Shown: positions 1 to 64,000 of the stretch, piece by piece
Layout: the number at the start of each line of letters is the position of its first letter
Position numbering within the stretch: position 1 is the stretch's first letter
DNA from: Methylomonas sp. 11b
Lineage (GTDB): Bacteria > Pseudomonadota > Gammaproteobacteria > Methylococcales > Methylomonadaceae
Length of the DNA: 64,000 bases
NCBI RefSeq assembly: GCF_000515215.1
Contig: NZ_KI911557.1
Span: 2,909,741 to 2,973,740, forward strand
Reading direction: 5' to 3'
Translations under genes and position numbers: made by a program
The notes under the pieces: model-generated
What the model saw: the letters and a program-made list of their open reading frames with translations, nothing else
The model's database searches: none
What the model was told of the DNA's origin: nothing

Positions 1-55
1 ATACGCCAAGGCGCACGACAGGCGAAGCGAAAAGCCGCGGTGTGGAGGTAGATGT

Positions 56-73
56 TTCCGGCGAAAGCCGGAA
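56..73. repeat. REP-like hairpin (TTCCGGC-GAAA-GCCGGAA)
   Basis: A perfect 7-bp inverted repeat closes on a GAAA tetraloop. Short GC-rich hairpins of this form are typical intergenic REP elements. No gene was recognised in positions 1-231, which hold only this hairpin and a partial repeat at 179-203. Confidence 0.55.
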
Positions 74-178
74 TCCATGGTATCAATAGGATCCCCGACT
101 GCACGGAAGCAGCGAGACTCAAAGGTGCCGCTTGACAAAAAACCATAGAATCTCAGTATCCTCAAGGGCATACAGGCG

Positions 179-203
179 AACGGTATTTAAGGGCCGGGTT
201 AAT
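179..203. repeat. Partial copy of a 110-bp repeat element
   Basis: Positions 184-203 match 53726-53745 exactly over 20 nt, and the match extends to 25 nt with one mismatch. In the second location this sequence is one end of an element with inverted termini. Here the opposite end is not visible, though weaker similarity (an AGAATC motif, then AGGGC) continues upstream. It sits just before the ribosome-binding site of the PAP2 gene and may affect its leader. Confidence 0.55.
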
Positions 204-231
204 AGTAGTTGGCCAACGCGGAGGCAAAACG

Positions 232-867
232 ATGAAAATTTTAGGTTTGAAATATCTCCCGACGTTTGGATTTTGGTTAGCGGCAATCGCAGTGATGGTT
301 TTTATCGAGCGCTTCAGTGCGCACTGGAGCCAATGGGATCGCTTTTTACTTAGTACCGCGCACGGCATTAGAAGTGTCTTGCTTGATCGTTTTTTTGCAG
401 TGATTACTTGGGCTGGTTCGCTGTTTGTTCTGGCCCCGATAACCGCAGTGCTAAGCGGTGTTCTGGCGAGAAATAGCCGAACCAAAGAGGCTTGGCTGAT
501 AGTCTTGAGCCTAGCCGGTGTTGCCTTGTTCAGCCGGCTTGCCAAACTTTGGTTCGCCCGGCCACGCCCCGATTTTTTCCCCGTTGTGGGTGAAATCCCC
601 TTGGACGCCTCTTACCCTAGCGCCCACACAGCGCAAATCGTTGCCTTTGCTGCGGCCTTATGGTGGATGCTCAAACCCGACAAACTGGGGCTTAATTTTT
701 ACGCTTTGACGGGGTTTGCTCTTTTGATGGTATCCCTGGTTGCCGTCTCTCGGGTCTATCTGCAAGTTCATTTTCCCTCGGATGTACTAGGTGGCGCCTT
801 GCTGAGCTTGCTGTGGGTGCTGGGATTAATTAATCTGCTGCAAAACGGCGGCATCTTCATGAGGTGA
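232..867 (+). CDS. PAP2-family membrane lipid phosphatase
   Basis: A 211-residue polytopic membrane protein of the PAP2 superfamily. All three phosphatase motifs are visible: KLWFARPRP (KX6RP), PSAHT (the PSGH motif, with the catalytic His), and SRVYLQVHFPSD (SRX5HX3D). Family members remove phosphate from lipid phosphates or pyrophosphates such as undecaprenyl pyrophosphate or phosphatidylglycerol phosphate; the exact substrate cannot be told here. The start has GGAGG seven bases upstream (220-224). The next gene, a DgkA-type lipid kinase, begins 3 bp after the stop. The pair would make an opposed kinase and phosphatase on membrane lipids, possibly recycling undecaprenyl or diacylglycerol carriers. 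Confidence 0.9.
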   Translation: MKILGLKYLPTFGFWLAAIAVMVFIERFSAHWSQWDRFLLSTAHGIRSVLLDRFFAVITWAGSLFVLAPITAVLSGVLARNSRTKEAWLIVLSLAGVALFSRLAKLWFARPRPDFFPVVGEIPLDASYPSAHTAQIVAFAAALWWMLKPDKLGLNFYALTGFALLMVSLVAVSRVYLQVHFPSDVLGGALLSLLWVLGLINLLQNGGIFMR

Positions 868-870
868 GTC

Positions 871-1266
871 ATGCGAAACAAGTTTCTTAATACCGGACAA
901 AGCGGTTATCACCCTTTAAGAAAATTGAAGGTCTGTTTGTCAGGTCTGCGCTACGCGGTTGTGTATGATTTTAGTGTGGCCTATAAAGTCATACTTTCCG
1001 TTTTGATTTTAGCCGTATGCTTTTATTTTCGCCAATGGGTGGATTTCATCTCGGTACTTACCGCCACCGGCCTGATGCTGATATGCGAAATGTTTAACAC
1101 GACCATAGAAGCCCTCTGCGATTTCGTGGAAACGCGGCAAAATGAAAAAATACGCGTCATCAAGGATATTGCCGCAGCCGCCGCCGGCATCAGCATCCTG
1201 ATTTGGGCAGTGGTAATGCTATCGGAGCTCAGCTACTTAGGGTCATTAGTCGGCTGGTCCTCCTAG
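871..1266 (+). CDS. dgkA: DgkA-type diacylglycerol/undecaprenol kinase
   Basis: A 131-residue small integral membrane kinase. The diagnostic block EMFNTTIEALCDFVE followed by KIRVIKDIAAAAAGISIL matches the DgkA family signature, including the metal- and ATP-binding Glu/Asn residues. About three hydrophobic helices are visible. The family phosphorylates diacylglycerol (Gram-negatives) or undecaprenol (Gram-positives). Its start lies 3 bp after the PAP2 phosphatase, so the two are very probably one operon. The assignment to DgkA rather than an undecaprenol kinase rests on taxonomy, not on residues I can read. Confidence 0.88.
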   Translation: MRNKFLNTGQSGYHPLRKLKVCLSGLRYAVVYDFSVAYKVILSVLILAVCFYFRQWVDFISVLTATGLMLICEMFNTTIEALCDFVETRQNEKIRVIKDIAAAAAGISILIWAVVMLSELSYLGSLVGWSS

Positions 1267-1640
1267 ACATCAATCACAAGCAGCGTAATCAATGTGGCCT
1301 GTGGTATCGGAGCTTGAATGTCGTGGTTTTGCCTACGGCCTACCTACGTTGATAGAGACTTCCCTGGAATAATCGAACAAATAGCAAGGCAACTGAGGCC
1401 ACTTGCCTTGTACACATAGAAGCAGACTGTGCAATGTCTTAGCCCGCCTCAACAGCAAGAACCTGAACTTGGTCGATTTCACCAGCTTTAGCCCTGAGGC
1501 TGAAGACAAGTCGCTCCCACGCTATATAAGCATGGCGAATGTTAAGATACATAGATCCCTTTATGCCCCTGGGTGCAGTGGGAGAGAGTTTTCTATGATG
1601 TTTATAAGTCCCTTAAATGGGATTAGGGCTGGAGGATACT
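1267..1640. other. Intergenic region with no recognised gene
   Basis: A 374-bp stretch between the lipid-kinase gene and the large membrane protein. A reading frame at 1403-1729 runs into the following gene in another frame and shows no recognisable domain. I see no convincing hairpin. It presumably carries the promoter of the downstream gene. Confidence 0.4.
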
Positions 1641-4600
1641 ATGGGACGATTTGTTTTTATGCTGTGGCTATTGGTTGGGCAGGCGTCGTTGCAGACGGCA
1701 AGGGCGCTGGACATGCAAGATGTTCCTGAACCGCTAAAGCCCTGGGTCAACTGGGTGTTGGCCGATGAATCCCAGTACCGTTGCCCGTTTTTCTTCGACG
1801 ATTTTCAACAAAAACGCTGCTCCTGGCCCGGTGCGCTGCACCTGAATTTACAAGCTAAGCACGGCAGCTTCGTTGCCGATTGGACCGTGTACCGCAAGGA
1901 TTGGATTATCTTGCCGGGCGACACGCAACATTGGCCGCAAGCCGTCACCGTCAACAAACAAACGCAGCCGGTCGTGGAAAAAGACGGTAAGCCTGCCCTG
2001 CAATTGTCGGCAGGTCGCTACCAAATTAGCGGCGAATTTTTCTGGGAAAACTTACCGGAACAATTAGCCTTGCCGGAGGCCAGCGGCCTGATTCAGCTCA
2101 GCGTCAACGATAAGCCGGTCGCTTATCCATCAATCAAACAAGGTGCATTGTGGCTGCATATTGAGAAAGCCGACACCGCTGACCGGGAGCAAGACAGGCT
2201 AGACCTGCAAGTATTCCGGCAGGTGCTGGACGAGGTGCCGCTACAGGTCATCACGCGCCTGGATCTGGAAGTATCCGGCAAGGCGCGGGAGATCGAGTTT
2301 CCTTATGCCTTGTTGCCTAACTTTATCCCGGTGGCCCTGAATAGCCCCTTACCGGCTCGATTGGACGGTAACGGGAGACTATTGGTGCAAGTGCGTCCGG
2401 GGCGCTGGAGTATCGATATTCATGGCCGCCACCCGCAAGCCCTGACGCAACTGGATTTGGCCGTAACAGACCAGAACTGGCCGGCGGAGGAGTTATGGGC
2501 GTTCCAGGCCATGCCGGCCTTGCGCTTGGTGGAAATCGAGAATTTGACTGCGATAGACGGCAGCCAAACCAATCTGCCCGCCGAATGGCAGCATTTGCCT
2601 ACCTATCAACTGAAACAGGGCGAGAGTATGAGGTTTAAAGTGGTGCGCCGCGGCGACCCTGAACCCGAGCCGAATCAACTCAAACTGAAGCGCACGCTGT
2701 GGCTGGATTTCGAAGGCGGCGGTTATACCGTCAGCGATAACATTACCGGCAACATGAGCCGCGACTGGCGCCTGAATGCGGTGCCGGAACTGGGGCTGGG
2801 TCAGGTGCAACTGGATGGCCAGAGCCAATTGATTACCCAGTTGGCGGATGGCAGCCAAGGTGTGGAAGTGCGGCGCGGCGCTATTCGCCTCAACGCCGAT
2901 AGCCGAATCGAAGCCGATTTGCATGTGCTCAGCGCCAGCGGCTGGCAGCAGCGCTTTCAACAGGTGCAGGCCGAACTCAATATCCCGCCCGGCTGGCGCT
3001 TGCTGGCGGTCAGCGGTGTGGACAATGTACCGAATAGCTGGTTGAACCGCTGGACTTTGCTGGACTTGTTTTTGGTCTTGATCGCCGCATTGGCCGTCGG
3101 GCGGCTGTGGTCGCCGCAATGGGGCGGGTTTGCGTTGCTCAGTTTGGCACTGATTTGGCATGAGGCGGATGCGCCGCGCTTGATTTGGTTGAACGTGCTG
3201 GCAGTGATCGCCTTGCTGCGAGTATTGCCGGCGGGTAGCTTTTGGCAATGGTTGAAATGGTATCGCAACGTCAGTTGGCTGGCCCTGCTGATGCTGACCA
3301 TTCCGTTCATGATAGAGCAGATTCGCATCGGTATTTACCCGCAGCTGGAACTGCCCGGGCAGTCCATTCAGCGCCTACATTCGGTGGTGGCTGCCGCTGC
3401 ACCGATGGCGTTGCAGGTAGAACAGATGGCGGATTCGGCGATGGCGCCGGAGCCGGAAATAAGGGAACTTGCCAAAACGGAGCCCGAGTATTCAGCTAAA
3501 CCCAAGGCATCCAGTTCTTACGGCGGCAGCGCCGCCAGTTTGCAACGTATCGATCCCGAAGCCAATCTGCAAACCGGTCCCGGCCTGCCGCAATGGGGCT
3601 GGCAGCGCGTGGAGTTGAGCTGGAACGGCGCGGTCGATAGCGGGCAGCAAATCCGGCTCTGGTATTTGTCGCCATTTTTGATGATGTTGCTGCACTTTGC
3701 CCAAGCCATGCTGGTGACGGTTTTGGTTTTGAAAATGCTCGGCGCTATCGCCAGCAACTGGCGCTTGTCCTTGCCGAGCTTGACCTGCCTGTTGCTGTTG
3801 CCGCTGTTGATGGCGCCCAGCGACAAGGCCTATGCCGATCTGCCTGACGCGCCAATGCTCGAACAATTGAAAACCCGCTTGCTGCAAGCACCGCAATGTC
3901 TGCCCACCTGCGCGCAGATAGCCGACATGCAATTATGGGTTAAGCCTGAGCTGCTGCGCATCGAATTGCAATTGCACACACAACAGGATCTGGCGGTACC
4001 GCTGCCGGCTCAGCTTGAGCAATGGTTTCCAGAGCAGGTTACTGTCGATGGCAGTGAGGCGCAAGCCTTGATCAGACAGGATGATGGCAGCTTATGGTTG
4101 ATGGTGGCGCAAGGTGTTCACAAGGTGGCGATGCAAGGCCGCTATGCCGCACAGGATAAATTCAGTGTGCCGTTGCTGTTGCCGCCGCAGCATGCCAGCG
4201 TCAATGCCGACGGTTGGCGGGTGGACGGTTTATATGAAGACGGCAAGGTGGGTCCGCAACTGGAGTTCAGCCGCTTGCAACTCGATAGCGGGCCCAAAAA
4301 TAAGCTACAACAAACCGCCTTGCCGGCGTTTGTACGGGTGGAAAGAACCCTGCATTTGGGTTTGGATTGGCGCGTGACCACCCGAGTCGAGCAATTGGCC
4401 GGCGCTCTCAGTCCGGTGTTATTGGAGCTACCGTTGTTGCCCGGTGAAGCCGTCACCAGTCCGCAAGTGCGGGTCAAGGACGGGAAAGTATTAGTCAACA
4501 TGGCGGCCGGCCAGGCGACTATGGAATGGGAGTCCGCATTGGCTAAAACCGAGCAATTGTTATTGCAGGCCGCCGATACGCCGCAATGGCACGAGGTATG

Positions 4601-5684
4601 GCGCGCCGATGTTAGCCCTATCTGGCATTTGCAGGCCGACGGCATCGCGGTGGTGCATCATCAGGATAGTCAAGGACAATGGCTACCGGAATGGCGGCCC
4701 TGGCCGGGCGAGCGGGTCAATCTAACTATCAGCCGTCCGCAAGCGGTGGCCGGGGCGACCTTGACTATTGATAGAAGCGAATTGGCGGTCAAACCCGGGC
4801 AACGCAGCGAAACGGTGGAATTGACCTTGAGCATCCGTAGTTCCAAAGGTGGACAACACCCCGTGAAACTGCCGGAGCAGGCGGAACTGCAAAGTGTGAC
4901 GATAGACGGCGTGAGTCAGCCGATTCGTCAGCTAGGTGCTGTGGTGAGTTTGCCGATACATCCCGGCACTCAGCAAATTGTGTTGAATTGGCAGACAGCG
5001 CAAGAACCCGGTTTGCTGTTACGCACGCCGCTGGTTGATCTCGGCGTTGCCAGCGTGAACAGTCGTATTCAGTTGCTGATGCCGCAAGAGCGTTGGTTGT
5101 TGTGGACCTTTGGGCCGAAGTTCGGGCCGGCCGCGTTGATCTGGGGCTTATTGATAGTGCTGGCCGTATTGGCGCTGGGCTTGGGTAAGCTGAGTATCAC
5201 GCCGCTAAAGCATTGGCAGTGGTTTTTGTTGCTGATCGGCTTGAGCCAGTTGCATATTGCCGCTGCATTTTTGGTGGTGGGCTGGTTGTTTGCTCTGGGT
5301 TTCCGCGCCGAGCATGCACCGGAACGGCCGCGCTGGTTCAATTTGGCGCAAATCTGTTTGGCCGGTTTGACGCTGCTGTCCTTGTTGCTGATAGCAATAG
5401 CGGTCGAGCAAGGTTTGTTGGGTAATCCGGATATGCAAATTGCCGGGAATCAATCGTCTGCGACCTTGCTAAATTGGTATCAGGATCGCAATGGTCCGCA
5501 GTTGGCCATTGCCACGGTAGTCAGCCTGCCTTTACTGGCCTACCGGATTTTGATGCTGGCTTGGTCGTTGTGGATGGCCGCAGCCTTGTTGAATTGGCTG
5601 CGCTGGGGTTGGAACTGTTTTGCCGGCGGCGGGCTTTGGAAAAAATCACCGGTCCAAGCTATCGTGCCGAAATCAGGCTCTTAA
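1641..5684 (+). CDS. Large multi-pass membrane protein of unknown function (1347 aa)
   Basis: I do not recognise this family. The start at 1641 is preferred over an in-frame ATG at 1617 because GGAGGA lies at 1631-1636 and the protein then opens with a signal peptide-like segment (MGRFVFMLWLLVGQ) ending near ARALD. Long soluble, beta-rich, Pro/Gln-rich regions (first ~470 residues and ~735-1150) alternate with hydrophobic helices near residues 475-565, 680-735 and 1155 to the C-terminus. The topology suggests large periplasmic domains on an inner-membrane scaffold. It stands alone, with an intrinsic terminator 12 bp after the stop. No catalytic motif was visible. Codon use looks like that of its neighbours. 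Confidence 0.7.
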   Translation: MGRFVFMLWLLVGQASLQTARALDMQDVPEPLKPWVNWVLADESQYRCPFFFDDFQQKRCSWPGALHLNLQAKHGSFVADWTVYRKDWIILPGDTQHWPQAVTVNKQTQPVVEKDGKPALQLSAGRYQISGEFFWENLPEQLALPEASGLIQLSVNDKPVAYPSIKQGALWLHIEKADTADREQDRLDLQVFRQVLDEVPLQVITRLDLEVSGKAREIEFPYALLPNFIPVALNSPLPARLDGNGRLLVQVRPGRWSIDIHGRHPQALTQLDLAVTDQNWPAEELWAFQAMPALRLVEIENLTAIDGSQTNLPAEWQHLPTYQLKQGESMRFKVVRRGDPEPEPNQLKLKRTLWLDFEGGGYTVSDNITGNMSRDWRLNAVPELGLGQVQLDGQSQLITQLADGSQGVEVRRGAIRLNADSRIEADLHVLSASGWQQRFQQVQAELNIPPGWRLLAVSGVDNVPNSWLNRWTLLDLFLVLIAALAVGRLWSPQWGGFALLSLALIWHEADAPRLIWLNVLAVIALLRVLPAGSFWQWLKWYRNVSWLALLMLTIPFMIEQIRIGIYPQLELPGQSIQRLHSVVAAAAPMALQVEQMADSAMAPEPEIRELAKTEPEYSAKPKASSSYGGSAASLQRIDPEANLQTGPGLPQWGWQRVELSWNGAVDSGQQIRLWYLSPFLMMLLHFAQAMLVTVLVLKMLGAIASNWRLSLPSLTCLLLLPLLMAPSDKAYADLPDAPMLEQLKTRLLQAPQCLPTCAQIADMQLWVKPELLRIELQLHTQQDLAVPLPAQLEQWFPEQVTVDGSEAQALIRQDDGSLWLMVAQGVHKVAMQGRYAAQDKFSVPLLLPPQHASVNADGWRVDGLYEDGKVGPQLEFSRLQLDSGPKNKLQQTALPAFVRVERTLHLGLDWRVTTRVEQLAGALSPVLLELPLLPGEAVTSPQVRVKDGKVLVNMAAGQATMEWESALAKTEQLLLQAADTPQWHEVWRADVSPIWHLQADGIAVVHHQDSQGQWLPEWRPWPGERVNLTISRPQAVAGATLTIDRSELAVKPGQRSETVELTLSIRSSKGGQHPVKLPEQAELQSVTIDGVSQPIRQLGAVVSLPIHPGTQQIVLNWQTAQEPGLLLRTPLVDLGVASVNSRIQLLMPQERWLLWTFGPKFGPAALIWGLLIVLAVLALGLGKLSITPLKHWQWFLLLIGLSQLHIAAAFLVVGWLFALGFRAEHAPERPRWFNLAQICLAGLTLLSLLLIAIAVEQGLLGNPDMQIAGNQSSATLLNWYQDRNGPQLAIATVVSLPLLAYRILMLAWSLWMAAALLNWLRWGWNCFAGGGLWKKSPVQAIVPKSGS

Positions 5685-5695
5685 CATCGTAAATA

Positions 5696-5714
5696 CCCCC
5701 GGCAAAGCCGGGGG
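5696..5714 (+). terminator. Intrinsic terminator
   Basis: A perfect 8-bp stem, CCCCCGGC/GCCGGGGG, with an AAA loop and followed by CTTTAT, directly downstream of the large membrane protein gene. Confidence 0.75.
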
Positions 5715-5837
5715 CTTTATCACGAGCAATAACCTGCAAGATTGTCTCTAACTGGCTAATCCCCGAAACACTTCACTTAAATGCTTTCGCAACAACTTTT
5801 ACAAGTTCCAACAGCGGCATTTTGGAATAAAAACTCG

Positions 5838-7808
5838 TCACCACGCCTCCAAAACCACCACTTTCCACCCCCGATTCTCCGCCGGACGCAAGCTTACCCA
5901 GGCTGCGATCTGCCGCGAAGGCTCGGATTGACCGGCTGACTGGCTTTGGTAATAGCCCACTCCGGCATCTTGATCGGCGATTTCAGCGGCGAGCTGCCGA
6001 AGTTCCGGTATTTGATTGAAGCGTTCCTCACGGAACAAATTAAGGCCAATCTCCTGAGGATCGGTATCGTAAAGCAACAGACCATCATCCTGCACGACCC
6101 ACACTGTGCGTTTTTTGCTCTGCGTATCCTCTGTCAACAATCCACCGAGAAAATCGACCGGCTTGATGCGCATAGAGATAAAGCCCGGGATAGTTTTACC
6201 CTGTTTGATCGGCACCACCATCGTGACGGCGGCGAAGCCTTCCGGAGCTTGATAAATCCGGCTCAGAATCGGCACGCCCCGTTCCAAAGTCATCCGGTTG
6301 TGCTCAAGTTGCGAGGTATCGGCACCCAACGCTTGTCGATATTTGCCCGGAACCACCGCCACGATAGTGCCGGGCGCGCGCGTCGTGGCAAAACTTTCGC
6401 CGCGCGGATAACGTTGCCGCAAGCTATCCAGCAAGCCACTGGATGCGGCTAAATCGGCATTGGTACGCAAGGACTCGGTTGCTTGCTGCATACCCATGCG
6501 CATCTCGTTTAGGTTGCCCAAGATGCTGTCCGCGATTTGGTTGGCGGCCGTCAGGTTGTGGTTGGAAATGCGGGTGACATCGGCCAGCGCACGCTCGATC
6601 TTTTTCTTTTCCTGCTTGACGATTTCGCCTTCAGCCACCGCCAAATTCCGCGCTTTATGCGCCTCCACGCCAAATTTGAAGGCCAGCCCGGCGCCGATCA
6701 AAATCGCCAGCAATACCGCCAGACTAGCCGCCAACACGACCTTGTTGCGGGCGATGAAGCGGCGCACCAGCTCGCCGCGTGAATAGGCATAGGCGCTCAC
6801 CAAACGACCGTCGCGATAGGCGCACAATTCGTCGGCTAGGCTTGCCGCATTGGGAAAGCGTAACGATTTGTCCTTGGCCAAGGCCTTGTCGCAGATGGCG
6901 ATCAATTCCAGCGGCATTGGCAGCTTCGGATCCCGCGCCGAGGGCATGGGTGCCAGCGAGCTAAGCCGTGCCAATATCTCATCGGCGCTGCCGCGCAGCG
7001 GCGGATGGCCGGCCAATAGATAATAGAGAATGCACCCAAGCGCGAACACATCTGAACGCGTATCCACGATGCCGAAATCGGGATTGGCTTGTTCCGGCGC
7101 CATATAGGCGGGGGTGCCGAGAATGTCGCCCATCCGGGTCAGTTCCCCATCGTCGGCAGCCTGAGTGGATGCAGCATGCAGCAGCGGCGCCAGATCGGCT
7201 TCGTTTTCGACCTTGGCCAAGCCCCAATCCAGGACGATGGTTTCGCCGAACGGACCCAGCACGATATTACCGGGCTTAATGTCGCGATGAATCACGCCTT
7301 TGGAGTGAGCATAAGCCACGGCTTCGCAAACGTCGATCAGTCTGTCCAGCAAACTCAGGCGCCGCGCCAGCGCATGCTCGGCCAACATCTCGGCATTGCA
7401 GGCTTTTAGTGCCTTGGCCAGCGTATCCCCGCGCACCAAGCGCATCACGTAATAGGGTGCGCCGCTTTGTTTCTTGCCCAGATCGTAAACGGGCACAATG
7501 CCTGGATGCTCCAGTCGACCGGTAATGCGGGCCTCGCGCAGAAAACGCGCACTTAGTTCGGCATCCTCATTCGCAGCCTGATCCAGCAATTCCTTGATCG
7601 CCACTTCCCGGCCGATGCGCTCGTCAAAACCCAGCAACACTTGCCCGCCGCCGCCCACCCCCACAGCGCCGCGCAAAGAATAATCGTCGTTGAATTTACC
7701 GTCCAACGCCGGATTGTCCGCCAATATCTGCGGATAGGGGCGCGGTTTGATCCGGGTCGGATCGTCGTCTGTTGGTTTGATGATGGTGGCGTCGTCTTCC
7801 GGGAGCAT
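5838..7808 (-). CDS. Membrane Ser/Thr protein kinase with extracytoplasmic sensor domain
   Basis: A 656-residue Hanks-type kinase. Visible landmarks: a glycine-rich loop at about residues 48-57 (GAVGVGGGGQV), the ATP-anchoring Lys72 (VAIKEL), HRDIKPGN at 175-181, DWG in place of the usual DFG at 194-196, and GTPAYMAPEQ at 231-240. A transmembrane helix at about 358-379 is followed by a helical linker and a C-terminal extracytoplasmic domain that looks like a Cache/PDC-type ligand sensor. DWG is common in bacterial kinases of this group, so the enzyme should be active. It is the last gene of a minus-strand run downstream of mpl and a SelW-like gene, which hints at a link to envelope state. No partner phosphatase was seen. 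Confidence 0.87.
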   Translation of the reverse strand: MLPEDDATIIKPTDDDPTRIKPRPYPQILADNPALDGKFNDDYSLRGAVGVGGGGQVLLGFDERIGREVAIKELLDQAANEDAELSARFLREARITGRLEHPGIVPVYDLGKKQSGAPYYVMRLVRGDTLAKALKACNAEMLAEHALARRLSLLDRLIDVCEAVAYAHSKGVIHRDIKPGNIVLGPFGETIVLDWGLAKVENEADLAPLLHAASTQAADDGELTRMGDILGTPAYMAPEQANPDFGIVDTRSDVFALGCILYYLLAGHPPLRGSADEILARLSSLAPMPSARDPKLPMPLELIAICDKALAKDKSLRFPNAASLADELCAYRDGRLVSAYAYSRGELVRRFIARNKVVLAASLAVLLAILIGAGLAFKFGVEAHKARNLAVAEGEIVKQEKKKIERALADVTRISNHNLTAANQIADSILGNLNEMRMGMQQATESLRTNADLAASSGLLDSLRQRYPRGESFATTRAPGTIVAVVPGKYRQALGADTSQLEHNRMTLERGVPILSRIYQAPEGFAAVTMVVPIKQGKTIPGFISMRIKPVDFLGGLLTEDTQSKKRTVWVVQDDGLLLYDTDPQEIGLNLFREERFNQIPELRQLAAEIADQDAGVGYYQSQSAGQSEPSRQIAAWVSLRPAENRGWKVVVLEAW

Positions 7809-7852
7809 GATCTCAGACAGCCTTGGCCTTGTTTAATGTCTGCGCAGCGGGA

Positions 7853-8140
7853 TCAAGACTGCTGCGCGGGCTTGCGATCGACATGCCCCAGATCGCGCTC
7901 TGGCGCAATCTGATCGCGGACCAATTGCTTTAACTCGGTAATCTCCGGAAATCTGCCTTGCTGCTTGCGGGACCAGACTAATTCGCTGTTGGCGCGCACT
8001 TCAAAGATGCCGCCGGTGTCCGGCTGCATCACTAGTTCGTCTAACTCCTGCTCGAAGGTGCTTAACAATTCCTGCGCCATCCAGGCTGCGCGCAGCAGCC
8101 AGCGGCATTGGGTGCAGTAGCGGATTTCGACGCGAGTCAT
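7853..8140 (-). CDS. SelT/SelW/SelH (Rdx) family protein
   Basis: A 95-residue thioredoxin-like protein of the SelW group. The N-terminal RYCTQCRWLLRAAWMAQELL carries the CxxC redox motif, with Cys in the position that is selenocysteine in animal SelW. The central GGIFEV matches the family's GxFEV strand. It probably works in thiol redox chemistry, but bacterial members have no firm function. It begins 3 bp after the mpl stop and precedes the kinase gene by 44 bp, so all three are likely co-transcribed. Confidence 0.85.
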   Translation of the reverse strand: MTRVEIRYCTQCRWLLRAAWMAQELLSTFEQELDELVMQPDTGGIFEVRANSELVWSRKQQGRFPEITELKQLVRDQIAPERDLGHVDRKPAQQS

Positions 8141-8143
8141 AGC

Positions 8144-9514
8144 TTACAACTCGTCCCGTAGACGTTTATAAATCCCGCCAAAACTGCCGTTACTCATCAA
8201 TAACACGTGGCAGACGCCACCAGCCTGGGCTTTGATGGTGGCGATGATGGTTTCCAGACTGTTGCAAATCTCGATATTGTTGGCGTATTTCAGTAGCTGG
8301 CTTAAATCCCAGCCCAGATTATCCGGCTGATAAACGATAGCCTGATCGGCTTGTCCCAAGGATTCGGCCAACGATTGGGTATGCACACCTAGGCGCATGG
8401 TGTTGGAGCGGGGCTCGACGATGGCCAGAATTTTTTCGCTCCCAACTTGTTTACGTAAGCCATCCAGCGTGGTCTTGATTGCGGTCGGATGGTGCGCAAA
8501 GTCGTCGTAAACAGTGACGCCCGCGCTTTTGACGATGACTTCCATCCGCCGCTTTACGTTTTGAAACTGCTGCAAGGCGGCTATCGCATCTTTTGCCAGA
8601 ATGCCGATATGCCGGGCGGCGGCGATGGCCGATAAGGCGTTATAGACACTGTGGCGGCCGGTTAAGGTCCAATCAACCGTGCCTTGCTCTTCACCGGCAA
8701 AACTGACGCTAAAACGGCTGCCGTCGGCTTTTAACAAGTGCGCTTGCCAATCGCCCTCACCGTCGATCACAGTTTTCACAACTGGCGTCCAGCAGCCCAT
8801 TTCTAGTACTTCTGAAACATGCTGTTCGCAAGCCGGCGCGATGATCAGACCTTGGCTGGGAATGGTGCGTACTAGATGATGAAACTGCTTTTTGATCGCG
8901 TCCAAATTTTCGAAGATGTCGGCGTGATCGTATTCCAGGTTGTTCAAGATCGCCGTTCTGGGCCGGTAATGTACGAATTTCGAACGTTTGTCGAAAAAGG
9001 CGCAATCGTATTCGTCGGCTTCTATGACGAAAAAATCCGACTCGCCCAAGCGAGCGGAGATGCCGAAATTCAGCGGAATGCCGCCGATCAGAAAGCCCGG
9101 TTTGAAACCGTTGTATTCCAGCACCCAAGCCAACATGCTGCTGGTAGTGGTCTTGCCGTGGGTCCCGGCTACCGCCAGTACCCATTTGTGCTGCAACACA
9201 TGTTCCGCAAGCCATTGCGGGCCGGAGATATACGGTAAGCCTAAGTTCAATACAGCTTCCACTTCCGGATTGCCGCGCGACATGGCATTGCCCACCACCA
9301 CCAAATCGGGTTTGCAATCCAGGTTTTCGGCTTTATAACCGTTCATCAGCCGGATGCCTTGTTCTTCCAGTTGGGTGCTCATCGGCGGATAGACGTTCTG
9401 GTCCGAACCGCTGACGGTATAGCCCAATTCGCGGGCGATTAAGGCCAGGCCGCCCATGAAGGTGCCGCAAATGCCGAGGATGTGAATGTGTAGTGGCTTT
9501 TGTGAGTCTGTCAT
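8144..9514 (-). CDS. mpl: UDP-N-acetylmuramate:L-alanyl-gamma-D-glutamyl-meso-DAP ligase
   Basis: A 456-residue Mur-ligase family enzyme that joins recovered tripeptide to UDP-MurNAc, recycling peptidoglycan in the cytoplasm. The N-terminal block IHILGICGTFMGGLALIARE is characteristic of Mpl. The ATP-binding GTHGKTTTSSML, the carbamoylated-Lys region and the C-terminal DDFAHHPTAIKTT are all present. Length is normal for the family. It is followed after 3 bp by a SelW-like gene. Confidence 0.96.
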   Translation of the reverse strand: MTDSQKPLHIHILGICGTFMGGLALIARELGYTVSGSDQNVYPPMSTQLEEQGIRLMNGYKAENLDCKPDLVVVGNAMSRGNPEVEAVLNLGLPYISGPQWLAEHVLQHKWVLAVAGTHGKTTTSSMLAWVLEYNGFKPGFLIGGIPLNFGISARLGESDFFVIEADEYDCAFFDKRSKFVHYRPRTAILNNLEYDHADIFENLDAIKKQFHHLVRTIPSQGLIIAPACEQHVSEVLEMGCWTPVVKTVIDGEGDWQAHLLKADGSRFSVSFAGEEQGTVDWTLTGRHSVYNALSAIAAARHIGILAKDAIAALQQFQNVKRRMEVIVKSAGVTVYDDFAHHPTAIKTTLDGLRKQVGSEKILAIVEPRSNTMRLGVHTQSLAESLGQADQAIVYQPDNLGWDLSQLLKYANNIEICNSLETIIATIKAQAGGVCHVLLMSNGSFGGIYKRLRDEL

Positions 9515-9576
9515 TCTGATAATTTTAACGGGGTTTGAATAGATGCAAATGCGGAAATGCGGCTTGAGTTGCTACA

Positions 9577-10098
9577 TCATTTTTTCGGTTCTTCCGGCTT
9601 TTTTTCCTCGGCGGGTTTGGGCTCGCCTTCGATTTTTTCTTCGACCTTGGCTTCCGAACCCTTGGCGCCGGCCGCTTCCAACAGTTTTACGATGTTTTCA
9701 CGACCAAGCTTTTTAGCCTTATCGAGTATTTTCACACTCTGGCTATCGGCGGCATTGACATTGGCGCCGGCGGCGATTAACACGCCAACAATCTCGGCAC
9801 TGCCGAACATTACCGCATCCGTTAGCGCGGTGGAGCCGAGTTTATCGGCCAAATTCACGTCGGCACCATAAGCCAGCAGCGCCTTGACAATCCGTAAATT
9901 GCCGTTAAAACTTGCGGCCATAAGCGCTGTGCGCTCCGTTTCCAGCTTACCGTTGACGTCCAGTCCTTGCGCCAACAGGGCCTCGACCCGCTCCAGCTTG
10001 CCGGTGGCTGCGGCGGCAAATAAATCCTTATTGTCCTCGGCAAGCGCCTGCACGGACCAGGCGATTAGCCCGGCACTTAGAAATCTGCGGATGTTCAT
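9577..10098 (-). CDS. Periplasmic ankyrin-repeat protein
   Basis: A 173-residue protein. I place the start at the internal ATG (10098) because it gives a clean signal peptide (MNIRRFLSAGLIAWSVQALA). About four ankyrin repeats follow, with visible TALMAASFNGNLRIVKALLAYGADVN and TALTDAVMFGSAEIVGVLI-type units. The C-terminus is a Lys/Glu/Pro-rich tail. Ankyrin repeats bind proteins; the partner is unknown. In other bacteria similar exported ankyrin proteins accompany catalases, but no such gene is here. It lies 62 bp upstream of mpl on the same strand and divergent from apaG. Confidence 0.8.
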   Translation of the reverse strand: MNIRRFLSAGLIAWSVQALAEDNKDLFAAAATGKLERVEALLAQGLDVNGKLETERTALMAASFNGNLRIVKALLAYGADVNLADKLGSTALTDAVMFGSAEIVGVLIAAGANVNAADSQSVKILDKAKKLGRENIVKLLEAAGAKGSEAKVEEKIEGEPKPAEEKKPEEPKK

Positions 10099-10169
10099 CG
10101 GATTGCTTGCTTGCGTTTGGGTATGAGTTGGGTTGAAATAAGGCAAATACTGATTTACATCATCTATCA

Positions 10170-10547
10170 ATGAGCGAAAAAAACAAAGTTTTAGTTGAAG
10201 CCCAGCCCTACTACATCGAGGCCCAATCGTCCCCCGAACAGAACCGCTATGTGTTTGCCTACACCATTACCATCACCAACGTCGGTTCCACCCCGGCCAA
10301 ATTGCTGACCCGGCACTGGTTGATCACCGATGCCAACGGCAAGGTACAGGAAGTAAACGGCGACGGCGTGGTGGGAGAAAACCCGCATCTCAGCCCCGGC
10401 GACTCTTTCCGCTATACCAGTGCGGCGATGATAGAAACGCCGGTCGGTGTGATGCAGGGCAAATATCAAATGCAGTCGGACGCCGGCGAAAATTTTAACG
10501 CAGCCATTCCCAAATTCACTTTATCGATACCCAGAACCCTGCACTAA
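10170..10547 (+). CDS. apaG: ApaG protein
   Basis: A 125-residue single-domain ApaG (DUF525) protein with an immunoglobulin-like beta fold. Recognisable stretches are RYVFAYTITITNVG, LLTRHWLITDANG, GVVGENPHLSPG and the MQGKYQM strand. The stop codon overlaps the apaH start (TAATG), the same coupling as in E. coli. ApaG has been linked to Co/Mg phenotypes in enterics, but its biochemical role is not settled. Confidence 0.95.
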   Translation: MSEKNKVLVEAQPYYIEAQSSPEQNRYVFAYTITITNVGSTPAKLLTRHWLITDANGKVQEVNGDGVVGENPHLSPGDSFRYTSAAMIETPVGVMQGKYQMQSDAGENFNAAIPKFTLSIPRTLH

Positions 10548-11380
10548 TGGCGATTTATGCAATTGGTGACATTCAGGGCTGCTACGACGAGTTCCGCCGC
10601 TTACTGGACCATATAAGCTTCGATCCGAATCAGGATCAACTGTGGCTGGCCGGCGACTTGGTCAACCGCGGCCCAAAATCGCTAGAGACGCTACGATTTG
10701 TGAAGGGTTTGGGCTCGGCGGCCGTTACCGTGCTCGGCAATCACGATCTGCACTTGATCGCCACCGTGGTGTCGCTAGGCAAGGCCGGTAAAAAAGACAC
10801 GCTGGGCGACATTTTAAGAGCCGAGGATTGCGAAGAGCTTATAGACTGGCTGCGCCATCAAAAACTGTTTCATCACAATGATGAATTTTGCATGTTGCAC
10901 GCCGGCCTGCCGCCGCAGTGGGATTTTGCAACCACGCTGCGCATGGCGCGTGAAACCGAACAGGCCATGCAAAGCCCGGATCACGAACGCTTTTTCCGCT
11001 CCATGTACGGTAACAAACCCGTGGTCTGGCGCGACGATTTGCTGAAAACCGAAAAGCTGCGCTTTGCCATCAATTGTTTCAGCCGGCTGCGCTATTGCAC
11101 CGTAGACGGCGTCATGGATTTTGGACCAAAAGGCGCACCCGGTAGCCAGCCAGATCACTTAATACCCTGGTTTGAAGTGCCGGGCCGAAAAAGTATCGAT
11201 ATGCGCATTATCTTCGGCCATTGGTCGACGCTGGGTTATTTCGACGGCTACAACTGTTACTCGATAGACACCGGCTGTTTATGGGGCGGACAGTTGACGG
11301 CGCTAGAACTGTGCGAACAACCCAGACGCTTCAGCATCGACTGCGCGGCCTCACATAATCCCAAGACTTTTTCAGAGTAG
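10547..11380 (+). CDS. apaH: Diadenosine tetraphosphatase (symmetrical)
   Basis: A 277-residue calcineurin-like metallophosphatase that splits Ap4A into two ADP. Metal-binding motifs are GDIQGCYDE, GDLVNRGP and LGNHDLHLI near the N-terminus, with a later HAGLPPQW and the C-terminal GHWSTLG. The start overlaps the apaG stop by 1 bp, which suggests translational coupling. Length and order match the family. Confidence 0.96.
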   Translation: MAIYAIGDIQGCYDEFRRLLDHISFDPNQDQLWLAGDLVNRGPKSLETLRFVKGLGSAAVTVLGNHDLHLIATVVSLGKAGKKDTLGDILRAEDCEELIDWLRHQKLFHHNDEFCMLHAGLPPQWDFATTLRMARETEQAMQSPDHERFFRSMYGNKPVVWRDDLLKTEKLRFAINCFSRLRYCTVDGVMDFGPKGAPGSQPDHLIPWFEVPGRKSIDMRIIFGHWSTLGYFDGYNCYSIDTGCLWGGQLTALELCEQPRRFSIDCAASHNPKTFSE

Positions 11381-11455
11381 TGAACTTTTGCCGGCGTTCC
11401 GGCATCATTTCGCTCTCACACCAAGCACCACATCAACTTAACCCGAGAATAGCCC

Positions 11456-11776
11456 ATGCTAAAAAACCTGTTCCTCGCCATCATCCTGGCTTTGCCTTTG
11501 ACCGCCTTCGCTTACCCCAGTGAAAACGACTATGGCCAACCGGTAGATCACAAGCTAGAACATTTGAACAAACTGCTGCAACTCAGCCCGGAGCAAAAAT
11601 CCAAGCTTGAAGCGATATTTAAAGAGCAGCACGAAAAATTCCGCGCCATCCACGAAGAGTCGCACAGCCGGATGAAAGAGGTGTTAAGTCCGGAACAAAT
11701 GCAGAAAATGGACGACTTGCGCAAACAACATCAGGAACAAATGCGCGAGCAAGCTCCTCGTAAGCCGGCACCATAA
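11456..11776 (+). CDS. Small periplasmic Spy/CpxP-like protein
   Basis: A 106-residue protein with a signal peptide (MLKNLFLAIILALPLTAFAY). The mature part is almost entirely charged helix with two related turns, LLQLSPEQKSKLEAIFKE and VLSPEQMQKMDDLRKQ, resembling the LTxxQ repeats of Spy and CpxP. Those proteins act as periplasmic chaperones or stress sensors. The similarity is of pattern rather than clear sequence identity, so the role is tentative. It ends at a strong hairpin shared with the converging speD. Confidence 0.7.
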   Translation: MLKNLFLAIILALPLTAFAYPSENDYGQPVDHKLEHLNKLLQLSPEQKSKLEAIFKEQHEKFRAIHEESHSRMKEVLSPEQMQKMDDLRKQHQEQMREQAPRKPAP

Positions 11777-11781
11777 ACAAA

Positions 11782-11816
11782 ACGGCCTCAGCAGTAACTG
11801 TTACTGCTGAGGCCGT
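11782..11816. terminator. Bidirectional terminator between converging genes
   Basis: Two perfect 17-nt arms (ACGGCCTCAGCAGTAAC and its complement) are separated by one base; the top few pairs must open as a loop. A-rich bases lie to the left and only a short T-rich tail to the right, so it serves both directions, better for speD. Confidence 0.65.
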
Positions 11817-11833
11817 TGCTTGATCTAGCTTTT

Positions 11834-12613
11834 TTAAGAGAAATTTCGACCGTAAAAAATCTCGGCCATTTCTTCCTGCAGCATGCCTTGGATTTCTTCC
11901 TGCTCTTCGTCGCTGAAATTACTTTCCTTCTCGAACAAGTAATTTTCCAGTTCGGTTTCTTTCAACATCATCTTGGTGTGGAAGATGTTTTCCTGATACA
12001 CGTTAACGTCGATCATCTGGTACAGCTCTTTAGTGCTTTCCGCGATGTAATTCTGGATAGAATTGATTTTGTGATCGATGTAATGCTTTTGCCCGGACAC
12101 GTCACGGGTAAAACCGCGCACTCGGTAGTCCATGATGACGATGTCGGACTCAAAGCTGTGAATCAAATAATTCAAGGCTTTCAGCGGTGAAATTTGACCA
12201 CAGGTTGACACGTCGATGTCCGCTCGAAACGTACAAATATCGGTATCCGGATGACTTTCCGGATAGGTATGCACAGTGATGTGGCTTTTATCCAAATGCG
12301 CCAGGATGGTATCGGGCAAGGGGCCTGGCGACTCGGAGTTCATGCCGGCGGGAATGACCGCACCTTCGGAAATCAACATCGTCACACTGGCACCTTGCGG
12401 GTCGTAATCCTGATGAGCGATGTTCAGAATTTGCGCGCCGATGATATTGGCCACGTCTTTTAAAATCTGCGTCAAACGCTTGGCGTTATAGGCTTCGTCG
12501 ATATATTCGATGTAGGCTTTTTCTTGCTCTTTCGGCGCATAGCAAACGTCGTAAATATTAAAACTCAACGATTTGGTCAGGTTATTAAACCCGTGTAACT
12601 GTAATTTGCTCAA
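11834..12613 (-). CDS. speD: S-adenosylmethionine decarboxylase proenzyme
   Basis: A 259-residue class 1 (E. coli-type) AdoMet decarboxylase proenzyme, which supplies the aminopropyl donor for spermidine. It self-cleaves before the Ser of [13 protein letters not shown] to form the pyruvoyl cofactor. The N-terminus [19 protein letters not shown] aligns with E. coli SpeD from the first residues, so the start codon is TTG at 12613, with GAGGG about 8 bases upstream. The preceding osmC stop overlaps this Shine-Dalgarno region, indicating one operon. In Pseudomonas speD, an OsmC gene and vfr have the same order. Confidence 0.95.
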
Positions 12614-12617
12614 CCGA

Positions 12618-13037
12618 TCAACCCTCTATAACTTCAAAATCATGACTTATTTCCACACCCGCTTTGCCCAACATAATGGACGCCGAGCAATATTTTTCGG
12701 CGGATAACTTCACCGCCCGTTCCACCGCGGTAACCGGCAGATTTTTACCCGTCACCTTGAAGTGCAAATGAATTTTGCTGAATACCGCCGGCACTGTGTC
12801 TACGCGTTCCGCCGTCAGCTCGGCAGTGCAATGTACAATCTCGTGGCGGCCTTTTTGCAGAATATCCACGACGTCGAACGACGAACAGCCACCCACGCCC
12901 AACAACAGCATTTCCATAGGGCGCACCCCGAGATTGCGGCCGCCGTGATCCGGCGGTCCATCCATCACTACCGTGTGCCCGCTGCCGGACTCGCCGACGA
13001 ACAATCTACCGTCGACCCATTTAATCGTTGCCTGCAT
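12618..13037 (-). CDS. OsmC/YhfA-family protein
   Basis: A 139-residue OsmC-fold protein. The conserved redox Cys is visible in [14 protein letters not shown], and a second Cys lies in [10 protein letters not shown]. Family members reduce organic hydroperoxides, though the YhfA branch has no proven function. ATG at 13037 is chosen because a GGGA element precedes it; an upstream in-frame TTG at 13049 is possible. Its position between speD and the divergent crp gene matches yhfA next to crp in E. coli. Confidence 0.88.
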
Positions 13038-13165
13038 GACATATCCCAACCAAAATCAAAATTGTCGGGAATTTTACAACGAACCCGTCAAATGTCTTGA
13101 TTTTTTTGTAAAACTACTGCACCTTGATAGGGTAACCAATCTAGTTCACAGAATTATTACAAATT

Positions 13166-13819
13166 ATGAGCTTCGTTAAACAAAACAAGATTTCACCATC
13201 CGCCCTGGACGCCTTTTTACGCTTCTGCCATGTTAGGAGCTATCCAGCCAAAATCACCATCGTTCGCCCTGGCGATGTCGGCGACAAACTATTGTTTGTG
13301 GTCGATGGCTCGGTCAGCGTCAGCGTAGAAGACGAGGAAGGCCGCGAATTGATACTGGCGTATTTGAACAAGCACGATTTCGTCGGCGAGATCGGGGTGT
13401 TCAAAAACGCCGAAACGCGGAGCGTACTGGTGAAAACCCGCACCAAATGCCAGATGGCGGAAATTGGTTATGAACGTTTCAAATTGCTGCTCAACGCCGA
13501 ACTGCGCGATCAGGCCGTGGAGATTCTGACCGTACTCGGTGAACAACTCTCGACCCGTTTGTTGATCACCAGCCGCAAATACCGCGACCTGGCATTTATG
13601 GACGTGGAAGGCCGCATTGCCCGCACGCTGTTGGATCTAGCCAAGGAACCTGACGCGATTACTCATCCGGACGGCATGCAGTTGCACATCACCCGTCAGG
13701 AAATCGGCCGTATAGTTGGTTGTTCCCGCGAGATGGCTGGACGCGTATTGAAAGAACTGGAAGACAAGGGCTTAATCACCGCCCACGGTAAAACCATCGT
13801 GGTATTCGGCACGCGTTAA
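13166..13819 (+). CDS. crp: Crp/Vfr cyclic-AMP receptor transcription factor
   Basis: A 217-residue CRP-family regulator. The cAMP pocket residues are present: G74-E75 in FVGEIGVF and R85-S86 in ETRSVLV, with T135-S136 on the C-helix. The recognition helix region ITRQEIGRIVGCSREMAGRVLKELE and the end HGKTIVVFGTR are nearly those of E. coli CRP. It should therefore bind TGTGA-N6-TCACA-type sites. The gene is divergent from osmC-speD, as in Pseudomonas (vfr). No adenylate cyclase is in the window. Confidence 0.95.
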   Translation: MSFVKQNKISPSALDAFLRFCHVRSYPAKITIVRPGDVGDKLLFVVDGSVSVSVEDEEGRELILAYLNKHDFVGEIGVFKNAETRSVLVKTRTKCQMAEIGYERFKLLLNAELRDQAVEILTVLGEQLSTRLLITSRKYRDLAFMDVEGRIARTLLDLAKEPDAITHPDGMQLHITRQEIGRIVGCSREMAGRVLKELEDKGLITAHGKTIVVFGTR

Positions 13820-13828
13820 CGCCGAGTT

Positions 13829-13850
13829 AAGGGCGAAATCATTCGCCCTT
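13829..13850. terminator. Hairpin terminator between crp and the RND operon
   Basis: Nine-base arms AAGGGCGAA/TTCGCCCTT with a 4-nt loop follow crp. The right arm includes the end of the converging RND permease gene. The T-run is short (TTTG), so strength is uncertain. Confidence 0.5.
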
Positions 13851-16800
13851 TGAGACACTACCGAAAAACTGTTTTACCAGACTTTGCCGAGCACCATCGA
13901 CATAGGTAAACACCACCGGCACCACCAGCAGACTTAACAAAGTGGAGCTGATCAAGCCGCCGATCACCGCCACCGCCATCGGCTGACGAAAGCTGGCGTC
14001 GGCTCCCCAACCCAACGCAATCGGCAACATGCCGGCAATCATTGCCACCGTGGTCATGACAATCGGCCTGGCGCGTTTATGACAGGCATCCAATAAAGCC
14101 TCGTGCCGACTTAGGCCGTGTTCGCGTATCGCCAACAAAGCATATTCCACCAACAAGATCGAGTTTTTGGTGACGATGCCCATCAACATGATCAAGCCTA
14201 TCATCGACGGAATATTCAACTCGCCGCCGGTCAGCAATAAGGCGATAAACGCGCCACCCATCGACAAGGGTATCGCCGACAGGATGGTCAGGGGTTGAAA
14301 GAAATCCTTGAATAGCAGCACCAACACGCAAAACACGCACAATAAGCCGGTCAGCATCGCCATACCAAAACTGCTAACCAGTTCTGCCATAATTTCCGCA
14401 TCGCCGGTACGAATCAATTTAACGCTGGACGGCATATTCACCACCGCCGGCAAAGTTTTGGCGGCGGCCAGCGCCTCACCCAGGGACATTCCCCCTAATT
14501 CGGCATTGACCGTGACATAGCGGCGCCGGTCGTACCTATCCACCTGTGCTGAGCCGCTAGCCAGCGACAACTCAGCCACACTGGATAGCGGCACCAGCTT
14601 ATCCCCGGCCCTAACCCTTAGATTGGCCAGCACCTGTAAATCCTGCCGCGCGGCATCGGCTATCCTTACCCGAATCGCCAGTTGGCGGTTATCCAGATTC
14701 AGCTTGGCCAATTGGGCATCGAAATCGCCGCTGGTGGCAATCCGCACCGTTTCACCGATCAGCTCGGCCGTCACGCCCAGTTCGGCAGCGCGCTGCCAGT
14801 CCGGCCGAATCGCAATCTCCGGCCGCTCCAGGCTCGCGGTGGAGCTGATGCTGCTTAAGGTACCCACGGTACGCAAATCGCGCTCCAATGCCTGTGCACT
14901 GGCTTTTAAGGCCCCCGCATTATCGCTGGACAGTATCAAAGACATTTTCTCGCCGGGGCCACCAATGCCAATGGAAAATCGGGCGCCGGGCACATCGCGC
15001 AATACTGCCCGCACTGCCTGTTCAATCTGCGATTGATGCGGCCGCTGCCCCCGCTCGCTCAAGGTCAAGGTCAGCGCCCCCTTGCGTTGTTCGCCCGGCC
15101 TGGTCACGCCGCCACCGACTATTTGACTGCTGCCGACTGCGGTAAAAATGTGTTCGACACCTGCCAGCGCTTGCAGAACAGTTCGCGCCGCTTCGGCAAC
15201 TCGACCGGCATCGTTTATCGAACTGCCCGGCGGCAACTCGAGTTGCACGGTGGTGTAGCCGCGATCAGCAGGTGGTACGAAACCCGCCGGAATCAAGGGC
15301 AGCAATAAGCAAGCTCCGATAAAAAATAGCGTGGAGAGCAGCATCGTGGCCTGACGATGCTGCAAGGTCCACTGCACGGCTTGCAGGTAAATAGGCATCA
15401 ATCTGCCATCGACGCTGGCCGGATGATGCCCTTCGGTGAGTAAATAAGCCGCCAGCATCGGCGTCAGCAAGCGCGCAACCAGCAAAGACGCAAGCACCGC
15501 CACCACCGCCGTCCAGCCGAATTGTCTAAAAAACAATCCTGATACGCCGCTCATCAGCGCGGTAGGCATGAACACCACCACCAGCGTCAAGGTGGTGGCG
15601 ATCACCGCCAGCGCGATTTCATCAACCGCCTCGGCGGCGGCCTGACGGATGCTTTTGCCCATCCGCACGTGCCGGGCGATGTTTTCGATTTCCACGATCG
15701 CATCGTCCACCAAGATCCCGACCACGATAGCCAAGGCCAGCATGGTCAGCATGTTCAAGGAAAACCCCAGCCAATGCATCACCGCAAAGGTCGGCAGAAT
15801 CGACAAAGGCAGGGCCGAAGCCGACACTAAAGTCGCCCGCCAATCGCGCAAGAACCACCACACCACCAGCACAGCCAACAGCGCGCCTTCGTAGAGCATC
15901 ATCATCGAGCCTTCATACTGCTCTTGCGAATACGCTACCGAACCGGAAATCAGGGTAAAACTCAGGGACGGATCGGCTTCCCGCATCCGCGCCAAGGCCT
16001 GTTCCACATCATTAGCGATGCGGGTTTCGTCAAACCCCTTGGCCCTGTAGATGTTGAAACCGATCAAAGGCTTGCCGTCCAAGGCTGCCAATTGCGTGCG
16101 CTCGGCAACGGTGTCGCGAACGGTGGCGATTTGATCCAATCGCACCTCGCGGCCACCGGCAATTGCCACGGGCAAAGCCGCCAATTCGTCGGCTTGCCGC
16201 ACCGTGGCCAGCGTGCGCACGGATTGCTCCACCAAACCCACATTACCCCGACCGCCGGAAGATTCCTGCTGTACCTGTTTCAAGGCTCGCGACACATCGG
16301 TCGCGGTGACGCCCAGCGACGCCAACCGCACCGGATCGACTTCCAGTTGTATTTCCCGCTGCACACCGCCCAAGCGTTCGAAGCGACCTACGCCGGCCAC
16401 ACCCAACATGACCTTGCTGACATTATCGTCCACCCGCCAGGACAAGGCTTCCTCGTCCAACTTGGTCGAGGCAATCGCATAGGTCAAAATCGGCGCACCG
16501 CCCACTGTCACCGCACTGATACTCGGTTGCAGCACGCTGCTCGGCAAATCCGAGCGCACCCGGTCCACCGCGTCCTTGGTTTCGATCAAGGCATCGGAAA
16601 GCTTTTTTTCCAGGATAAATTCGACATTGATTTGCACCAAGCCATCGGTAATCGAGGTGCGGATATGCTTCAACCCGGATAGGGTGGCAATAGAATCCTC
16701 GACTTTACGCGCCACTTCGGTTTCCAGCTGTGCCGGCGCCGCGCCCGGTTGATTGAGCTTAACGATTACGCTGGGTAAATCCAGGTCAGGCAAGCTCTGT

Positions 16801-16901
16801 ATGGATAGCTGTTGTAAACCGCGCAGTCCGGCCAGTGACAGCAAGATAAACAGTAAAATCGATGGAATGGGGTTGCGAATCGACCAAGAGGCAAAACTCA
16901 T
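13839..16901 (-). CDS. RND efflux pump permease (HAE1-like)
   Basis: A 1020-residue inner-membrane RND transporter. It has the usual twofold layout: one N-terminal helix, a large periplasmic porter domain, helices 2-6, then the repeat. The proton-relay helix LALAIVVGILVDDAIVEIENIARH carries the paired Asp residues in TM4. The second half ends with GLIMLMGIVTKNSILLVEYA and GADASFRQPMAVAVIGGLI. It expels drugs or hydrophobic compounds using the proton gradient. Its ATG overlaps the stop of the membrane-fusion gene by one base (TGATG). No outer-membrane channel gene is next to it, so it probably borrows a TolC-like partner. Confidence 0.93.
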   Translation of the reverse strand: MSFASWSIRNPIPSILLFILLSLAGLRGLQQLSIQSLPDLDLPSVIVKLNQPGAAPAQLETEVARKVEDSIATLSGLKHIRTSITDGLVQINVEFILEKKLSDALIETKDAVDRVRSDLPSSVLQPSISAVTVGGAPILTYAIASTKLDEEALSWRVDDNVSKVMLGVAGVGRFERLGGVQREIQLEVDPVRLASLGVTATDVSRALKQVQQESSGGRGNVGLVEQSVRTLATVRQADELAALPVAIAGGREVRLDQIATVRDTVAERTQLAALDGKPLIGFNIYRAKGFDETRIANDVEQALARMREADPSLSFTLISGSVAYSQEQYEGSMMMLYEGALLAVLVVWWFLRDWRATLVSASALPLSILPTFAVMHWLGFSLNMLTMLALAIVVGILVDDAIVEIENIARHVRMGKSIRQAAAEAVDEIALAVIATTLTLVVVFMPTALMSGVSGLFFRQFGWTAVVAVLASLLVARLLTPMLAAYLLTEGHHPASVDGRLMPIYLQAVQWTLQHRQATMLLSTLFFIGACLLLPLIPAGFVPPADRGYTTVQLELPPGSSINDAGRVAEAARTVLQALAGVEHIFTAVGSSQIVGGGVTRPGEQRKGALTLTLSERGQRPHQSQIEQAVRAVLRDVPGARFSIGIGGPGEKMSLILSSDNAGALKASAQALERDLRTVGTLSSISSTASLERPEIAIRPDWQRAAELGVTAELIGETVRIATSGDFDAQLAKLNLDNRQLAIRVRIADAARQDLQVLANLRVRAGDKLVPLSSVAELSLASGSAQVDRYDRRRYVTVNAELGGMSLGEALAAAKTLPAVVNMPSSVKLIRTGDAEIMAELVSSFGMAMLTGLLCVFCVLVLLFKDFFQPLTILSAIPLSMGGAFIALLLTGGELNIPSMIGLIMLMGIVTKNSILLVEYALLAIREHGLSRHEALLDACHKRARPIVMTTVAMIAGMLPIALGWGADASFRQPMAVAVIGGLISSTLLSLLVVPVVFTYVDGARQSLVKQFFGSVSKGE

Positions 16902-18070
16902 CAATCCACCCTCGCCGGCGCGATGTGCACGAGATCGCCATCGTTGAGAAAACCGGCGCCCTCTACCACCACCCGGTCTGTTTCGTTCAAGCCTTGGACA
17001 ATTTCGATTTCCACGCCCTGCCGCCGGCCGGTAGCGACTGACTGTAAACTAACCGGCGAGGTATCGGCATCGCTGTGCAGCCTCAGCACATAACTGCGTC
17101 CGTCGCGGATCACCACGCAGGCTGCCGGCACCACTAGCGCCGGACGTTGACTTAACTCGATTCGGCCATTGGCATACATACCGGCCCGCGCCTGGCTACC
17201 GGGCACGATATCGGCGTACATGACGCCCAACCGCGACTGCTCGTCCAAGGCTGGCGCCAGTTGCCGCACCTTGGCTTGGGCAACGCTGCCGTCCGGCAAA
17301 CTGAGTTGAATCGCTTGCCCTGTCTGGATTTGCGCGATTTGCCCGGCAGTCAATTCACCGCGCCATTCCAAGCGATTTTGCCGAATTAACCGAAACAATT
17401 CCTGCCCGCTGCCGGCCACTGCGCCCAGGGTTGCCATTCGCGCGCTAATCGCGCCGTCGTCCGGCGCCCGCACCTCGGCATAGCTTAGTTGCAACTGCTT
17501 AGCTGCCAACTGGGCCTTGATGACATCGACCTGGATGCGGGAGGTTTCCGCTTCGGTTTCGTAACGCAACAACTCCTGTTGACTTAGCGTCGCTGCGTTT
17601 TTCAGTTTTAACACCCGCTGTTTGTTGATTTCGGCTTGCGCGGCGGTGGCCCGTGCCTGTGCCAGATTGGCCTGCAATTGCGCCAGATCGGCGCGCAGCA
17701 TATCAGCATCGAAACGGGCCAGTAGTTGACCGCGTTTTACTTGATCGCCGACATTGACATTGACTTCGATTAGCCGCAATCCGGTCTGCTGGGCACCGAT
17801 TACGGCTTCTTGCCAAGCCGCAATCGCACCGGACGCCTCTATGGTTGTCGGCCATTGCCGCCATTGCGGCATTGCCCGCGTCACCGTTAGCGCCGGCACC
17901 GCTTTCACCGGAGTGGAAGCATCTGGACTTTCCGGCCTTAACAACCAAACTATAAGCATCGCACAGCATGCCAGTACGGTAAAAATCCCGATAAGTAATG
18001 AGCCGCGTGCCATACCGCGCTGGGAATGAAGGGTATAAAAGCTAATAGAACGCGTTAGGTGTGTCATCAT
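16901..18070 (-). CDS. RND efflux membrane-fusion protein
   Basis: A 389-residue periplasmic adaptor. A single N-terminal membrane anchor (SLLIGIFTVLACCAMLIVWLL) is followed by a lipoyl/barrel-sandwich half (VNVNVGDQVKRGQLLARFDADML), an alpha-helical hairpin with many Ala/Gln residues, the second half-lipoyl segment (YAEVRAPDDGAISARMATLGA) and beta-barrel domains. It links the RND permease to an outer-membrane channel. Start choice is uncertain: ATG at 18070 or 18067 gives a short cytoplasmic lead, and ATG at 18013 would begin just before the anchor. A divergent tetR gene lies 136 bp upstream. Confidence 0.9.
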   Translation of the reverse strand: MMTHLTRSISFYTLHSQRGMARGSLLIGIFTVLACCAMLIVWLLRPESPDASTPVKAVPALTVTRAMPQWRQWPTTIEASGAIAAWQEAVIGAQQTGLRLIEVNVNVGDQVKRGQLLARFDADMLRADLAQLQANLAQARATAAQAEINKQRVLKLKNAATLSQQELLRYETEAETSRIQVDVIKAQLAAKQLQLSYAEVRAPDDGAISARMATLGAVAGSGQELFRLIRQNRLEWRGELTAGQIAQIQTGQAIQLSLPDGSVAQAKVRQLAPALDEQSRLGVMYADIVPGSQARAGMYANGRIELSQRPALVVPAACVVIRDGRSYVLRLHSDADTSPVSLQSVATGRRQGVEIEIVQGLNETDRVVVEGAGFLNDGDLVHIAPARVD

Positions 18071-18206
18071 GACGAAAAATCTCGGCAAACATTACTCAGC
18101 TCCAAGTCTATACGACAATTTAAAACTGAACCATCGGGTTTAGAATAAGCCAAACAATGGCCTATCGCTCGAAACTCAGCCGACACGTTTGAATAAGGGA
18201 GGTTCC

Positions 18207-18902
18207 ATGCGGAAAAAAAGTGGAGAACGTTGCCAAGCCATTCTGGATGCGGCAAAAACCATGTTTGAAAAAGTCGGTTTCGAACAAGCGACCATGGCGG
18301 AAATCGCCGCTACCGCCGGCCACTCCAAGGCCACGCTGTATAACTATTTCAGCTCCAAGGAACAGCTGTTCCTGGAATTGGCGCGGCGTTCCGCAGATCG
18401 CCACAGTGAGCAATTATTCTCGTTGCTGATGCCGAACAACGGCAGTGCGCCTCTTGATACGTTGCCAGACCAGGTCAACCAGGTCCTGGCGCTATTGCAA
18501 CCTTCCGACGACTTGACGGCAACTTTGCAACGTTTCGGCGAAGGTGTGATGAGTAATTTTCTGACCTTGAAAAGCTTGGCGGCCCGGCGCATGTTGATCG
18601 CCGCAGCCGCCAATCAGCCGGAAGCCGGCCGCCTGTTTTTCGAAAACGGTCCGGCCAAAGGCATGCAATTTACTGCGCAATTTTTCGAACAAGCAATGAA
18701 TGCCGGCCAGTTGCGGCGTGCCGATCCTCATGTGGCGGCCGCGCATTTTCGCGGCCTACTGGAATCGGAAGTGTACGAATCGGGCTTGTTCAACGCCCGC
18801 CGGGAATTGAAACCCAAAGAAGTTAAAGCGACAGTCGAACGCGCCGTCAGCGTGTTTATCAGAGCCTACGCGCCGACTGCCGGCGATTTGAATCAAGACT
18901 AG
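18207..18902 (+). CDS. TetR-family transcriptional regulator
   Basis: A 231-residue TetR regulator. The N-terminal helix-turn-helix is clear: ILDAAKTMFEKVGFEQATMAEIAATAGHSKATLYNYFSSKEQLF. The C-terminal ligand domain is of the type seen in AcrR-like regulators. ATG at 18207 is supported by GGGAGG just upstream. It is divergent from the RND operon, so it probably represses that operon from the 18071-18206 interval. I could not pick out a convincing palindromic operator there. Its stop abuts the stop of the converging hydrolase gene with no gap. Confidence 0.9.
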   Translation: MRKKSGERCQAILDAAKTMFEKVGFEQATMAEIAATAGHSKATLYNYFSSKEQLFLELARRSADRHSEQLFSLLMPNNGSAPLDTLPDQVNQVLALLQPSDDLTATLQRFGEGVMSNFLTLKSLAARRMLIAAAANQPEAGRLFFENGPAKGMQFTAQFFEQAMNAGQLRRADPHVAAAHFRGLLESEVYESGLFNARRELKPKEVKATVERAVSVFIRAYAPTAGDLNQD

Positions 18903-19688
18903 CTATTGCTTGAAAACTTCGCGAAACAGCTGCTGCATGGCTTCCCAGGATTGTTTATCCGCGTCGGCATTGTAAGCAATAGGTAAATTGTTGGCTTTGC
19001 CCAACCTGTCGGCATCGGGATTGCTGAAACCGTGGCGTACGCCGGGATAGTTGACAAAACGATAATCCACACCAGCTTGGGTCATTTCTTTTTCAAAAGC
19101 CGTAATGCTATCGGCACTGACGAATTCGTCGGCCGCGCCGTTCAACACCAATACCCGCGCCTTCACCTGCCCGACCCGCGCCGGGGTTTGCGTTGCCAGA
19201 TTGCCGTGAAAGCTCACCACCGCCGCCAGATCGGTACCCAGCCGCGCCATATTCAAGACTGTCGCGCCGCCGAAACAATAGCCTATAGCCGCAATCTTGC
19301 CCTTATTGACACTGGCTTGTTTTTGCAAAAAGGCTAAAGCCGCCGTAAAACGCAGTTGCGAAACACCGGCCCGCTCCACGACGCTGTTCATGAAGGTTGA
19401 AGCTTCGGCGGCATGCTCGCTGGATTTGCCGTCGCCGTACATATCGACAGCCAGCGCGGTATAGCCCAGCTCAGCCAACATCTTCGCACGCTGCCGGGCA
19501 TAGTCGTTCAAGCCCCACCATTCGTGAACCACCAACACGCCGGGCTGTTTTTCGCCCTTTGCATCGTCCCATACCAGATAGCCCTTCAGCGTGGTATCGC
19601 CGGCGGTATAACTGACGGTTTGTTCCTGCAATGCCGCTTGCAAACCGGAACTGAACAATAAAGCCAAAAAGAATAAGCCGCGCATCAT
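18903..19688 (-). CDS. Exported dienelactone hydrolase-family protein
   Basis: An alpha/beta hydrolase of the dienelactone hydrolase family, 261 residues from ATG 19688, which has GGGAGG five bases upstream and starts a signal peptide (MMRGLFFLALLFSSGLQA). The catalytic triad is readable as Cys in GYCFGGATV, Asp in NGAADEFV and His in GVRHGFSNP. The oxyanion region is HEWWGLNDYARQRA. The natural substrate of such periplasmic members is usually unknown. Monocistronic; it converges with tetR without a gap. Confidence 0.88.
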   Translation of the reverse strand: MMRGLFFLALLFSSGLQAALQEQTVSYTAGDTTLKGYLVWDDAKGEKQPGVLVVHEWWGLNDYARQRAKMLAELGYTALAVDMYGDGKSSEHAAEASTFMNSVVERAGVSQLRFTAALAFLQKQASVNKGKIAAIGYCFGGATVLNMARLGTDLAAVVSFHGNLATQTPARVGQVKARVLVLNGAADEFVSADSITAFEKEMTQAGVDYRFVNYPGVRHGFSNPDADRLGKANNLPIAYNADADKQSWEAMQQLFREVFKQ

Positions 19689-19844
19689 GAAAACCTCCCG
19701 TTCAAAAAATGGGCTTACGTTTACACCGCTAACGGGCATTGTCAATCTCTCGGGCCTTGCGACGATAAAATTCCACCTTTGCGGCGTGTTTTACAGCAAA
19801 CTAGACGCACTGATTTCCTTTAAACGAACAGCAAATTAAATTCC

Positions 19845-21044
19845 ATGACGCACTCCGGCGCAAAACCTATCTGGCGGCAAATCCCCAAAAGCGTTTGGGC
19901 ATTGGGCTTTGTCAGTATGTTGATGGATATTTCCTCGGAAATGATCCACAGCCTGCTGCCGATATTCATGCTCACCACCTTGCATGCCAGTAGCTTGAGC
20001 ATCGGCTTAATCGAAGGCGCTGCGGAAGCGACTGCGCTAATCGTGAAGGTGTTTTCCGGCGTGCTCAGCGATTATCTGGGCAAGCGTAAAAGCCTGGCTT
20101 TGATCGGCTATAGCCTGGGCGCACTGACCAAACCCCTGTTTGCGATTGCCGGCAGCAGCGGTATGGTCCTGACGGCGCGCTTGCTGGATCGGGTCGGCAA
20201 GGGCATTCGCGGCGCCCCGCGCGACGCGCTGGTAGCCGACATTACCCCGCCGGAAATTCGCGGCGCGGCCTTTGGCCTACGGCAATCGCTGGACACGGTA
20301 GGGTCATTCCTCGGGCCATTGCTGGCCGTGGCGCTAATGCTGCTGTGGGCTAATGATTTTCGGGAGGTATTTTGGGTGGCGGTTATTCCTGGCCTGTTAT
20401 CGGTCATGATGTTGCTGTTTGGCGTGCGGGAACCCAAGCATATACAGCGTTCGCAACACGGTAATCCGATAAAACGCGCCAATCTGCAACGCTTGCATGC
20501 CGGCTATTGGCGGGTAGTGATTATCGGCGCGGTATTCACGCTGGCGCGTTTCAGCGAGGCATTTTTGGTGCTGCGCGCACAACAAAGCGGTATTCCAATT
20601 GCGCTGTTACCCTTGGCAATGGTGGCGATGAATATCGTTTATTCGGCCACGGCCTACCCATTCGGCCGCCTGTCCGACAGCGTATCGCATCGCAAATTGC
20701 TGGGCTGGGGACTGGTCGTGCTAATCGCCGCCGACTTGGTGCTGGCTAGTAGCGCCGACTGGCGAATCGTGCTGGCCGGCGTGGGACTTTGGGGGGTACA
20801 CATGGGCATGACCCAAGGCTTGCTGGCAAAAATGGTCGCGGACACTGCGCCGGCCGACCTGCGCGGCACCGCTTACGGGTTTTTCAATCTGGTGGGCGGC
20901 ATCGCCATGCTGTTGGCTAGCGTCATGGCGGGTTTACTGTGGGATAGCTACGGCGCCGAATTTACGTTTTACGCCGGGGCCGGATTTTGTTTGATTGCGC
21001 TATTCATCCTCATCACTCAGCGTAGAGATAAAGCTGATCATTGA
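19845..21044 (+). CDS. MFS transporter
   Basis: A 399-residue major facilitator with about 12 hydrophobic helices. The cytoplasmic loop motif DRVGKGIRGAPRDALVADI is typical of a conserved MFS subgroup with no agreed substrate. A second loop, GRLSDSVSHRKLLGWG, is the usual loop 2-3 type motif repeated in the C-half. The substrate cannot be inferred. It stands alone between the hydrolase and a diguanylate cyclase. Confidence 0.88.
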   Translation: MTHSGAKPIWRQIPKSVWALGFVSMLMDISSEMIHSLLPIFMLTTLHASSLSIGLIEGAAEATALIVKVFSGVLSDYLGKRKSLALIGYSLGALTKPLFAIAGSSGMVLTARLLDRVGKGIRGAPRDALVADITPPEIRGAAFGLRQSLDTVGSFLGPLLAVALMLLWANDFREVFWVAVIPGLLSVMMLLFGVREPKHIQRSQHGNPIKRANLQRLHAGYWRVVIIGAVFTLARFSEAFLVLRAQQSGIPIALLPLAMVAMNIVYSATAYPFGRLSDSVSHRKLLGWGLVVLIAADLVLASSADWRIVLAGVGLWGVHMGMTQGLLAKMVADTAPADLRGTAYGFFNLVGGIAMLLASVMAGLLWDSYGAEFTFYAGAGFCLIALFILITQRRDKADH

Positions 21045-21102
21045 CCGCCATTTGCATAGCCATAGACTAAAAAAAGGAAAAATTCCCGAAAAATTTTGCA
21101 AC

Positions 21103-21124
21103 AAGCTTACAAGCATGTAAGCTT
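21103..21124. promoter_or_regulatory. Inverted repeat before the diguanylate cyclase gene
   Basis: Arms AAGCTTACA/TGTAAGCTT (9 bp, perfect) with a 4-nt loop AGCA. There is no T-run, so it is more likely an operator or a weak terminator than a strong terminator. It lies 64 bp upstream of the TTG start of the cyclase gene. Confidence 0.4.
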
Positions 21125-21187
21125 TAGCGTACAAATAATCTCGTAAATGGCCGAGCTTTTCAGCCGAATAAGTACCTAAAGCCTAGT

Positions 21188-23428
21188 TTGAAATACATCC
21201 TTCTCAGCCGTTTACAGCGTATCAATAAATACCAGCTTTGGCTGATTTCGGTGGTTCTGGCGACAGTGCTCACCGAATCGATTGTGGCGATGATGGATTT
21301 GCTGCTGAAAGGCGAAATCAGCATCGATTACCTACTCACCGGCTTGGTCGCATCGCTGCTTGTCGCCTCGTTGATCTGCGCGATGATTATTGTCTTTTTA
21401 GATCAACTGAGCAGTTTGAACGACGATAATACCCAGTTGAGTACTATCGTCACCGCACTGCCCATTCCGCTGGCACTATTCGACGACAAGCGCAACCTGC
21501 AAATGCTGAACCCGGAATTTACCAAGGTCTTCGGCTACGAGCTCCGGGATATTCCCAACCTATCCGAATGGCAACTACAGGCCTTCCCCGATCCTGTTTA
21601 CCGTGAAACGATCAGCGCGGAATGGCAAAAGCGTTTCAAAAATGACGACCTTGAATTTCAGCCCCTGGAAATCAAAATCCGCTGCAAAAACGGTCTGACC
21701 AAACACGCAATGGCCACCGCCACGCGTATAGGTGGAGCCGATCATAAAATGCAGTTGGTGTTGCTCTACGATATTTCCAAACGCATCGCAGCAATGAACG
21801 CGCTCGCCGAGTCGCGTAGCCTGTTGCAGTCGGTGATCGAAACCATACCCACGCGGGTGTTTTGGAAAGATCCGCAATCGCGCTATCTCGGCTGTAACTC
21901 CCAGTTTGCTGGAGATTGCGGCTTGGCCAGAGCTGAAGACATTGTCGGCAAAGTCGATAGCCAATTGTCCTGGCGGGATCAGGCGGAAATCTACCGTGCC
22001 GATGACCGCCTCGTAATGCAATCCAATGTGCCTAAGCTGGCGTACGAAGAGCCGCAAACCACTCCCGATGGCCGGGAGATTCTGCTGCGAACCTCCAAAG
22101 CGCCACTGCGGAACAGTCTGGGTGAAACCATCGGGGTATTGGGGGTATACGATGACATCACCGAACTAAAGAAGATCGAAAACGAGTTGTGGCTGACCAA
22201 AACCATGGTCGATAAAAGCAAGACCGCTTTCTTCTGTCTTGATCCCAGGGGCATGGTGACGTACGTCAATGATTACGCGTGTCTGTCCTTGGGCTATTCG
22301 CGGGACGAATTGGTGGGTATGAGCCCTTGGGAATTCGATCCGGACTTTCCGGCCAGTGCCTGGTCGAGCATTTGGGGGCGTTTGCGCGACTGCGAAATCG
22401 TCAGCCACGAAAGTCGGCATCGGCGTAAGGACGGCACGATTTTCCCTGTCGAACTCACCTGCCACTACATCGCTCACAATGGCTTGGAACTGAGTTTTAC
22501 CTTCGTGCAAAACATTAGCGAACGTAAACGCCTGGACACCGAACTGCGGATTGCCGCTACGGCTTTCGAATCGCAAGAGGGCATGATGATTACCGATGCC
22601 AATGCCGTGATTTTAAAGGTTAATAAATCGTTCACCGAAATTACCGGCTACGCCAGCGAAGAAGCCGTCGGTCAAAAAATGAATTTACTCAATTCCGGCA
22701 TTCACAACGCGCTGTTTTTTGCAGAGATGTGGCAATCAATCGATAGCAAGGGCGTCTGGCAAGGCGAAATATGGAATCGGCGTAAGAACGGCAATATATT
22801 CCCGGAATGGCTCACCATCAGCGCCGTGAAAGGCGCGGATGACAAAATTACTCATTATGTCGGCACGATGATGGACATAACGGCGCGTAAAGCCATAGAG
22901 CAACACATTCATCATCTGGCCCACTTTGACGCACTAACCGATCTGCCCAATCGCACCTTGCTGATCGACCGTCTACATCAGGCTATCGCTCAGGCCAGAC
23001 GCGAGCACGGTTTGCTGGCCTTGCTCTATCTGGATCTGGACAAATTCAAGCCGGTCAACGACAGCTTCGGCCACGATGTCGGCGACTTATTGTTGAAGGA
23101 AGTGGCGAATCGCCTGGAAGCATGCGTAAAGCGCGAAACGGATACCGTGTCGCGCTTGGGTGGCGACGAGTTTGTGATTTTGCTCAGTCAATTAGACAGA
23201 CAATCGGCGGCCGGATTGGTAGCGGAAAGCATCTTGGCTAGTTTGAATCAGCCATTTGTGATTCAACAACACACCCTGGATATCTCTTCCAGCGTAGGTA
23301 TTGCCGTTTATCCGGATGACGGCTTGGAAGCACATACCCTGATGAAAAACGCCGATAATGCCATGTATCAAGCCAAATGCGCCGGTCGCGGATGTTTCCG
23401 GTTTTTTAGGTCCGCAGCAGAAGGCTAA
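21188..23428 (+). CDS. Membrane PAS-GGDEF diguanylate cyclase
   Basis: A 746-residue protein that should make cyclic di-GMP. Two N-terminal membrane helices (about 16-39 and 48-72) are followed by about four PAS domains (near 80-195, 210-325, 335-445 and 455-568) and a GGDEF domain from about 575. The catalytic GGDEF is intact at 658-662. The product-inhibition site RETD lies at 649-652, five residues before it, so feedback control is expected. There is no EAL domain. The start appears to be TTG at 21188, because the first membrane helix would be lost from the next in-frame ATG. The ligand sensed is unknown. Confidence 0.92.
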   Translation: MKYILLSRLQRINKYQLWLISVVLATVLTESIVAMMDLLLKGEISIDYLLTGLVASLLVASLICAMIIVFLDQLSSLNDDNTQLSTIVTALPIPLALFDDKRNLQMLNPEFTKVFGYELRDIPNLSEWQLQAFPDPVYRETISAEWQKRFKNDDLEFQPLEIKIRCKNGLTKHAMATATRIGGADHKMQLVLLYDISKRIAAMNALAESRSLLQSVIETIPTRVFWKDPQSRYLGCNSQFAGDCGLARAEDIVGKVDSQLSWRDQAEIYRADDRLVMQSNVPKLAYEEPQTTPDGREILLRTSKAPLRNSLGETIGVLGVYDDITELKKIENELWLTKTMVDKSKTAFFCLDPRGMVTYVNDYACLSLGYSRDELVGMSPWEFDPDFPASAWSSIWGRLRDCEIVSHESRHRRKDGTIFPVELTCHYIAHNGLELSFTFVQNISERKRLDTELRIAATAFESQEGMMITDANAVILKVNKSFTEITGYASEEAVGQKMNLLNSGIHNALFFAEMWQSIDSKGVWQGEIWNRRKNGNIFPEWLTISAVKGADDKITHYVGTMMDITARKAIEQHIHHLAHFDALTDLPNRTLLIDRLHQAIAQARREHGLLALLYLDLDKFKPVNDSFGHDVGDLLLKEVANRLEACVKRETDTVSRLGGDEFVILLSQLDRQSAAGLVAESILASLNQPFVIQQHTLDISSSVGIAVYPDDGLEAHTLMKNADNAMYQAKCAGRGCFRFFRSAAEG

Positions 23429-24366
23429 TTGCCGTTTACCTGCAAAGGCCCATATAGCCACAGACCAAGCCTTGGCTCCACTGCCACCCCCGCCGCATCG
23501 GCGAATTGAAACGGTACCGAAATCAGCTCCATACCGTGATTAATCTGCACCGCAAAATGCAAATGCGGCCCGGTCGTCAAGCCGGTATTGCCGGAGTAAC
23601 CGATCAACTGTCCGGTGGCCACCCGCATTCCTGGCGAGACTTGAGCCTTTTCCAACGCCAGATGCGCATAAACGGCCATGGAGCCGTCCTCATGCAAGAT
23701 CCTGATGCTGTTGGCCTTGCTGGCGTAAGCCTGGCTGGTGCCATTGCCGGTGTAATCGTTTTCCACTTCCAACACGATACCGCCGCGAGCCGCGTAAATC
23801 GGTGTATCAACCGGCATCATAATGTCTACCGCATAACGATTTTGTTGATCGTGATGACTGTAAGGACCATTAAAAGCTTGGGTAATTTGAAACTGCGTAC
23901 CGGCCGGCAAAGGTGGTTTATAAAGCGTTTGGCTCACATAGCCCGGTAACGGCCGCCCAACCACATAGCTATATTGCAGATTGACGCTATAAAATCCGGC
24001 GCTCTCGTTGGGAATAAGCGAAAACAAGCTGCCGGACTGTCCGGATTCAACGACAAAGCGGCGCGGCAAATCCGGATTGGCGCGGACATTTTCCCGCTCT
24101 CGCCAATCGACTGCCAACTCTATAGGCCCCGGATAGGCGTTCAGCGCAAAAAAACTCGGCTGCAAGTCATCGGCGGTTTTTTCCAGCCAAACGCGTTTAG
24201 GATTGGCGGCTTTTAATTGCCTGACTTCTACCGGCTGGCTAGATGCCGGGGCCTGATCCGTAAAATACCAGTTACCCTGGGCATCCTGATATTTATAAAG
24301 CTTTTTCGCTACACCGCTACCTGACGCCAATAACAGCGAAACCGCTAAAATGCCGCGCGCAAGCAC
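23425..24366 (-). CDS. M23 (LytM) domain envelope protein, possibly non-catalytic
   Basis: A 313-residue exported protein with GTG start and a signal peptide ending near GVAKK. Residues about 21-50 (KKLYKYQDAQGNWYFTDQAP) form a DUF4124-like segment. The LytM domain spans about 155-290. The zinc ligands H268/H270 (GPHLHF), H235 (YAHLALE) and Asp181 (RYAVD) are present, but the His of the HxxxD motif is Arg177. The nearby His171/His172 might substitute. It either cleaves peptidoglycan peptides or, like NlpD/EnvC with degenerate motifs, activates amidases. It lies 12 bp after a lipoprotein gene, likely one operon. Its end overlaps the end of the cyclase gene by 4 bp. Confidence 0.85.
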   Translation of the reverse strand: MLARGILAVSLLLASGSGVAKKLYKYQDAQGNWYFTDQAPASSQPVEVRQLKAANPKRVWLEKTADDLQPSFFALNAYPGPIELAVDWRERENVRANPDLPRRFVVESGQSGSLFSLIPNESAGFYSVNLQYSYVVGRPLPGYVSQTLYKPPLPAGTQFQITQAFNGPYSHHDQQNRYAVDIMMPVDTPIYAARGGIVLEVENDYTGNGTSQAYASKANSIRILHEDGSMAVYAHLALEKAQVSPGMRVATGQLIGYSGNTGLTTGPHLHFAVQINHGMELISVPFQFADAAGVAVEPRLGLWLYGPLQVNGN

Positions 24367-24378
24367 CGGCCACCACGA

Positions 24379-24723
24379 TTATTTGCGGGTAGAACTAAAG
24401 GTGTAAGACCGCACTACACCTTGCGCGTCGAAGCGAATCAACAAATCCTGGGAATCGTTACCGCCGAACAAGGCATATTTGTAGATCCCGTAAGTCCAGG
24501 TAGGCTTACCATCTTCCATGCCGGTGCGCCAAGGCGTGCCGAACATTTCGGTAATATCTTGCTTACGGGTTTGGCCGACCTTGATTTCCGGCACTCTGAC
24601 GGGGGAAAACTCTTGGCCGACAGTAAAGCAACCGGTCAATTGCGTAGTCGCAAGGCTGGCGACTAATAGAAGTGAACTAAAGCCAAAAGCGCGTGGTCCG
24701 CGTTTTGCAAGAAAATTGTTCAT
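24379..24723 (-). CDS. SmpA/BamE-like lipoprotein
   Basis: A 114-residue lipoprotein. The signal peptide ends in the lipobox QLTGC, and no Asp follows the Cys, so outer-membrane sorting is expected. The mature part has the SmpA/OmlA-like pattern: IKVGQTRKQDITEMFGTPWRTG, then a tryptophan strand TWTYGIYKYALFGG and an ending LLIRFDAQGVVRSYTFS. The true BamE is usually a separate gene, so this is probably a paralogue. It precedes the M23 gene by 12 bp. Confidence 0.8.
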   Translation of the reverse strand: MNNFLAKRGPRAFGFSSLLLVASLATTQLTGCFTVGQEFSPVRVPEIKVGQTRKQDITEMFGTPWRTGMEDGKPTWTYGIYKYALFGGNDSQDLLIRFDAQGVVRSYTFSSTRK

Positions 24724-24833
24724 TTGTATTCCCTAATTGAAAAGTTGATTGATATAAACTAGCTGTTAGTGGCTTATCTTAGCCGGTTCCAGCCGCGATT
24801 CGAAAATTTTTTAGCCACCGATAAGATGTCATC

Positions 24834-26438
24834 ATGCCTACCGAAAACCACAATTCAGCCCTCGATAATCTGAACTTCGACAATCGTTTTATCCGCGAGT
24901 TGCCAGGTGATCCCGAACCGGACAATTTTCGGCGCCAAGTTTATGCAGCGTGCTATTCCAGGGCCAATCCGACACCGGCGCAGCAACCCAGGTTAGTCGC
25001 TTATTCCAGAGAAGTCGCGGAAGATTTGGGCTTATCCGCCGAGATTTGCGAATCGGAAGATTTTTGCCAAGTATTCGCCGGCAGCCGGCTAGCAAAAGGC
25101 ATGGAAGCGTACGCGATGTGCTACGGCGGCCATCAATTCGGCCATTGGGCCGGTCAGCTCGGCGATGGCCGGGCCATCAACTTGGGCGAAGTCGTTAACA
25201 ATCGTAACCAACGTTATACCTTGCAACTGAAAGGTGCCGGCGTCACGCCGTATTCGCGTAGCGCCGACGGCTTGGCGGTTCTGCGTTCTTCAATACGCGA
25301 GTTTTTGTGCAGCGAAGCCATGCATCATCTCGGTGTGCCGACCACCCGCGCCTTGAGTGTAATCCTGACCGGCAAGCAAGTGGTGCGCGACATGTTCTAT
25401 GACGGTAATCCGCAAATGGAACCTGGCGCAGTGGTCTGCCGGGTGGCTCCGTCGTTTACCCGCTTCGGCAGTTTTCAAATATTCACCGCGCGCGATGACA
25501 TCGACTCGCTGAAAAAACTGGTGGATTACACCATTCGTACCGATTTTCCGGAGCTGGGTGAGCCATCGATTCCTGTCTACCTGGATTGGTTTAAACAAGT
25601 GTGCCGCAAGACGGCCGAAATGATCGTGCACTGGCAGCGGGTCGGTTTCGTGCACGGGGTGATGAACACCGACAATATGTCGATACTGGGCTTGACCATC
25701 GATTATGGTCCTTACGGCTGGCTGGAAAATTACGATCCGGACTGGACACCCAACACCACTGATGCGCAAGGCCGGCGCTACCGGTTCGGCAATCAGGCGA
25801 AAATCGCCTATTGGAATTTGGTACAACTCGCCAACGCTTTGTATCCCTTGATTATGCGTGCCGAAAGTTTGCAGCAAGCCTTATTGGCTTACACCGAAAC
25901 CTTCGACGCCGGCTGGCAGGCGATGATGGCCGCCAAATTGGGTCTAACAACGTTCGAACCCAGCGAAGACGATGGCTTGGTTAACGAACTAACGCAGCTA
26001 ATGCAAGCCGCTGAAACCGATATGACCTTGTTTTATCGGCAGTTGGCCAATGTCGATATAAGTGCGGAATCCAATTCGCCGGCACAATTTTTAGCGCTTT
26101 TGCAGCGAACCAGCTACGAGCCATTGACCGACGACATCATGGCGCAAGCCACCCGCTGGTTCGCCATTTATCGCCTGCGCAGTCAACGCTACGCTAGACT
26201 ACCGCTTGAGCGCAGTTCAGCAATGAATGCGGTCAATCCGAAATACGTATTGCGTAATTACCTGGCGCAATTGGCTATTGACCAGGCGGAACAAGGCGAT
26301 TTTTCTTTAGTCCGGGAATTGCTCGATGTGTTGCGCCACCCTTACGCCGAACAACCGGATAAACAGAGTTTTGCAGCTAAACGGCCCGATTGGGCTAAGC
26401 AGCGCGCCGGCTGTTCCATGTTGTCGTGCAGCTCCTAA
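24834..26438 (+). CDS. selO: Protein adenylyltransferase SelO
   Basis: A 534-residue SelO/YdiU-family pseudokinase-fold enzyme that transfers AMP to Ser/Thr/Tyr of target proteins under redox stress. Family blocks are easily seen: MCYGGHQFGHWAGQLGDGRA, LQLKGAGVTPYSRSADGLAVL, SSIREFLCSEAMHHLGVPTTRA and HGVMNTDNMSILG. The C-terminus GCSMLSCSS keeps the conserved CSS ending, with Cys where eukaryotic SelO has selenocysteine. ATG at 24834 suits the family start. Monocistronic. Confidence 0.95.
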   Translation: MPTENHNSALDNLNFDNRFIRELPGDPEPDNFRRQVYAACYSRANPTPAQQPRLVAYSREVAEDLGLSAEICESEDFCQVFAGSRLAKGMEAYAMCYGGHQFGHWAGQLGDGRAINLGEVVNNRNQRYTLQLKGAGVTPYSRSADGLAVLRSSIREFLCSEAMHHLGVPTTRALSVILTGKQVVRDMFYDGNPQMEPGAVVCRVAPSFTRFGSFQIFTARDDIDSLKKLVDYTIRTDFPELGEPSIPVYLDWFKQVCRKTAEMIVHWQRVGFVHGVMNTDNMSILGLTIDYGPYGWLENYDPDWTPNTTDAQGRRYRFGNQAKIAYWNLVQLANALYPLIMRAESLQQALLAYTETFDAGWQAMMAAKLGLTTFEPSEDDGLVNELTQLMQAAETDMTLFYRQLANVDISAESNSPAQFLALLQRTSYEPLTDDIMAQATRWFAIYRLRSQRYARLPLERSSAMNAVNPKYVLRNYLAQLAIDQAEQGDFSLVRELLDVLRHPYAEQPDKQSFAAKRPDWAKQRAGCSMLSCSS

Positions 26439-26550
26439 CGACTCGTCTAGGCAAATTTCGAACCAAGGTACTATGTCAACTTGTTCAAATTAGCTTATTA
26501 TTCGGCCACTAAATCACGTTATTTACTTGGAATAATCTCCGGAGCAAAGC

Positions 26551-28386
26551 ATGGCCAAAGAAATCGGCATCGTTAAAATCGCAACCGGCACCGTTACCGC
26601 CATTGCCGCCGACGGCAGTAAACGTATTTTGCAGGTGGGCGACCGCGTTTACCCGACCGATCTCTTGACCACTGCCGAAGGCAGCACGGTGATGATAGAG
26701 CTTGCCAATGGCTCCTTCGTTGACATGGGCGGCAATGACAGCATGCAACTGGGTGCCGTATTGCAAGAACAGGGCGAAGCCACTCAGACCGCGCAAAACC
26801 CGCAACCGGCAGGACTCTCCGCCGAAGAAATTCAAGCCGCCTTACTGGCCGGCGCAGATCCGACGGCAATAGCCGAAGCTACCGCCGCCGGCGGAGCGCC
26901 GGGTGCCGGAGGCGCACCGGGAGCAGGTAACGAAGGCCATGTGCCGGTTACTGTCGAATACCTCAACCCCGTGGCACCTGTCACTAACGGTTTCGACACC
27001 ACGGGGCCAGAGGTGGCATTTCCGCCGATTGTGCAGGAAGTTTTGATATTGAATCCAGACCAGGCCACTGCCACTACCCCGATAGTCGGCAGCGCTACTA
27101 ATGTCATTGTGGACGAAAGCAGTGCCAGCCAGCTACTTTCTCAGTCCGGTACGCTAAGCATTAACGGCCAAACGCCGTTATCAGTAGCTTTGTCGGCAAC
27201 TGGAGCGACTTGGGATAGTAATACGCAAACCCTGACAGCTAACGACGGCTCTTATCAGGTAGTTGTGAACAATGGCAGTTATACCTTCACCTTGCTAAAC
27301 GCTTTGACCCACATAAACACGGGCACACCGGAATCGCCGGCTATTGGCTTTACATTCTCCGCGACGTTAACCGATCAGGACGGTAGAGTCGCGAATACGA
27401 CGTTTAGCGCGAACGTGTTTGATGACGCACCCTTCGTCAAAAACAGCAACGGGATTTTACAAGATGCCGCAGGTCAAACATTAACGGGCTTGATTGATTA
27501 CGATCTGGGTTTTGATGGCTTTGGAAGTGCCGGTGGTGTAAATTTGATAAACAATAATGGGGCTTTAACGTCTCGAGCGGACGGTATTTCTTATTTGATT
27601 GTCGATAGCAACGGCGACCAGTTACAAGAGCTTTATGCTTTTGTCGATAACGGTGCCCTGACGACCACATTTGCCGACCTCAGTGCTGACCGCATGGTAT
27701 TTTCGCTGCTGCCGACAGTTAACGGCGCCGTAGATGGTGCGTACAAATTGGAATTACACGATGTTTTGGATTTGCCTGCTGCGCCGAGCACCACGCTAGA
27801 TTTTGGCAGTGCCGCGCTGGCTTTCGGTGCCGGAAAAGTTGCTGTAGGGAATTCTCTACTTGTTGAGGGCAGCAACCTGTTTATCGACTCAACAAACAAT
27901 GACGTCGGTGTGGGTGATAGATTTTTGGATACATCGGAAGTAATAACCTACAGATTTGGTACTGTCGGCGGTTTCGATATTACATCCCCGCAATTAGTAA
28001 ACTCGGTGCAACTCAATGAAGCCGATGTTGGTAGTGCTTTGGATGTTTTTACCTGGACAGCTTATAGGGGGCTAACCCAAGTTGATACTGGAACGGTTGT
28101 ATTTAGCACGCCTGCTGGAGGTGGGCTTACGGACCCGATTGATGTGGTTGGTGGTTATGACCGATTGGAAATCCAGGTTAATTTTGGCAAACTCGCGGTG
28201 GGAGGTCTGCAATATAGCAGCGTAGCGCCACAAAACCTGCAATTACAGTTTGGTTTTAGTGCAACAGATGGTGATGGCGATAGCACCGGCGTTGGTAGCT
28301 TTACCGTCGATACCGGCGCATTGCTCAATACTGGCATCGGCAGTGTGCTGCCTGATTTGCAACACCCCGATAGCGTTATTCATTAA
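26551..28386 (+). CDS. Compact LapA/BapA-like protein with retention module and TAAG site
   Basis: A 611-residue protein, preceded by CGGAG. Residues 1-80 form the N-terminal retention module of type I-secreted giant adhesins (GIVKIATGTVTAIAADGSKR, then VGDRVYPTDLLTT and GSTVMIELANGSFVDMG). TAAG at 111-114 matches the LapG-type periplasmic cleavage consensus. Residues ~180-300 resemble a T1SS-143/VCBS-like beta unit (GTLSINGQTPLSVALS to FSATLTDQDGR), and a second beta-rich part follows to the end. I see no GGxGxDxxx RTX repeats and no long repeat array; such adhesins are usually several thousand residues. A strong terminator follows within 15 bp, so the gene looks complete rather than cut. 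No secretion ABC genes, lapG or lapD are in the window. Confidence 0.8.
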   Translation: MAKEIGIVKIATGTVTAIAADGSKRILQVGDRVYPTDLLTTAEGSTVMIELANGSFVDMGGNDSMQLGAVLQEQGEATQTAQNPQPAGLSAEEIQAALLAGADPTAIAEATAAGGAPGAGGAPGAGNEGHVPVTVEYLNPVAPVTNGFDTTGPEVAFPPIVQEVLILNPDQATATTPIVGSATNVIVDESSASQLLSQSGTLSINGQTPLSVALSATGATWDSNTQTLTANDGSYQVVVNNGSYTFTLLNALTHINTGTPESPAIGFTFSATLTDQDGRVANTTFSANVFDDAPFVKNSNGILQDAAGQTLTGLIDYDLGFDGFGSAGGVNLINNNGALTSRADGISYLIVDSNGDQLQELYAFVDNGALTTTFADLSADRMVFSLLPTVNGAVDGAYKLELHDVLDLPAAPSTTLDFGSAALAFGAGKVAVGNSLLVEGSNLFIDSTNNDVGVGDRFLDTSEVITYRFGTVGGFDITSPQLVNSVQLNEADVGSALDVFTWTAYRGLTQVDTGTVVFSTPAGGGLTDPIDVVGGYDRLEIQVNFGKLAVGGLQYSSVAPQNLQLQFGFSATDGDGDSTGVGSFTVDTGALLNTGIGSVLPDLQHPDSVIH

Positions 28387-28400
28387 TCAAGTGCATTTCG

Positions 28401-28434
28401 CAACAAAAAGCCGGCATAAGCCGGCTTTTTGTTG
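28401..28434. terminator. Strong bidirectional terminator
   Basis: A perfect 15-bp stem (CAACAAAAAGCCGGC and its complement) with loop ATAA. The stem carries an A-run on one side and a T-run on the other, so it works for both the adhesin-like gene and the converging PEP-CTERM gene. Confidence 0.85.
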
Positions 28435-28448
28435 CCTGGGAACAAGCT

Positions 28449-29060
28449 TTAATCTGCTTTGCGCTGTTTTCCGTAGCCTACCATACCAATCAGTCCAGAC
28501 AAAAACAGCCATGTTGCAGCCGGCAAAGGTACTGCCGAAGTCGTATACGTGATAGTGGCTTGGACAAAAGGGTTGCTGCCTTGTCCAGCATTCAAGTCCG
28601 CGGTCACATCAGGTGACAGTGCCAAGGTGATAAGGATTTTGTTGTCCTGTGTCCAGCTCTGCAATAAAGCACCCGGTAGCGGCGTGCTCCGCGACCACTC
28701 GACCAAATCGGCGTTTGTAACCGTGCTGTAATTGTTGGCGTCGACAAAGACAGAACTAGAGTTAACTGGTGGAGCAATAGGGGCGAATTTCAGATTGCTG
28801 ATAACGCTTTCGAATGTAACGGCGATGTTCTCAGGATTGGCAGTAGATGCGTTGATGGAATAATCTCCACGCGCATGGATAGTGAAGCTGCCGGTCACTA
28901 AATCCGCCAAAGGCGCATTATCAATCGTGAAGGTAAAGAGCTGTCCATCCTGGGTTTGTTGGAACTCAGTCGAGGTAAAACTGACCAGCCCAGCGCTAGC
29001 TTCTATGCTTGCCGTAGAAAGAAACAAGGCAACCAAGGGTTTAACTAGTTGATTACGCAT
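28449..29060 (-). CDS. PEP-CTERM sorting-domain protein
   Basis: A 203-residue exported protein. ATG at 29060 has AAGGAA upstream and opens a signal peptide ending near IEASAG. The C-terminus has the full PEP-CTERM layout: VPLPAATWLF, a hydrophobic helix (LSGLIGMVGYG) and a basic tail KQRKAD. Exosortase should cleave at this motif and release or anchor the mature protein, usually linked to exopolysaccharide. The middle is Ser/Thr/Asn-rich beta structure with no known domain. No exosortase gene (xrt) was seen here. Confidence 0.82.
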   Translation of the reverse strand: MRNQLVKPLVALFLSTASIEASAGLVSFTSTEFQQTQDGQLFTFTIDNAPLADLVTGSFTIHARGDYSINASTANPENIAVTFESVISNLKFAPIAPPVNSSSVFVDANNYSTVTNADLVEWSRSTPLPGALLQSWTQDNKILITLALSPDVTADLNAGQGSNPFVQATITYTTSAVPLPAATWLFLSGLIGMVGYGKQRKAD

Positions 29061-29344
29061 AGGGATTTCCTTAAAAATGAGTACTGGCACAAATTTTACG
29101 TCATGTCGGCTTGCAAAGCCACCTGTACTTAAGGGCTGAAACGGATTAAATCCAATTCAATTCTAACCATGCAACAGCCATTTGCCGGTTTGGAAAAACT
29201 AAACCGCTGCGGTTTTTGTCCACATCCAGGTTTTACTTGGATTCTAGCCAGATTTGCTGGCAGCGGATTGCTAAAAAAGTATGCTCAAACCAGTCATTTC
29301 GGGTATCCTTTTTAAGCTAATCCAACGTTTTCCAAGGTTCCGTA

Positions 29345-32017
29345 ATGACCAACAATACCGATATTGCCGCCAAACACGATATTGATCCTGCTGAAACCCT
29401 AGAATGGATGGAGGCACTGCAAGCGGTGATAGAAAAAGAAGGTGGCGACCGCGCCACCTTTTTGATTGAAACTCTGCTCAGTACCGCCAGACAAGCCGGC
29501 ATGGACATTCCGTTCTCGGCCAACACCCCTTACATCAACACCATCCCCATAGATCGACAACCCAAATTCCCAGGCAATACCGACATCGAGCGCACCATCC
29601 GCTCTTACGTGCGCTGGAACGCAATGATGATGGTTTTGCGCGCGAATAAATACACCAATGTCGGCGGCCATATCGCCAGTTTCGCTTCCGCGGTTACCTT
29701 GTACGACGTAGGGCAAAATCATTTCTGGAACGCGCCCTCGGACAAACACGGCGGCGACCTGATTTTCTCGCAAGGCCATTCCGCACCAGGCACTTACGCT
29801 CACGCCTTCTTGCTCGGCCGTTTGAGCGAAGAACAAATGGACAGCTTTAGGCAGGAAGTCGGCGGCAACGGCTTATCGTCTTATCCGCATCCTTGGTTGA
29901 TGCCGGACTTCTGGCAATTCCCCACCGTATCGATGGGCCTCGGCCCGATCATGGCCATTTACCAAGCCCGCTTCATGCGTTACATGCAAAATCGCGGCTT
30001 TGCCAATACCGACGGTCGTAAAGTATGGGCCTTCTTGGGCGACGGGGAAACCGACGAACCAGAAACCTTGGGCGCGATTGGTATGGCCGGTCGCGAAAAA
30101 CTGGATAACCTGATTTTCGTCGTCAATTGCAACTTGCAACGCCTGGATGGTCCGGTGCGCGGTAACGGCAAGATCATTCAGGAACTGGAAGGCAACTTCC
30201 GCGGCGCGAACTGGAACGTGATCAAAGTTATCTGGGGTCGTCGTTGGGATGCTATCTTGTCCCGCGATAAAGATGGCCTTATCGTAAAACGCATGATGGA
30301 ATGCGTCGATGGTGATTATCAAACCTTCAAATCCAAGGACGGCGCTTACGTCCGGGAAAAATTCTTCAACACCCCGGAATTGCAAGAATTGGTGAAAGAC
30401 TACACTGACCGCGACATCTGGGAATTGAATCGCGGCGGCCACGACCCAATCAAAGTTTTCGCCGCATTCAATGCTGCTGTCAACCATACCGGCCAACCCA
30501 CTGTAGTTCTGGCTAAAACCATCAAGGGTTACGGCATGGGCGATTCGGGACAAGCGCAAAACACCAGCCATCAACAGAAGAAGATGAGCATGGAATCGAT
30601 CAAATATATCCGCGACCGCTATCAATTGCCGGTCAGCGACGAAGAGTTGATCAATCTGCCTTACCTGCGTTTTGCGGAAGACTCTGCGGAACTGAATTAC
30701 CTGCGTCAACGGCGCGTTGATCTGGGCGGTTACTTGCCGGCTCGCCGCGCAAAAGCTTATCCCTTGGAAATCCCCGCCTTATCTGCTTTTAAAGGTCTGT
30801 TAGAGGGCACCGGCGAAGGGCACGAAATTTCCACCACGATGGCCTTTGTGCGCATACTGAACATTCTGGTCAAGGACAAACAAATCGGTAAACGTGTGGT
30901 GCCTATCGTTCCCGACGAATCACGCACCTTTGGTATGGAAGGCATGTTCCGTCAGCTGGGTATCTGGTCGCAGGTTGGCCAGCTCTATACGCCGCAAGAC
31001 GCCGAGCAGCTGATGTTTTACAAGGAAGACAAGCACGGTCAGGTGTTGCAAGAGGGTATCAACGAAGCGGGCGGTCTGTGCGACTGGATCGCGGCAGGTA
31101 CCGCGTATTCGACTCACGGCGTACCGATGATTCCGTTCTTCATCTATTACTCGATGTTCGGTTTCCAACGCGTCGGCGATTTGATCTGGGCTGCGGCCGA
31201 TCAACGCACGCGCGGCTTCCTGCTAGGCGGCACCGCCGGCAGAACCACCCTCAATGGCGAAGGCTTGCAACATGAAGACGGCCACAGCCACTTGATGTCG
31301 GCTACCGTACCCAACTGCTACTCCTACGACCCCACCTTCGCTTGCGAGTTGGCGGTGATCATTCAGGACGGTTTGCGCCGGATGTATGTCGAACAGGAGG
31401 ACATTTTTTACTACATCACCTTGATGAACGAAAACTACGACCAGCCGGCCATGCCGGAAGGTGCGGAAGCCGACATATTGAAAGGGATGTATTTGTTCAA
31501 AAAAGGCCCGAACAGCAAAAAACCGCGCGTGCAGTTATTGGGTTCCGGCACCATTTTTATCGAAGTGATCGAAGCCGCCAAATTGCTGCACGATGATTGG
31601 GGTGTGGACGCCGATATCTGGAGCTGCCCTAGCTTTACCGAGCTGGCTCGCGATGGCCAAACCTGCGAGCGCTGGAACCGCTTACATCCGACTGAAAAGC
31701 CGCGTACCACGCATGTCGCGCATTGCCTGGACAACAGCAAAGGTCCAATTATTGCCGCTACCGATTACATGCGGGCGTTTGCCGAACAAATCCGGCCTTG
31801 GGTAAAAGCGTCTTACACGGTACTGGGAACCGACGGTTTTGGCCGCTCCGACACTCGCGCCAAACTGCGGAGCTTCTTTGAAGTGGATCGGTACCACGTT
31901 ACCGTCGCCGCATTGCACAGCCTGGCGCAAGCCGGCGAGTTCGATGCTGCCAAGGTCGAAGTGGCAATCGCGAAATACAACATCAACCCTGACGCAACCG
32001 CTCCTTGGTTGATTTAA
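29345..32017 (+). CDS. aceE: Pyruvate dehydrogenase E1 component (homodimeric)
   Basis: An 890-residue thiamine diphosphate-dependent E1 of the AceE type, which decarboxylates pyruvate and acetylates the lipoyl group of E2. The ThDP/Mg motif is GDGETDEPETLGAIGMAGRE, followed by the conserved NCNLQRLDGPVRGNGKI. The C-terminal half shows GFQRVGDLIWAAADQRTRGF and GLQHEDGHSHL. First gene of aceE-aceF-lpdA, with 13 bp to aceF. The 250-bp leader holds a small hairpin with a T-run near 29201-29217; no PdhR-type operator was recognised. Confidence 0.97.
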   Translation: MTNNTDIAAKHDIDPAETLEWMEALQAVIEKEGGDRATFLIETLLSTARQAGMDIPFSANTPYINTIPIDRQPKFPGNTDIERTIRSYVRWNAMMMVLRANKYTNVGGHIASFASAVTLYDVGQNHFWNAPSDKHGGDLIFSQGHSAPGTYAHAFLLGRLSEEQMDSFRQEVGGNGLSSYPHPWLMPDFWQFPTVSMGLGPIMAIYQARFMRYMQNRGFANTDGRKVWAFLGDGETDEPETLGAIGMAGREKLDNLIFVVNCNLQRLDGPVRGNGKIIQELEGNFRGANWNVIKVIWGRRWDAILSRDKDGLIVKRMMECVDGDYQTFKSKDGAYVREKFFNTPELQELVKDYTDRDIWELNRGGHDPIKVFAAFNAAVNHTGQPTVVLAKTIKGYGMGDSGQAQNTSHQQKKMSMESIKYIRDRYQLPVSDEELINLPYLRFAEDSAELNYLRQRRVDLGGYLPARRAKAYPLEIPALSAFKGLLEGTGEGHEISTTMAFVRILNILVKDKQIGKRVVPIVPDESRTFGMEGMFRQLGIWSQVGQLYTPQDAEQLMFYKEDKHGQVLQEGINEAGGLCDWIAAGTAYSTHGVPMIPFFIYYSMFGFQRVGDLIWAAADQRTRGFLLGGTAGRTTLNGEGLQHEDGHSHLMSATVPNCYSYDPTFACELAVIIQDGLRRMYVEQEDIFYYITLMNENYDQPAMPEGAEADILKGMYLFKKGPNSKKPRVQLLGSGTIFIEVIEAAKLLHDDWGVDADIWSCPSFTELARDGQTCERWNRLHPTEKPRTTHVAHCLDNSKGPIIAATDYMRAFAEQIRPWVKASYTVLGTDGFGRSDTRAKLRSFFEVDRYHVTVAALHSLAQAGEFDAAKVEVAIAKYNINPDATAPWLI

Positions 32018-32030
32018 CGGAAAGCGACAT

Positions 32031-33326
32031 ATGAGTTCTGTAATTGAAATAAAGGTCCCTGACGTCGGTAACGTCCCTGAAATCGACATCGTCGAAGTAT
32101 TGATCAAACCTGGCGATGTGGTCGCTGTCGAACAAACTTTGGCGGTGATGGAAACCGATAAAGCAACGATGGATTTACCGTCCAGCGCGGCCGGCACCAT
32201 TAAAACCGTACACATTAAACCGGGTGATAAAGTCTCAGAGGGTACGCTGATCGCCACCCTTGAAGCCGGTGAAGCAGTCGCTGCGGCTCCTGCCGAACCG
32301 GCGCCGCCAGCCACGCCAGCCCCAGTCGAACCAACCCCTGCTCCGGTTGCGGAAGCACCAAAAGCAGAACCGACCAAGCCTGCGCCAGCACCTGCTACTC
32401 CAGTCGCAACAAGTAACGAAGGTTTTAAAGCGCACGCCACGCCTAGCGTCAGACTCTTTGCCCGTGAATTGGGTGTCGATCTAAGCAAGATCCAGACCGG
32501 CAGCGGCCGTAAAGGTCGTATCCTGCAAGACGATGTGAAAAACTTCGTCAAGCAAGTCATGGCCTCCGGCGGTTCGACCAGCGGCGGCGCAGGCATACCG
32601 GCTATTCCAGCGGTCGATTTCACCCAATTCGGGGAAATTGAAGAAAAACCGCTGAGTAAAATCAAGCGTCTTACCGGCCAAAACCTGACCCGTGTCTGGC
32701 TAAACCTGCCGCTGGTGACTTATCACGACGAGGTGGCTATCGATGCGATGGAAGACTTCCGCAAATCAGTCAACGCTGGCTTAGCGAAAGACGCCGTTAA
32801 AGTTACCGGCCTAATCTTCATCATGAAGGCGCTGGTAGCGGCAATGCAAAAATACCCGTCCTTCAATAGCTCATTGTCTCCAGACGGCGAAAAACTGATC
32901 TTCAAACATTACTTCCATATCGGTATTGCCGTGGATACCCCGAACGGCTTAGTCGTGCCGGTGATTCGCGATGTCGATAAAAAAGGTATTTTCCAATTGT
33001 CCAACGAGCTGGCAGAGAAAAGCGAATTGGCCCGAACCGGCAAATTGAAACCGGCCGACATGCAAGGCGGCTGTATGACCATCTCCAGCTTAGGCGGCAT
33101 CGGCGGCACCGCGTTTACCCCCATCGTCAACGCGCCGGAAGTAGCGATTTTGGGCGTCACCCGCTCCAAGATGCAGCCGGTTTGGAATGGCTCTGCGTTT
33201 GAACCGAAACTGATGTTGCCGCTGGATATTACTTACGACCATCGCGTCATAGACGGTGCCGAAGGCGCACGTTTTATGGAAGCATTGAAATCTTATCTGG
33301 GCGACATTCGCCGGCTGTTATTGTAG
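32031..33326 (+). CDS. aceF: Pyruvate dehydrogenase E2, dihydrolipoamide acetyltransferase
   Basis: A 431-residue E2 core enzyme. One lipoyl domain occupies about residues 3-78, with the lipoylated Lys44 in METDKATM. An Ala/Pro-rich flexible linker (~80-135) leads to the peripheral subunit-binding domain (ATPSVRLFARELGVDLSKI) and then the catalytic domain, ending with the active-site DHRVIDGAEGARF. E. coli AceF has three lipoyl domains, so this is a short, one-lipoyl version. It lies between aceE and lpdA with gaps of 13 and 10 bp. Confidence 0.96.
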   Translation: MSSVIEIKVPDVGNVPEIDIVEVLIKPGDVVAVEQTLAVMETDKATMDLPSSAAGTIKTVHIKPGDKVSEGTLIATLEAGEAVAAAPAEPAPPATPAPVEPTPAPVAEAPKAEPTKPAPAPATPVATSNEGFKAHATPSVRLFARELGVDLSKIQTGSGRKGRILQDDVKNFVKQVMASGGSTSGGAGIPAIPAVDFTQFGEIEEKPLSKIKRLTGQNLTRVWLNLPLVTYHDEVAIDAMEDFRKSVNAGLAKDAVKVTGLIFIMKALVAAMQKYPSFNSSLSPDGEKLIFKHYFHIGIAVDTPNGLVVPVIRDVDKKGIFQLSNELAEKSELARTGKLKPADMQGGCMTISSLGGIGGTAFTPIVNAPEVAILGVTRSKMQPVWNGSAFEPKLMLPLDITYDHRVIDGAEGARFMEALKSYLGDIRRLLL

Positions 33327-33336
33327 GAGTAAGGAT

Positions 33337-34752
33337 ATGAGCGATTCTGTCACGCATGCTGAAGTTCTGGTACTTGGCGGCGGCCCAGGTGGTTACACGG
33401 CTGCGTTCCGCGCTGCCGATTTGGGCAAACAAGTGGTATTGATTGAGCGCTATCCGGTGTTGGGTGGGGTTTGCCTGAATGTGGGCTGTATCCCGTCCAA
33501 AGCTTTGCTGCACACCGCGCAAGTGATACATGAAGCGGAAGCCATGGCGGAACACGGCGTCACTTTCGGCAAGCCTAACATCGATTTGGACCAAATCCGT
33601 GCCTGGAAACAAAGCGTCAGCCAAAGCTTGAATCAAGGCCTCGGCAAATTAGCGAAGCAACGCAAGGTCACCGTAATCCATGGCGTGGGTAAATTTGCCA
33701 CGGCCAACAGCTTGACCGTGACCGGTGAAGACGGCGCGCAAACCATTACTTTCGACAACGCAATTATCGCCGCCGGCTCGCAGCCGACCAAAATCCCCAG
33801 CTTTCCGCACGACGATCCACGCGTTTGGGACTCGACCGATGCGCTGGAGTTGAAATCGATCCCGGAAAAATTATTGATCGTGGGTGGCGGTATTATCGGT
33901 CTGGAAATGGCGACTGTTTACCATGCGTTGGGCTCGAAAATCAGCGTCGTGGAATTGATGGATCAGATTATCCCCGGCTGCGACAAAGATTTGGTTACAC
34001 CGCTACAACGCAAGATCAAAAAACAGTATGAAAACCTGTGGCTGCAAACCAGTGTCAAGGCCATGGAAGCAACTGATACCGGCATCAAAGTCACGATGGA
34101 AGGTAAAGGCGCACCGGAGTCGGAAGTGTTCGACGCGGTGTTGGTTGCTGTGGGTCGCCGTCCCAACGGCAAGCTGATCGATGCCGACAAAGCGGGCGTC
34201 AATGTTGACGAGCGTGGTTTCATTCCGGTGGACAAGCAAGGTCGCACCAACGTCAGCAATATTTTCGCGATCGGCGACATCGTCGGCAATCCGATGCTGG
34301 CCCACAAAGCCACGCACGAGGGTAAAATCGCCGCCGAAGTCATTGCCGGCCATAAAGCCGGTTTCGACGCGCTGACCATTCCGTCCGTAGCATATACTGA
34401 TCCCGAAGTAGCCTGGATGGGCTTAACCGAAACCCAGGCACAGCAGCAAGGTGTGGAATTCGACAAAGCCGTATTCCCTTGGGCCGCCAGTGGTCGCTCT
34501 TTGGCGCTGGGCCGTAGCGAAGGTATTACCAAAATACTGACTGACAAAACCACCGGCCGTATTCTCGGTGCCGGCTTTACCGGGCCTGGTGCGGGCGAAT
34601 TAGTCGCAGAAGCCGTGCTGGCTTTGGAAATGGGTGCCGATGCGACAGACATCAGCCTGAGCATCCACCCGCATCCTACTTTATCCGAAACCTTTGCGTT
34701 TGCGGCGGAAATGATAGAGGGGACGATTACCGACCTATATGTAAAGAAATAG
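33337..34752 (+). CDS. lpdA: Dihydrolipoyl dehydrogenase (E3)
   Basis: A 471-residue FAD/NAD disulfide oxidoreductase that reoxidises dihydrolipoamide. The FAD-binding GGGPGGYTAAFRAADLG, the redox pair C46/C51 in CLNVGCIPSK, the NAD-binding VGGGIIGLEMATVYHALG and the dimer-interface HPHPTLSE are all present. A GGAG element precedes the ATG. It closes the pyruvate dehydrogenase operon and probably also serves 2-oxoglutarate dehydrogenase or glycine cleavage if those exist. Confidence 0.97.
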   Translation: MSDSVTHAEVLVLGGGPGGYTAAFRAADLGKQVVLIERYPVLGGVCLNVGCIPSKALLHTAQVIHEAEAMAEHGVTFGKPNIDLDQIRAWKQSVSQSLNQGLGKLAKQRKVTVIHGVGKFATANSLTVTGEDGAQTITFDNAIIAAGSQPTKIPSFPHDDPRVWDSTDALELKSIPEKLLIVGGGIIGLEMATVYHALGSKISVVELMDQIIPGCDKDLVTPLQRKIKKQYENLWLQTSVKAMEATDTGIKVTMEGKGAPESEVFDAVLVAVGRRPNGKLIDADKAGVNVDERGFIPVDKQGRTNVSNIFAIGDIVGNPMLAHKATHEGKIAAEVIAGHKAGFDALTIPSVAYTDPEVAWMGLTETQAQQQGVEFDKAVFPWAASGRSLALGRSEGITKILTDKTTGRILGAGFTGPGAGELVAEAVLALEMGADATDISLSIHPHPTLSETFAFAAEMIEGTITDLYVKK

Positions 34753-34849
34753 TCCTTATTTTGCTAAGCGCAAAATTCGTGAGCGGGTTAAAAGTCAGCC
34801 TGCAATTTTTTTTCGGTGAGAACGCAGACATCATATAGAAGGAACAGCA

Positions 34850-35296
34850 GTGGAAAAATTTGTCTTTGGGGCTGGCGAGGATGACAGAAAAAGGTTGCTG
34901 AATTTCGTTGATGCTCTGCAGCAGTTTTTAGAGAAGGTGATAAATAACGGCGAGTATTTTCAACCGAAATTTCGCGACGATTATAAAAAAGCCTGGATGG
35001 AACTTAATCCGAATTTTTCGGCGTTAAAAGACGGCTTGCAACGTGCCGAAACCCACACTTTGTTAGCGCAAGGCTTATTGGGAACCCAGCTAAATCTAAA
35101 GCTCGCCGTCATCAATCATTTTTTAGGCGAATTTTTGCTCTACGGAATAGAAATTATCGGCGGCCACAAACTGCTTGAAAAACTTTTAGGCGTTGTCGGC
35201 AAATTACTGGCAAACATGGCAAGCGCAGTGGGCACCGGCTTAGCCATTCATAGCTTCGTAGATTTTCTTGTTGCAATGATCAAGGACGACAGCTAG
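34850..35296 (+). CDS. Hypothetical amphipathic helical protein
   Basis: A 148-residue protein I do not recognise. The start is GTG with GAAGGAA five bases upstream. The N-terminal half is charged and helical (DDRKRLLNFVDALQQFLEKV). The C-terminal half is amphipathic to hydrophobic (LLGVVGKLLANMASAVGTGLA) and could lie on a membrane, but there is no signal peptide. It stands 97 bp after lpdA and converges with a truncated haemoglobin gene. The good ribosome-binding site supports a real gene. Confidence 0.6.
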   Translation: MEKFVFGAGEDDRKRLLNFVDALQQFLEKVINNGEYFQPKFRDDYKKAWMELNPNFSALKDGLQRAETHTLLAQGLLGTQLNLKLAVINHFLGEFLLYGIEIIGGHKLLEKLLGVVGKLLANMASAVGTGLAIHSFVDFLVAMIKDDS

Positions 35297-35304
35297 TGAT
35301 AATG

Positions 35305-35329
35305 CTCTCTTAGGCAATCCCTAAGAGAG
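35305..35329. terminator. Hairpin between converging genes
   Basis: Ten-base perfect arms CTCTCTTAGG/CCTAAGAGAG with a 5-nt loop lie between two converging genes. There is no T-run, so termination is only inferred from position. Confidence 0.45.
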
Positions 35330-35355
35330 AGAAACCCGAGCTACTAAAACGCTAT

Positions 35356-35889
35356 TCAAGCGGCTTTCTTAACTTCAACGCCTCTAGCCAACAAACCATC
35401 TCTACCTTTCTCCGCCAAAGCCATGATTTGATAAGCCAAATCTTCGGCGATATTCAATTGTTTTAAAGAGGCGGCCAAATGCTCCATCACTATGTCGTAA
35501 TGGAAATCGTCAGGACCGAGCTTTATCAAAAAACAATGAGCAGGGGTTAACAACGTGATGCTTCTTATCTCTTGCCCGCCAACGATATCCAGCAGGAAGG
35601 CAAAATCGTTACCGGTAACCAAACTCGGTTTGGCGTTAGTGCGGGCAAACGCTGTAGTAAAATACCCGTCCAATGCCTTTAATACTCTCTCATCGGCACT
35701 ATTGAAGTAAGCTTTCAAATAAGCTTTTAGGGTACCGGCCTGCTCAGCAGCCGGGCGGCTGAAGAAGCGGTTAATCCGATAGTCGTCCAGCATTTTTGCA
35801 TAAAACACATCCAGTATTTTACCGACCAGGACATGATCGCCGAGAGTGGCGCGCAAGGCATGAATCTGATTTGCTACAGTTGCGCTCAT
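35356..35889 (-). CDS. Truncated haemoglobin-like protein (group 1 type)
   Basis: A 177-residue globin. The B-helix pattern VFYAKMLDDYRINRFF and the G/H-helix pattern HYDIVMEHLAASLKQLNI match truncated haemoglobins. His118 in TPAH is the likely proximal haem ligand. The region between about residues 70 and 112 is longer than in the usual ~120-residue proteins, and a C-terminal extension is present. Roles in the family include oxygen, NO or redox sensing and detoxification; which applies here is unknown. GGAG precedes the ATG. Confidence 0.75.
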   Translation of the reverse strand: MSATVANQIHALRATLGDHVLVGKILDVFYAKMLDDYRINRFFSRPAAEQAGTLKAYLKAYFNSADERVLKALDGYFTTAFARTNAKPSLVTGNDFAFLLDIVGGQEIRSITLLTPAHCFLIKLGPDDFHYDIVMEHLAASLKQLNIAEDLAYQIMALAEKGRDGLLARGVEVKKAA

Positions 35890-36045
35890 AACTTTTCTCC
35901 GGAGGATAGTTTTTGATATACATCCTGAGCTTTCCAGTCACAACCATTTTTGTCAATGCTTTAACCGCATTAACATTATACAAAAGCCGTACAGATAGCC
36001 TTTTAATACTACCAATCTGACAACGCGTCTAAAGCCCACCCGGCA

Positions 36046-36315
36046 CTATTTTTTCGGCACATAGCCTTCCGGCAACTCGAACCCTCCTGCAAATAAAAAT
36101 TTCTCACGCTCGGCTTCCAATATTTTTTTTGCGGCCGGATCGAAACTGGATAGCCGCTGCTCGTTAATTATCATGGTTTGCATCGCTAGCCAGTCCTTCC
36201 AGGCCTGTTTCGATACATGATCGAAAATGCGTTGGCCGTTGGCACCAGGAAACGGCGGGGCATCCAGACCTTCAGCCTCAACGCCCAGTTTTACGCATTT
36301 AATCATTCTCGTCAT
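36046..36315 (-). CDS. yggX: Fe(2+)-trafficking/oxidative damage protection protein
   Basis: An 89-residue YggX protein, which protects iron-sulfur clusters from oxidants. The IKCVKLGVEAEGLDAPPFPG start, the HVSKQAWKDWLAMQTMIINE core and the GYVPKK end are family hallmarks. The start overlaps the end of mutY by 17 bp if ATG 36315 is used, or by 8 bp with ATG 36306. The mutY-yggX order is conserved in gammaproteobacteria. Confidence 0.95.
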   Translation of the reverse strand: MTRMIKCVKLGVEAEGLDAPPFPGANGQRIFDHVSKQAWKDWLAMQTMIINEQRLSSFDPAAKKILEAEREKFLFAGGFELPEGYVPKK

Positions 36316-37366
36316 TTTGATCCTCTGTGAAATGTTGTTGCAGCAGACGCTTGATCGGCGCCGGCAAACCTAAAGTATTAATCTCGGCGGTTTTATACCA
36401 AACCGCCCGCTCGCCTTCCATCACATTGTTTATGGGGTTTTCCAGTTTCGCCAGCACCGGGATGAAATCCAGATGATAATGCGAAAAACTGTGGCGCTGG
36501 CCTGGTAAAGTTTGCGAGACATCAATTCTGTAATTGCGTTGCAGACACCACTCTTGCAAAGCCTGCGGATCGGCAAATTCCGGCACACTCCATAGTCCGC
36601 CCCAAATACCGATCGGCGGCCGCCTTTCCAGCAATATCCGGTTTTCCTTATCTAATAACAGCAGGAAATATAATTGTTTGACCGGTACATCCTTGCGAGG
36701 CTTGGAGCCTGGCAATTGTTTTATTACACCCATCTGCCTGGCCTGACAGCTGTCTGCGATAGGGCAGATGTCGCATAGCGGCTTACTGCGGGTGCAGAGC
36801 GTGGCCCCCAAGTCCATCATCGCCTGCGTATAGTCTCCGGTTCTTTGCGTCGGCGTATAGCGCTGACTAATTTGCCAAAGCTGCCCCGCAACCTTGTTGT
36901 CGCCTGGCCAGCCATGCACGGCGTGAAACCGCGCCAGTACGCGCTTGACGTTGCCGTCCAATATGGGCTGACTTTGCCCGCAAGCAATGCTAAGTATCGC
37001 CCCCGCAGTGGAGCGGCCGATACCGGGCAAGGCACTGAGTTCTGCGACGGTTTGCGGGAATATACCGGCATTGTCGGCAACGATTTGTGCCGTTTTGTGT
37101 AGGTTTCTGGCGCGCGCATAATAGCCAAGCCCGGACCAGTGCTGTAAGACTTCGTCCAGTTCTGCGCTTGCCAGGCTTTGCACCGTTGGAAATCTGGCGA
37201 CAAAGCGATTGAAATATGCAATCACGCTGACGACTTGCGTTTGCTGTAACATAATCTCCGACACCCAAACTCGATAAGGATTAATGTCCCGTTGCCATGG
37301 CAAATCCTTGCGACCATGATTATCAAACCAGCTAAAGAGTTTTTGTTGGAATTGTTCGGGGGACAT
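36299..37366 (-). CDS. mutY: A/G-specific adenine DNA glycosylase
   Basis: A 355-residue base-excision repair enzyme that removes adenine opposite 8-oxoguanine. It shows the helix-hairpin-helix LSALPGIGRSTAGAILSIA, the catalytic Asp region (GQSQPILDGNVKRV), and the [4Fe-4S] cysteine loop CTRSKPLCDICPIADSC. The C-terminal NUDIX-like domain reads the oxoG (LLERRPPIGIWGGLWSVPEF). Co-oriented and overlapping with yggX, which protects FeS clusters such as the one in MutY. Confidence 0.96.
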   Translation of the reverse strand: MSPEQFQQKLFSWFDNHGRKDLPWQRDINPYRVWVSEIMLQQTQVVSVIAYFNRFVARFPTVQSLASAELDEVLQHWSGLGYYARARNLHKTAQIVADNAGIFPQTVAELSALPGIGRSTAGAILSIACGQSQPILDGNVKRVLARFHAVHGWPGDNKVAGQLWQISQRYTPTQRTGDYTQAMMDLGATLCTRSKPLCDICPIADSCQARQMGVIKQLPGSKPRKDVPVKQLYFLLLLDKENRILLERRPPIGIWGGLWSVPEFADPQALQEWCLQRNYRIDVSQTLPGQRHSFSHYHLDFIPVLAKLENPINNVMEGERAVWYKTAEINTLGLPAPIKRLLQQHFTEDQNDEND

Positions 37367-37626
37367 GATGTCGTTTGGGAGAAGGGAAAATCAATTACGC
37401 ATTGCCACTGAATAGTACCGTAAAGGATTTAGATAAGGCAAAAAACCGTTTTTCGACTGTGGTCTCCAAGCCGTAAATAGCCAGACAGTGTTTGAACTTC
37501 TACAGTTTTAGCAGCGAGGGTTATCCGCTTTTTTGTGTGATATTCTCTACCCAAGGAATCACGCTCGTTCAACGAGCTAATGATTGATTCAAATTCAGTC
37601 CCCTAAAAAACAGGAGTTGAACGCCT

Positions 37627-38307
37627 ATGTTTTCTTTGATTTCCTCATCGAGCAACGCATGGCAGCGGGCCGCCCAGCTATTCATTACGATTGCCAGCAT
37701 TCTGACAATAGGCAAATTAATTACGCTAGTACCAGTAATGACGGAATTGGAAGTGGCTGGTGTATTCAAGGCTGCGGCCGTAGTCTGGTTTTTCGCCAGG
37801 CTGGCGGGATTAATCTTGTTTTATTTTTTTGCCGGCTACGTTATAGAAGCCATTCCCAATAGCGGCGGTGCGTTGTCGTTTGCCAAAGGCATTGCGGAGC
37901 CGTTAACCGCTCTGTTGATTTTGATTACAGTGCAGGCGTTGTTTTGGGAGTTATTGGCGCCGTTCGTCGATAGCTTAGGTAGAACGATTTACCATAGTAG
38001 CGCGATCATTCTGATCGTAAGCGTCAGTATTTGGTTTGTGGTCAGGGCGTATAGCCATGCAACTTACTTGGTCGATACCGTTGCCAAGCTGGTTGAAATG
38101 TTATCAAGGTTTCTCCCCCAACAAAAATTGACCTGTCAGCAATGCGGCGCCGACATTACCGCAAACACTCATTTTTGTAATACCTGCGGACACAAAACCC
38201 AGTCATCCAATACATGTCCCGCATGCGAAACCACTGTTCCGGTTGATCAACAATATTGCCAGAATTGTGGATCGAAGCTTGGCAAGACAACAGTTACTGA
38301 CAGTTGA
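37627..38307 (+). CDS. Membrane protein with C-terminal double zinc ribbon
   Basis: A 226-residue protein with about four hydrophobic helices in residues ~15-145, then two zinc-ribbon units: CQQCGADI...CNTCGHK and CPACETTV...CQNCGSK (eight cysteines in CxxC pairs). Such double zinc ribbons (DZR type) bind zinc and often mediate protein contacts. The function of this membrane-ribbon arrangement is unknown. It is monocistronic. Confidence 0.72.
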   Translation: MFSLISSSSNAWQRAAQLFITIASILTIGKLITLVPVMTELEVAGVFKAAAVVWFFARLAGLILFYFFAGYVIEAIPNSGGALSFAKGIAEPLTALLILITVQALFWELLAPFVDSLGRTIYHSSAIILIVSVSIWFVVRAYSHATYLVDTVAKLVEMLSRFLPQQKLTCQQCGADITANTHFCNTCGHKTQSSNTCPACETTVPVDQQYCQNCGSKLGKTTVTDS

Positions 38308-38401
38308 GGAAAGCTGGATTTACAGCGGAAATCGCGACGCTACTTCAATATCTTAGCCACACTGCAAAATCGACGTTGAGTTCACTGGTTTCAAGCCGCA
38401 A

Positions 38402-38423
38402 TGGTCAGCAAAATTGCTGACCA
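38402..38423. promoter_or_regulatory. 22-bp near-palindrome, possible operator or hairpin
   Basis: Ten-base perfect arms TGGTCAGCAA/TTGCTGACCA around AA, in the 228-bp gap between two converging genes. No T-run follows. It could be a transcription end or a protein-binding site; nothing else was seen in this gap. Confidence 0.4.
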
Positions 38424-38535
38424 CCTGTACCAACGTCTTGCATACCCAAAGACGACAACCTTATTAACCAGCGTGCACTAACGGCAAGGCTTGCACTAAA
38501 TCAATTAAAGCTGTAGCTTTTTGAGTTTAGGCAGC

Positions 38536-38802
38536 TCACTCGGAAAGACGCTTGGCTACTCGCTGGTAAGCTTCCTTCAACTCCTCTCCAACAATTTTGG
38601 CCTTGGCGATATACTCTTCAGAAGTCTCTATCGACTCGTCGGCAATTTCAGCGGCTTTACTTTTAATCTGCAACCACTGTTTTTCCGCTTCTGCAAATTC
38701 ATCCTTGGCATCCATGGAAGCCAAATGCAGCTTCAGTTGCAGTTCTTCGCGAACCGAATCCAGATTAACGAGCAAACTTTCGAATTCGTTTTTTAACGAC
38801 AT
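38536..38802 (-). CDS. Small acidic coiled-coil protein
   Basis: An 88-residue protein made of charged heptad-like helix from end to end (for example LVNLDSVREELQLKLHLASMD and EEYIAKAKIVGEELKEAYQRVAKRL). No signal peptide and no cysteine. AGAGGTG precedes the ATG. I do not recognise the family; it may be a small stress or nucleoid-type helical protein. It is separate from the cold-shock gene behind it. Confidence 0.6.
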   Translation of the reverse strand: MSLKNEFESLLVNLDSVREELQLKLHLASMDAKDEFAEAEKQWLQIKSKAAEIADESIETSEEYIAKAKIVGEELKEAYQRVAKRLSE

Positions 38803-38977
38803 GATTCACCTCTTTGCTTGATTGAAATTTGTAACGGCTGTTGGACCATTGCAGACAATTAAAGTTTAGTCTGCTGTATGCTTTGCTAGAAGCTTTTGAA
38901 AGCTACCCAGTGTGCTGGAATGAAACGGGGAGAACGAAAGTGGAAACCGCGATTGATTTCCACTTTATCTAACAAAA

Positions 38978-39009
38978 AAGCCGTAGGTGTCTGTTGGCAA
39001 CTACGGCTT
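38978..39009 (-). terminator. Intrinsic terminator of the cold-shock gene
   Basis: Arms AAGCCGTAG/CTACGGCTT (9 bp) with a 14-nt loop. Read on the minus strand the hairpin is followed by TTTTTTGTT, a proper T-run, just after the csp stop. Confidence 0.8.
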
Positions 39010-39014
39010 AATCT

Positions 39015-39230
39015 TTAAACGATGGTTACTTCTTCGGCTTGAGGGCCTTTAGGGCCGCGGCCCAATTTGAATTGTACGTGTTGACCTTCATCCAGCGTTC
39101 TGTAGCTGTTGTTTGGGTTCAAAATGTTTTTGAAATGTACGAAAACGTCAGGGCCTTGTTTTTGTTCGATAAAGCCGAAGCCTTTGTCAGAGTTAAACCA
39201 TTTTACGACGCCAGTTGTCATTGTAGACAT
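39015..39230 (-). CDS. Cold-shock domain protein (CspA family)
   Basis: A 71-residue nucleic-acid chaperone. RNP1 (KGFGFIEQ) and RNP2 (VFVHFKNI) are intact, on the usual five-strand OB fold starting [19 protein letters not shown] lies five bases before the ATG. A long upstream interval (about 250 bp to the next gene) could hold the structured cold-shock leader typical of these mRNAs, though I could not define its fold. Confidence 0.93.
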
Positions 39231-39489
39231 AATAAGTCCTATAAAAATTTAGATAAAGCCTTAGCTAAAGTAAGGCGGGTCACGCTGGTAAATGTGGAAA
39301 TTACTTAATGAAAAACTAGGACGAAGGACTACTGTAGAGACATCGAGCTGGTAAACAAAGGGTAAATCGTATTTTCTAGCTGGCTTGCATTCTAGGCTGA
39401 TTCGACTGATTGTCAATTTAAATCGTAAAATCCAGTATTTAGACACTTCCTAGTCTATCTTCGCTATTCGGCAATTTGCGGGATTACCC

Positions 39490-41628
39490 ATGCTCAGCTT
39501 AAACCTCCAACTACCAATGAATGCTTCATTAAAACGATGCATCAGGCGGCAATATTTGTTTGATGTTGGTGCGGCTATTTTGTTTTTCGGGGCGCTAACA
39601 CAGCAAGTTGAATTACGGCAAACCGCAACTGTTGCCGCTAGCGAACTCGCGGCACAGGGCTACAAGATACCTAGCGAGGATGATCCGGTGCGGGTGTTTC
39701 CCGCGTTGACTAGCGGGGCATTTAGCGGCAGTCATGCCGGGGGCTGGCGGCCAGGCAGTATTTATCTGCGGCAACAACCACAGGGCGGGCTGAGCGAAGC
39801 GGTGTATCTGCGTCACGAACTGTTTCACGAAGCCAGTCATCGCAGCTGTGGCGGTCGTCTACCGGCTTGGGCAGAAGAAGCCGGGGCGATGCATTTCAGC
39901 GGCGAGTTGGCTGATCTCGAGCCCGGACGTTTACCCAGTGAACTTGAACTACAAAGCATCAAGAATCGGGTTAGGCAGGGCGCCGAATTAGATGGCAATG
40001 ACCGGGCGGTATTGGCGCGATTGTTGGTTAATGCCGGCTGGCCCCGAGAACCTTGTACCGTGTCGACAAAATTAACTGAAATACTGGGCGTGGCGTTCGA
40101 CGATGCCGGAGATAGCTCGTATCTGTTGATGAGCCTACTGTCCGGGCGGATATTGACGAGCGGCGGGGATCAATCCAGTCGTTTACCTCCTGGGTCGCTG
40201 TTGAAAATTCCGTATGCTGCGGCATTGGCACAAGCCGATGCTGATTTGCTGGGTGCAGAACTGGCGGCGAGCGAGACTGAAAAGCTATTGCAGCGTCGCG
40301 AGCAATTTCAAATCGAGCGCTATCGTCTGTTATTGTCGCCGATTAAAGAGCAAAATCTTCCAGCTCAAGTGGCTCCATCGGATCCGCAAGCCTGGCGCTC
40401 TTATCTGGGCGAACGCAATGCCGACGGCGATTTTGCCTTACAAGCCAATTTGCCGGAATTGGCCTTGGCGATGCGGGCAGCCTTGCTATCCAAGCCCGAT
40501 TATTTTCGTGGCTTGAGCCAAAACGGTATCTTGCCCAACTCCACCTTGGCGGGGCAAAGCGAGACAGATAGAAAGCTGTTGCGCCAACTTCAAGTTCTAG
40601 CCAAAACCGGCACGGTTTCGACTGTTGACGGCCACCCCTTGGCTGGTCATTTACTGCTGGCCTGGCCGGCTACGAATCCGGTATTTCTGGCGATATTTAG
40701 GCAACGCGGCGTCAATGGCGCGTCAATATTAAGTAAAGCCGCAGCCTTGTTAAGAAACTGGCAGCACGACTATCCGGCCCGTTTTGCTGCGGTTAGGGTT
40801 AGTTTGTTAACGCCTACCGATCCAGATAGCTGGAATGAGGAGCCGGACTGTCCGTTAGTCGCTAACCAACACGGGCGCTTTACGGTTTGCGGGCAAATCA
40901 GGATCGTTTCCAGCGCACGTGGCAGCCGATCCGAGCGGGTGGTGAAAGGTGTTCTGCGACAAACAAACGAACAGGGGCCGACGGTGCTGGAAACCGATGT
41001 CGATAGCTATGTGGATGGCGTATTGGCTGCCGAGGCACAAAATCTGGCTGGTAGCGCCCGCGAAGCGATGCGAGCGGTGATCGCCTGGAACGGCAGTCAC
41101 GGTAACCATAGGCATAATGAATCAAGCTCCCTTTGCGATACCACGCATTGCATGGTCTATCTCGGCGAGTTGCCTGGGAACAAGCTACGTCGTAGCAGTC
41201 ATATCGATATTGCTTTAATACAGCTTTTGGACCAGTTGGCGACCGAATCCGGATTGAACTGGTTGCCGTTTGCCAACGGCGGCGATCAGCGCTGGCAAAG
41301 GCAGCTCTCAAGCGAGGAGTTGCGCCGGGTGTTTACGGAAAATCAAATTCTGGATATTCGCCGCGAACGGCACAAAGATGGCGAGTTGTTTATCAGATTA
41401 TTTTATCCGACCAGCGAAGAGCTGCTCAGTTGCGAGATTTTTCGCAATACCCTGAAACTACCTTCTTGTCCTGATTCGGTAACAGCTGCCGATGACCAGA
41501 CTTGGCAATTTACAGGCATAGGTGCCGGGCACGGCCTGGGCTTATCCATCGCCAGAGCTCAAGCTTTGGCGGAGGCAGGTCGTGACGCAGAACAGATTTT
41601 GCGCGATGCGTACGGACAGAGCCGTTAG
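39490..41628 (+). CDS. Three-part envelope protein: HExxH + SxxK/KTGT + SpoIID domain
   Basis: A 712-residue protein with an N-terminal hydrophobic anchor (about 22-40). Residues ~60-140 hold HELFH (109-113) followed by LPAWAEEAG, the pattern of a gluzincin-type zinc peptidase. Residues ~230-410 hold GSLLK (S236-xx-K239) and KTGT (372-375), the first and last motifs of penicillin-binding proteins and serine beta-lactamases. Residues ~480-710 match SpoIID/LytB: SYVDGVLAAEAQNLAG, CDTTHCMVYLG and GHGLGLSIARAQALAEAG. SpoIID proteins cut or bind glycan strands and activate amidases. The combination suggests a peptidoglycan-processing enzyme. A relation to the E. coli YfaQ type (DUF2300) is possible but unchecked. 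ATG 39490 or 39517 may be the start. Confidence 0.72.
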   Translation: MLSLNLQLPMNASLKRCIRRQYLFDVGAAILFFGALTQQVELRQTATVAASELAAQGYKIPSEDDPVRVFPALTSGAFSGSHAGGWRPGSIYLRQQPQGGLSEAVYLRHELFHEASHRSCGGRLPAWAEEAGAMHFSGELADLEPGRLPSELELQSIKNRVRQGAELDGNDRAVLARLLVNAGWPREPCTVSTKLTEILGVAFDDAGDSSYLLMSLLSGRILTSGGDQSSRLPPGSLLKIPYAAALAQADADLLGAELAASETEKLLQRREQFQIERYRLLLSPIKEQNLPAQVAPSDPQAWRSYLGERNADGDFALQANLPELALAMRAALLSKPDYFRGLSQNGILPNSTLAGQSETDRKLLRQLQVLAKTGTVSTVDGHPLAGHLLLAWPATNPVFLAIFRQRGVNGASILSKAAALLRNWQHDYPARFAAVRVSLLTPTDPDSWNEEPDCPLVANQHGRFTVCGQIRIVSSARGSRSERVVKGVLRQTNEQGPTVLETDVDSYVDGVLAAEAQNLAGSAREAMRAVIAWNGSHGNHRHNESSSLCDTTHCMVYLGELPGNKLRRSSHIDIALIQLLDQLATESGLNWLPFANGGDQRWQRQLSSEELRRVFTENQILDIRRERHKDGELFIRLFYPTSEELLSCEIFRNTLKLPSCPDSVTAADDQTWQFTGIGAGHGLGLSIARAQALAEAGRDAEQILRDAYGQSR

Positions 41629-41658
41629 GTCAGGCAGTTAAGCCAGACCTAACGTTTT
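41623..41658 (+). terminator. Intrinsic terminator
   Basis: Nine-base arms CGTTAGGTC/GACCTAACG with a 14-nt loop and a TTTT tail. The left arm includes the stop codon of the SpoIID-domain gene. Confidence 0.65.
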
Positions 41659-41674
41659 ATTCATCCGGGATCGA

Positions 41675-43312
<1,638 letters not shown>

Positions 43313-43381
43313 CTACCCTTTGTAATACCTCGTTTCGAAAGGGTTAAATTACACCAAAACTTTGATTATTTACAGATTGCC

Positions 43382-43936
43382 ATGATAAAGAAAAAATTAT
43401 TAGGTGTTTTGATTGTGATGGGCTGTACCGTATCGGCGCGCAGTTTCGCTGGAGAGGATGTTTGGTTGCTGGTCGATACGCAGACGCAAAGCATGGAAGT
43501 CAGGAAGGGCGACAAGACGGTTGCCGTGCTGGAAAATATCGCCATTGGCCGCAATGGCGCGGGTGAAAAAAATCATCGCGGCGATGACATCACGCCGCTC
43601 GGTAACTATCGGATCGGCTGGATAAATGAAAGAAGCGCCTTCCGTAAGTTCTTCGGCTTGACCTATCCCAATGTAGACAATGCCGATAATGCCTTGAAAA
43701 AAGGCAAAATCGATCTCGACACTTACGAAGCTATTGCCAGAGCGCATTCTGCCGGACAAATTCCGCCGCAAAATACCGATCTCGGTGGGCAAATCGGTAT
43801 TCATGGTTTGGGCAGCGGTAGTCTGTCCATCCACAGATCCATGAATTGGACACACGGATGTATCGCGTTGACTAACGATCAAATCGATCAGTTAAGTCAA
43901 TGGGTAGAAAAAGGGACACTCGTAACGGTGAAATAA
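43382..43936 (+). CDS. Short L,D-transpeptidase (YkuD domain)
   Basis: A 184-residue exported YkuD protein. ATG at 43382 is chosen because it opens a signal peptide (MIKKKLLGVLIVMGCTVSARSFA). The catalytic signature is IHGLGSGSLSIH then NWTHGC, with Cys160 as nucleophile. Such enzymes make 3-3 peptide cross-links or attach lipoproteins to peptidoglycan. It lies 84 bp upstream of an Lpp-like gene that would be a natural substrate. A frame open further upstream (from 43268) is antisense to pgm and is not used. Confidence 0.88.
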   Translation: MIKKKLLGVLIVMGCTVSARSFAGEDVWLLVDTQTQSMEVRKGDKTVAVLENIAIGRNGAGEKNHRGDDITPLGNYRIGWINERSAFRKFFGLTYPNVDNADNALKKGKIDLDTYEAIARAHSAGQIPPQNTDLGGQIGIHGLGSGSLSIHRSMNWTHGCIALTNDQIDQLSQWVEKGTLVTVK

Positions 43937-44020
43937 TGTTGGTAAAATCCAAAAAAATGTTGGACAATTACCACCGTTTTTCATTTATTATTTTTTGAAA
44001 CCACAATCAAGGGGAAAACC

Positions 44021-44299
44021 ATGATGAGAGCTATTACATTATCAGCAGTTGTTGCAATTGCAGCTTTGGCAACCGGTTGCGCAAGCACTTCAGACCTGGA
44101 AGCTTTGGACGCAAGAGTAGGCACTTTGGAAGGCAAAGTTTCTACTGCATCTGCTGACGCTGCTTCTGCTAAAGCCGCTGCTGCTGAAGCTGCTGCAAAA
44201 GCTGCTGCTGCTGAAGCTGCTGCTAACCGTGCTGCCCAATATGCTCAAGATACCAACAGCAAATTGGACCGTATGTTCAAAAAATCACAACACAAATAA
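44021..44299 (+). CDS. Lpp/OprI-like alanine-zipper lipoprotein
   Basis: A 92-residue lipoprotein with lipobox ALATGC. The mature part is a long helix with an Ala-rich zipper (AAAAEAAAKAAAAEAAANRA) and the Lpp-like end NSKLDRMFKKSQHK, finishing in Lys. In Lpp the C-terminal Lys is joined to diaminopimelate of peptidoglycan by L,D-transpeptidases. AGGGGAAA precedes paired ATG codons at 44021/44024. It is flanked by two L,D-transpeptidase genes, so outer membrane anchoring is a reasonable inference. Confidence 0.85.
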   Translation: MMRAITLSAVVAIAALATGCASTSDLEALDARVGTLEGKVSTASADAASAKAAAAEAAAKAAAAEAAANRAAQYAQDTNSKLDRMFKKSQHK

Positions 44300-44322
44300 G
44301 CTTTATTGCTGTTGTTGATTTT

Positions 44323-44358
44323 AAAAAGCCCGTGAGCCGCAAGGCCACGGGCTTTTTT
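44323..44358 (+). terminator. Intrinsic terminator after the Lpp-like gene
   Basis: Twelve-base arms AAAAAGCCCGTG/CACGGGCTTTTT with an 11-nt loop, ending in a T-run. The A-run on the other side lets it also serve the converging gene. Confidence 0.85.
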
Positions 44359-44365
44359 ATTGCCT

Positions 44366-45328
44366 CTATTTCGCAGGTGCCGCTTGGCTTTGAACCACAG
44401 GAGGCGTCTGGGTAGGACGCTCATAAATAGCCACCGGAATACCAGTCGCTTTTTCTACTGCCGCTTTTAAAACAGAACCTTTGATTACAGGCATTTGCCC
44501 ACCATTGGCTTGCTCTATCAAATTCAACGCCGTATGCAAGCGCTGCTCATAGGTTGCCGGCGTTTCTTCCAACTCTGGATACACTTCCATGTACAAGGTA
44601 TCGTGATACCAGCCCACTTTGATCGATTGATTAACAATATTGACCGTGGTGCCCACTTTAACCATTGGAAAAAACTGCTCAATGTCAGCAGGGTACATCC
44701 GCATGCACCCATGACTAACCCGCATGCCAATGCCATTAACAACATTAGTACTGTGAATCAGATAGCCGGGTATCCCTAACTTAAACGCATACAAACCCAA
44801 GGGATTATTCGGACCAGGCGGATAATAAGGATCCAGCACATCGCCATCAGCCAAATGCTCGGCAATAATGGATGGCGGCGGCGTCCAGGAAGGCTTGTCG
44901 GTTTTGCCGGTAATTTTCGTTTTACCCAACGGCGTTTTCCAGTTATCTTCCCGGCCGATACCGATTGCATAAGTCACAACCCGGCCGGCATCCGCGTAAT
45001 AGTAAATCCGCATTTCCGGCAAATTAACCACGATCCCTTCTCTTGGCGCATTCGGCAACAAAAAGCTGCTGGGGATGCGCACCTGCGTACCTTCGCGGGG
45101 CAACCAGCGGTCCACATAGGGGTTGGCCAATACGATATGATCTTGCCCAAGCCGAAAATTTACCGCGATATCGATCAGAGTGTCTTCATGCTTCGCCGCG
45201 ACATATTTAACTTCATGCGGCGGATTGCCTATCAGGCTGTCACCCGGCCTATCCGGTGCCGGCAGCGTTAGCGCCGACGCCGCCGTACTGGCTGTCAGCA
45301 GCAAACTGAATAACAAACGGGTTTTCAT
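44366..45328 (-). CDS. L,D-transpeptidase, ErfK/YbiS type with LysM-like domain
   Basis: A 320-residue exported protein. A signal peptide (about 1-22) is followed by a LysM-like segment (~40-86, EVKYVAAKHEDTLIDIAVNF) and the YkuD domain (~97-230). The catalytic motif is GMRVSHGCMRMYPADIEQFF, with Cys208. The architecture matches ErfK/YbiS/YcfS, the enzymes that link Lpp to peptidoglycan in E. coli. Its start overlaps the rdgC stop (TAATG), so the two are translated from one message. It converges on the Lpp-like gene. Confidence 0.9.
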   Translation of the reverse strand: MKTRLLFSLLLTASTAASALTLPAPDRPGDSLIGNPPHEVKYVAAKHEDTLIDIAVNFRLGQDHIVLANPYVDRWLPREGTQVRIPSSFLLPNAPREGIVVNLPEMRIYYYADAGRVVTYAIGIGREDNWKTPLGKTKITGKTDKPSWTPPPSIIAEHLADGDVLDPYYPPGPNNPLGLYAFKLGIPGYLIHSTNVVNGIGMRVSHGCMRMYPADIEQFFPMVKVGTTVNIVNQSIKVGWYHDTLYMEVYPELEETPATYEQRLHTALNLIEQANGGQMPVIKGSVLKAAVEKATGIPVAIYERPTQTPPVVQSQAAPAK

Positions 45329-46236
45329 TAGGCGTTACCTTCAGCAGTAAATAATTCAAGCAGACGCGGCAAAAACTGAGCAAGTTCCGCAGTCATAATA
45401 GAAAAATCGGCATCAAACTGTTCGACTTCGTCGAATGCCTCGATATCGGCGGCTTGCTCCTGAATAAGATCAAGAAACTTTAGCCGCTTGACAGCCAAGC
45501 TCTCGTCCAATACAAACGAAATGCGTTCGGCCCAGCTCATCGCCAACTTAATCACTTGCTTGCCGCTATCCAGATGATTCTTGATTTCCGGCAACGCCAA
45601 GTCGTGGCGTTTGCAACGAATAATCGAGCCTTCTTCTTCCGGCGAACGCAGCTCGCACTCGTCTTCGATCAAAATATCTTTCGGCGAGGTGTTGTCGATC
45701 AACCATTGCGTCATCACGCTAGCCGGTTTGGCGGTGGCGGTGAGCGGCACTATGGGCAGAGACCCCAAGCATTTACGCAACTGGCTGAGCATGTCTTCGG
45801 CTTTTTTAGCCGATGCCGCATCGACGACCAGCCAGCCGCCCTGACTATCGATATAAGCATAGGTTTTCCGTGAAAACGAAAACGCCCGCGGCAACAGTTC
45901 GAATATCAATTCGTCCTTGATCCGACTACGCTCTTTCGCTGGTAATTTGCGGGCCTCGCGTTCTTCGATTTCGTTGATGCGTTCTTGCAGCATTTCGTTG
46001 ATCACCGATGCCGGCACGACCTTTTCTTCCTTCTTGCCGCATAGCATCAAGAAACCGTTATTGGCATGCACCAGTGCGTCCGAGGCCCTGCCTAGCGGCG
46101 CAGTCCAGCCAAAACTGAACTCATCATGGCTACCACAAGATCGGAACGGCTGTTGTTGCAGTTTTTGCTCCAAAGCAACAGCATCCAAAGTAAATGGCTC
46201 GGTAAAACGGTAGACGGCAAGATTTTTAAACCACAT
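45328..46236 (-). CDS. rdgC: Recombination-associated protein RdgC
   Basis: A 302-residue RdgC, a ring-shaped DNA-binding protein that limits RecA activity. MWFKNLAVYRFTEPF at the start, the FGWTAPLG and NNGFLMLCGKKEEKVVPASVINE blocks, and the C-terminal LAMSWAERISFVLDE stretch are family features, and length is normal. Upstream lies an AT-rich interval with consensus DnaA boxes. Confidence 0.95.
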   Translation of the reverse strand: MWFKNLAVYRFTEPFTLDAVALEQKLQQQPFRSCGSHDEFSFGWTAPLGRASDALVHANNGFLMLCGKKEEKVVPASVINEMLQERINEIEEREARKLPAKERSRIKDELIFELLPRAFSFSRKTYAYIDSQGGWLVVDAASAKKAEDMLSQLRKCLGSLPIVPLTATAKPASVMTQWLIDNTSPKDILIEDECELRSPEEEGSIIRCKRHDLALPEIKNHLDSGKQVIKLAMSWAERISFVLDESLAVKRLKFLDLIQEQAADIEAFDEVEQFDADFSIMTAELAQFLPRLLELFTAEGNA

Positions 46237-46718
46237 GATATGACTCTTTTTTAAAAACCGGCCATTATCGCAAATTTGCGCAGACCATATAAGCTGACCC
46301 GCTTAAAGCCTAGCCAAAAAATGCAGTTTGGCAGCAAATTTGCTTAGCATGTAAACAAGTTATGCACATTAAACTGTTTACGGCAAGATCATAAAACGCT
46401 TGACAAAATAACTCGTTGAAATACAAAGCATCATTTGTAAGCTATTGATTATAATCAATTAATTATAATGACTTAATGCTGTACAATTTGAGCCCAGCCC
46501 AGCACTACCGGGGAACAGCAAAGGCTTTCTACATTTAATACACAGAGTTATCCACAGCTTCTGTGAATAACTGAATTTACCCAGCCGCAATAATCGCTTA
46601 GCGATAAATCCAGAGAAACAACTTTTAATTTGTAGCAGCAAGCAATGTCTTATTGCATGGCAAGGTTTGTTAGAATGACGCGTAGCAAGTCCCTCACTCA
46701 TAACAAAGCGGTCACATC
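46237..46718. other. AT-rich intergenic region with three DnaA boxes and paired palindromes
   Basis: A 482-bp gap between divergent genes. Three sites fit the TTATNCACA DnaA-box consensus: TTATGCACA at 46360-46368, TTATCCACA at 46548-46556 and, inverted, TTATTCACA at 46562-46570 (read TGTGAATAA). The last two face each other five bases apart. The AT-rich 46440-46480 contains TTGATTATAATCAATTAATT. A palindrome CGCAAATTTGCG (46269-46280) is partly repeated as GCAAATTTGC at 46334-46343. The set resembles a DnaA-binding or origin-like region; the function is not shown by sequence alone. Confidence 0.6.
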
Positions 46719-46901
46719 ATGCTGTCAACCTGGGAAAACCTGATACTCGGCGCCCTGGCGCTGCTGCTTTTGTTCTGGATGCAGCCCGGCATCAAAGCCG
46801 CAATCGCGCGCAGCAAACAAACACCCTCCGATTGGCCCAGCGTTATTGTGCCCCTGTTGATGGTAGTGATGTTCGTGCTTTTCTTAATAGCAATGGTTTG
46901 A
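46719..46901 (+). CDS. Small two-helix membrane protein
   Basis: A 60-residue protein with two hydrophobic helices (LILGALALLLLFWMQPG and IVPLLMVVMFVLFLIAMV) and a short basic loop between. The stop is one base before the darP ATG, which strongly suggests one operon. Family unknown. The tight coupling is the main evidence that it is real. Confidence 0.6.
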   Translation: MLSTWENLILGALALLLLFWMQPGIKAAIARSKQTPSDWPSVIVPLLMVVMFVLFLIAMV

Positions 46902-46902
46902 C

Positions 46903-47547
46903 ATGAACGACGAAGATTACCAAGAAGAATTCGAAGAAGAAGATTATTACGACGAACCCGAGGACGAGTACGACGGCGACAGCGAAGACGAGGAAGCCGA
47001 TCATTACGCGGTACGCCCCAACAAGACTCGCATCAAAAAAGAAATAGCCGAAGTGTTTGCGATGGCTGAGGAAATTTGCGCGCTATCCCCTGCGCATATC
47101 GCCGAATTCGAATTGCCCGAGAGCATAGAACAAGCCATGCGCGATGCCGGCAAGATGGGGCATAACTCCGCCAGAAAGCGCTTGTTGAAATATATCACCG
47201 CGCAACTGAGAAAGCTGGATACCGCCGCGATTCATGAAAAATTGGCGCGGATGAAAAACCGCAGCGCCCATGCGGTCAGAGAACATCACCAGGCCGAGCG
47301 CTGGCGCGACCAGCTGCTGGCAGCCAATGGCAATCAACAGTTGACCCTATTCATTGAAGAATTTCCTACCGCGGACAGTCAGCACCTGCGCCAGTTACAG
47401 CGCAACGCACAGAAAGAAGCCAAGGAAGCCAAACCGCCCAAGTCGGCGCGCTTGCTATACAAGTATCTGAAAGAACTGATTGCCGAGGCATCCGGCCTGC
47501 CACCTTTTGAAGAGGACGCGCAGGACAATCAGGATGCAGAGGATTAA
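46903..47547 (+). CDS. darP: Ribosome-associated assembly factor DarP (YjgA)
   Basis: A 214-residue DUF615 protein that joins late 50S subunit assembly. After a very acidic N-terminus (EEFEEEDYYDEPEDEYDGD) come the family blocks RPNKTRIKKE, DAGKMGHNSARKRLLKYI and the end KPPKSARLLYKYLKEL. The acidic N-terminal tail is longer than in E. coli. Translationally linked to the small membrane protein upstream. Confidence 0.9.
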   Translation: MNDEDYQEEFEEEDYYDEPEDEYDGDSEDEEADHYAVRPNKTRIKKEIAEVFAMAEEICALSPAHIAEFELPESIEQAMRDAGKMGHNSARKRLLKYITAQLRKLDTAAIHEKLARMKNRSAHAVREHHQAERWRDQLLAANGNQQLTLFIEEFPTADSQHLRQLQRNAQKEAKEAKPPKSARLLYKYLKELIAEASGLPPFEEDAQDNQDAED

Positions 47548-47554
47548 CTCGCGA

Positions 47555-48295
47555 TCAGTTCCCCAACGCCCGCATCTGGCCCAAGATCCAGCTTTGGCGT
47601 TTATGTAAATAAGCGCTGGGCTGATCGGCTTTTAGCAATATAGGGTTCGGCAATGTAGCCGCCAACAGCGCAGCCTGATTGGCAGATAGCTGTTGGGCAG
47701 AAACACCGAAATAACGGCGACTGGCCGCTTCTATGCCGAATAAATGATCGCCGAACTCGGCAATATTCAAATACATTTCCAATATCCGCTGCTTATCCCA
47801 GATCGCCTCGATCAACAACGTAAACCAAATCTCCAAGGCCTTGCGGCCGAAGTTTTTGGCCGGACTTAAAAACAAATTCTTCGCGACTTGCTGGCTGATC
47901 GTACTGGCCCCACGCAGTTTACCGCCGCGCAAATATTGGTTAAAAGCCTTGGCGATGGCGTCAACATCGAAGCCGTTGTGCTGATAGAACAATTGATCTT
48001 CGGATGCGATCACCGCAGCAAAGGCGTGCGGCGAAATATGCCGGCGACTGACCCAGCGTTGATCAATACCCTTATAGCGCCGGCCTTCGGCCAGATCATC
48101 AACATGCTGATGCAGCATGAACGCCGACGTCGGCGGGGGTAGATACCGCAATACGCCTACCAGCACCAGCGAACTGAGTACAAAAAACAGCGCCGCATAG
48201 ACCAGTCCGCGCTTGCAACGTTTCAGCAAAGAAAGCGCCGTTTTGGGTTGGCGCCAAAATTGGCGATAGCGAGCCGGATGGCGGAAATGCTTCAC
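47555..48295 (-). CDS. mtgA: Monofunctional peptidoglycan glycosyltransferase
   Basis: A 246-residue GT51 enzyme that polymerises lipid II into glycan strands. One N-terminal membrane helix (about 30-50) precedes the catalytic domain. Visible motifs: ASEDQLFYQHNGFD (catalytic Glu), GASTISQQVAKNLFLSP, RKALEIWFTLLIE and ILEMYLNIAEFGDHLFGIEAA. The start codon is GTG (48295). It converges on darP with a 7-bp gap. Confidence 0.95.
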   Translation of the reverse strand: MKHFRHPARYRQFWRQPKTALSLLKRCKRGLVYAALFFVLSSLVLVGVLRYLPPPTSAFMLHQHVDDLAEGRRYKGIDQRWVSRRHISPHAFAAVIASEDQLFYQHNGFDVDAIAKAFNQYLRGGKLRGASTISQQVAKNLFLSPAKNFGRKALEIWFTLLIEAIWDKQRILEMYLNIAEFGDHLFGIEAASRRYFGVSAQQLSANQAALLAATLPNPILLKADQPSAYLHKRQSWILGQMRALGN

Positions 48296-48796
48296 GGGCG
48301 ATTCGAGCGTTGTGACTGGGATGTTTATTATCCATGATTGAACGCGGAATTGACTAACTACGGTTTTTGCGGGAAATGCCGTAAAGCAAAGCCATTATTG
48401 TGGCAAATAACATAGAAATTAATATGGTAGCTGTCGATTTTAGCGTAAGCCCCTGAATCATGTAGTCTCAAGGGCTTGGCACGGATATTGTTATATAAAG
48501 ACCGGTGTCAGGGATGTTTAAGTTCTCTCCCCCGTGAACATGGAAAACAGGACGCCAGGGATACCTGGATAGAAGCGCGGAAAAACGCTTTTATCCAGGC
48601 AGGGATGATTCCAAGCTCGTTATGCCTCCTGCCTGCTGCAATATAATCAGTAAAAAGCCAAATCAAATTAGCGATGAGCCGCAGGGCTGAATTGTCCATA
48701 TGCCCATCCTCTATCCCTAGCGAAGCTTTCGCACGACGATATTCAAAGGTGGCTAACGGCACTGCTCTATCAGCAGTGCCGTCAACCAGTATTGAA
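48296..48796. other. Intergenic region with no recognised gene
   Basis: A 501-bp gap behind the first TonB receptor gene. A frame at 48508-48762 on the minus strand largely reads through a repeat hairpin and shows no domain. The only structured feature seen is the hairpin at 48564-48599. Confidence 0.45.
48564..48599. repeat. REP-like long hairpin
   Basis: Fourteen-base arms, CCTGGATAGAAGCG and CGCTTTTATCCAGG, with one mismatch and an 8-nt loop. It looks like an interspersed palindromic repeat rather than a terminator, because no T-run follows. Confidence 0.5.
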
Positions 48797-51205
48797 TTAA
48801 TACTCCAATTTCAAAGATCCCATGGCGGAAATGGGCGCACCGACGTTGGCTGTAGGCAACCAAGAAGTTGAGCCAGTGTAGTATTCCTTATCCAACAGAT
48901 TATAGACATTGACTTGCGCCGTCAGACGCGTTTTGCCGATGGGTTGTACATAGGCCAGCATCGCATCCAAGCGAGTATATCCAGGCAATTGATAGGTGTT
49001 GGTATTGTCGCCTTCGCGCTTACCGACAACCACCCCGCCCAAGCCAGCCTTAAATTGCTCGGTGAATTGGTAGGTACCCCACAGACTGGCTTGATGCTCG
49101 GGCACATTCAACAAACGATTGCCCTGCAAACCGCTGTAATCCTTGGTATATCTGGCGTCGGTGTAGGCATAGGTCGTCACCAGGCTGAATTCGTCGGTGA
49201 TCTGACCTTTAATATCCACTTCAATGCCCTGACTACGCGCTTCGCCGATAGTTTTTTGATCGGTGGGGTCCGGCGTACTCAAGTCGAAGGTCATCAGATT
49301 ATTTTTGGTCAAATGATAATACGCCACAGTTGACGATAGCCGCTTGTCGAAAAACTCGGTTTTGAAACCGATTTCGTACTGCTCGGCAGCTTGCGGTGCA
49401 AAATTGCCACCGGTGGCGGAACGGCCGTTATTGGTGCCGAACGATTCGACGTAGTTGCCGTACAAAGACAACCAATCCCAAGGCTGATAAACGATACCTA
49501 CCCGCGGACTGAATTTATCTTCATGCTGCATGCTGAATCCGGCCTTGGTTTCGTCCCAGGATGTACCGCCGTAACCGCCGTAGCCAGCCATATCGTAACG
49601 GCCTCCACCCATGATATGTAACTTATCCAAAATCGTAATTTGATCCTGGAAGTAAACGCCGTACCAATCGTCGCGCGAGCGCCAAAACCAGTTGGCGGGC
49701 TCGGCGCGCAGGGCCGCTAAATCGAAATTGCCGTATTGGGGATTATCGATATCGAAGGTAGGGATGGTGCCGTAACTAAAGTTATTGTCCGGCGCATCCT
49801 GGTTAAAAAAGAACCAATCTCCCCCTACTAAAACATCATGCTTAAGGCCAAAGGTTTGAAACTTTCCAGTTAGATCGAGACTAGTAGAGTAAGAGCGGCG
49901 GTTGCTGGTACCGAGAATGCCAAATCTATCCAGAGTATGTCCATCCGCGTTTATTTTACTGTTAGGCGCGACGCCGCCGAATACGATGTCGGTCTCGTCC
50001 CACTGAAATTTATGCCTTAGCCCCCAGTCATCATTAAATTTGAAGCTCCAATCCGCATAAATCAGCGTAGTGTCTTGGCTGGGTTTGATGGCCGGATCAC
50101 CGGTAAATAAGGATCTGCGGTTTGTAATAGGCCGATTGCCCGATACCGGCACGCCATAATCTTCCGTGTAATTTTCATGGCGTTTCTCTATTTCGACATT
50201 GGCCTCGAAGCGGTCGTTGGGCCGCCAAGTCAATTTCGGCGCAATAAATACCCGCTCGTGATCGACAAAATCTCTGAACGAATTGCCTTCGTCGTAAGCG
50301 GCATTAAACCGGTACAACAGGGTTTTATCTTTATCCAGCGGTCCGGTTGCATCGACCGTGGTACGAAATTCGCTGAAAGAGCCGAATTGTTGCTGCAAGG
50401 AATAGTAAGGCACATCCAACGCCTTTTTGGTCACGTAGTTGACCATACCGCCGGGCTGCAACCGACCATACAGCACGGATGCCGGACCTTTCAATACCTC
50501 GAGCTGTTCGATATTCGCCGGATCGAACTTGCCCATCGAGCGCCTGAAACCATTGCGATACATTTGGTCGTCGGAAGCAAAGCCGCGAATAATGAAGCTT
50601 TCGTACATATCCGCCGTACCGTAAGCCCGCTGCACGCCGCTGACGTTTTGCGTCAAGGCGTCTTCGATGCGGATCGCTTGCTGATCGTTCATGATCGATT
50701 TGGGGACGACCTGGATGGATACCGGGGTGTCCATAATCGCAATATCGGTTTTGGTTGCAGTGGATGCATTCGGCACCGCATAGATTTGGCTGAAAGGGTC
50801 GTTAGGGTCATATACCTTTTTGCCAACCACATTCACCGCCGGCAACGCCGTAGGGTCCTGTTTGTAATTCAGAGACTGTCTTTCGATCAAAATATTGCCG
50901 TTTTCAGCGATGCGGTAACTCAAACCGCTACCTCCCAGCAGATGTTGCAACGCGGCTTCCGGGGTGTAATGGCCGCTAAGGCCCTTGCTTTGCAAACCCT
51001 CAGTGATTGCCGTGTCGTAGACCAGTTGCAAGCCGCCGGATTCCGCCAAGCGATTCAGCGCGGTAGACAGAGAGCCTGCAGGGATACTGAAAGCCCGACT
51101 GGCGCTTTCTGCAACCGCGGTGCCGGAAACCGCCAGCACAGCCCCTAATACCAGTGCCGAAGCATGTCCAAACAGGCCGCCGCTAAATGTTTGTTTCAAC
51201 GTCAT
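48797..51205 (-). CDS. STN-type TonB-dependent siderophore receptor (receptor 1)
   Basis: An 802-residue outer-membrane receptor. A signal peptide (to about residue 32) is followed by an STN signalling domain (~39-107, FSIPAGSLSTALNRLAESGG), the plug (DTPVSIQVVPKSIMNDQQA, then VLKGPASVLYGRLQPGGMVNYVTKK) and a beta-barrel ending in aromatic SLKLEY. It should import a ferric siderophore or other metal chelate with TonB energy, and signal to an anti-sigma factor. It is divergent from a FecI-like sigma gene 543 bp away, but no fecR is beside either. It is closely related to receptor 3 (60504-62864). Confidence 0.92.
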   Translation of the reverse strand: MTLKQTFSGGLFGHASALVLGAVLAVSGTAVAESASRAFSIPAGSLSTALNRLAESGGLQLVYDTAITEGLQSKGLSGHYTPEAALQHLLGGSGLSYRIAENGNILIERQSLNYKQDPTALPAVNVVGKKVYDPNDPFSQIYAVPNASTATKTDIAIMDTPVSIQVVPKSIMNDQQAIRIEDALTQNVSGVQRAYGTADMYESFIIRGFASDDQMYRNGFRRSMGKFDPANIEQLEVLKGPASVLYGRLQPGGMVNYVTKKALDVPYYSLQQQFGSFSEFRTTVDATGPLDKDKTLLYRFNAAYDEGNSFRDFVDHERVFIAPKLTWRPNDRFEANVEIEKRHENYTEDYGVPVSGNRPITNRRSLFTGDPAIKPSQDTTLIYADWSFKFNDDWGLRHKFQWDETDIVFGGVAPNSKINADGHTLDRFGILGTSNRRSYSTSLDLTGKFQTFGLKHDVLVGGDWFFFNQDAPDNNFSYGTIPTFDIDNPQYGNFDLAALRAEPANWFWRSRDDWYGVYFQDQITILDKLHIMGGGRYDMAGYGGYGGTSWDETKAGFSMQHEDKFSPRVGIVYQPWDWLSLYGNYVESFGTNNGRSATGGNFAPQAAEQYEIGFKTEFFDKRLSSTVAYYHLTKNNLMTFDLSTPDPTDQKTIGEARSQGIEVDIKGQITDEFSLVTTYAYTDARYTKDYSGLQGNRLLNVPEHQASLWGTYQFTEQFKAGLGGVVVGKREGDNTNTYQLPGYTRLDAMLAYVQPIGKTRLTAQVNVYNLLDKEYYTGSTSWLPTANVGAPISAMGSLKLEY

Positions 51206-51518
51206 GAATTTCCCTCGCTGTTGTTAAATGATGACTATCGTTGTTTTGACGCACGACAGGCATAAAACAGGAAGTGAGGGATCAAAATTCTTCCTGACTA
51301 GAAAAGTCCGTCATGCCCGCCGGGATACCCAAAGGGCAAAAAAGGGGGCATGTGCCATGGATGGCGAGCTTCAAGCTGTCCATGTCGTCTGGATTTCGGT
51401 ATTTCCGTTTTACCTCGGAGGTATATCGAAATGAGCATTTTGCGGATGCGCGAGACATTCAGATTAAGCAGCTTGCCAACCATCAAGGGTTTTGAAGGCG
51501 CCGGGCGTGCGAGTTGAT

Positions 51519-51568
51519 TACGGCATCAATACCAAAAAATAGGTTATATGCCGCACTCAATACGGCAT
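51519..51568. promoter_or_regulatory. Cluster of three ATGCCGCA-like half-sites
   Basis: TACGGCAT at 51519-51526, ATGCCGCA at 51548-51555 and TACGGCAT at 51561-51568. The last two form an inverted repeat (one mismatch) with a 5-bp gap. They lie in the 543-bp interval between receptor 1 and its divergent sigma gene, which holds no other gene that I recognise. The same 8-mer recurs before the second sigma gene as a perfect palindrome. Confidence 0.4.
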
Positions 51569-51748
51569 CCCATCGATTTTTTGCGCCTTAATCTTTGTCT
51601 CCAAACTCGACGAATACCAAACCAATCGGCACCAAAGCCCCGGATTCCCTGGCTCTTGCCGCACTTGCTGCGTTTGAGGTTATTGTTTGGCATGAATTTG
51701 GCTTTACCTTATGAGTGAAAAATCACCGTACCGGGCAAATCCCTCAAT

Positions 51749-52300
51749 ATGAACTTGGACATAAGCGCGCTTTATCGCCTGCATTGCAAGGAGCTGTTGC
51801 ATCACCTGCTGCGCATAGTCAAATGCCAGGAAACCGCAGAAGATCTGGTGCAAGAAAGTTATCTGATTTTGGCCCGCACCGCCAATGCCACGGCAATCGC
51901 AAGCCCGCGCAGCTTTTTATATCGGACCGCTAGCAATCTGGCTCTTGATCATCTGCGCCACAATAAAATCGTCGAACGCCATCAGGAAGCGGCTCCGCTC
52001 GTGGAAGAACCACAACAGCCCGGCGCAGAAAGCGCAATTGCCAGCCAGCAATGCCGGACCTTGTTGTACCAAACCATCGCCGAACTGCCGCCGCGTTGTC
52101 GGGATGCATTTATCCTGCATAAAATTCGCGGTCTTAGTTATCGGGAAGTGGCTGGTGTGCTGGATATTTCCGAAAGCGCAGTGGAAAAGCACATCGTCAA
52201 AGGCTTGGTGCACTGTCGAAAGCAGCGTGCGCAACTGGCAATCGCGTTTCTGCCAACCCCAAGTTGTCGGCAATCGGAGTACTACAGAGCAGCCAGCTAA
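51749..52300 (+). CDS. FecI-like ECF sigma factor without adjacent FecR
   Basis: A 183-residue ECF sigma-70 factor. Region 2 reads ALYRLHCKELLHHLLRIVK...AEDLVQESYLILART, then PRSFLYRTASNLALDHLRH; region 4 reads IAELPPRCRDAFILHKIRGLSYREVAGVLDISESAVEKHIVKGL. This is the iron-starvation (FecI) type. Normally a fecR anti-sigma gene follows; here the next gene, 90 bp on, is a secreted BNR-repeat protein. It is divergent from receptor 1, the likely signal source and target. Confidence 0.9.
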   Translation: MNLDISALYRLHCKELLHHLLRIVKCQETAEDLVQESYLILARTANATAIASPRSFLYRTASNLALDHLRHNKIVERHQEAAPLVEEPQQPGAESAIASQQCRTLLYQTIAELPPRCRDAFILHKIRGLSYREVAGVLDISESAVEKHIVKGLVHCRKQRAQLAIAFLPTPSCRQSEYYRAAS

Positions 52301-52390
52301 AGGCTGACAAGCCTTGCGCCGGGCGAGTTTACAAATCAAGTCCTCTCAAGTTAAAAAGATGATTCATTTTCTTCTACCCATGGTCGCCCA

Positions 52391-53614
52391 ATGCATACTA
52401 TCAAGGTCTTTCTCACCATAATCGGCGGGCTGCTTTTGCTTTTTATAGGCGCACACAACGCATTTGCCAAACCGCCGCATGCGTTGCGGATTAGCGAACT
52501 GCAAATCCCGGCCAGTGGTGTCAGCCAGCAACACCATCTGGCACAGACCGCCACCGGCGAGTTAATCGTCAGTTGGGTGGAAACCGACGGCGTTAGCAGC
52601 ACCGCTAAATTTGCCATACTGGAAAAACAGGGCTGGAGCATGCCGTTAACGGTGATCAAGGTCGAGGGTAAATTGGCCGACCCACCGGTAGTGCTTGGAC
52701 TAAGTGACGGCAGCCTGGCGGCGGCCTGGATGCGGTATGTGAAGGACTCTCCGGACCGCTATGCGGCAGACATCTATCTGGCCAGATCGATAGACGGCGG
52801 TTTAAGCTGGAGCCCACCGCTAAAACCTTACGGCGATGCTGCGCGTATCTACGATGCGCAAATGTCTTTGGCCGCACTTCCCGATGCACGACTGGCGCTG
52901 GTTTGGACCGACATGCGCAATGTCAGCCACGACCCGGCGGCCGATAAGAAAACCAACCGCTACCAACTGATGGCGAGCGTAATCGACAAAAATTGGCGCG
53001 CCAGCCCGGAGCTAACGCTGGATGACGATGTTTGCTCCTGCTGCCGCAGTTTTACCGACGCGCTGGGCGAACAATTGGTCACCGTTTATCGCGACCATGC
53101 TGTCGGCGAAATTCGCGATATTAGCGCCGTGCGCTGGCAAGCCGGCGGAGATCCGAAAATCGCTAGCGTTCATGCGGACGGCTGGGTGATCGGCGGTTGC
53201 CCAAGCAATGGGCCATCCATCGATCTAACGCCAACCGCTGGCGTGGCGGCCTGGTTCACTGCCGCCGACGGTAAAGGCCGGGTGAAACTGGCCTTCTCCA
53301 CTGACAACGGCGCGCATTTTAATTCACCTATCGAGCTGGATGCCGACGCCAGCGGCTATACCAACGCCTTACTGCTGGACGACGGTTCAGCCTTGGTCAG
53401 CTGGCGCGGCCGCAATGGGCCAGAAGATGAGTTACGAGTCGCCAAAGTGACAACCAACGGCAAAGTCAGCCGGCAAACCACGGTGTATCACGGCAGCTTC
53501 CCGAAATGGCCCAGCAAATACCTGGCGATGGCCCGCGTCGGCAAGCAAGCTTTTGTCGCCTGGACCGATCCGATGCAAAAGAAAGTGCGGCTAGTCTCTT
53601 TAACCATCGACTAA
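52391..53614 (+). CDS. Secreted BNR/sialidase-fold protein with CSCC motif
   Basis: A 407-residue exported protein. An N-terminal hydrophobic signal (about 5-26) is followed by a beta-propeller-like series with Asp-box type motifs (SIDGGLSW at 133-140 and STDNGAHF later). A cysteine cluster CSCC (215-218) lies in DDDVCSCCRSF, with another Cys at 270 in GGCPSNGP. Sialidase catalytic residues were not identified, so sugar cleavage is not implied. The cysteines could bind a metal. The gene follows a FecI-like sigma gene, which suggests a role in metal uptake or storage. Confidence 0.72.
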   Translation: MHTIKVFLTIIGGLLLLFIGAHNAFAKPPHALRISELQIPASGVSQQHHLAQTATGELIVSWVETDGVSSTAKFAILEKQGWSMPLTVIKVEGKLADPPVVLGLSDGSLAAAWMRYVKDSPDRYAADIYLARSIDGGLSWSPPLKPYGDAARIYDAQMSLAALPDARLALVWTDMRNVSHDPAADKKTNRYQLMASVIDKNWRASPELTLDDDVCSCCRSFTDALGEQLVTVYRDHAVGEIRDISAVRWQAGGDPKIASVHADGWVIGGCPSNGPSIDLTPTAGVAAWFTAADGKGRVKLAFSTDNGAHFNSPIELDADASGYTNALLLDDGSALVSWRGRNGPEDELRVAKVTTNGKVSRQTTVYHGSFPKWPSKYLAMARVGKQAFVAWTDPMQKKVRLVSLTID

Positions 53615-53635
53615 GACAAGAGATCGAAGGTAATT

Positions 53636-53745
53636 ATTAACCCAGCCCTTAAATTCCCTGGAGCCGTTAAACCGCACAGAGAATCCAATATAGCCGCAGG
53701 GCTCCCGCCTTCGCGGGAGCAACGATATTTAAGGGCCGGGTTAAT
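53636..53745. repeat. 110-bp MITE-like element with 19-bp inverted ends
   Basis: The left end ATTAACCCAGCCCTTAAAT (53636-53654) and the right end ATTTAAGGGCCGGGTTAAT (53727-53745) are inverted copies with one mismatch. An internal hairpin, GCTCCCGC-CTTC-GCGGGAGC, lies at 53701-53720. A related partial copy is at 179-203. No transposase is encoded, and I could not identify a clear target-site duplication. Confidence 0.6.
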
Positions 53746-53797
53746 GGTCACGATTAATTGTCACCAGCTCACTTAAGGCAAGGACTCTGCCAAAGAC

Positions 53798-53813
53798 TGC
53801 GGCATATGCCGCA
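53798..53813. promoter_or_regulatory. 16-bp perfect palindrome before a sigma gene
   Basis: TGCGGCATATGCCGCA lies about 165-180 bp upstream of the second FecI-like sigma gene. A perfect 16-bp palindrome without a loop is more typical of a dimeric regulator site than of a terminator. The half-site ATGCCGCA also occurs before the first sigma gene. Confidence 0.45.
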
Positions 53814-53977
53814 ATTCCCGCTTAAAACAGGTCATATCACGCATCTACTTTGTTTTTAAGCGCCGCCAAAACATTACTACCGACGGCATAGTCGCGCTAA
53901 CGCGCGGTGTCTAATGACAACACGGCTGGCTTGGCTTGGTTATTGCTGAAAAGCATCTTTACTTGCCCCGGCCACGA

Positions 53978-54514
53978 ATGCCTTCAATGTCCAAAGAATC
54001 ACCAGGATTTCTGCACACGCTGTTTCTGCAACACGCGCACGAAATCGGCAGCTTTTTACGCGGCCGTTGGCCGCGAGAACCCGATGTAAGCGACATCGTG
54101 CAGGAAACTTTTCTGCGCCTATCGCAATATCCAGAGCCGCAAACCATTCAAAACCCCAGGGCGTTTTTATTTCAGACCGCCGCCAATCTAACGGTTGACC
54201 GACATCGCCGCCGCGAAACGCGCGCACGCTTCGATGAACCCGACGCAGACATCGAGCATGTTGCCGACCAGCGCCTTTCGCCCGAGCATTATTGGCAAAC
54301 TCATCAACAATTGGAGAAATTCTCCGCCTGGCTGGACGAATTGCCGGAATTGCGCCGCCATGCCTTTGTGTTATACCGCATAGAAGGCTGCTCGCATGCC
54401 GAAATAGCTAAACGTTTGGGCATTTCAGTACGCTGCTCTGAACGCTACGTGATGCTGGCGATGCAACATATCAGCGCCAAGCTCAGCACAGAATCGGATC
54501 ATGATTGGCGGTGA
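53978..54514 (+). CDS. FecI-like ECF sigma factor (module 2)
   Basis: An ECF sigma factor, 178 residues from ATG 53978 (an in-frame ATG at 53987 and a TTG at 53936 are alternatives; no clear Shine-Dalgarno decides). Region 2: EPDVSDIVQETFLRLSQYP and PRAFLFQTAANLTVDRHRR. Region 4: WLDELPELRRHAFVLYRIEGCSHAEIAKRLGISVRCSERYVMLAM. It starts the sigma-FecR-receptor module 53978-58110. It would be released by FecR on receptor signalling and drive the receptor gene. Confidence 0.88.
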   Translation: MPSMSKESPGFLHTLFLQHAHEIGSFLRGRWPREPDVSDIVQETFLRLSQYPEPQTIQNPRAFLFQTAANLTVDRHRRRETRARFDEPDADIEHVADQRLSPEHYWQTHQQLEKFSAWLDELPELRRHAFVLYRIEGCSHAEIAKRLGISVRCSERYVMLAMQHISAKLSTESDHDWR

Positions 54515-54558
54515 TTGCCGCCTGGCCCGTCTATGAAAAAGTCCGGTAAACTGTTCCT

Positions 54559-55569
54559 TTGATAAACACATTTCAGTCACTCAGCGTGTCAGACAGCGAA
54601 TCTACCAGCCAAACCACGCGCGACCAAGCAATAGCCTGGCTGCTGCGCTTGCGCGATGCGCCCGCGGACGCGCAACTCCAGCGTACTTTCGCGGACTGGT
54701 TGGCGATCAATCCCGCCCATCAAACGGCGTATCGGCAGGTGCAGGCACAATGGGACTGGCTGGAGCCGCTTAAAGATCAGGCGTTTCGTGCCCGTGACGA
54801 AGCCTTGCGCTATCGACCGCAAACTCATCATTCCACGTGGCGGCAATGGCCGGCATACAGCGCGGCGGCGGCTCTACTATTCGGCGTCGGCTTGGCAATA
54901 TTTTCGCCGCAAGGCTGGTACGGCCTGCCGCATAGCTACAACACGGCTAAGGGGCAAAGACAGGTGGTGGCCTTATCCGACGGTAGCGAGCTGGAATTGA
55001 ATACCGATACCGAAGTGCGGGTGCATTTCAATCATGCCCAACGCCGCGTTGAGTTGATACGCGGCGAAGCGTTCTTTAAAGTCATTCACAATGCCGACAG
55101 GCCGTTTAGTGTGCAGGCGGGCAATCTCAGCGTGCGCGACATAGGCACGGCTTTTGATGTGTATAAGCAAGCCGACCGGGTTAGTGTCACGGTGCAAGAA
55201 GGTGTGGTGGAAATGTCCGTTCAGAGCGAACATCGCGAATTGCATGCGGGACAACAACTGGCGTATAGCGACGATCATCGCTTCGTGCCGGTCATCGCAA
55301 GCGATATTGCCGCCGCGACGGCCTGGCGCCAAGGGCAATTAATTTTTAACGGTCGGCGGTTGGTCGAGGTTTTGGCGGAAATCGGCCGTTATCACGACGT
55401 GCAGATTCGTCTACCCGATCCGAAACTGGCCGAGCTACGCGTCAACGGCAGTTTCCGCACCGAGCAATTGGATGGGATGTTGAATGCGGTTACCGCTTTA
55501 TTGCCGGTCAACGTCAAGCGTATCGGCGAGCGGGAAATCGTCTTGGAAGCCGCTTCGGGCAAGCGCTAA
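54559..55569 (+). CDS. FecR-like anti-sigma/signal transducer (module 2)
   Basis: A 336-residue inner-membrane FecR. The N-terminal DUF4880 region (QAIAWLLRLRDAPADAQLQRTFADWLAINPAHQTAYRQ) would bind sigma. A single membrane helix lies near 102-117 (AAAALLFGVGLAIF), followed by the periplasmic FecR domain (GQRQVVALSDGSELELNTDTEVRV and RGEAFFKV, GTAFDVY, VQEGVVEM). The start is unclear: TTG 54559 or GTG 54586. It sits between its sigma and receptor genes and is clearly related to the module 3 FecR (QGWYG...Y after the helix in both). Confidence 0.9.
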   Translation: MINTFQSLSVSDSESTSQTTRDQAIAWLLRLRDAPADAQLQRTFADWLAINPAHQTAYRQVQAQWDWLEPLKDQAFRARDEALRYRPQTHHSTWRQWPAYSAAAALLFGVGLAIFSPQGWYGLPHSYNTAKGQRQVVALSDGSELELNTDTEVRVHFNHAQRRVELIRGEAFFKVIHNADRPFSVQAGNLSVRDIGTAFDVYKQADRVSVTVQEGVVEMSVQSEHRELHAGQQLAYSDDHRFVPVIASDIAAATAWRQGQLIFNGRRLVEVLAEIGRYHDVQIRLPDPKLAELRVNGSFRTEQLDGMLNAVTALLPVNVKRIGEREIVLEAASGKR

Positions 55570-55728
55570 TGAAGGTGCGGATTTATTCCGACGCTCCAAT
55601 TCGCATCTACTCCGTTACGGAAGGCTGGCGCTAACGGCGTCAGGGAAAAAACATTCAAAGGCTGGCGGCTTTTTCAAGCCTCCGCGTCTATGCCCATGAA
55701 CCCTAAAAAAATAATGGAGACATGGAGC

Positions 55729-58110
55729 ATGACATTGACAATCAAACGCCTCGCCACGGCCATTGCGCTGATCTCGGCGCAAGCCTACGCCGAGGACGGC
55801 AAACACCATTTCGATATACCGGCCCAGTCCTTGGCGGGTGCATTGCAACAGCTATCCGCACAATCGGGGGCGGCGATGTTGTATGCGGAGCAATCCGCCG
55901 CCGGCAAAACCAGTCCGGCGCTGCAAGGCGACTACACGATAGAGGACGCGGTCCGCAAACTGTTGAGCGGTAGCGGCTTGACTTATAGTATTGGCGCGGA
56001 TGGTACTGTGACGTTGAAACCAGCACCCTCCGGCAGCGATGCGACAACGTTAGGCGCTGTGTTAGTCAAAGGCACGCGTGACCCGAGCGATCCTTACAAC
56101 AAGGATTACGCAGTCGCCAACGCTGTGACCGGCACCAAAACCGATACGCCTTTGTTCGACACCCCCATTTCCGTGCAAGTGCTACCCAAAGCCATCATCG
56201 ACGACCAGCAAGCCATCGGGCTGGAAAATGCCCTGAAAAACGTCAGCGGCGTTGCCAAGGGCTGGGGGTTTGGTAACGATAAAGATGAGAATCTCTATAT
56301 TCGTGGCTTCACCAATACCAATAATATTTATCGTGACGGTGTATTAACACCCAATACGCCCATTTCACTGGCTAATGCCGAGCGTATTGAGGTGTTGAAA
56401 GGGCCTTCGGCCATGCTCTACGGTCGTGCCCAACCCGGAGGTCTAGTCAATATCGTGACTAAACGACCGCGAACAGATGCATATTATTCGCTACAACAGC
56501 AATTTGGTTCCTTCGATACTTACCGCACCTTGCTAGATGCCACCAATAAAATCACCGAAGACGGTGCATTGGCCTATCGTCTGAATTACGAACATTTGGA
56601 CGGCGCGACATTCAGGGATAACCATCCGGTCACTCGTGACTTTGTGGCGCCGAGCCTGACTTGGAATATTAGCGACAAAACCCGACTGGATCTGGATTTT
56701 ATGTATCAGAACATCAAAGATGTCGCCGATTCCGGCATCCCTTACAGCTTGCAGCAGTCCGGGGCGATTCCCGGCAAAATTCCATTGCATTTTTCCGGCA
56801 ACGAACCGACCGACTTTGCAGACAAAGAGGCTTATACCGGCGGCTTAACCCTGACCCACGAGTTTAATCAAGACTGGAAAGTACGGGCAAAATACTCGAC
56901 GCATCACCAAACTTTTTTAACCGCGCAGACTTCCTCGAATGAAAACGTCGATCTTCTGGGTAATTTGGCTAGAGGTTTTATCAAGACCAGCGACGATTTT
57001 CAAAATCAATATGGCACCGTGGACATAACCGGTCATTTCGAGACGGGACCGTTGAAACATGCTGTTTTGCTGGGTGCGGATTACTACCATTCCAAAAACA
57101 GAAATCTGTTTAGCGCTTATACGACCGCTCCCAATATCAATGTTTTCAACCCACAATACGGATTTACCGAGCTGCTGGACCTGCCGCTAGGAGGACAGAA
57201 CGATACCGTCAATGAGTGGTATGGCATTTACATTCAGGACCAAATCTCGTTGTGGAATCAATGGCATTTATTGCTGGGCGGGCGGTTCGATAATGCCATG
57301 CACAGCAATTACGATGCGCAAGGCGTTTCCACCAATCACACAGACGACGACAATTTTAGTCCCCGCATAGGTTTGTTGTACCAACCCGTACCGTGGGTAG
57401 GTGCTTACGTTAATTACGTTAATGGTTTCAACGCCTTCAATGCAGGACGGCCTATCGACGGTTCCGCCTTCGCCCCGGAAAAATCCAAGGAAATGGAGTT
57501 TGGCTTGAAAGGCGAATGGTTGGATGGACAACTGCGCGCCAATCTGGCTTTCTTCGAATTAACCAAAACCAATATTAAATCGCAACTACCGGCCCCTAAC
57601 AACAGCTTTTACGCCACAATCGGCGCGGCACGCAGTCGAGGCATCGAGTTCGACTTGCAAGGGCAGTTGACCGATTACTGGAACATCATTGGCACTTATA
57701 CCTACATAGGCGCAGTCGTCACCAGCGGCAACGAGTCGCCGTTCAGCGGCGTGGGCAAAGCAGGCAATCGCCTAGAGAATATCCCCAGAAATACCGCCAG
57801 TTTATGGTCCACCTATGATTTTTCAGGTCTGGGGGCACAGGGCTTCAGTGCCGGCGCAGGCGTTTACGTGGTTGACAAGCGCTCGGGGGATGTCGATAAC
57901 AGCTTCGAAATACCCGGCTATACCCGCGTCGATACGATGCTGAAGTACCAGCACAAAGCCGGACCTTCCCGTATAACCTGGCAATTCAACATAGAAAATC
58001 TTTTGAATAAGGAATACATCGCATCCAGCAATGGTTACGGTAATTTTATTTACCAAACCATGCCCGGTGCACCACGGACTTTCTTGGGCTCGGTTAAGGT
58101 GGAGTTTTAG
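55729..58110 (+). CDS. STN-type TonB-dependent siderophore receptor (receptor 2)
   Basis: An outer-membrane receptor, 793 residues from ATG 55729, which opens a signal peptide (MTLTIKRLATAIALISAQAYA) and has GGAG about nine bases upstream. Earlier in-frame ATGs from 55690 lack a ribosome-binding site. STN domain (FDIPAQSLAGALQQLSAQSG), plug (DTPISVQVLPKAIIDDQQA and VLKGPSAMLYGRAQPGGLVNIVTKR) and a barrel ending SVKVEF are present. Last gene of module 2, followed by a hairpin repeat. It is more distant from receptors 1 and 3, so a different ligand is likely. Confidence 0.92.
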   Translation: MTLTIKRLATAIALISAQAYAEDGKHHFDIPAQSLAGALQQLSAQSGAAMLYAEQSAAGKTSPALQGDYTIEDAVRKLLSGSGLTYSIGADGTVTLKPAPSGSDATTLGAVLVKGTRDPSDPYNKDYAVANAVTGTKTDTPLFDTPISVQVLPKAIIDDQQAIGLENALKNVSGVAKGWGFGNDKDENLYIRGFTNTNNIYRDGVLTPNTPISLANAERIEVLKGPSAMLYGRAQPGGLVNIVTKRPRTDAYYSLQQQFGSFDTYRTLLDATNKITEDGALAYRLNYEHLDGATFRDNHPVTRDFVAPSLTWNISDKTRLDLDFMYQNIKDVADSGIPYSLQQSGAIPGKIPLHFSGNEPTDFADKEAYTGGLTLTHEFNQDWKVRAKYSTHHQTFLTAQTSSNENVDLLGNLARGFIKTSDDFQNQYGTVDITGHFETGPLKHAVLLGADYYHSKNRNLFSAYTTAPNINVFNPQYGFTELLDLPLGGQNDTVNEWYGIYIQDQISLWNQWHLLLGGRFDNAMHSNYDAQGVSTNHTDDDNFSPRIGLLYQPVPWVGAYVNYVNGFNAFNAGRPIDGSAFAPEKSKEMEFGLKGEWLDGQLRANLAFFELTKTNIKSQLPAPNNSFYATIGAARSRGIEFDLQGQLTDYWNIIGTYTYIGAVVTSGNESPFSGVGKAGNRLENIPRNTASLWSTYDFSGLGAQGFSAGAGVYVVDKRSGDVDNSFEIPGYTRVDTMLKYQHKAGPSRITWQFNIENLLNKEYIASSNGYGNFIYQTMPGAPRTFLGSVKVEF

Positions 58111-58112
58111 TC

Positions 58113-58155
58113 ACGTAGGTCGGGTTACGCGCTATCGCGTTAACCCGACCTACGT
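58113..58155. repeat. Hairpin element behind receptor 2
   Basis: Arms ACGTAGGTCGGGTTA/TAACCCGACCTACGT (15 bp, perfect) with an inner CGCG stem. The sequence after it, through TTTCATCATTCCCAC, recurs behind receptor 3 at 62947-62975. It may also stop transcription. Confidence 0.6.
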
Positions 58156-58181
58156 TTCATCATTCCCACGCCGACGACGGA

Positions 58182-58454
58182 TTAAACCTTATCTTGCCTG
58201 AATTCATTCATATCGCGATTATCGACCCGGTCGTAAATGTCTTCGACGTTTAAGGTCAAACCGATGGATTCGATACTTACTGCATCGCCCAAAAAATAAT
58301 ATTCCGATAACCAACGCTTGTTCCGGTGCAGCACCTGCACCGGAACGATGTCCTGCTCGATCAACACGTACTCCTGCAAGGACGGTAGATTGATGTAGCG
58401 TAGTAGTTTGGTGGTGGTGTCGGTTTTGCGGGTGGAGCGGGACAGCACCTCCAC
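58182..58454 (-). pseudogene. C-terminal remnant of a Uma2-family gene
   Basis: About 90 residues match the C-terminal part of Uma2/DUF820 endonuclease-fold proteins (EVLSRSTRKTDTTTKLLRYINLPSLQEYVLIEQD and a GLTLNVEDIYDRV end). The N-terminal half is missing and an in-frame stop lies just upstream, so this is a broken copy. It directly adjoins the hairpin repeat at 58113-58155. The weak similarity at 62990-63020 may be a shorter remnant of the same element. Confidence 0.65.
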
Positions 58455-58817
58455 TCGGCTGAAGCTTATACGTAATCAGGTAGGTTTTTATCACGCCGCA
58501 CTCAGCAATCGGTACTGAAATCGGTAATTCGGGCAGGGCTATGTGATTTGGCGTATCTAAAAGCGATTTTGCGTGATTTGCCGCACCGGATTTCGCAAAA
58601 ACTACCGTCGTCCTACCATAAGTCGCACCTTTACGGCTAATTCAAACAATTGTTTTAAAAGATGTAATCGCATTTAAAACCTATAGATCAAATTGGATTC
58701 GACCGGATGGAATGCTTTTTGCGCGGTGTTCCGTTCTGCCTACGCAGCCAAACCGGAATAGGTCCGGCAGGGGTTTATGCCCCAGACCGTTACTTCTTTT
58801 GTCATCGAGACTTGTTA

Positions 58818-59339
58818 GTGCCTACATCCAAACCCTCGCTGTTTGATCGGCTGTTTCAGCGGCATAGCCATGAGCTCCGGGTCTTTGCCGGCCTGCGCGG
58901 CGGCAATGAGTTGGCCGAGGATTTGGTGCAGGAAGCGTATTTGCGCTTGATGCAACATCCCGAGCCGGAGTCGATCGACAATGCCAGGGCCTTTCTATAC
59001 CGCACGATTGCCAATCTCAGCGTCGATCAACACCGCCGTCAGAGTGTTCGGGAGCGTTTTCATGTGGAAGCCGGTGACGACCAGACACTGCATGACATAA
59101 CGGCCGCCGAGCCGCTGCCCGAGGATCAATTGGCCTCCGAACAGGAACTGCAATCCTTGAATCGGATTTTATTGGAACTGCCGGAGACTACCCGCAACGC
59201 CTTCGTGCTGTACCGACTGGAAGGGCTGTCACATAAGGAAATCGGTCGTCGGCTGGGAATTTCCGAACGCAATTCCGTAAGACTAGTCGGCTTCGCCGCG
59301 CAGCATGTGCTGCTGCGTTTCGACTATACGGATGACTAA
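58818..59339 (+). CDS. FecI-like ECF sigma factor (module 3)
   Basis: An ECF sigma factor, 173 residues from GTG 58818. The frame is open back to 58707, but that leader lacks sigma-like sequence. Region 2: LFDRLFQRHSHELRVFAGLR, ELAEDLVQEAYLRLMQHPE and ARAFLYRTIANLSVDQHRR. Region 4: LLELPETTRNAFVLYRLEGLSHKEIGRRLGISERNSVRLVG. It heads module 3 (sigma-FecR-receptor). A short GC-rich stem followed by seven T's lies just past the stop and may attenuate read-through. Confidence 0.88.
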   Translation: MPTSKPSLFDRLFQRHSHELRVFAGLRGGNELAEDLVQEAYLRLMQHPEPESIDNARAFLYRTIANLSVDQHRRQSVRERFHVEAGDDQTLHDITAAEPLPEDQLASEQELQSLNRILLELPETTRNAFVLYRLEGLSHKEIGRRLGISERNSVRLVGFAAQHVLLRFDYTDD

Positions 59340-59410
59340 GCCCGTGGCTGGCGGGTTTTTTTCATTGTTTCTGAAGCCGGATTTTAAATGTCGGGCGGCT
59401 AAAGGATAGA

Positions 59411-60406
59411 ATGCCTGTGCTTAGCGCAACCCATCGCCCCCTGTTTAACATGCCCAAAACCGAAGCTTCGCCCGATCTGCAACAGCAAGCCATAGAGTGG
59501 ATTCTGCGACTGGATTCGGCTGCCTGCACGCCTGCGGAGCGCCAGGCCTTTCAGGAATGGCTGGCGCAAGGCGAGGACCGGCAACGTATTTACCGGCAAT
59601 TGGCCGACAAATGGCGCAAGCTGGATCGTTTCAAGGGCGGGGATTTTCCGGTGCGCCGGCAAGCCTTAATTTACCGCCCGCCGCGCAAGCTTCTACGCCG
59701 TTTTACCGAACTGGCACTGGCCGCTTGTTTGTTGCTGGGTTTGGGCGTGGGTACTTTCTCTGAACAGGGCTGGTACGGTCATCGCAGCCACTATGAGACC
59801 GAACGCGGCGGCCGCCAGACCGTGCAACTGGCCGACGGCTCGCGCCTGGAGCTGAGTGGCGATACCGAGTTGAATCTGCGGGTCAACCGTTGGCGGCGCT
59901 CGGTCGAACTGATCAAGGGCGAGGCATTTTTTAGCGTGGCTCACAATCCGCAACAACCCTTCGAGGTCAAAGCCGGCAATGGCACCATTGTCGATATCGG
60001 CACGCAATTCGACGTAAAGGTGCAAAACCAGCAGGTAGCCGTCGCGGTGCTGGAAGGCGTTGTTAAAGTAGAAACCAACGGCAGCCGGGAACTCAAGGCC
60101 AACCAAGTACTCAGCTACGATCCACAAGGCAATTTTCAGGACAGTCCAGGCAATCCGACCAACCTCACTGCCTGGCTGCGCGGTCAACTGGTGTTCGAAA
60201 ACCGGCGGTTGGACGAAGTGCTAAGCGAACTGGAACGCTTTCACGACACGCGCTTGACTTTGGCCGACCCAAGCCTGGCCAAGCTAAAGGTCAGCGGTAC
60301 CTTCCATATCGGTAACCTTGATGGCGCGCTGAATGTGATCGCGATGACCCTGCCGGTCAATATTCAACATCCCGCGCCGGGGCAGGCGCTATTGATCAGA
60401 CGCTGA
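59411..60406 (+). CDS. FecR-like anti-sigma/signal transducer (module 3)
   Basis: A 331-residue FecR with AGGA before the ATG. The N-terminal DUF4880 part (QAIEWILRLDSAACTPAERQAFQEWLAQGEDRQRIYRQ) precedes a membrane helix (LALAACLLLGLGVGTF) and the periplasmic FecR domain (GRQTVQLADGSRLELSGDTELNLRV, KGEAFFSV, GTQFDVKV, VLEGVVKVE). A C-terminal domain follows (VFENRRLDEVLSELERFHDTRL). It is the paralogue of the module 2 FecR. Confidence 0.9.
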   Translation: MPVLSATHRPLFNMPKTEASPDLQQQAIEWILRLDSAACTPAERQAFQEWLAQGEDRQRIYRQLADKWRKLDRFKGGDFPVRRQALIYRPPRKLLRRFTELALAACLLLGLGVGTFSEQGWYGHRSHYETERGGRQTVQLADGSRLELSGDTELNLRVNRWRRSVELIKGEAFFSVAHNPQQPFEVKAGNGTIVDIGTQFDVKVQNQQVAVAVLEGVVKVETNGSRELKANQVLSYDPQGNFQDSPGNPTNLTAWLRGQLVFENRRLDEVLSELERFHDTRLTLADPSLAKLKVSGTFHIGNLDGALNVIAMTLPVNIQHPAPGQALLIRR

Positions 60407-60503
60407 GCCTCGTTAGGCCCCGTTCTTCTTCCCGAATAAATTTTGGCGTCTTTTTCGGCTTGGTGCGTTTCATTCTGAAAACCCACGCAAAAGGAGAAGA
60501 TGG

Positions 60504-62864
60504 ATGAAGTGTTTAACCCAATCGCTATTGTTCGGCGCCTTGTTGGCCTCAGCCTGCGAAGTGCGGGCAACCGAAACCACCTATAGCTTTGACATCCCGG
60601 CCCAGGAATTGGCGGCGGCGTTGCCAAAACTGGCGGCGCAATCCGGCGTACAAATTTTTTACGCTCACGATAGCGTGACCGGCCGCAGCGGACCGGCGTT
60701 ACGAGGCACGATGACGCTAAACGAGGCTCTGAGCAGGCTGTTATCCGCCAGCGGCCTGAGCTTTGCGATTGCCGACGACGGTTCGGTATCGATCAGAGCG
60801 GGCAACAAGGACGCAACGATGCTGCAACCGGTGAACGTTATCGGTCAGACGGTTTACGATGCCACCGATCCCTACAATACCGATTACAACCGCCCCAACG
60901 CCACGACCGCCACCAAGACCGATACGCCGATCATGCAAACGCCGGTTTCGATACAAGTCGTGCCGAAGGCGGTGCTGGCGGACAAACAGGCGATGACGCT
61001 GCCCGACGCCGTGAACGGTCATGTCAGTGGTGTATTAGGCCGCACCGGCGGCGGCTATCTGTACGATAACTTCATCATTCGTGGTTTGGCGGGCTCCGGT
61101 TTTGGCGATGCCTACCGCAACGGCTTGTATAACCGCCAGGACATTTATGATATTGCCAACATCGAGCAGATTGAAGTGCTCAAAGGCCCGGCGGCGGTGC
61201 TGTACGGTCGGATCGAGCCCGGCGGTTTGGTGAATTACGTAACTAAGAAACCGTTGGCTACCCCCTATTATTCGTTGCAACAGCAGTTCGGTTCTTACGA
61301 CCAATATCGCACCTTGATTGATGCCACTGGGCCGCTTGACGATAACAAGACGCTATTGTATCGGCTGAATGGCTCATACACGGACAATCAATCGTTCCGA
61401 GAATTTGTTGGTAACGAGCGGTTTTTTGTCGCACCGGTGGTCACTTGGCGACCGAACGAAAAATTTGAGACCAATCTTGAGCTGGAATACAAGCATGACC
61501 GCTTCAATTCCGATTACGGTATTCCGGCCATTGGCGGGCGTCCGGCGGCCATTCCAGTCACCCGCACACTGAAGGATGGCGCGCAGCGCATGTTAGTGGA
61601 AAGTGCGCTGGTCGGCTTCGACTGGACCTATCGTTTCAACGACGACTGGAAATTAACCCAACGCTATCTGTTTAAGGACTGGTCGCTGACAGGGCCAACG
61701 CTCTTCAACTATGGCGGCTTGCAGGCCAATAACCGCTTATTGAATCGTTCCACCCAAATCGCCGGGCAAGACGTGATGACTCACTCCGGCAATATCGATT
61801 TGAACGGGAAATTCGAACTCCTGGGCAGCCGGCACGATTTGTTAATCGGTGTGGATGGGTTTCATGCGATAACAGAGTCAGCGGCAAGAAGCGGTCCGGC
61901 AGCGGCTATCGACATATTCAATCCGGTGTATGGCCAAGTCGATTTTGCGGCGCTGACAACTGACAATGCTTTTTTCTATCGCAAAGAATCCTGGGTGGGC
62001 GCCTATGTTCAGGATCAGATTACGTTCTTCGAAAGACTACATCTGTTGCTGGGCGGCCGCTACGATAACGTCACAACCGGTTCGCACTTTTCGCCCACAT
62101 CGCTGACCGCGGCTCAAGCCGGGCGGGTCGCGCTTGAAGATAATGCCTTCAGTCCCAGAGCCGGTTTGTTATACCAAATTCAAGACTGGCTATCGATTTA
62201 CGGAAGTTACACAAAATCGTTCTCCGCCAATAACGGCGTAAGCGCCAGCAATCAGCGCTTTGAACCGCAGATCGGCAAACAATACGAAATAGGACTAAAA
62301 ATGGAGTCGCAAGATAAACGCTTTTCGTCGACGCTGGCGTTTTTCGAATTGACCAAAAGCAATCTGCTCACTGACGACCCAACCCAAGCCGACCCGAATT
62401 TCCAGATACTCGCGGGAAAAATCAGAAGTAAAGGTATCGAGTTGGACTTGGCTGGACAAATTACCGATCAACTCCATCTATTAGCGACCTACGCTTACAC
62501 TCAAGCCAATTACATCGAAGATTTCGACGGCTTGCAGGGCAATCGCCTGGAGAATGTGCCCCGGCACCAGGGCAGCCTCTGGGGCACCTGGCAGTTCAAC
62601 GATGCCTTTAAAGCGAGTTTGGGTGTGGTTACCGTCGGCAGACGGTCCGGCGACGCCAACAATACCTTCGTCCTGCCGGGTTATGCGCGACTGGATGCGA
62701 TGGCGGCGTATACGCATCGCATCGGTCAACACAGACTGACCGCCCAGCTAAATATCAACAATCTTTTAGATAAGGAGTATTACGCAAATTCGGACGGCGG
62801 TAGCCTTGGCGCCATCCCCGGTTACCCAATCAATGTAATGGGTTCGTTGAAATATGAATTCTAA
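60504..62864 (+). CDS. STN-type TonB-dependent siderophore receptor (receptor 3)
   Basis: A 786-residue outer-membrane receptor with a good AAGGAG before the ATG. Signal peptide to about residue 23, STN domain (FDIPAQELAAALPKLAAQSG), plug (QTPVSIQVVPKAVLADKQA and VLKGPAAVLYGRIEPGGLVNYVTKK) and a barrel ending SLKYEF. It shares long stretches with receptor 1 (GLQGNRLENVPRHQGSLWGT here, GLQGNRLLNVPEHQASLWGT there), so the two are recent paralogues and may take related ligands. Last gene of module 3. Confidence 0.92.
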   Translation: MKCLTQSLLFGALLASACEVRATETTYSFDIPAQELAAALPKLAAQSGVQIFYAHDSVTGRSGPALRGTMTLNEALSRLLSASGLSFAIADDGSVSIRAGNKDATMLQPVNVIGQTVYDATDPYNTDYNRPNATTATKTDTPIMQTPVSIQVVPKAVLADKQAMTLPDAVNGHVSGVLGRTGGGYLYDNFIIRGLAGSGFGDAYRNGLYNRQDIYDIANIEQIEVLKGPAAVLYGRIEPGGLVNYVTKKPLATPYYSLQQQFGSYDQYRTLIDATGPLDDNKTLLYRLNGSYTDNQSFREFVGNERFFVAPVVTWRPNEKFETNLELEYKHDRFNSDYGIPAIGGRPAAIPVTRTLKDGAQRMLVESALVGFDWTYRFNDDWKLTQRYLFKDWSLTGPTLFNYGGLQANNRLLNRSTQIAGQDVMTHSGNIDLNGKFELLGSRHDLLIGVDGFHAITESAARSGPAAAIDIFNPVYGQVDFAALTTDNAFFYRKESWVGAYVQDQITFFERLHLLLGGRYDNVTTGSHFSPTSLTAAQAGRVALEDNAFSPRAGLLYQIQDWLSIYGSYTKSFSANNGVSASNQRFEPQIGKQYEIGLKMESQDKRFSSTLAFFELTKSNLLTDDPTQADPNFQILAGKIRSKGIELDLAGQITDQLHLLATYAYTQANYIEDFDGLQGNRLENVPRHQGSLWGTWQFNDAFKASLGVVTVGRRSGDANNTFVLPGYARLDAMAAYTHRIGQHRLTAQLNINNLLDKEYYANSDGGSLGAIPGYPINVMGSLKYEF

Positions 62865-62924
62865 AAGGCGAGCCGCGTAGACTAGATTAGGTGCCCGCGT
62901 AACCCAACACGCCGGCTTCGATTT

Positions 62925-62990
62925 GTCGGGTTACGCTTTAAGGAGCTAACCCGACCTAAATTTCGTCATTCCCACTCCGACTATGGATTC
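62925..62990. repeat. Hairpin element behind receptor 3
   Basis: Arms GTCGGGTTA/TAACCCGAC followed by TTTCGTCATTCCCACTCCGA, matching the element behind receptor 2 with few changes. A trace of Uma2-like sequence appears next to it (about 62985-63020). Confidence 0.55.
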
Positions 62991-63136
62991 AAAAGTCACC
63001 GCATCGCTCAAAAAACATCATCGCCTGCCGTTTTCCTGCAATCCACGGATATATCGCCACAACCATAATCCTTACCTATCCGCACTTTGACCTGGGCCAT
63101 CAAGGCATACTTTTTTGCGCAATTAGCCACTGACAT

Positions 63137-63580
63137 TCAAAAAACCAAGCGCATGGGTAGCATCTCCGACGCCCTGAAGCCCTGTCGCTGGTAAAAGTGC
63201 TGCGCCTGCAGATTATCGGCGTCGGTCAACAAGCTAAGTCGACGGCAACCATTTTGCCGGGCAAACTCCACTGCGTGCTCCAACAACCGGCTACCAACGC
63301 CCAGGCCGCGAACATCGCTTGACACGACCATGTCTTCCAGCCAGGCCACCCGTTCGCCCAGCGCGGTGGAGACTGTGTAAAGCAGATTAACCATGCCGAC
63401 AATTTGGCTGTCACGGCGCACGACAAAGATATGGCCAATGTTCGGGTCGGTAATGATGCGCGTCAATCCCCGACTCTGAGCCTCATAATCAGGCTGAAAT
63501 TCTGCTTCTTGACTGAATAGTTCGCTCAAAAGATGGCAAAGCGCCGGGATGTCGGCAGGACTGGCCAGGATTATTTCCAC
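63137..63580 (-). CDS. GNAT-family N-acetyltransferase
   Basis: A 147-residue GNAT enzyme. The acetyl-CoA binding motif A is DMVVSSDVRGLGVGSRLLEHAVEFAR, and the end LLTDADNLQAQHFYQRQGF is the usual motif B. The start is GTG, preceded by GGAGATAGAA. The substrate is unknown; small acetyltransferases of this kind act on amino acids, amines or proteins. Monocistronic. Confidence 0.88.
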   Translation of the reverse strand: MEIILASPADIPALCHLLSELFSQEAEFQPDYEAQSRGLTRIITDPNIGHIFVVRRDSQIVGMVNLLYTVSTALGERVAWLEDMVVSSDVRGLGVGSRLLEHAVEFARQNGCRRLSLLTDADNLQAQHFYQRQGFRASEMLPMRLVF

Positions 63581-63671
63581 TTCTATCTCCCGTATCCGAC
63601 CAAGGGTTTAAAGCGCACTGTTCGGCACATTGGTAAAGAGTCGTTCCGCATAGCTCAAACCACTTGGCAAC

Positions 63672-64000
63672 TTAGTCCTTAACTGCTTCAACCTGGATGA
63701 GTACCTTGACCTCATCCCCCACCGCCGGCACATATTTGTCGATGCCAAACTCAGAGCGTTTTATCGTGCCAACCGCATCGGCGCCGCAGGTATTTTTCAA
63801 TCTGATGATATTCATCCCACAGTAAAAGTGTTCGACATTCAGGTGTACGGGCTTGCTGATGCCGTGCAAGGTCAAGATGCCGTCCGCTCCGACCAGTTTC
63901 TCGCCTTGAAAACTGAGCTTGTCGGATTTGAAGCTCATCACCGGATATTGCGCACTGTCAAAAAACTCCTTGCCACGCAAATGCTCTTCCAACTCCGCCA
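63672..64000 (-). CDS. YceI-family periplasmic protein (N-terminus outside window)
   Basis: A partial gene; its 5' end runs off the window edge. About 109 residues of the C-terminal part are visible, with the YceI family features ELEEHLRGKEFFDSAQYPVMSFKSDKL, LTLHGISKPVHLNVE and IKRSEFGIDKYVPAVGDEVKVLIQVEA. Family proteins have a lipocalin-like barrel and bind isoprenoid-type lipids in the periplasm. The signal peptide cannot be seen here. Confidence 0.88.
   Translation of the reverse strand, partial: AELEEHLRGKEFFDSAQYPVMSFKSDKLSFQGEKLVGADGILTLHGISKPVHLNVEHFYCGMNIIRLKNTCGADAVGTIKRSEFGIDKYVPAVGDEVKVLIQVEAVKD

Follow-up and report, generated by a model that had tools for sequence, protein, structure and literature searches.

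Bacterial macroglobulins (A2M) have been divided into two types: type I carries a thioester and is often encoded beside PbpC, type II has no thioester and belongs to a six-gene operon (PMC5764988). In the Mag system MagD traps a protease. It is also the platform on which the Mag proteins assemble, and MagB stabilises the resulting complex (PMC5764988). MagE was reported as a cytoplasmic protein without stable binding to this complex. Deletion of magE resulted in larger forms of MagD, read by the authors as possibly unprocessed protein, and the only roles suggested for MagE in that paper are that of a chaperone or help with signal-peptide cleavage (PMC5764988). In Pseudomonas aeruginosa, magD confers protection against VgrG3 and limited protection against Tae1, two T6SS effectors that cut peptidoglycan; it gave none against TseH and was dispensable against B. 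thailandensis (PMC12663445). The gene order in E. coli is yfaA-yfaT-yfaS-yfaQ-yfaP. There, yfaQ is located directly behind the macroglobulin gene yfaS (a pseudogene in MG1655).

The window analysed here, a stretch of 64,000 nucleotides from Methylomonas sp. 11b, encodes a three-module protein which is very probably part of such a macroglobulin system.

Three modules in a single chain

The gene is an open frame of 712 residues, to which all residue numbers refer, and is present in single copy in a genome consisting of one contig of 5.4 Mb. The database counterpart P0001, the window's own protein, has 703 residues; therefore, translation more likely starts at the ATG at 39517. A profile search identified 178 homologues. 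A second search again yielded 178, which indicated that more distant relatives were not reached. The sources named by the database were Methylomonas, another member of the Methylococcaceae, Syntrophobacteraceae/Syntrophobacter and an unclassified proteobacterium. Conservation was examined in an alignment of 145 relatives including P0001, i.e. 120 listed of the 178 and 25 new ones from a second listing (also 120 of 178). Every module is covered in 143 of these rows; the other two are incomplete.

The preliminary description of this DNA, a single chain with zinc-peptidase, PBP-like and SpoIID parts, was confirmed, and the make-up is strongly conserved in the relatives (Table 1). Fourteen motif residues, H109, E110, H113, E130, S236, K239, K372, T373, G374, E515, H542, C549, H553 and C554, were intact in all 143 rows that cover all modules. 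Such conservation argues for functional active sites; that all three modules are active appears reasonably probable. The set of motifs is well beyond chance. The profile check which the preliminary description had proposed was carried out. Neither the zinc module nor the PBP-like module, searched separately, had a match in Pfam, and SpoIID was matched below the cut-offs. Membership in DUF2300 (PF10062) was rejected since neither the whole protein nor the separate modules matched.

Table 1. Coordinates of the three-module gene, its modules and motifs in the window, and of lone HExxH proteins at other loci (prefixed L).
Feature	Coordinates	Strand	Basis
Three-module gene	39490..41628	+	open frame, homologues, single copy; likely start 39517
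Hydrophobic stretch, residues 22-38	39553..39603	+	invariant G27, A29, G34 in 25 sequences
Zincin-like module, residues 40-205	39607..40104	+	model: strands, HExxH helix 103-120, Glu helix 126-137
HELFH, residues 109-113	39814..39828	+	H109, E110, H113 identical in 144/144 rows with a letter (one gap)
W127-A-E-E130	39868..39879	+	W127, E130 identical in 144/144 rows with a letter
PBP transpeptidase-type module, residues 201-431	40090..40782	+	
S236-L-L-K239 (SxxK)	40195..40206	+	S236, K239 in 145/145; opens helix 235-244 in model
S261-E-T (candidate SxN)	40270..40278	+	S261 in 145/145 rows
K372-T-G-T (KTG)	40603..40614	+	K, T, G in 145/145; strand 370-377 in model
SpoIID-type module, residues 432-712	40783..41625	+	TIGR02669, Pfam SpoIID and PDB SpoIID matches
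E515	41032..41034	+	HMMER-aligned with E101 of C. difficile SpoIID; E in 145/145
H542...C549...H553-C554	41113..41151	+	counterpart of C. difficile SpoIID zinc site; all four 145/145
G680-H681-G682 (last SpoIID block)	41527..41535	+	G680, H681 in 144/144 rows with a letter
Lone HExxH protein	L044:8520-8897		
Lone HExxH protein	L046:3860-4264		
Lone HExxH protein	L048:8118-8528		

In the zinc module the motif LPAWAEE occupies residues 124-130. HExxH followed by a downstream Glu, as in gluzincins (clan MA), was found in 144/144 rows with a letter. For the third zinc ligand, next to H109 and H113, the preliminary description had named E129 or E130. With Glu conserved in 139/144 rows at position 129 and in 144/144 at position 130, E130 is favoured. 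PDB sequence searches with the zinc and the PBP-like modules (13 sequences each) returned nothing credible; a catechol dioxygenase (E 0.86) or kinase (E 0.5) match was judged to be chance. Fold matches for both models (best 50 rows each) were filled by the PBP-type domain and have no bearing on the other modules. A comparison of the full model with a viral fold library was set aside because 0/604 matches reached E 0.001: the top row was nameless (E 1.7e-3), the second was a phage S11 carboxypeptidase (E 5.2e-3), and a SprT-like row had E 1.5.

The middle module has the fold of the PBP/serine beta-lactamase superfamily, its best fold matches among those 50 rows being PBP transpeptidases. GSLLK (residues 235-239) and KTGT (372-375) are present as previously stated. 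Along with them, the preliminary description had reported no SxN motif and supposed that this domain may bind rather than cut. Residues 261-263 provide a candidate for the missing motif, S261-D/E-T, which is SDT in 127 of 145 rows and SET in the window protein. A second SxN/SxV candidate, S283-x-V/I, is less conserved (S in 129/145). As SxxK, KTG and S261 are invariant, the conjecture of a domain which only binds appears weakened. The module shares with class B PBPs (FtsI) and class D beta-lactamases the fold over residues 201-431, SxxK and KTG. It differs from them in that no Pfam family was matched, SxN is a candidate only, no pedestal domain was seen, and a zincin and SpoIID are joined to it.

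The SpoIID module was matched by Pfam SpoIID at residues 498-559 (E 0.0023, 18.9 bits, below the cut-off of 23), by NCBIfam TIGR02669 at residues 643-705 (E 3.1e-10, 40.5, below the cut-off of 83.3) and by PDB SpoIID entries with E 0.0045 and 0.0058. In C. difficile SpoIID, a lytic transglycosylase, E101 is catalytic (PMC6221140), and E515 takes its place in the window protein. Thus, the catalytic Glu of SpoIID/LytB is present in a module that stays below the curated family cut-off. Further likenesses are four candidate ligands for the C. difficile zinc site H134, C140, H145 and C146, with C549 aligned one residue off C140, and the last block GHG. Unlike C. difficile SpoIID, the module sits in a three-module chain. 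The host bacteria of this family are not known to sporulate.

The conserved residues also bear on the proposal that the protein has a structural role in assembling the A2M complex and that its enzyme-like domains only bind peptidoglycan. It would agree with the formation of the Mag complex on MagD and its stabilisation by MagB (PMC5764988), and with the uncertain SxN motif. Yet all of the 14 active-site residues checked are intact, and we consider such a purely structural function very unlikely.

Does the protein leave the cytoplasm? Residues 22-38 are possibly a signal or anchor, as far as can be told from a weak hydropathy (only 1.31 in a 19-residue span, compared with 1.37 for E. coli YfaQ). 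No strong membrane segment was found in the three-module protein by hydropathy (best 1.36 over 19 residues). Cys is found at positions 454 and 467 together in 140 of 145 rows, and both residues are replaced in the other five; C648 and C660 are both Cys in 144/144. A joint loss of C454 and C467 in five of five exceptions is expected of a disulphide outside the cytoplasm. The paired cysteines thus suggest disulphides and, despite the weak N-terminal stretch, a site of action outside the cytoplasm, where the protein presumably works.

BlaR1 has a HExxH peptidase followed by a penicillin-recognising domain, its M56 peptidase being located in a multi-pass membrane part. A HExxH module also precedes a domain of the penicillin-recognising type in the window protein. 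By analogy, the PBP-like domain could act as a receptor whose ligand is a piece of peptidoglycan or a beta-lactam; once acylated or occupied, it would switch the zinc peptidase which then activates A2M, and SpoIID would be a wall anchor or glycan opener. We regard such a sensor as improbable. No multi-pass membrane region was seen by hydropathy, the best fold matches are PBP transpeptidases, the invariant catalytic Glu of SpoIID would be needless in an anchor, and the domain order of YfaQ differs. Compared to BlaR1, the zinc module has no Pfam match, SpoIID is added and the partner genes are others.

The three-module gene and the DUF1175/macroglobulin operon

The distribution of the gene was examined in 61 related genomes, its own included. 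The gene was present in 23 and DUF1175 in the same 23, counts which, like all genome counts here, ignore kinship, most carriers being of one genus. A naive Fisher test for the 61 genomes (2.7e-17) likewise ignores kinship and is not relied on. Macroglobulins (bMG10) occurred in 32 of the 61, including all 23 carriers; the other nine had neither DUF1175 nor the three-module gene. DUF2300 was absent from all 61. Among genomes reached via loci of the three-module gene, DUF1175 was present in 9/9. Five of these nine repeat genomes of the 61, judged by identical places; the four new ones include one of the Syntrophobacteraceae, and DUF2300 was found in none of the four.

Of the 23 carriers, four have the two genes less than 15 kb from each other; 11 have them on one contig at a distance of at least 58 kb, and the remaining eight have them on separate contigs. 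In the window genome the macroglobulin operon (L034) is about 390 kb away from the three-module gene. In Methylovulum miyakonense (L008) and at a further locus (L013) the gene lies directly behind those for a DUF2135-DUF1175 protein, a 568-aa protein and A2M. On a short contig that is cut within the A2M gene (L011) it directly follows the macroglobulin gene end. Thus, the tie to a DUF1175, DUF2135 and A2M operon of the yfa/mag kind is seen in the same 23 of 61 genomes and as adjacency at three loci.

Some features of these operons were noted in passing. A protein of 562-568 aa occupies the place of YfaA/MagB (L034:10224-11912; L008:3111-4817). It had no Pfam match, and a comparison with YfaA revealed no sequence resemblance. 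In the window's own genome a frame of 264 aa (L034:9433-10227) separates the macroglobulin gene from that of the 562-aa protein. Methylocucumis oryzae (L064) departs from this operon: DUF1175 and the 568-aa gene are present there, but with no macroglobulin gene seen next to them.

The thioester motif CTEQ was found in the carriers' macroglobulins, 5/5 in one set and 2/2 in another; CTEQ macroglobulins belong to the DUF1175 operons L034, L008, L013, L036, L038, L062 and L063. This indicated that an operon of the yfa/mag type can go with thioester chemistry. Elsewhere, the macroglobulin of L044 has CAEQ and the Pseudomonas-type L051 has no thioester motif. Going by these motifs, the published split into type I and type II does not cover the CTEQ carriers. 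The pairing resembles PbpC with type I A2M, where a PBP-type protein is likewise coupled to a thioester macroglobulin and a common role has been proposed (PMC5764988). In contrast to PbpC, the window protein is no glycosyltransferase/transpeptidase, and its operon, which includes DUF1175 and DUF2135, belongs to the yfa/mag kind.

L,D-transpeptidases, an Lpp-like protein and MtgA are encoded near the gene, as the preliminary description had pointed out. With such neighbours the protein could be a general peptidoglycan remodeller which works with them and not with a macroglobulin. Cleavage of stem peptides or cross-links would then fall to the zinc peptidase, their trimming or rejoining to the PBP-like module and glycan cutting to SpoIID; all three kinds of module are known in wall work. 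The wall genes are kept in eight of 16 loci (L002-L007, L010, L012). They are not kept in the other eight, including three that are cut or on short contigs, whereas the gene and DUF1175 share the same 23 of 61 genomes. A remodeller of this kind is therefore unlikely. As context for function, the neighbours noticed earlier are real in the window, but DUF1175/A2M is the steadier companion; kept in half of the loci only, they were set aside, and the L,D-transpeptidases are probably not functional context. The window also encodes, at 37627-38307, a protein of 226 aa whose N-terminal part is hydrophobic and which ends in two CxxC pairs resembling a zinc ribbon; it had weak NCBIfam matches only.

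Comparison with YfaQ and MagE

YfaQ (E. coli b2226, DUF2300) resembles the window protein in its slot directly behind the A2M gene and in having PBP-like, SpoIID and HExxH modules; MagE (P. aeruginosa PA4488) is a counterpart by operon position only. The same three kinds of module are thus found in YfaQ, HExxH plus Glu being shared as a motif only. The order is zinc, PBP, SpoIID in the window protein versus PBP, SpoIID, zinc in YfaQ. Furthermore, KTG stands against KTW in YfaQ, and the window SpoIID has four candidate zinc ligands. Using hhalign, the window family and YfaQ were related over SpoIID (71.5%, E 3.6e-5); the values were 0.3% for PBP against PBP and 0.7% for zinc against zinc. The zinc and PBP modules thus gave no sign of direct homology to their YfaQ counterparts. 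A whole-chain comparison retrieved only the SpoIID stretch (9.9%). A PDB search with the YfaQ profile yielded no more than SpoIID entries (E 0.34 to 0.48) plus two angiogenins.

On YfaQ (L021:4149-5798) PF10062 hits residues 84-205, which are PBP-like, and 412-532, which contain HExxH. Because these are different modules, the 'tandem DUF2300' may be no true duplication and the Pfam name may mislead. In other operons a lone HExxH protein of 125-136 aa is encoded between the macroglobulin and YfaP genes, i.e. in the yfaQ/magE slot (Table 1). This slot was read cleanly in four of ten stretches (L044, L046, L048, L051), because the selection of open reading frames dropped those overlapping a longer one by more than 30%.

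Does one protein replace the other? Among 299 genomes drawn evenly across the phylum, DUF1175 was present in 12. The three-module family occurred in one of them, the window's genome, and DUF2300 above cut-off in 11, which are the other 11 DUF1175 genomes. Thus, each of the 12 DUF1175 genomes in the sample has either the three-module gene or DUF2300. A twelfth DUF2300 match, in a genome without DUF1175 (G069), is below cut-off and has five stops inside. Six of the DUF2300 genomes had one match (frames of 134-237 aa) and five had two (frames of 544-1304 aa). In a control, T. maritima, searched for DUF1175 and DUF2300 only, DUF1175 was present and DUF2300 absent. In the sampled genomes, then, the three-module gene occurred only where the DUF1175/A2M operon was present and DUF2300 absent.

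The preliminary description knew of no described enzyme with all three parts. YfaQ does have the same kinds of module, although no text was found that describes it so; among the matches listed from the open-licence PMC literature there was no paper on this architecture or on domain names of YfaQ/MagE. We regard the three-module protein as a differently ordered variant of the known, uncharacterised YfaQ/MagE kind.

A possible link between wall handling and protease trapping

Within the genomes sampled the link to the macroglobulin system is strong; the chemistry we infer. Our best explanation, to which we give somewhat more credence than to all others together, is that the protein is a component of an A2M system of the yfa/mag kind, has the role of YfaQ/MagE and joins wall handling to a zinc peptidase. 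Peptidoglycan at the damaged wall would be bound or cut by the PBP-like and SpoIID modules, which would either bring the zinc peptidase to the damage or repair the wall. The zinc peptidase, the sole module remaining in the shortest versions in the YfaQ slot, would act on A2M, in maturation or activation, or on proteins that A2M has caught. Wall repair would thereby be joined to protease trapping, as has been proposed for PbpC beside type I A2M. This particular mechanism, i.e. a zinc peptidase acting on the macroglobulin or its captives with wall modules at damaged peptidoglycan, is put forward tentatively and has a lesser chance of being correct than the assignment to the macroglobulin system.

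Several lines argue for the macroglobulin reading: the co-occurrence in 23/23 carriers, the slot behind A2M, the complementary distribution of DUF2300, the kinds of module in YfaQ and the lone HExxH proteins in its slot, furthermore the 14 intact residues, the co-loss of C454/C467, the effect of magE on MagD forms and the protection that magD affords against some peptidoglycan-cutting effectors. Against it stand a similarity to YfaQ restricted to SpoIID, a zinc module with neither profile nor PDB match, the weak N-terminal stretch and the reported cytoplasmic location of MagE, together with its lack of stable binding to the complex. To these are added counts that ignore kinship, DUF1175 without DUF2300 in T. 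maritima, a 568-aa protein unlike YfaA/MagB, and a MagD that is dispensable against B. thailandensis and does not protect from TseH.

A bolder version, which we hold to be doubtful, is a damage-gated activator. Here the PBP-like and SpoIID modules would read or open damaged peptidoglycan and thereby switch the zinc peptidase, which would arm or clear a complement-like trap, the thioester macroglobulin. On this view, a minimal zinc-peptidase core would have been extended in two lineages to the same three-part device, with a different domain order in each.

The three-module protein bears on the question how a protease trap could protect against effectors that cut peptidoglycan. If it is true that two differently ordered three-module proteins fill the MagE/YfaQ slot, specific residues would be available for mutation, and a single mechanism comprising wall work and protease trapping could be put to the test. 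The protease-trapping system resembles a part of animal immunity, and the protein described here is probably an overlooked working part of it.
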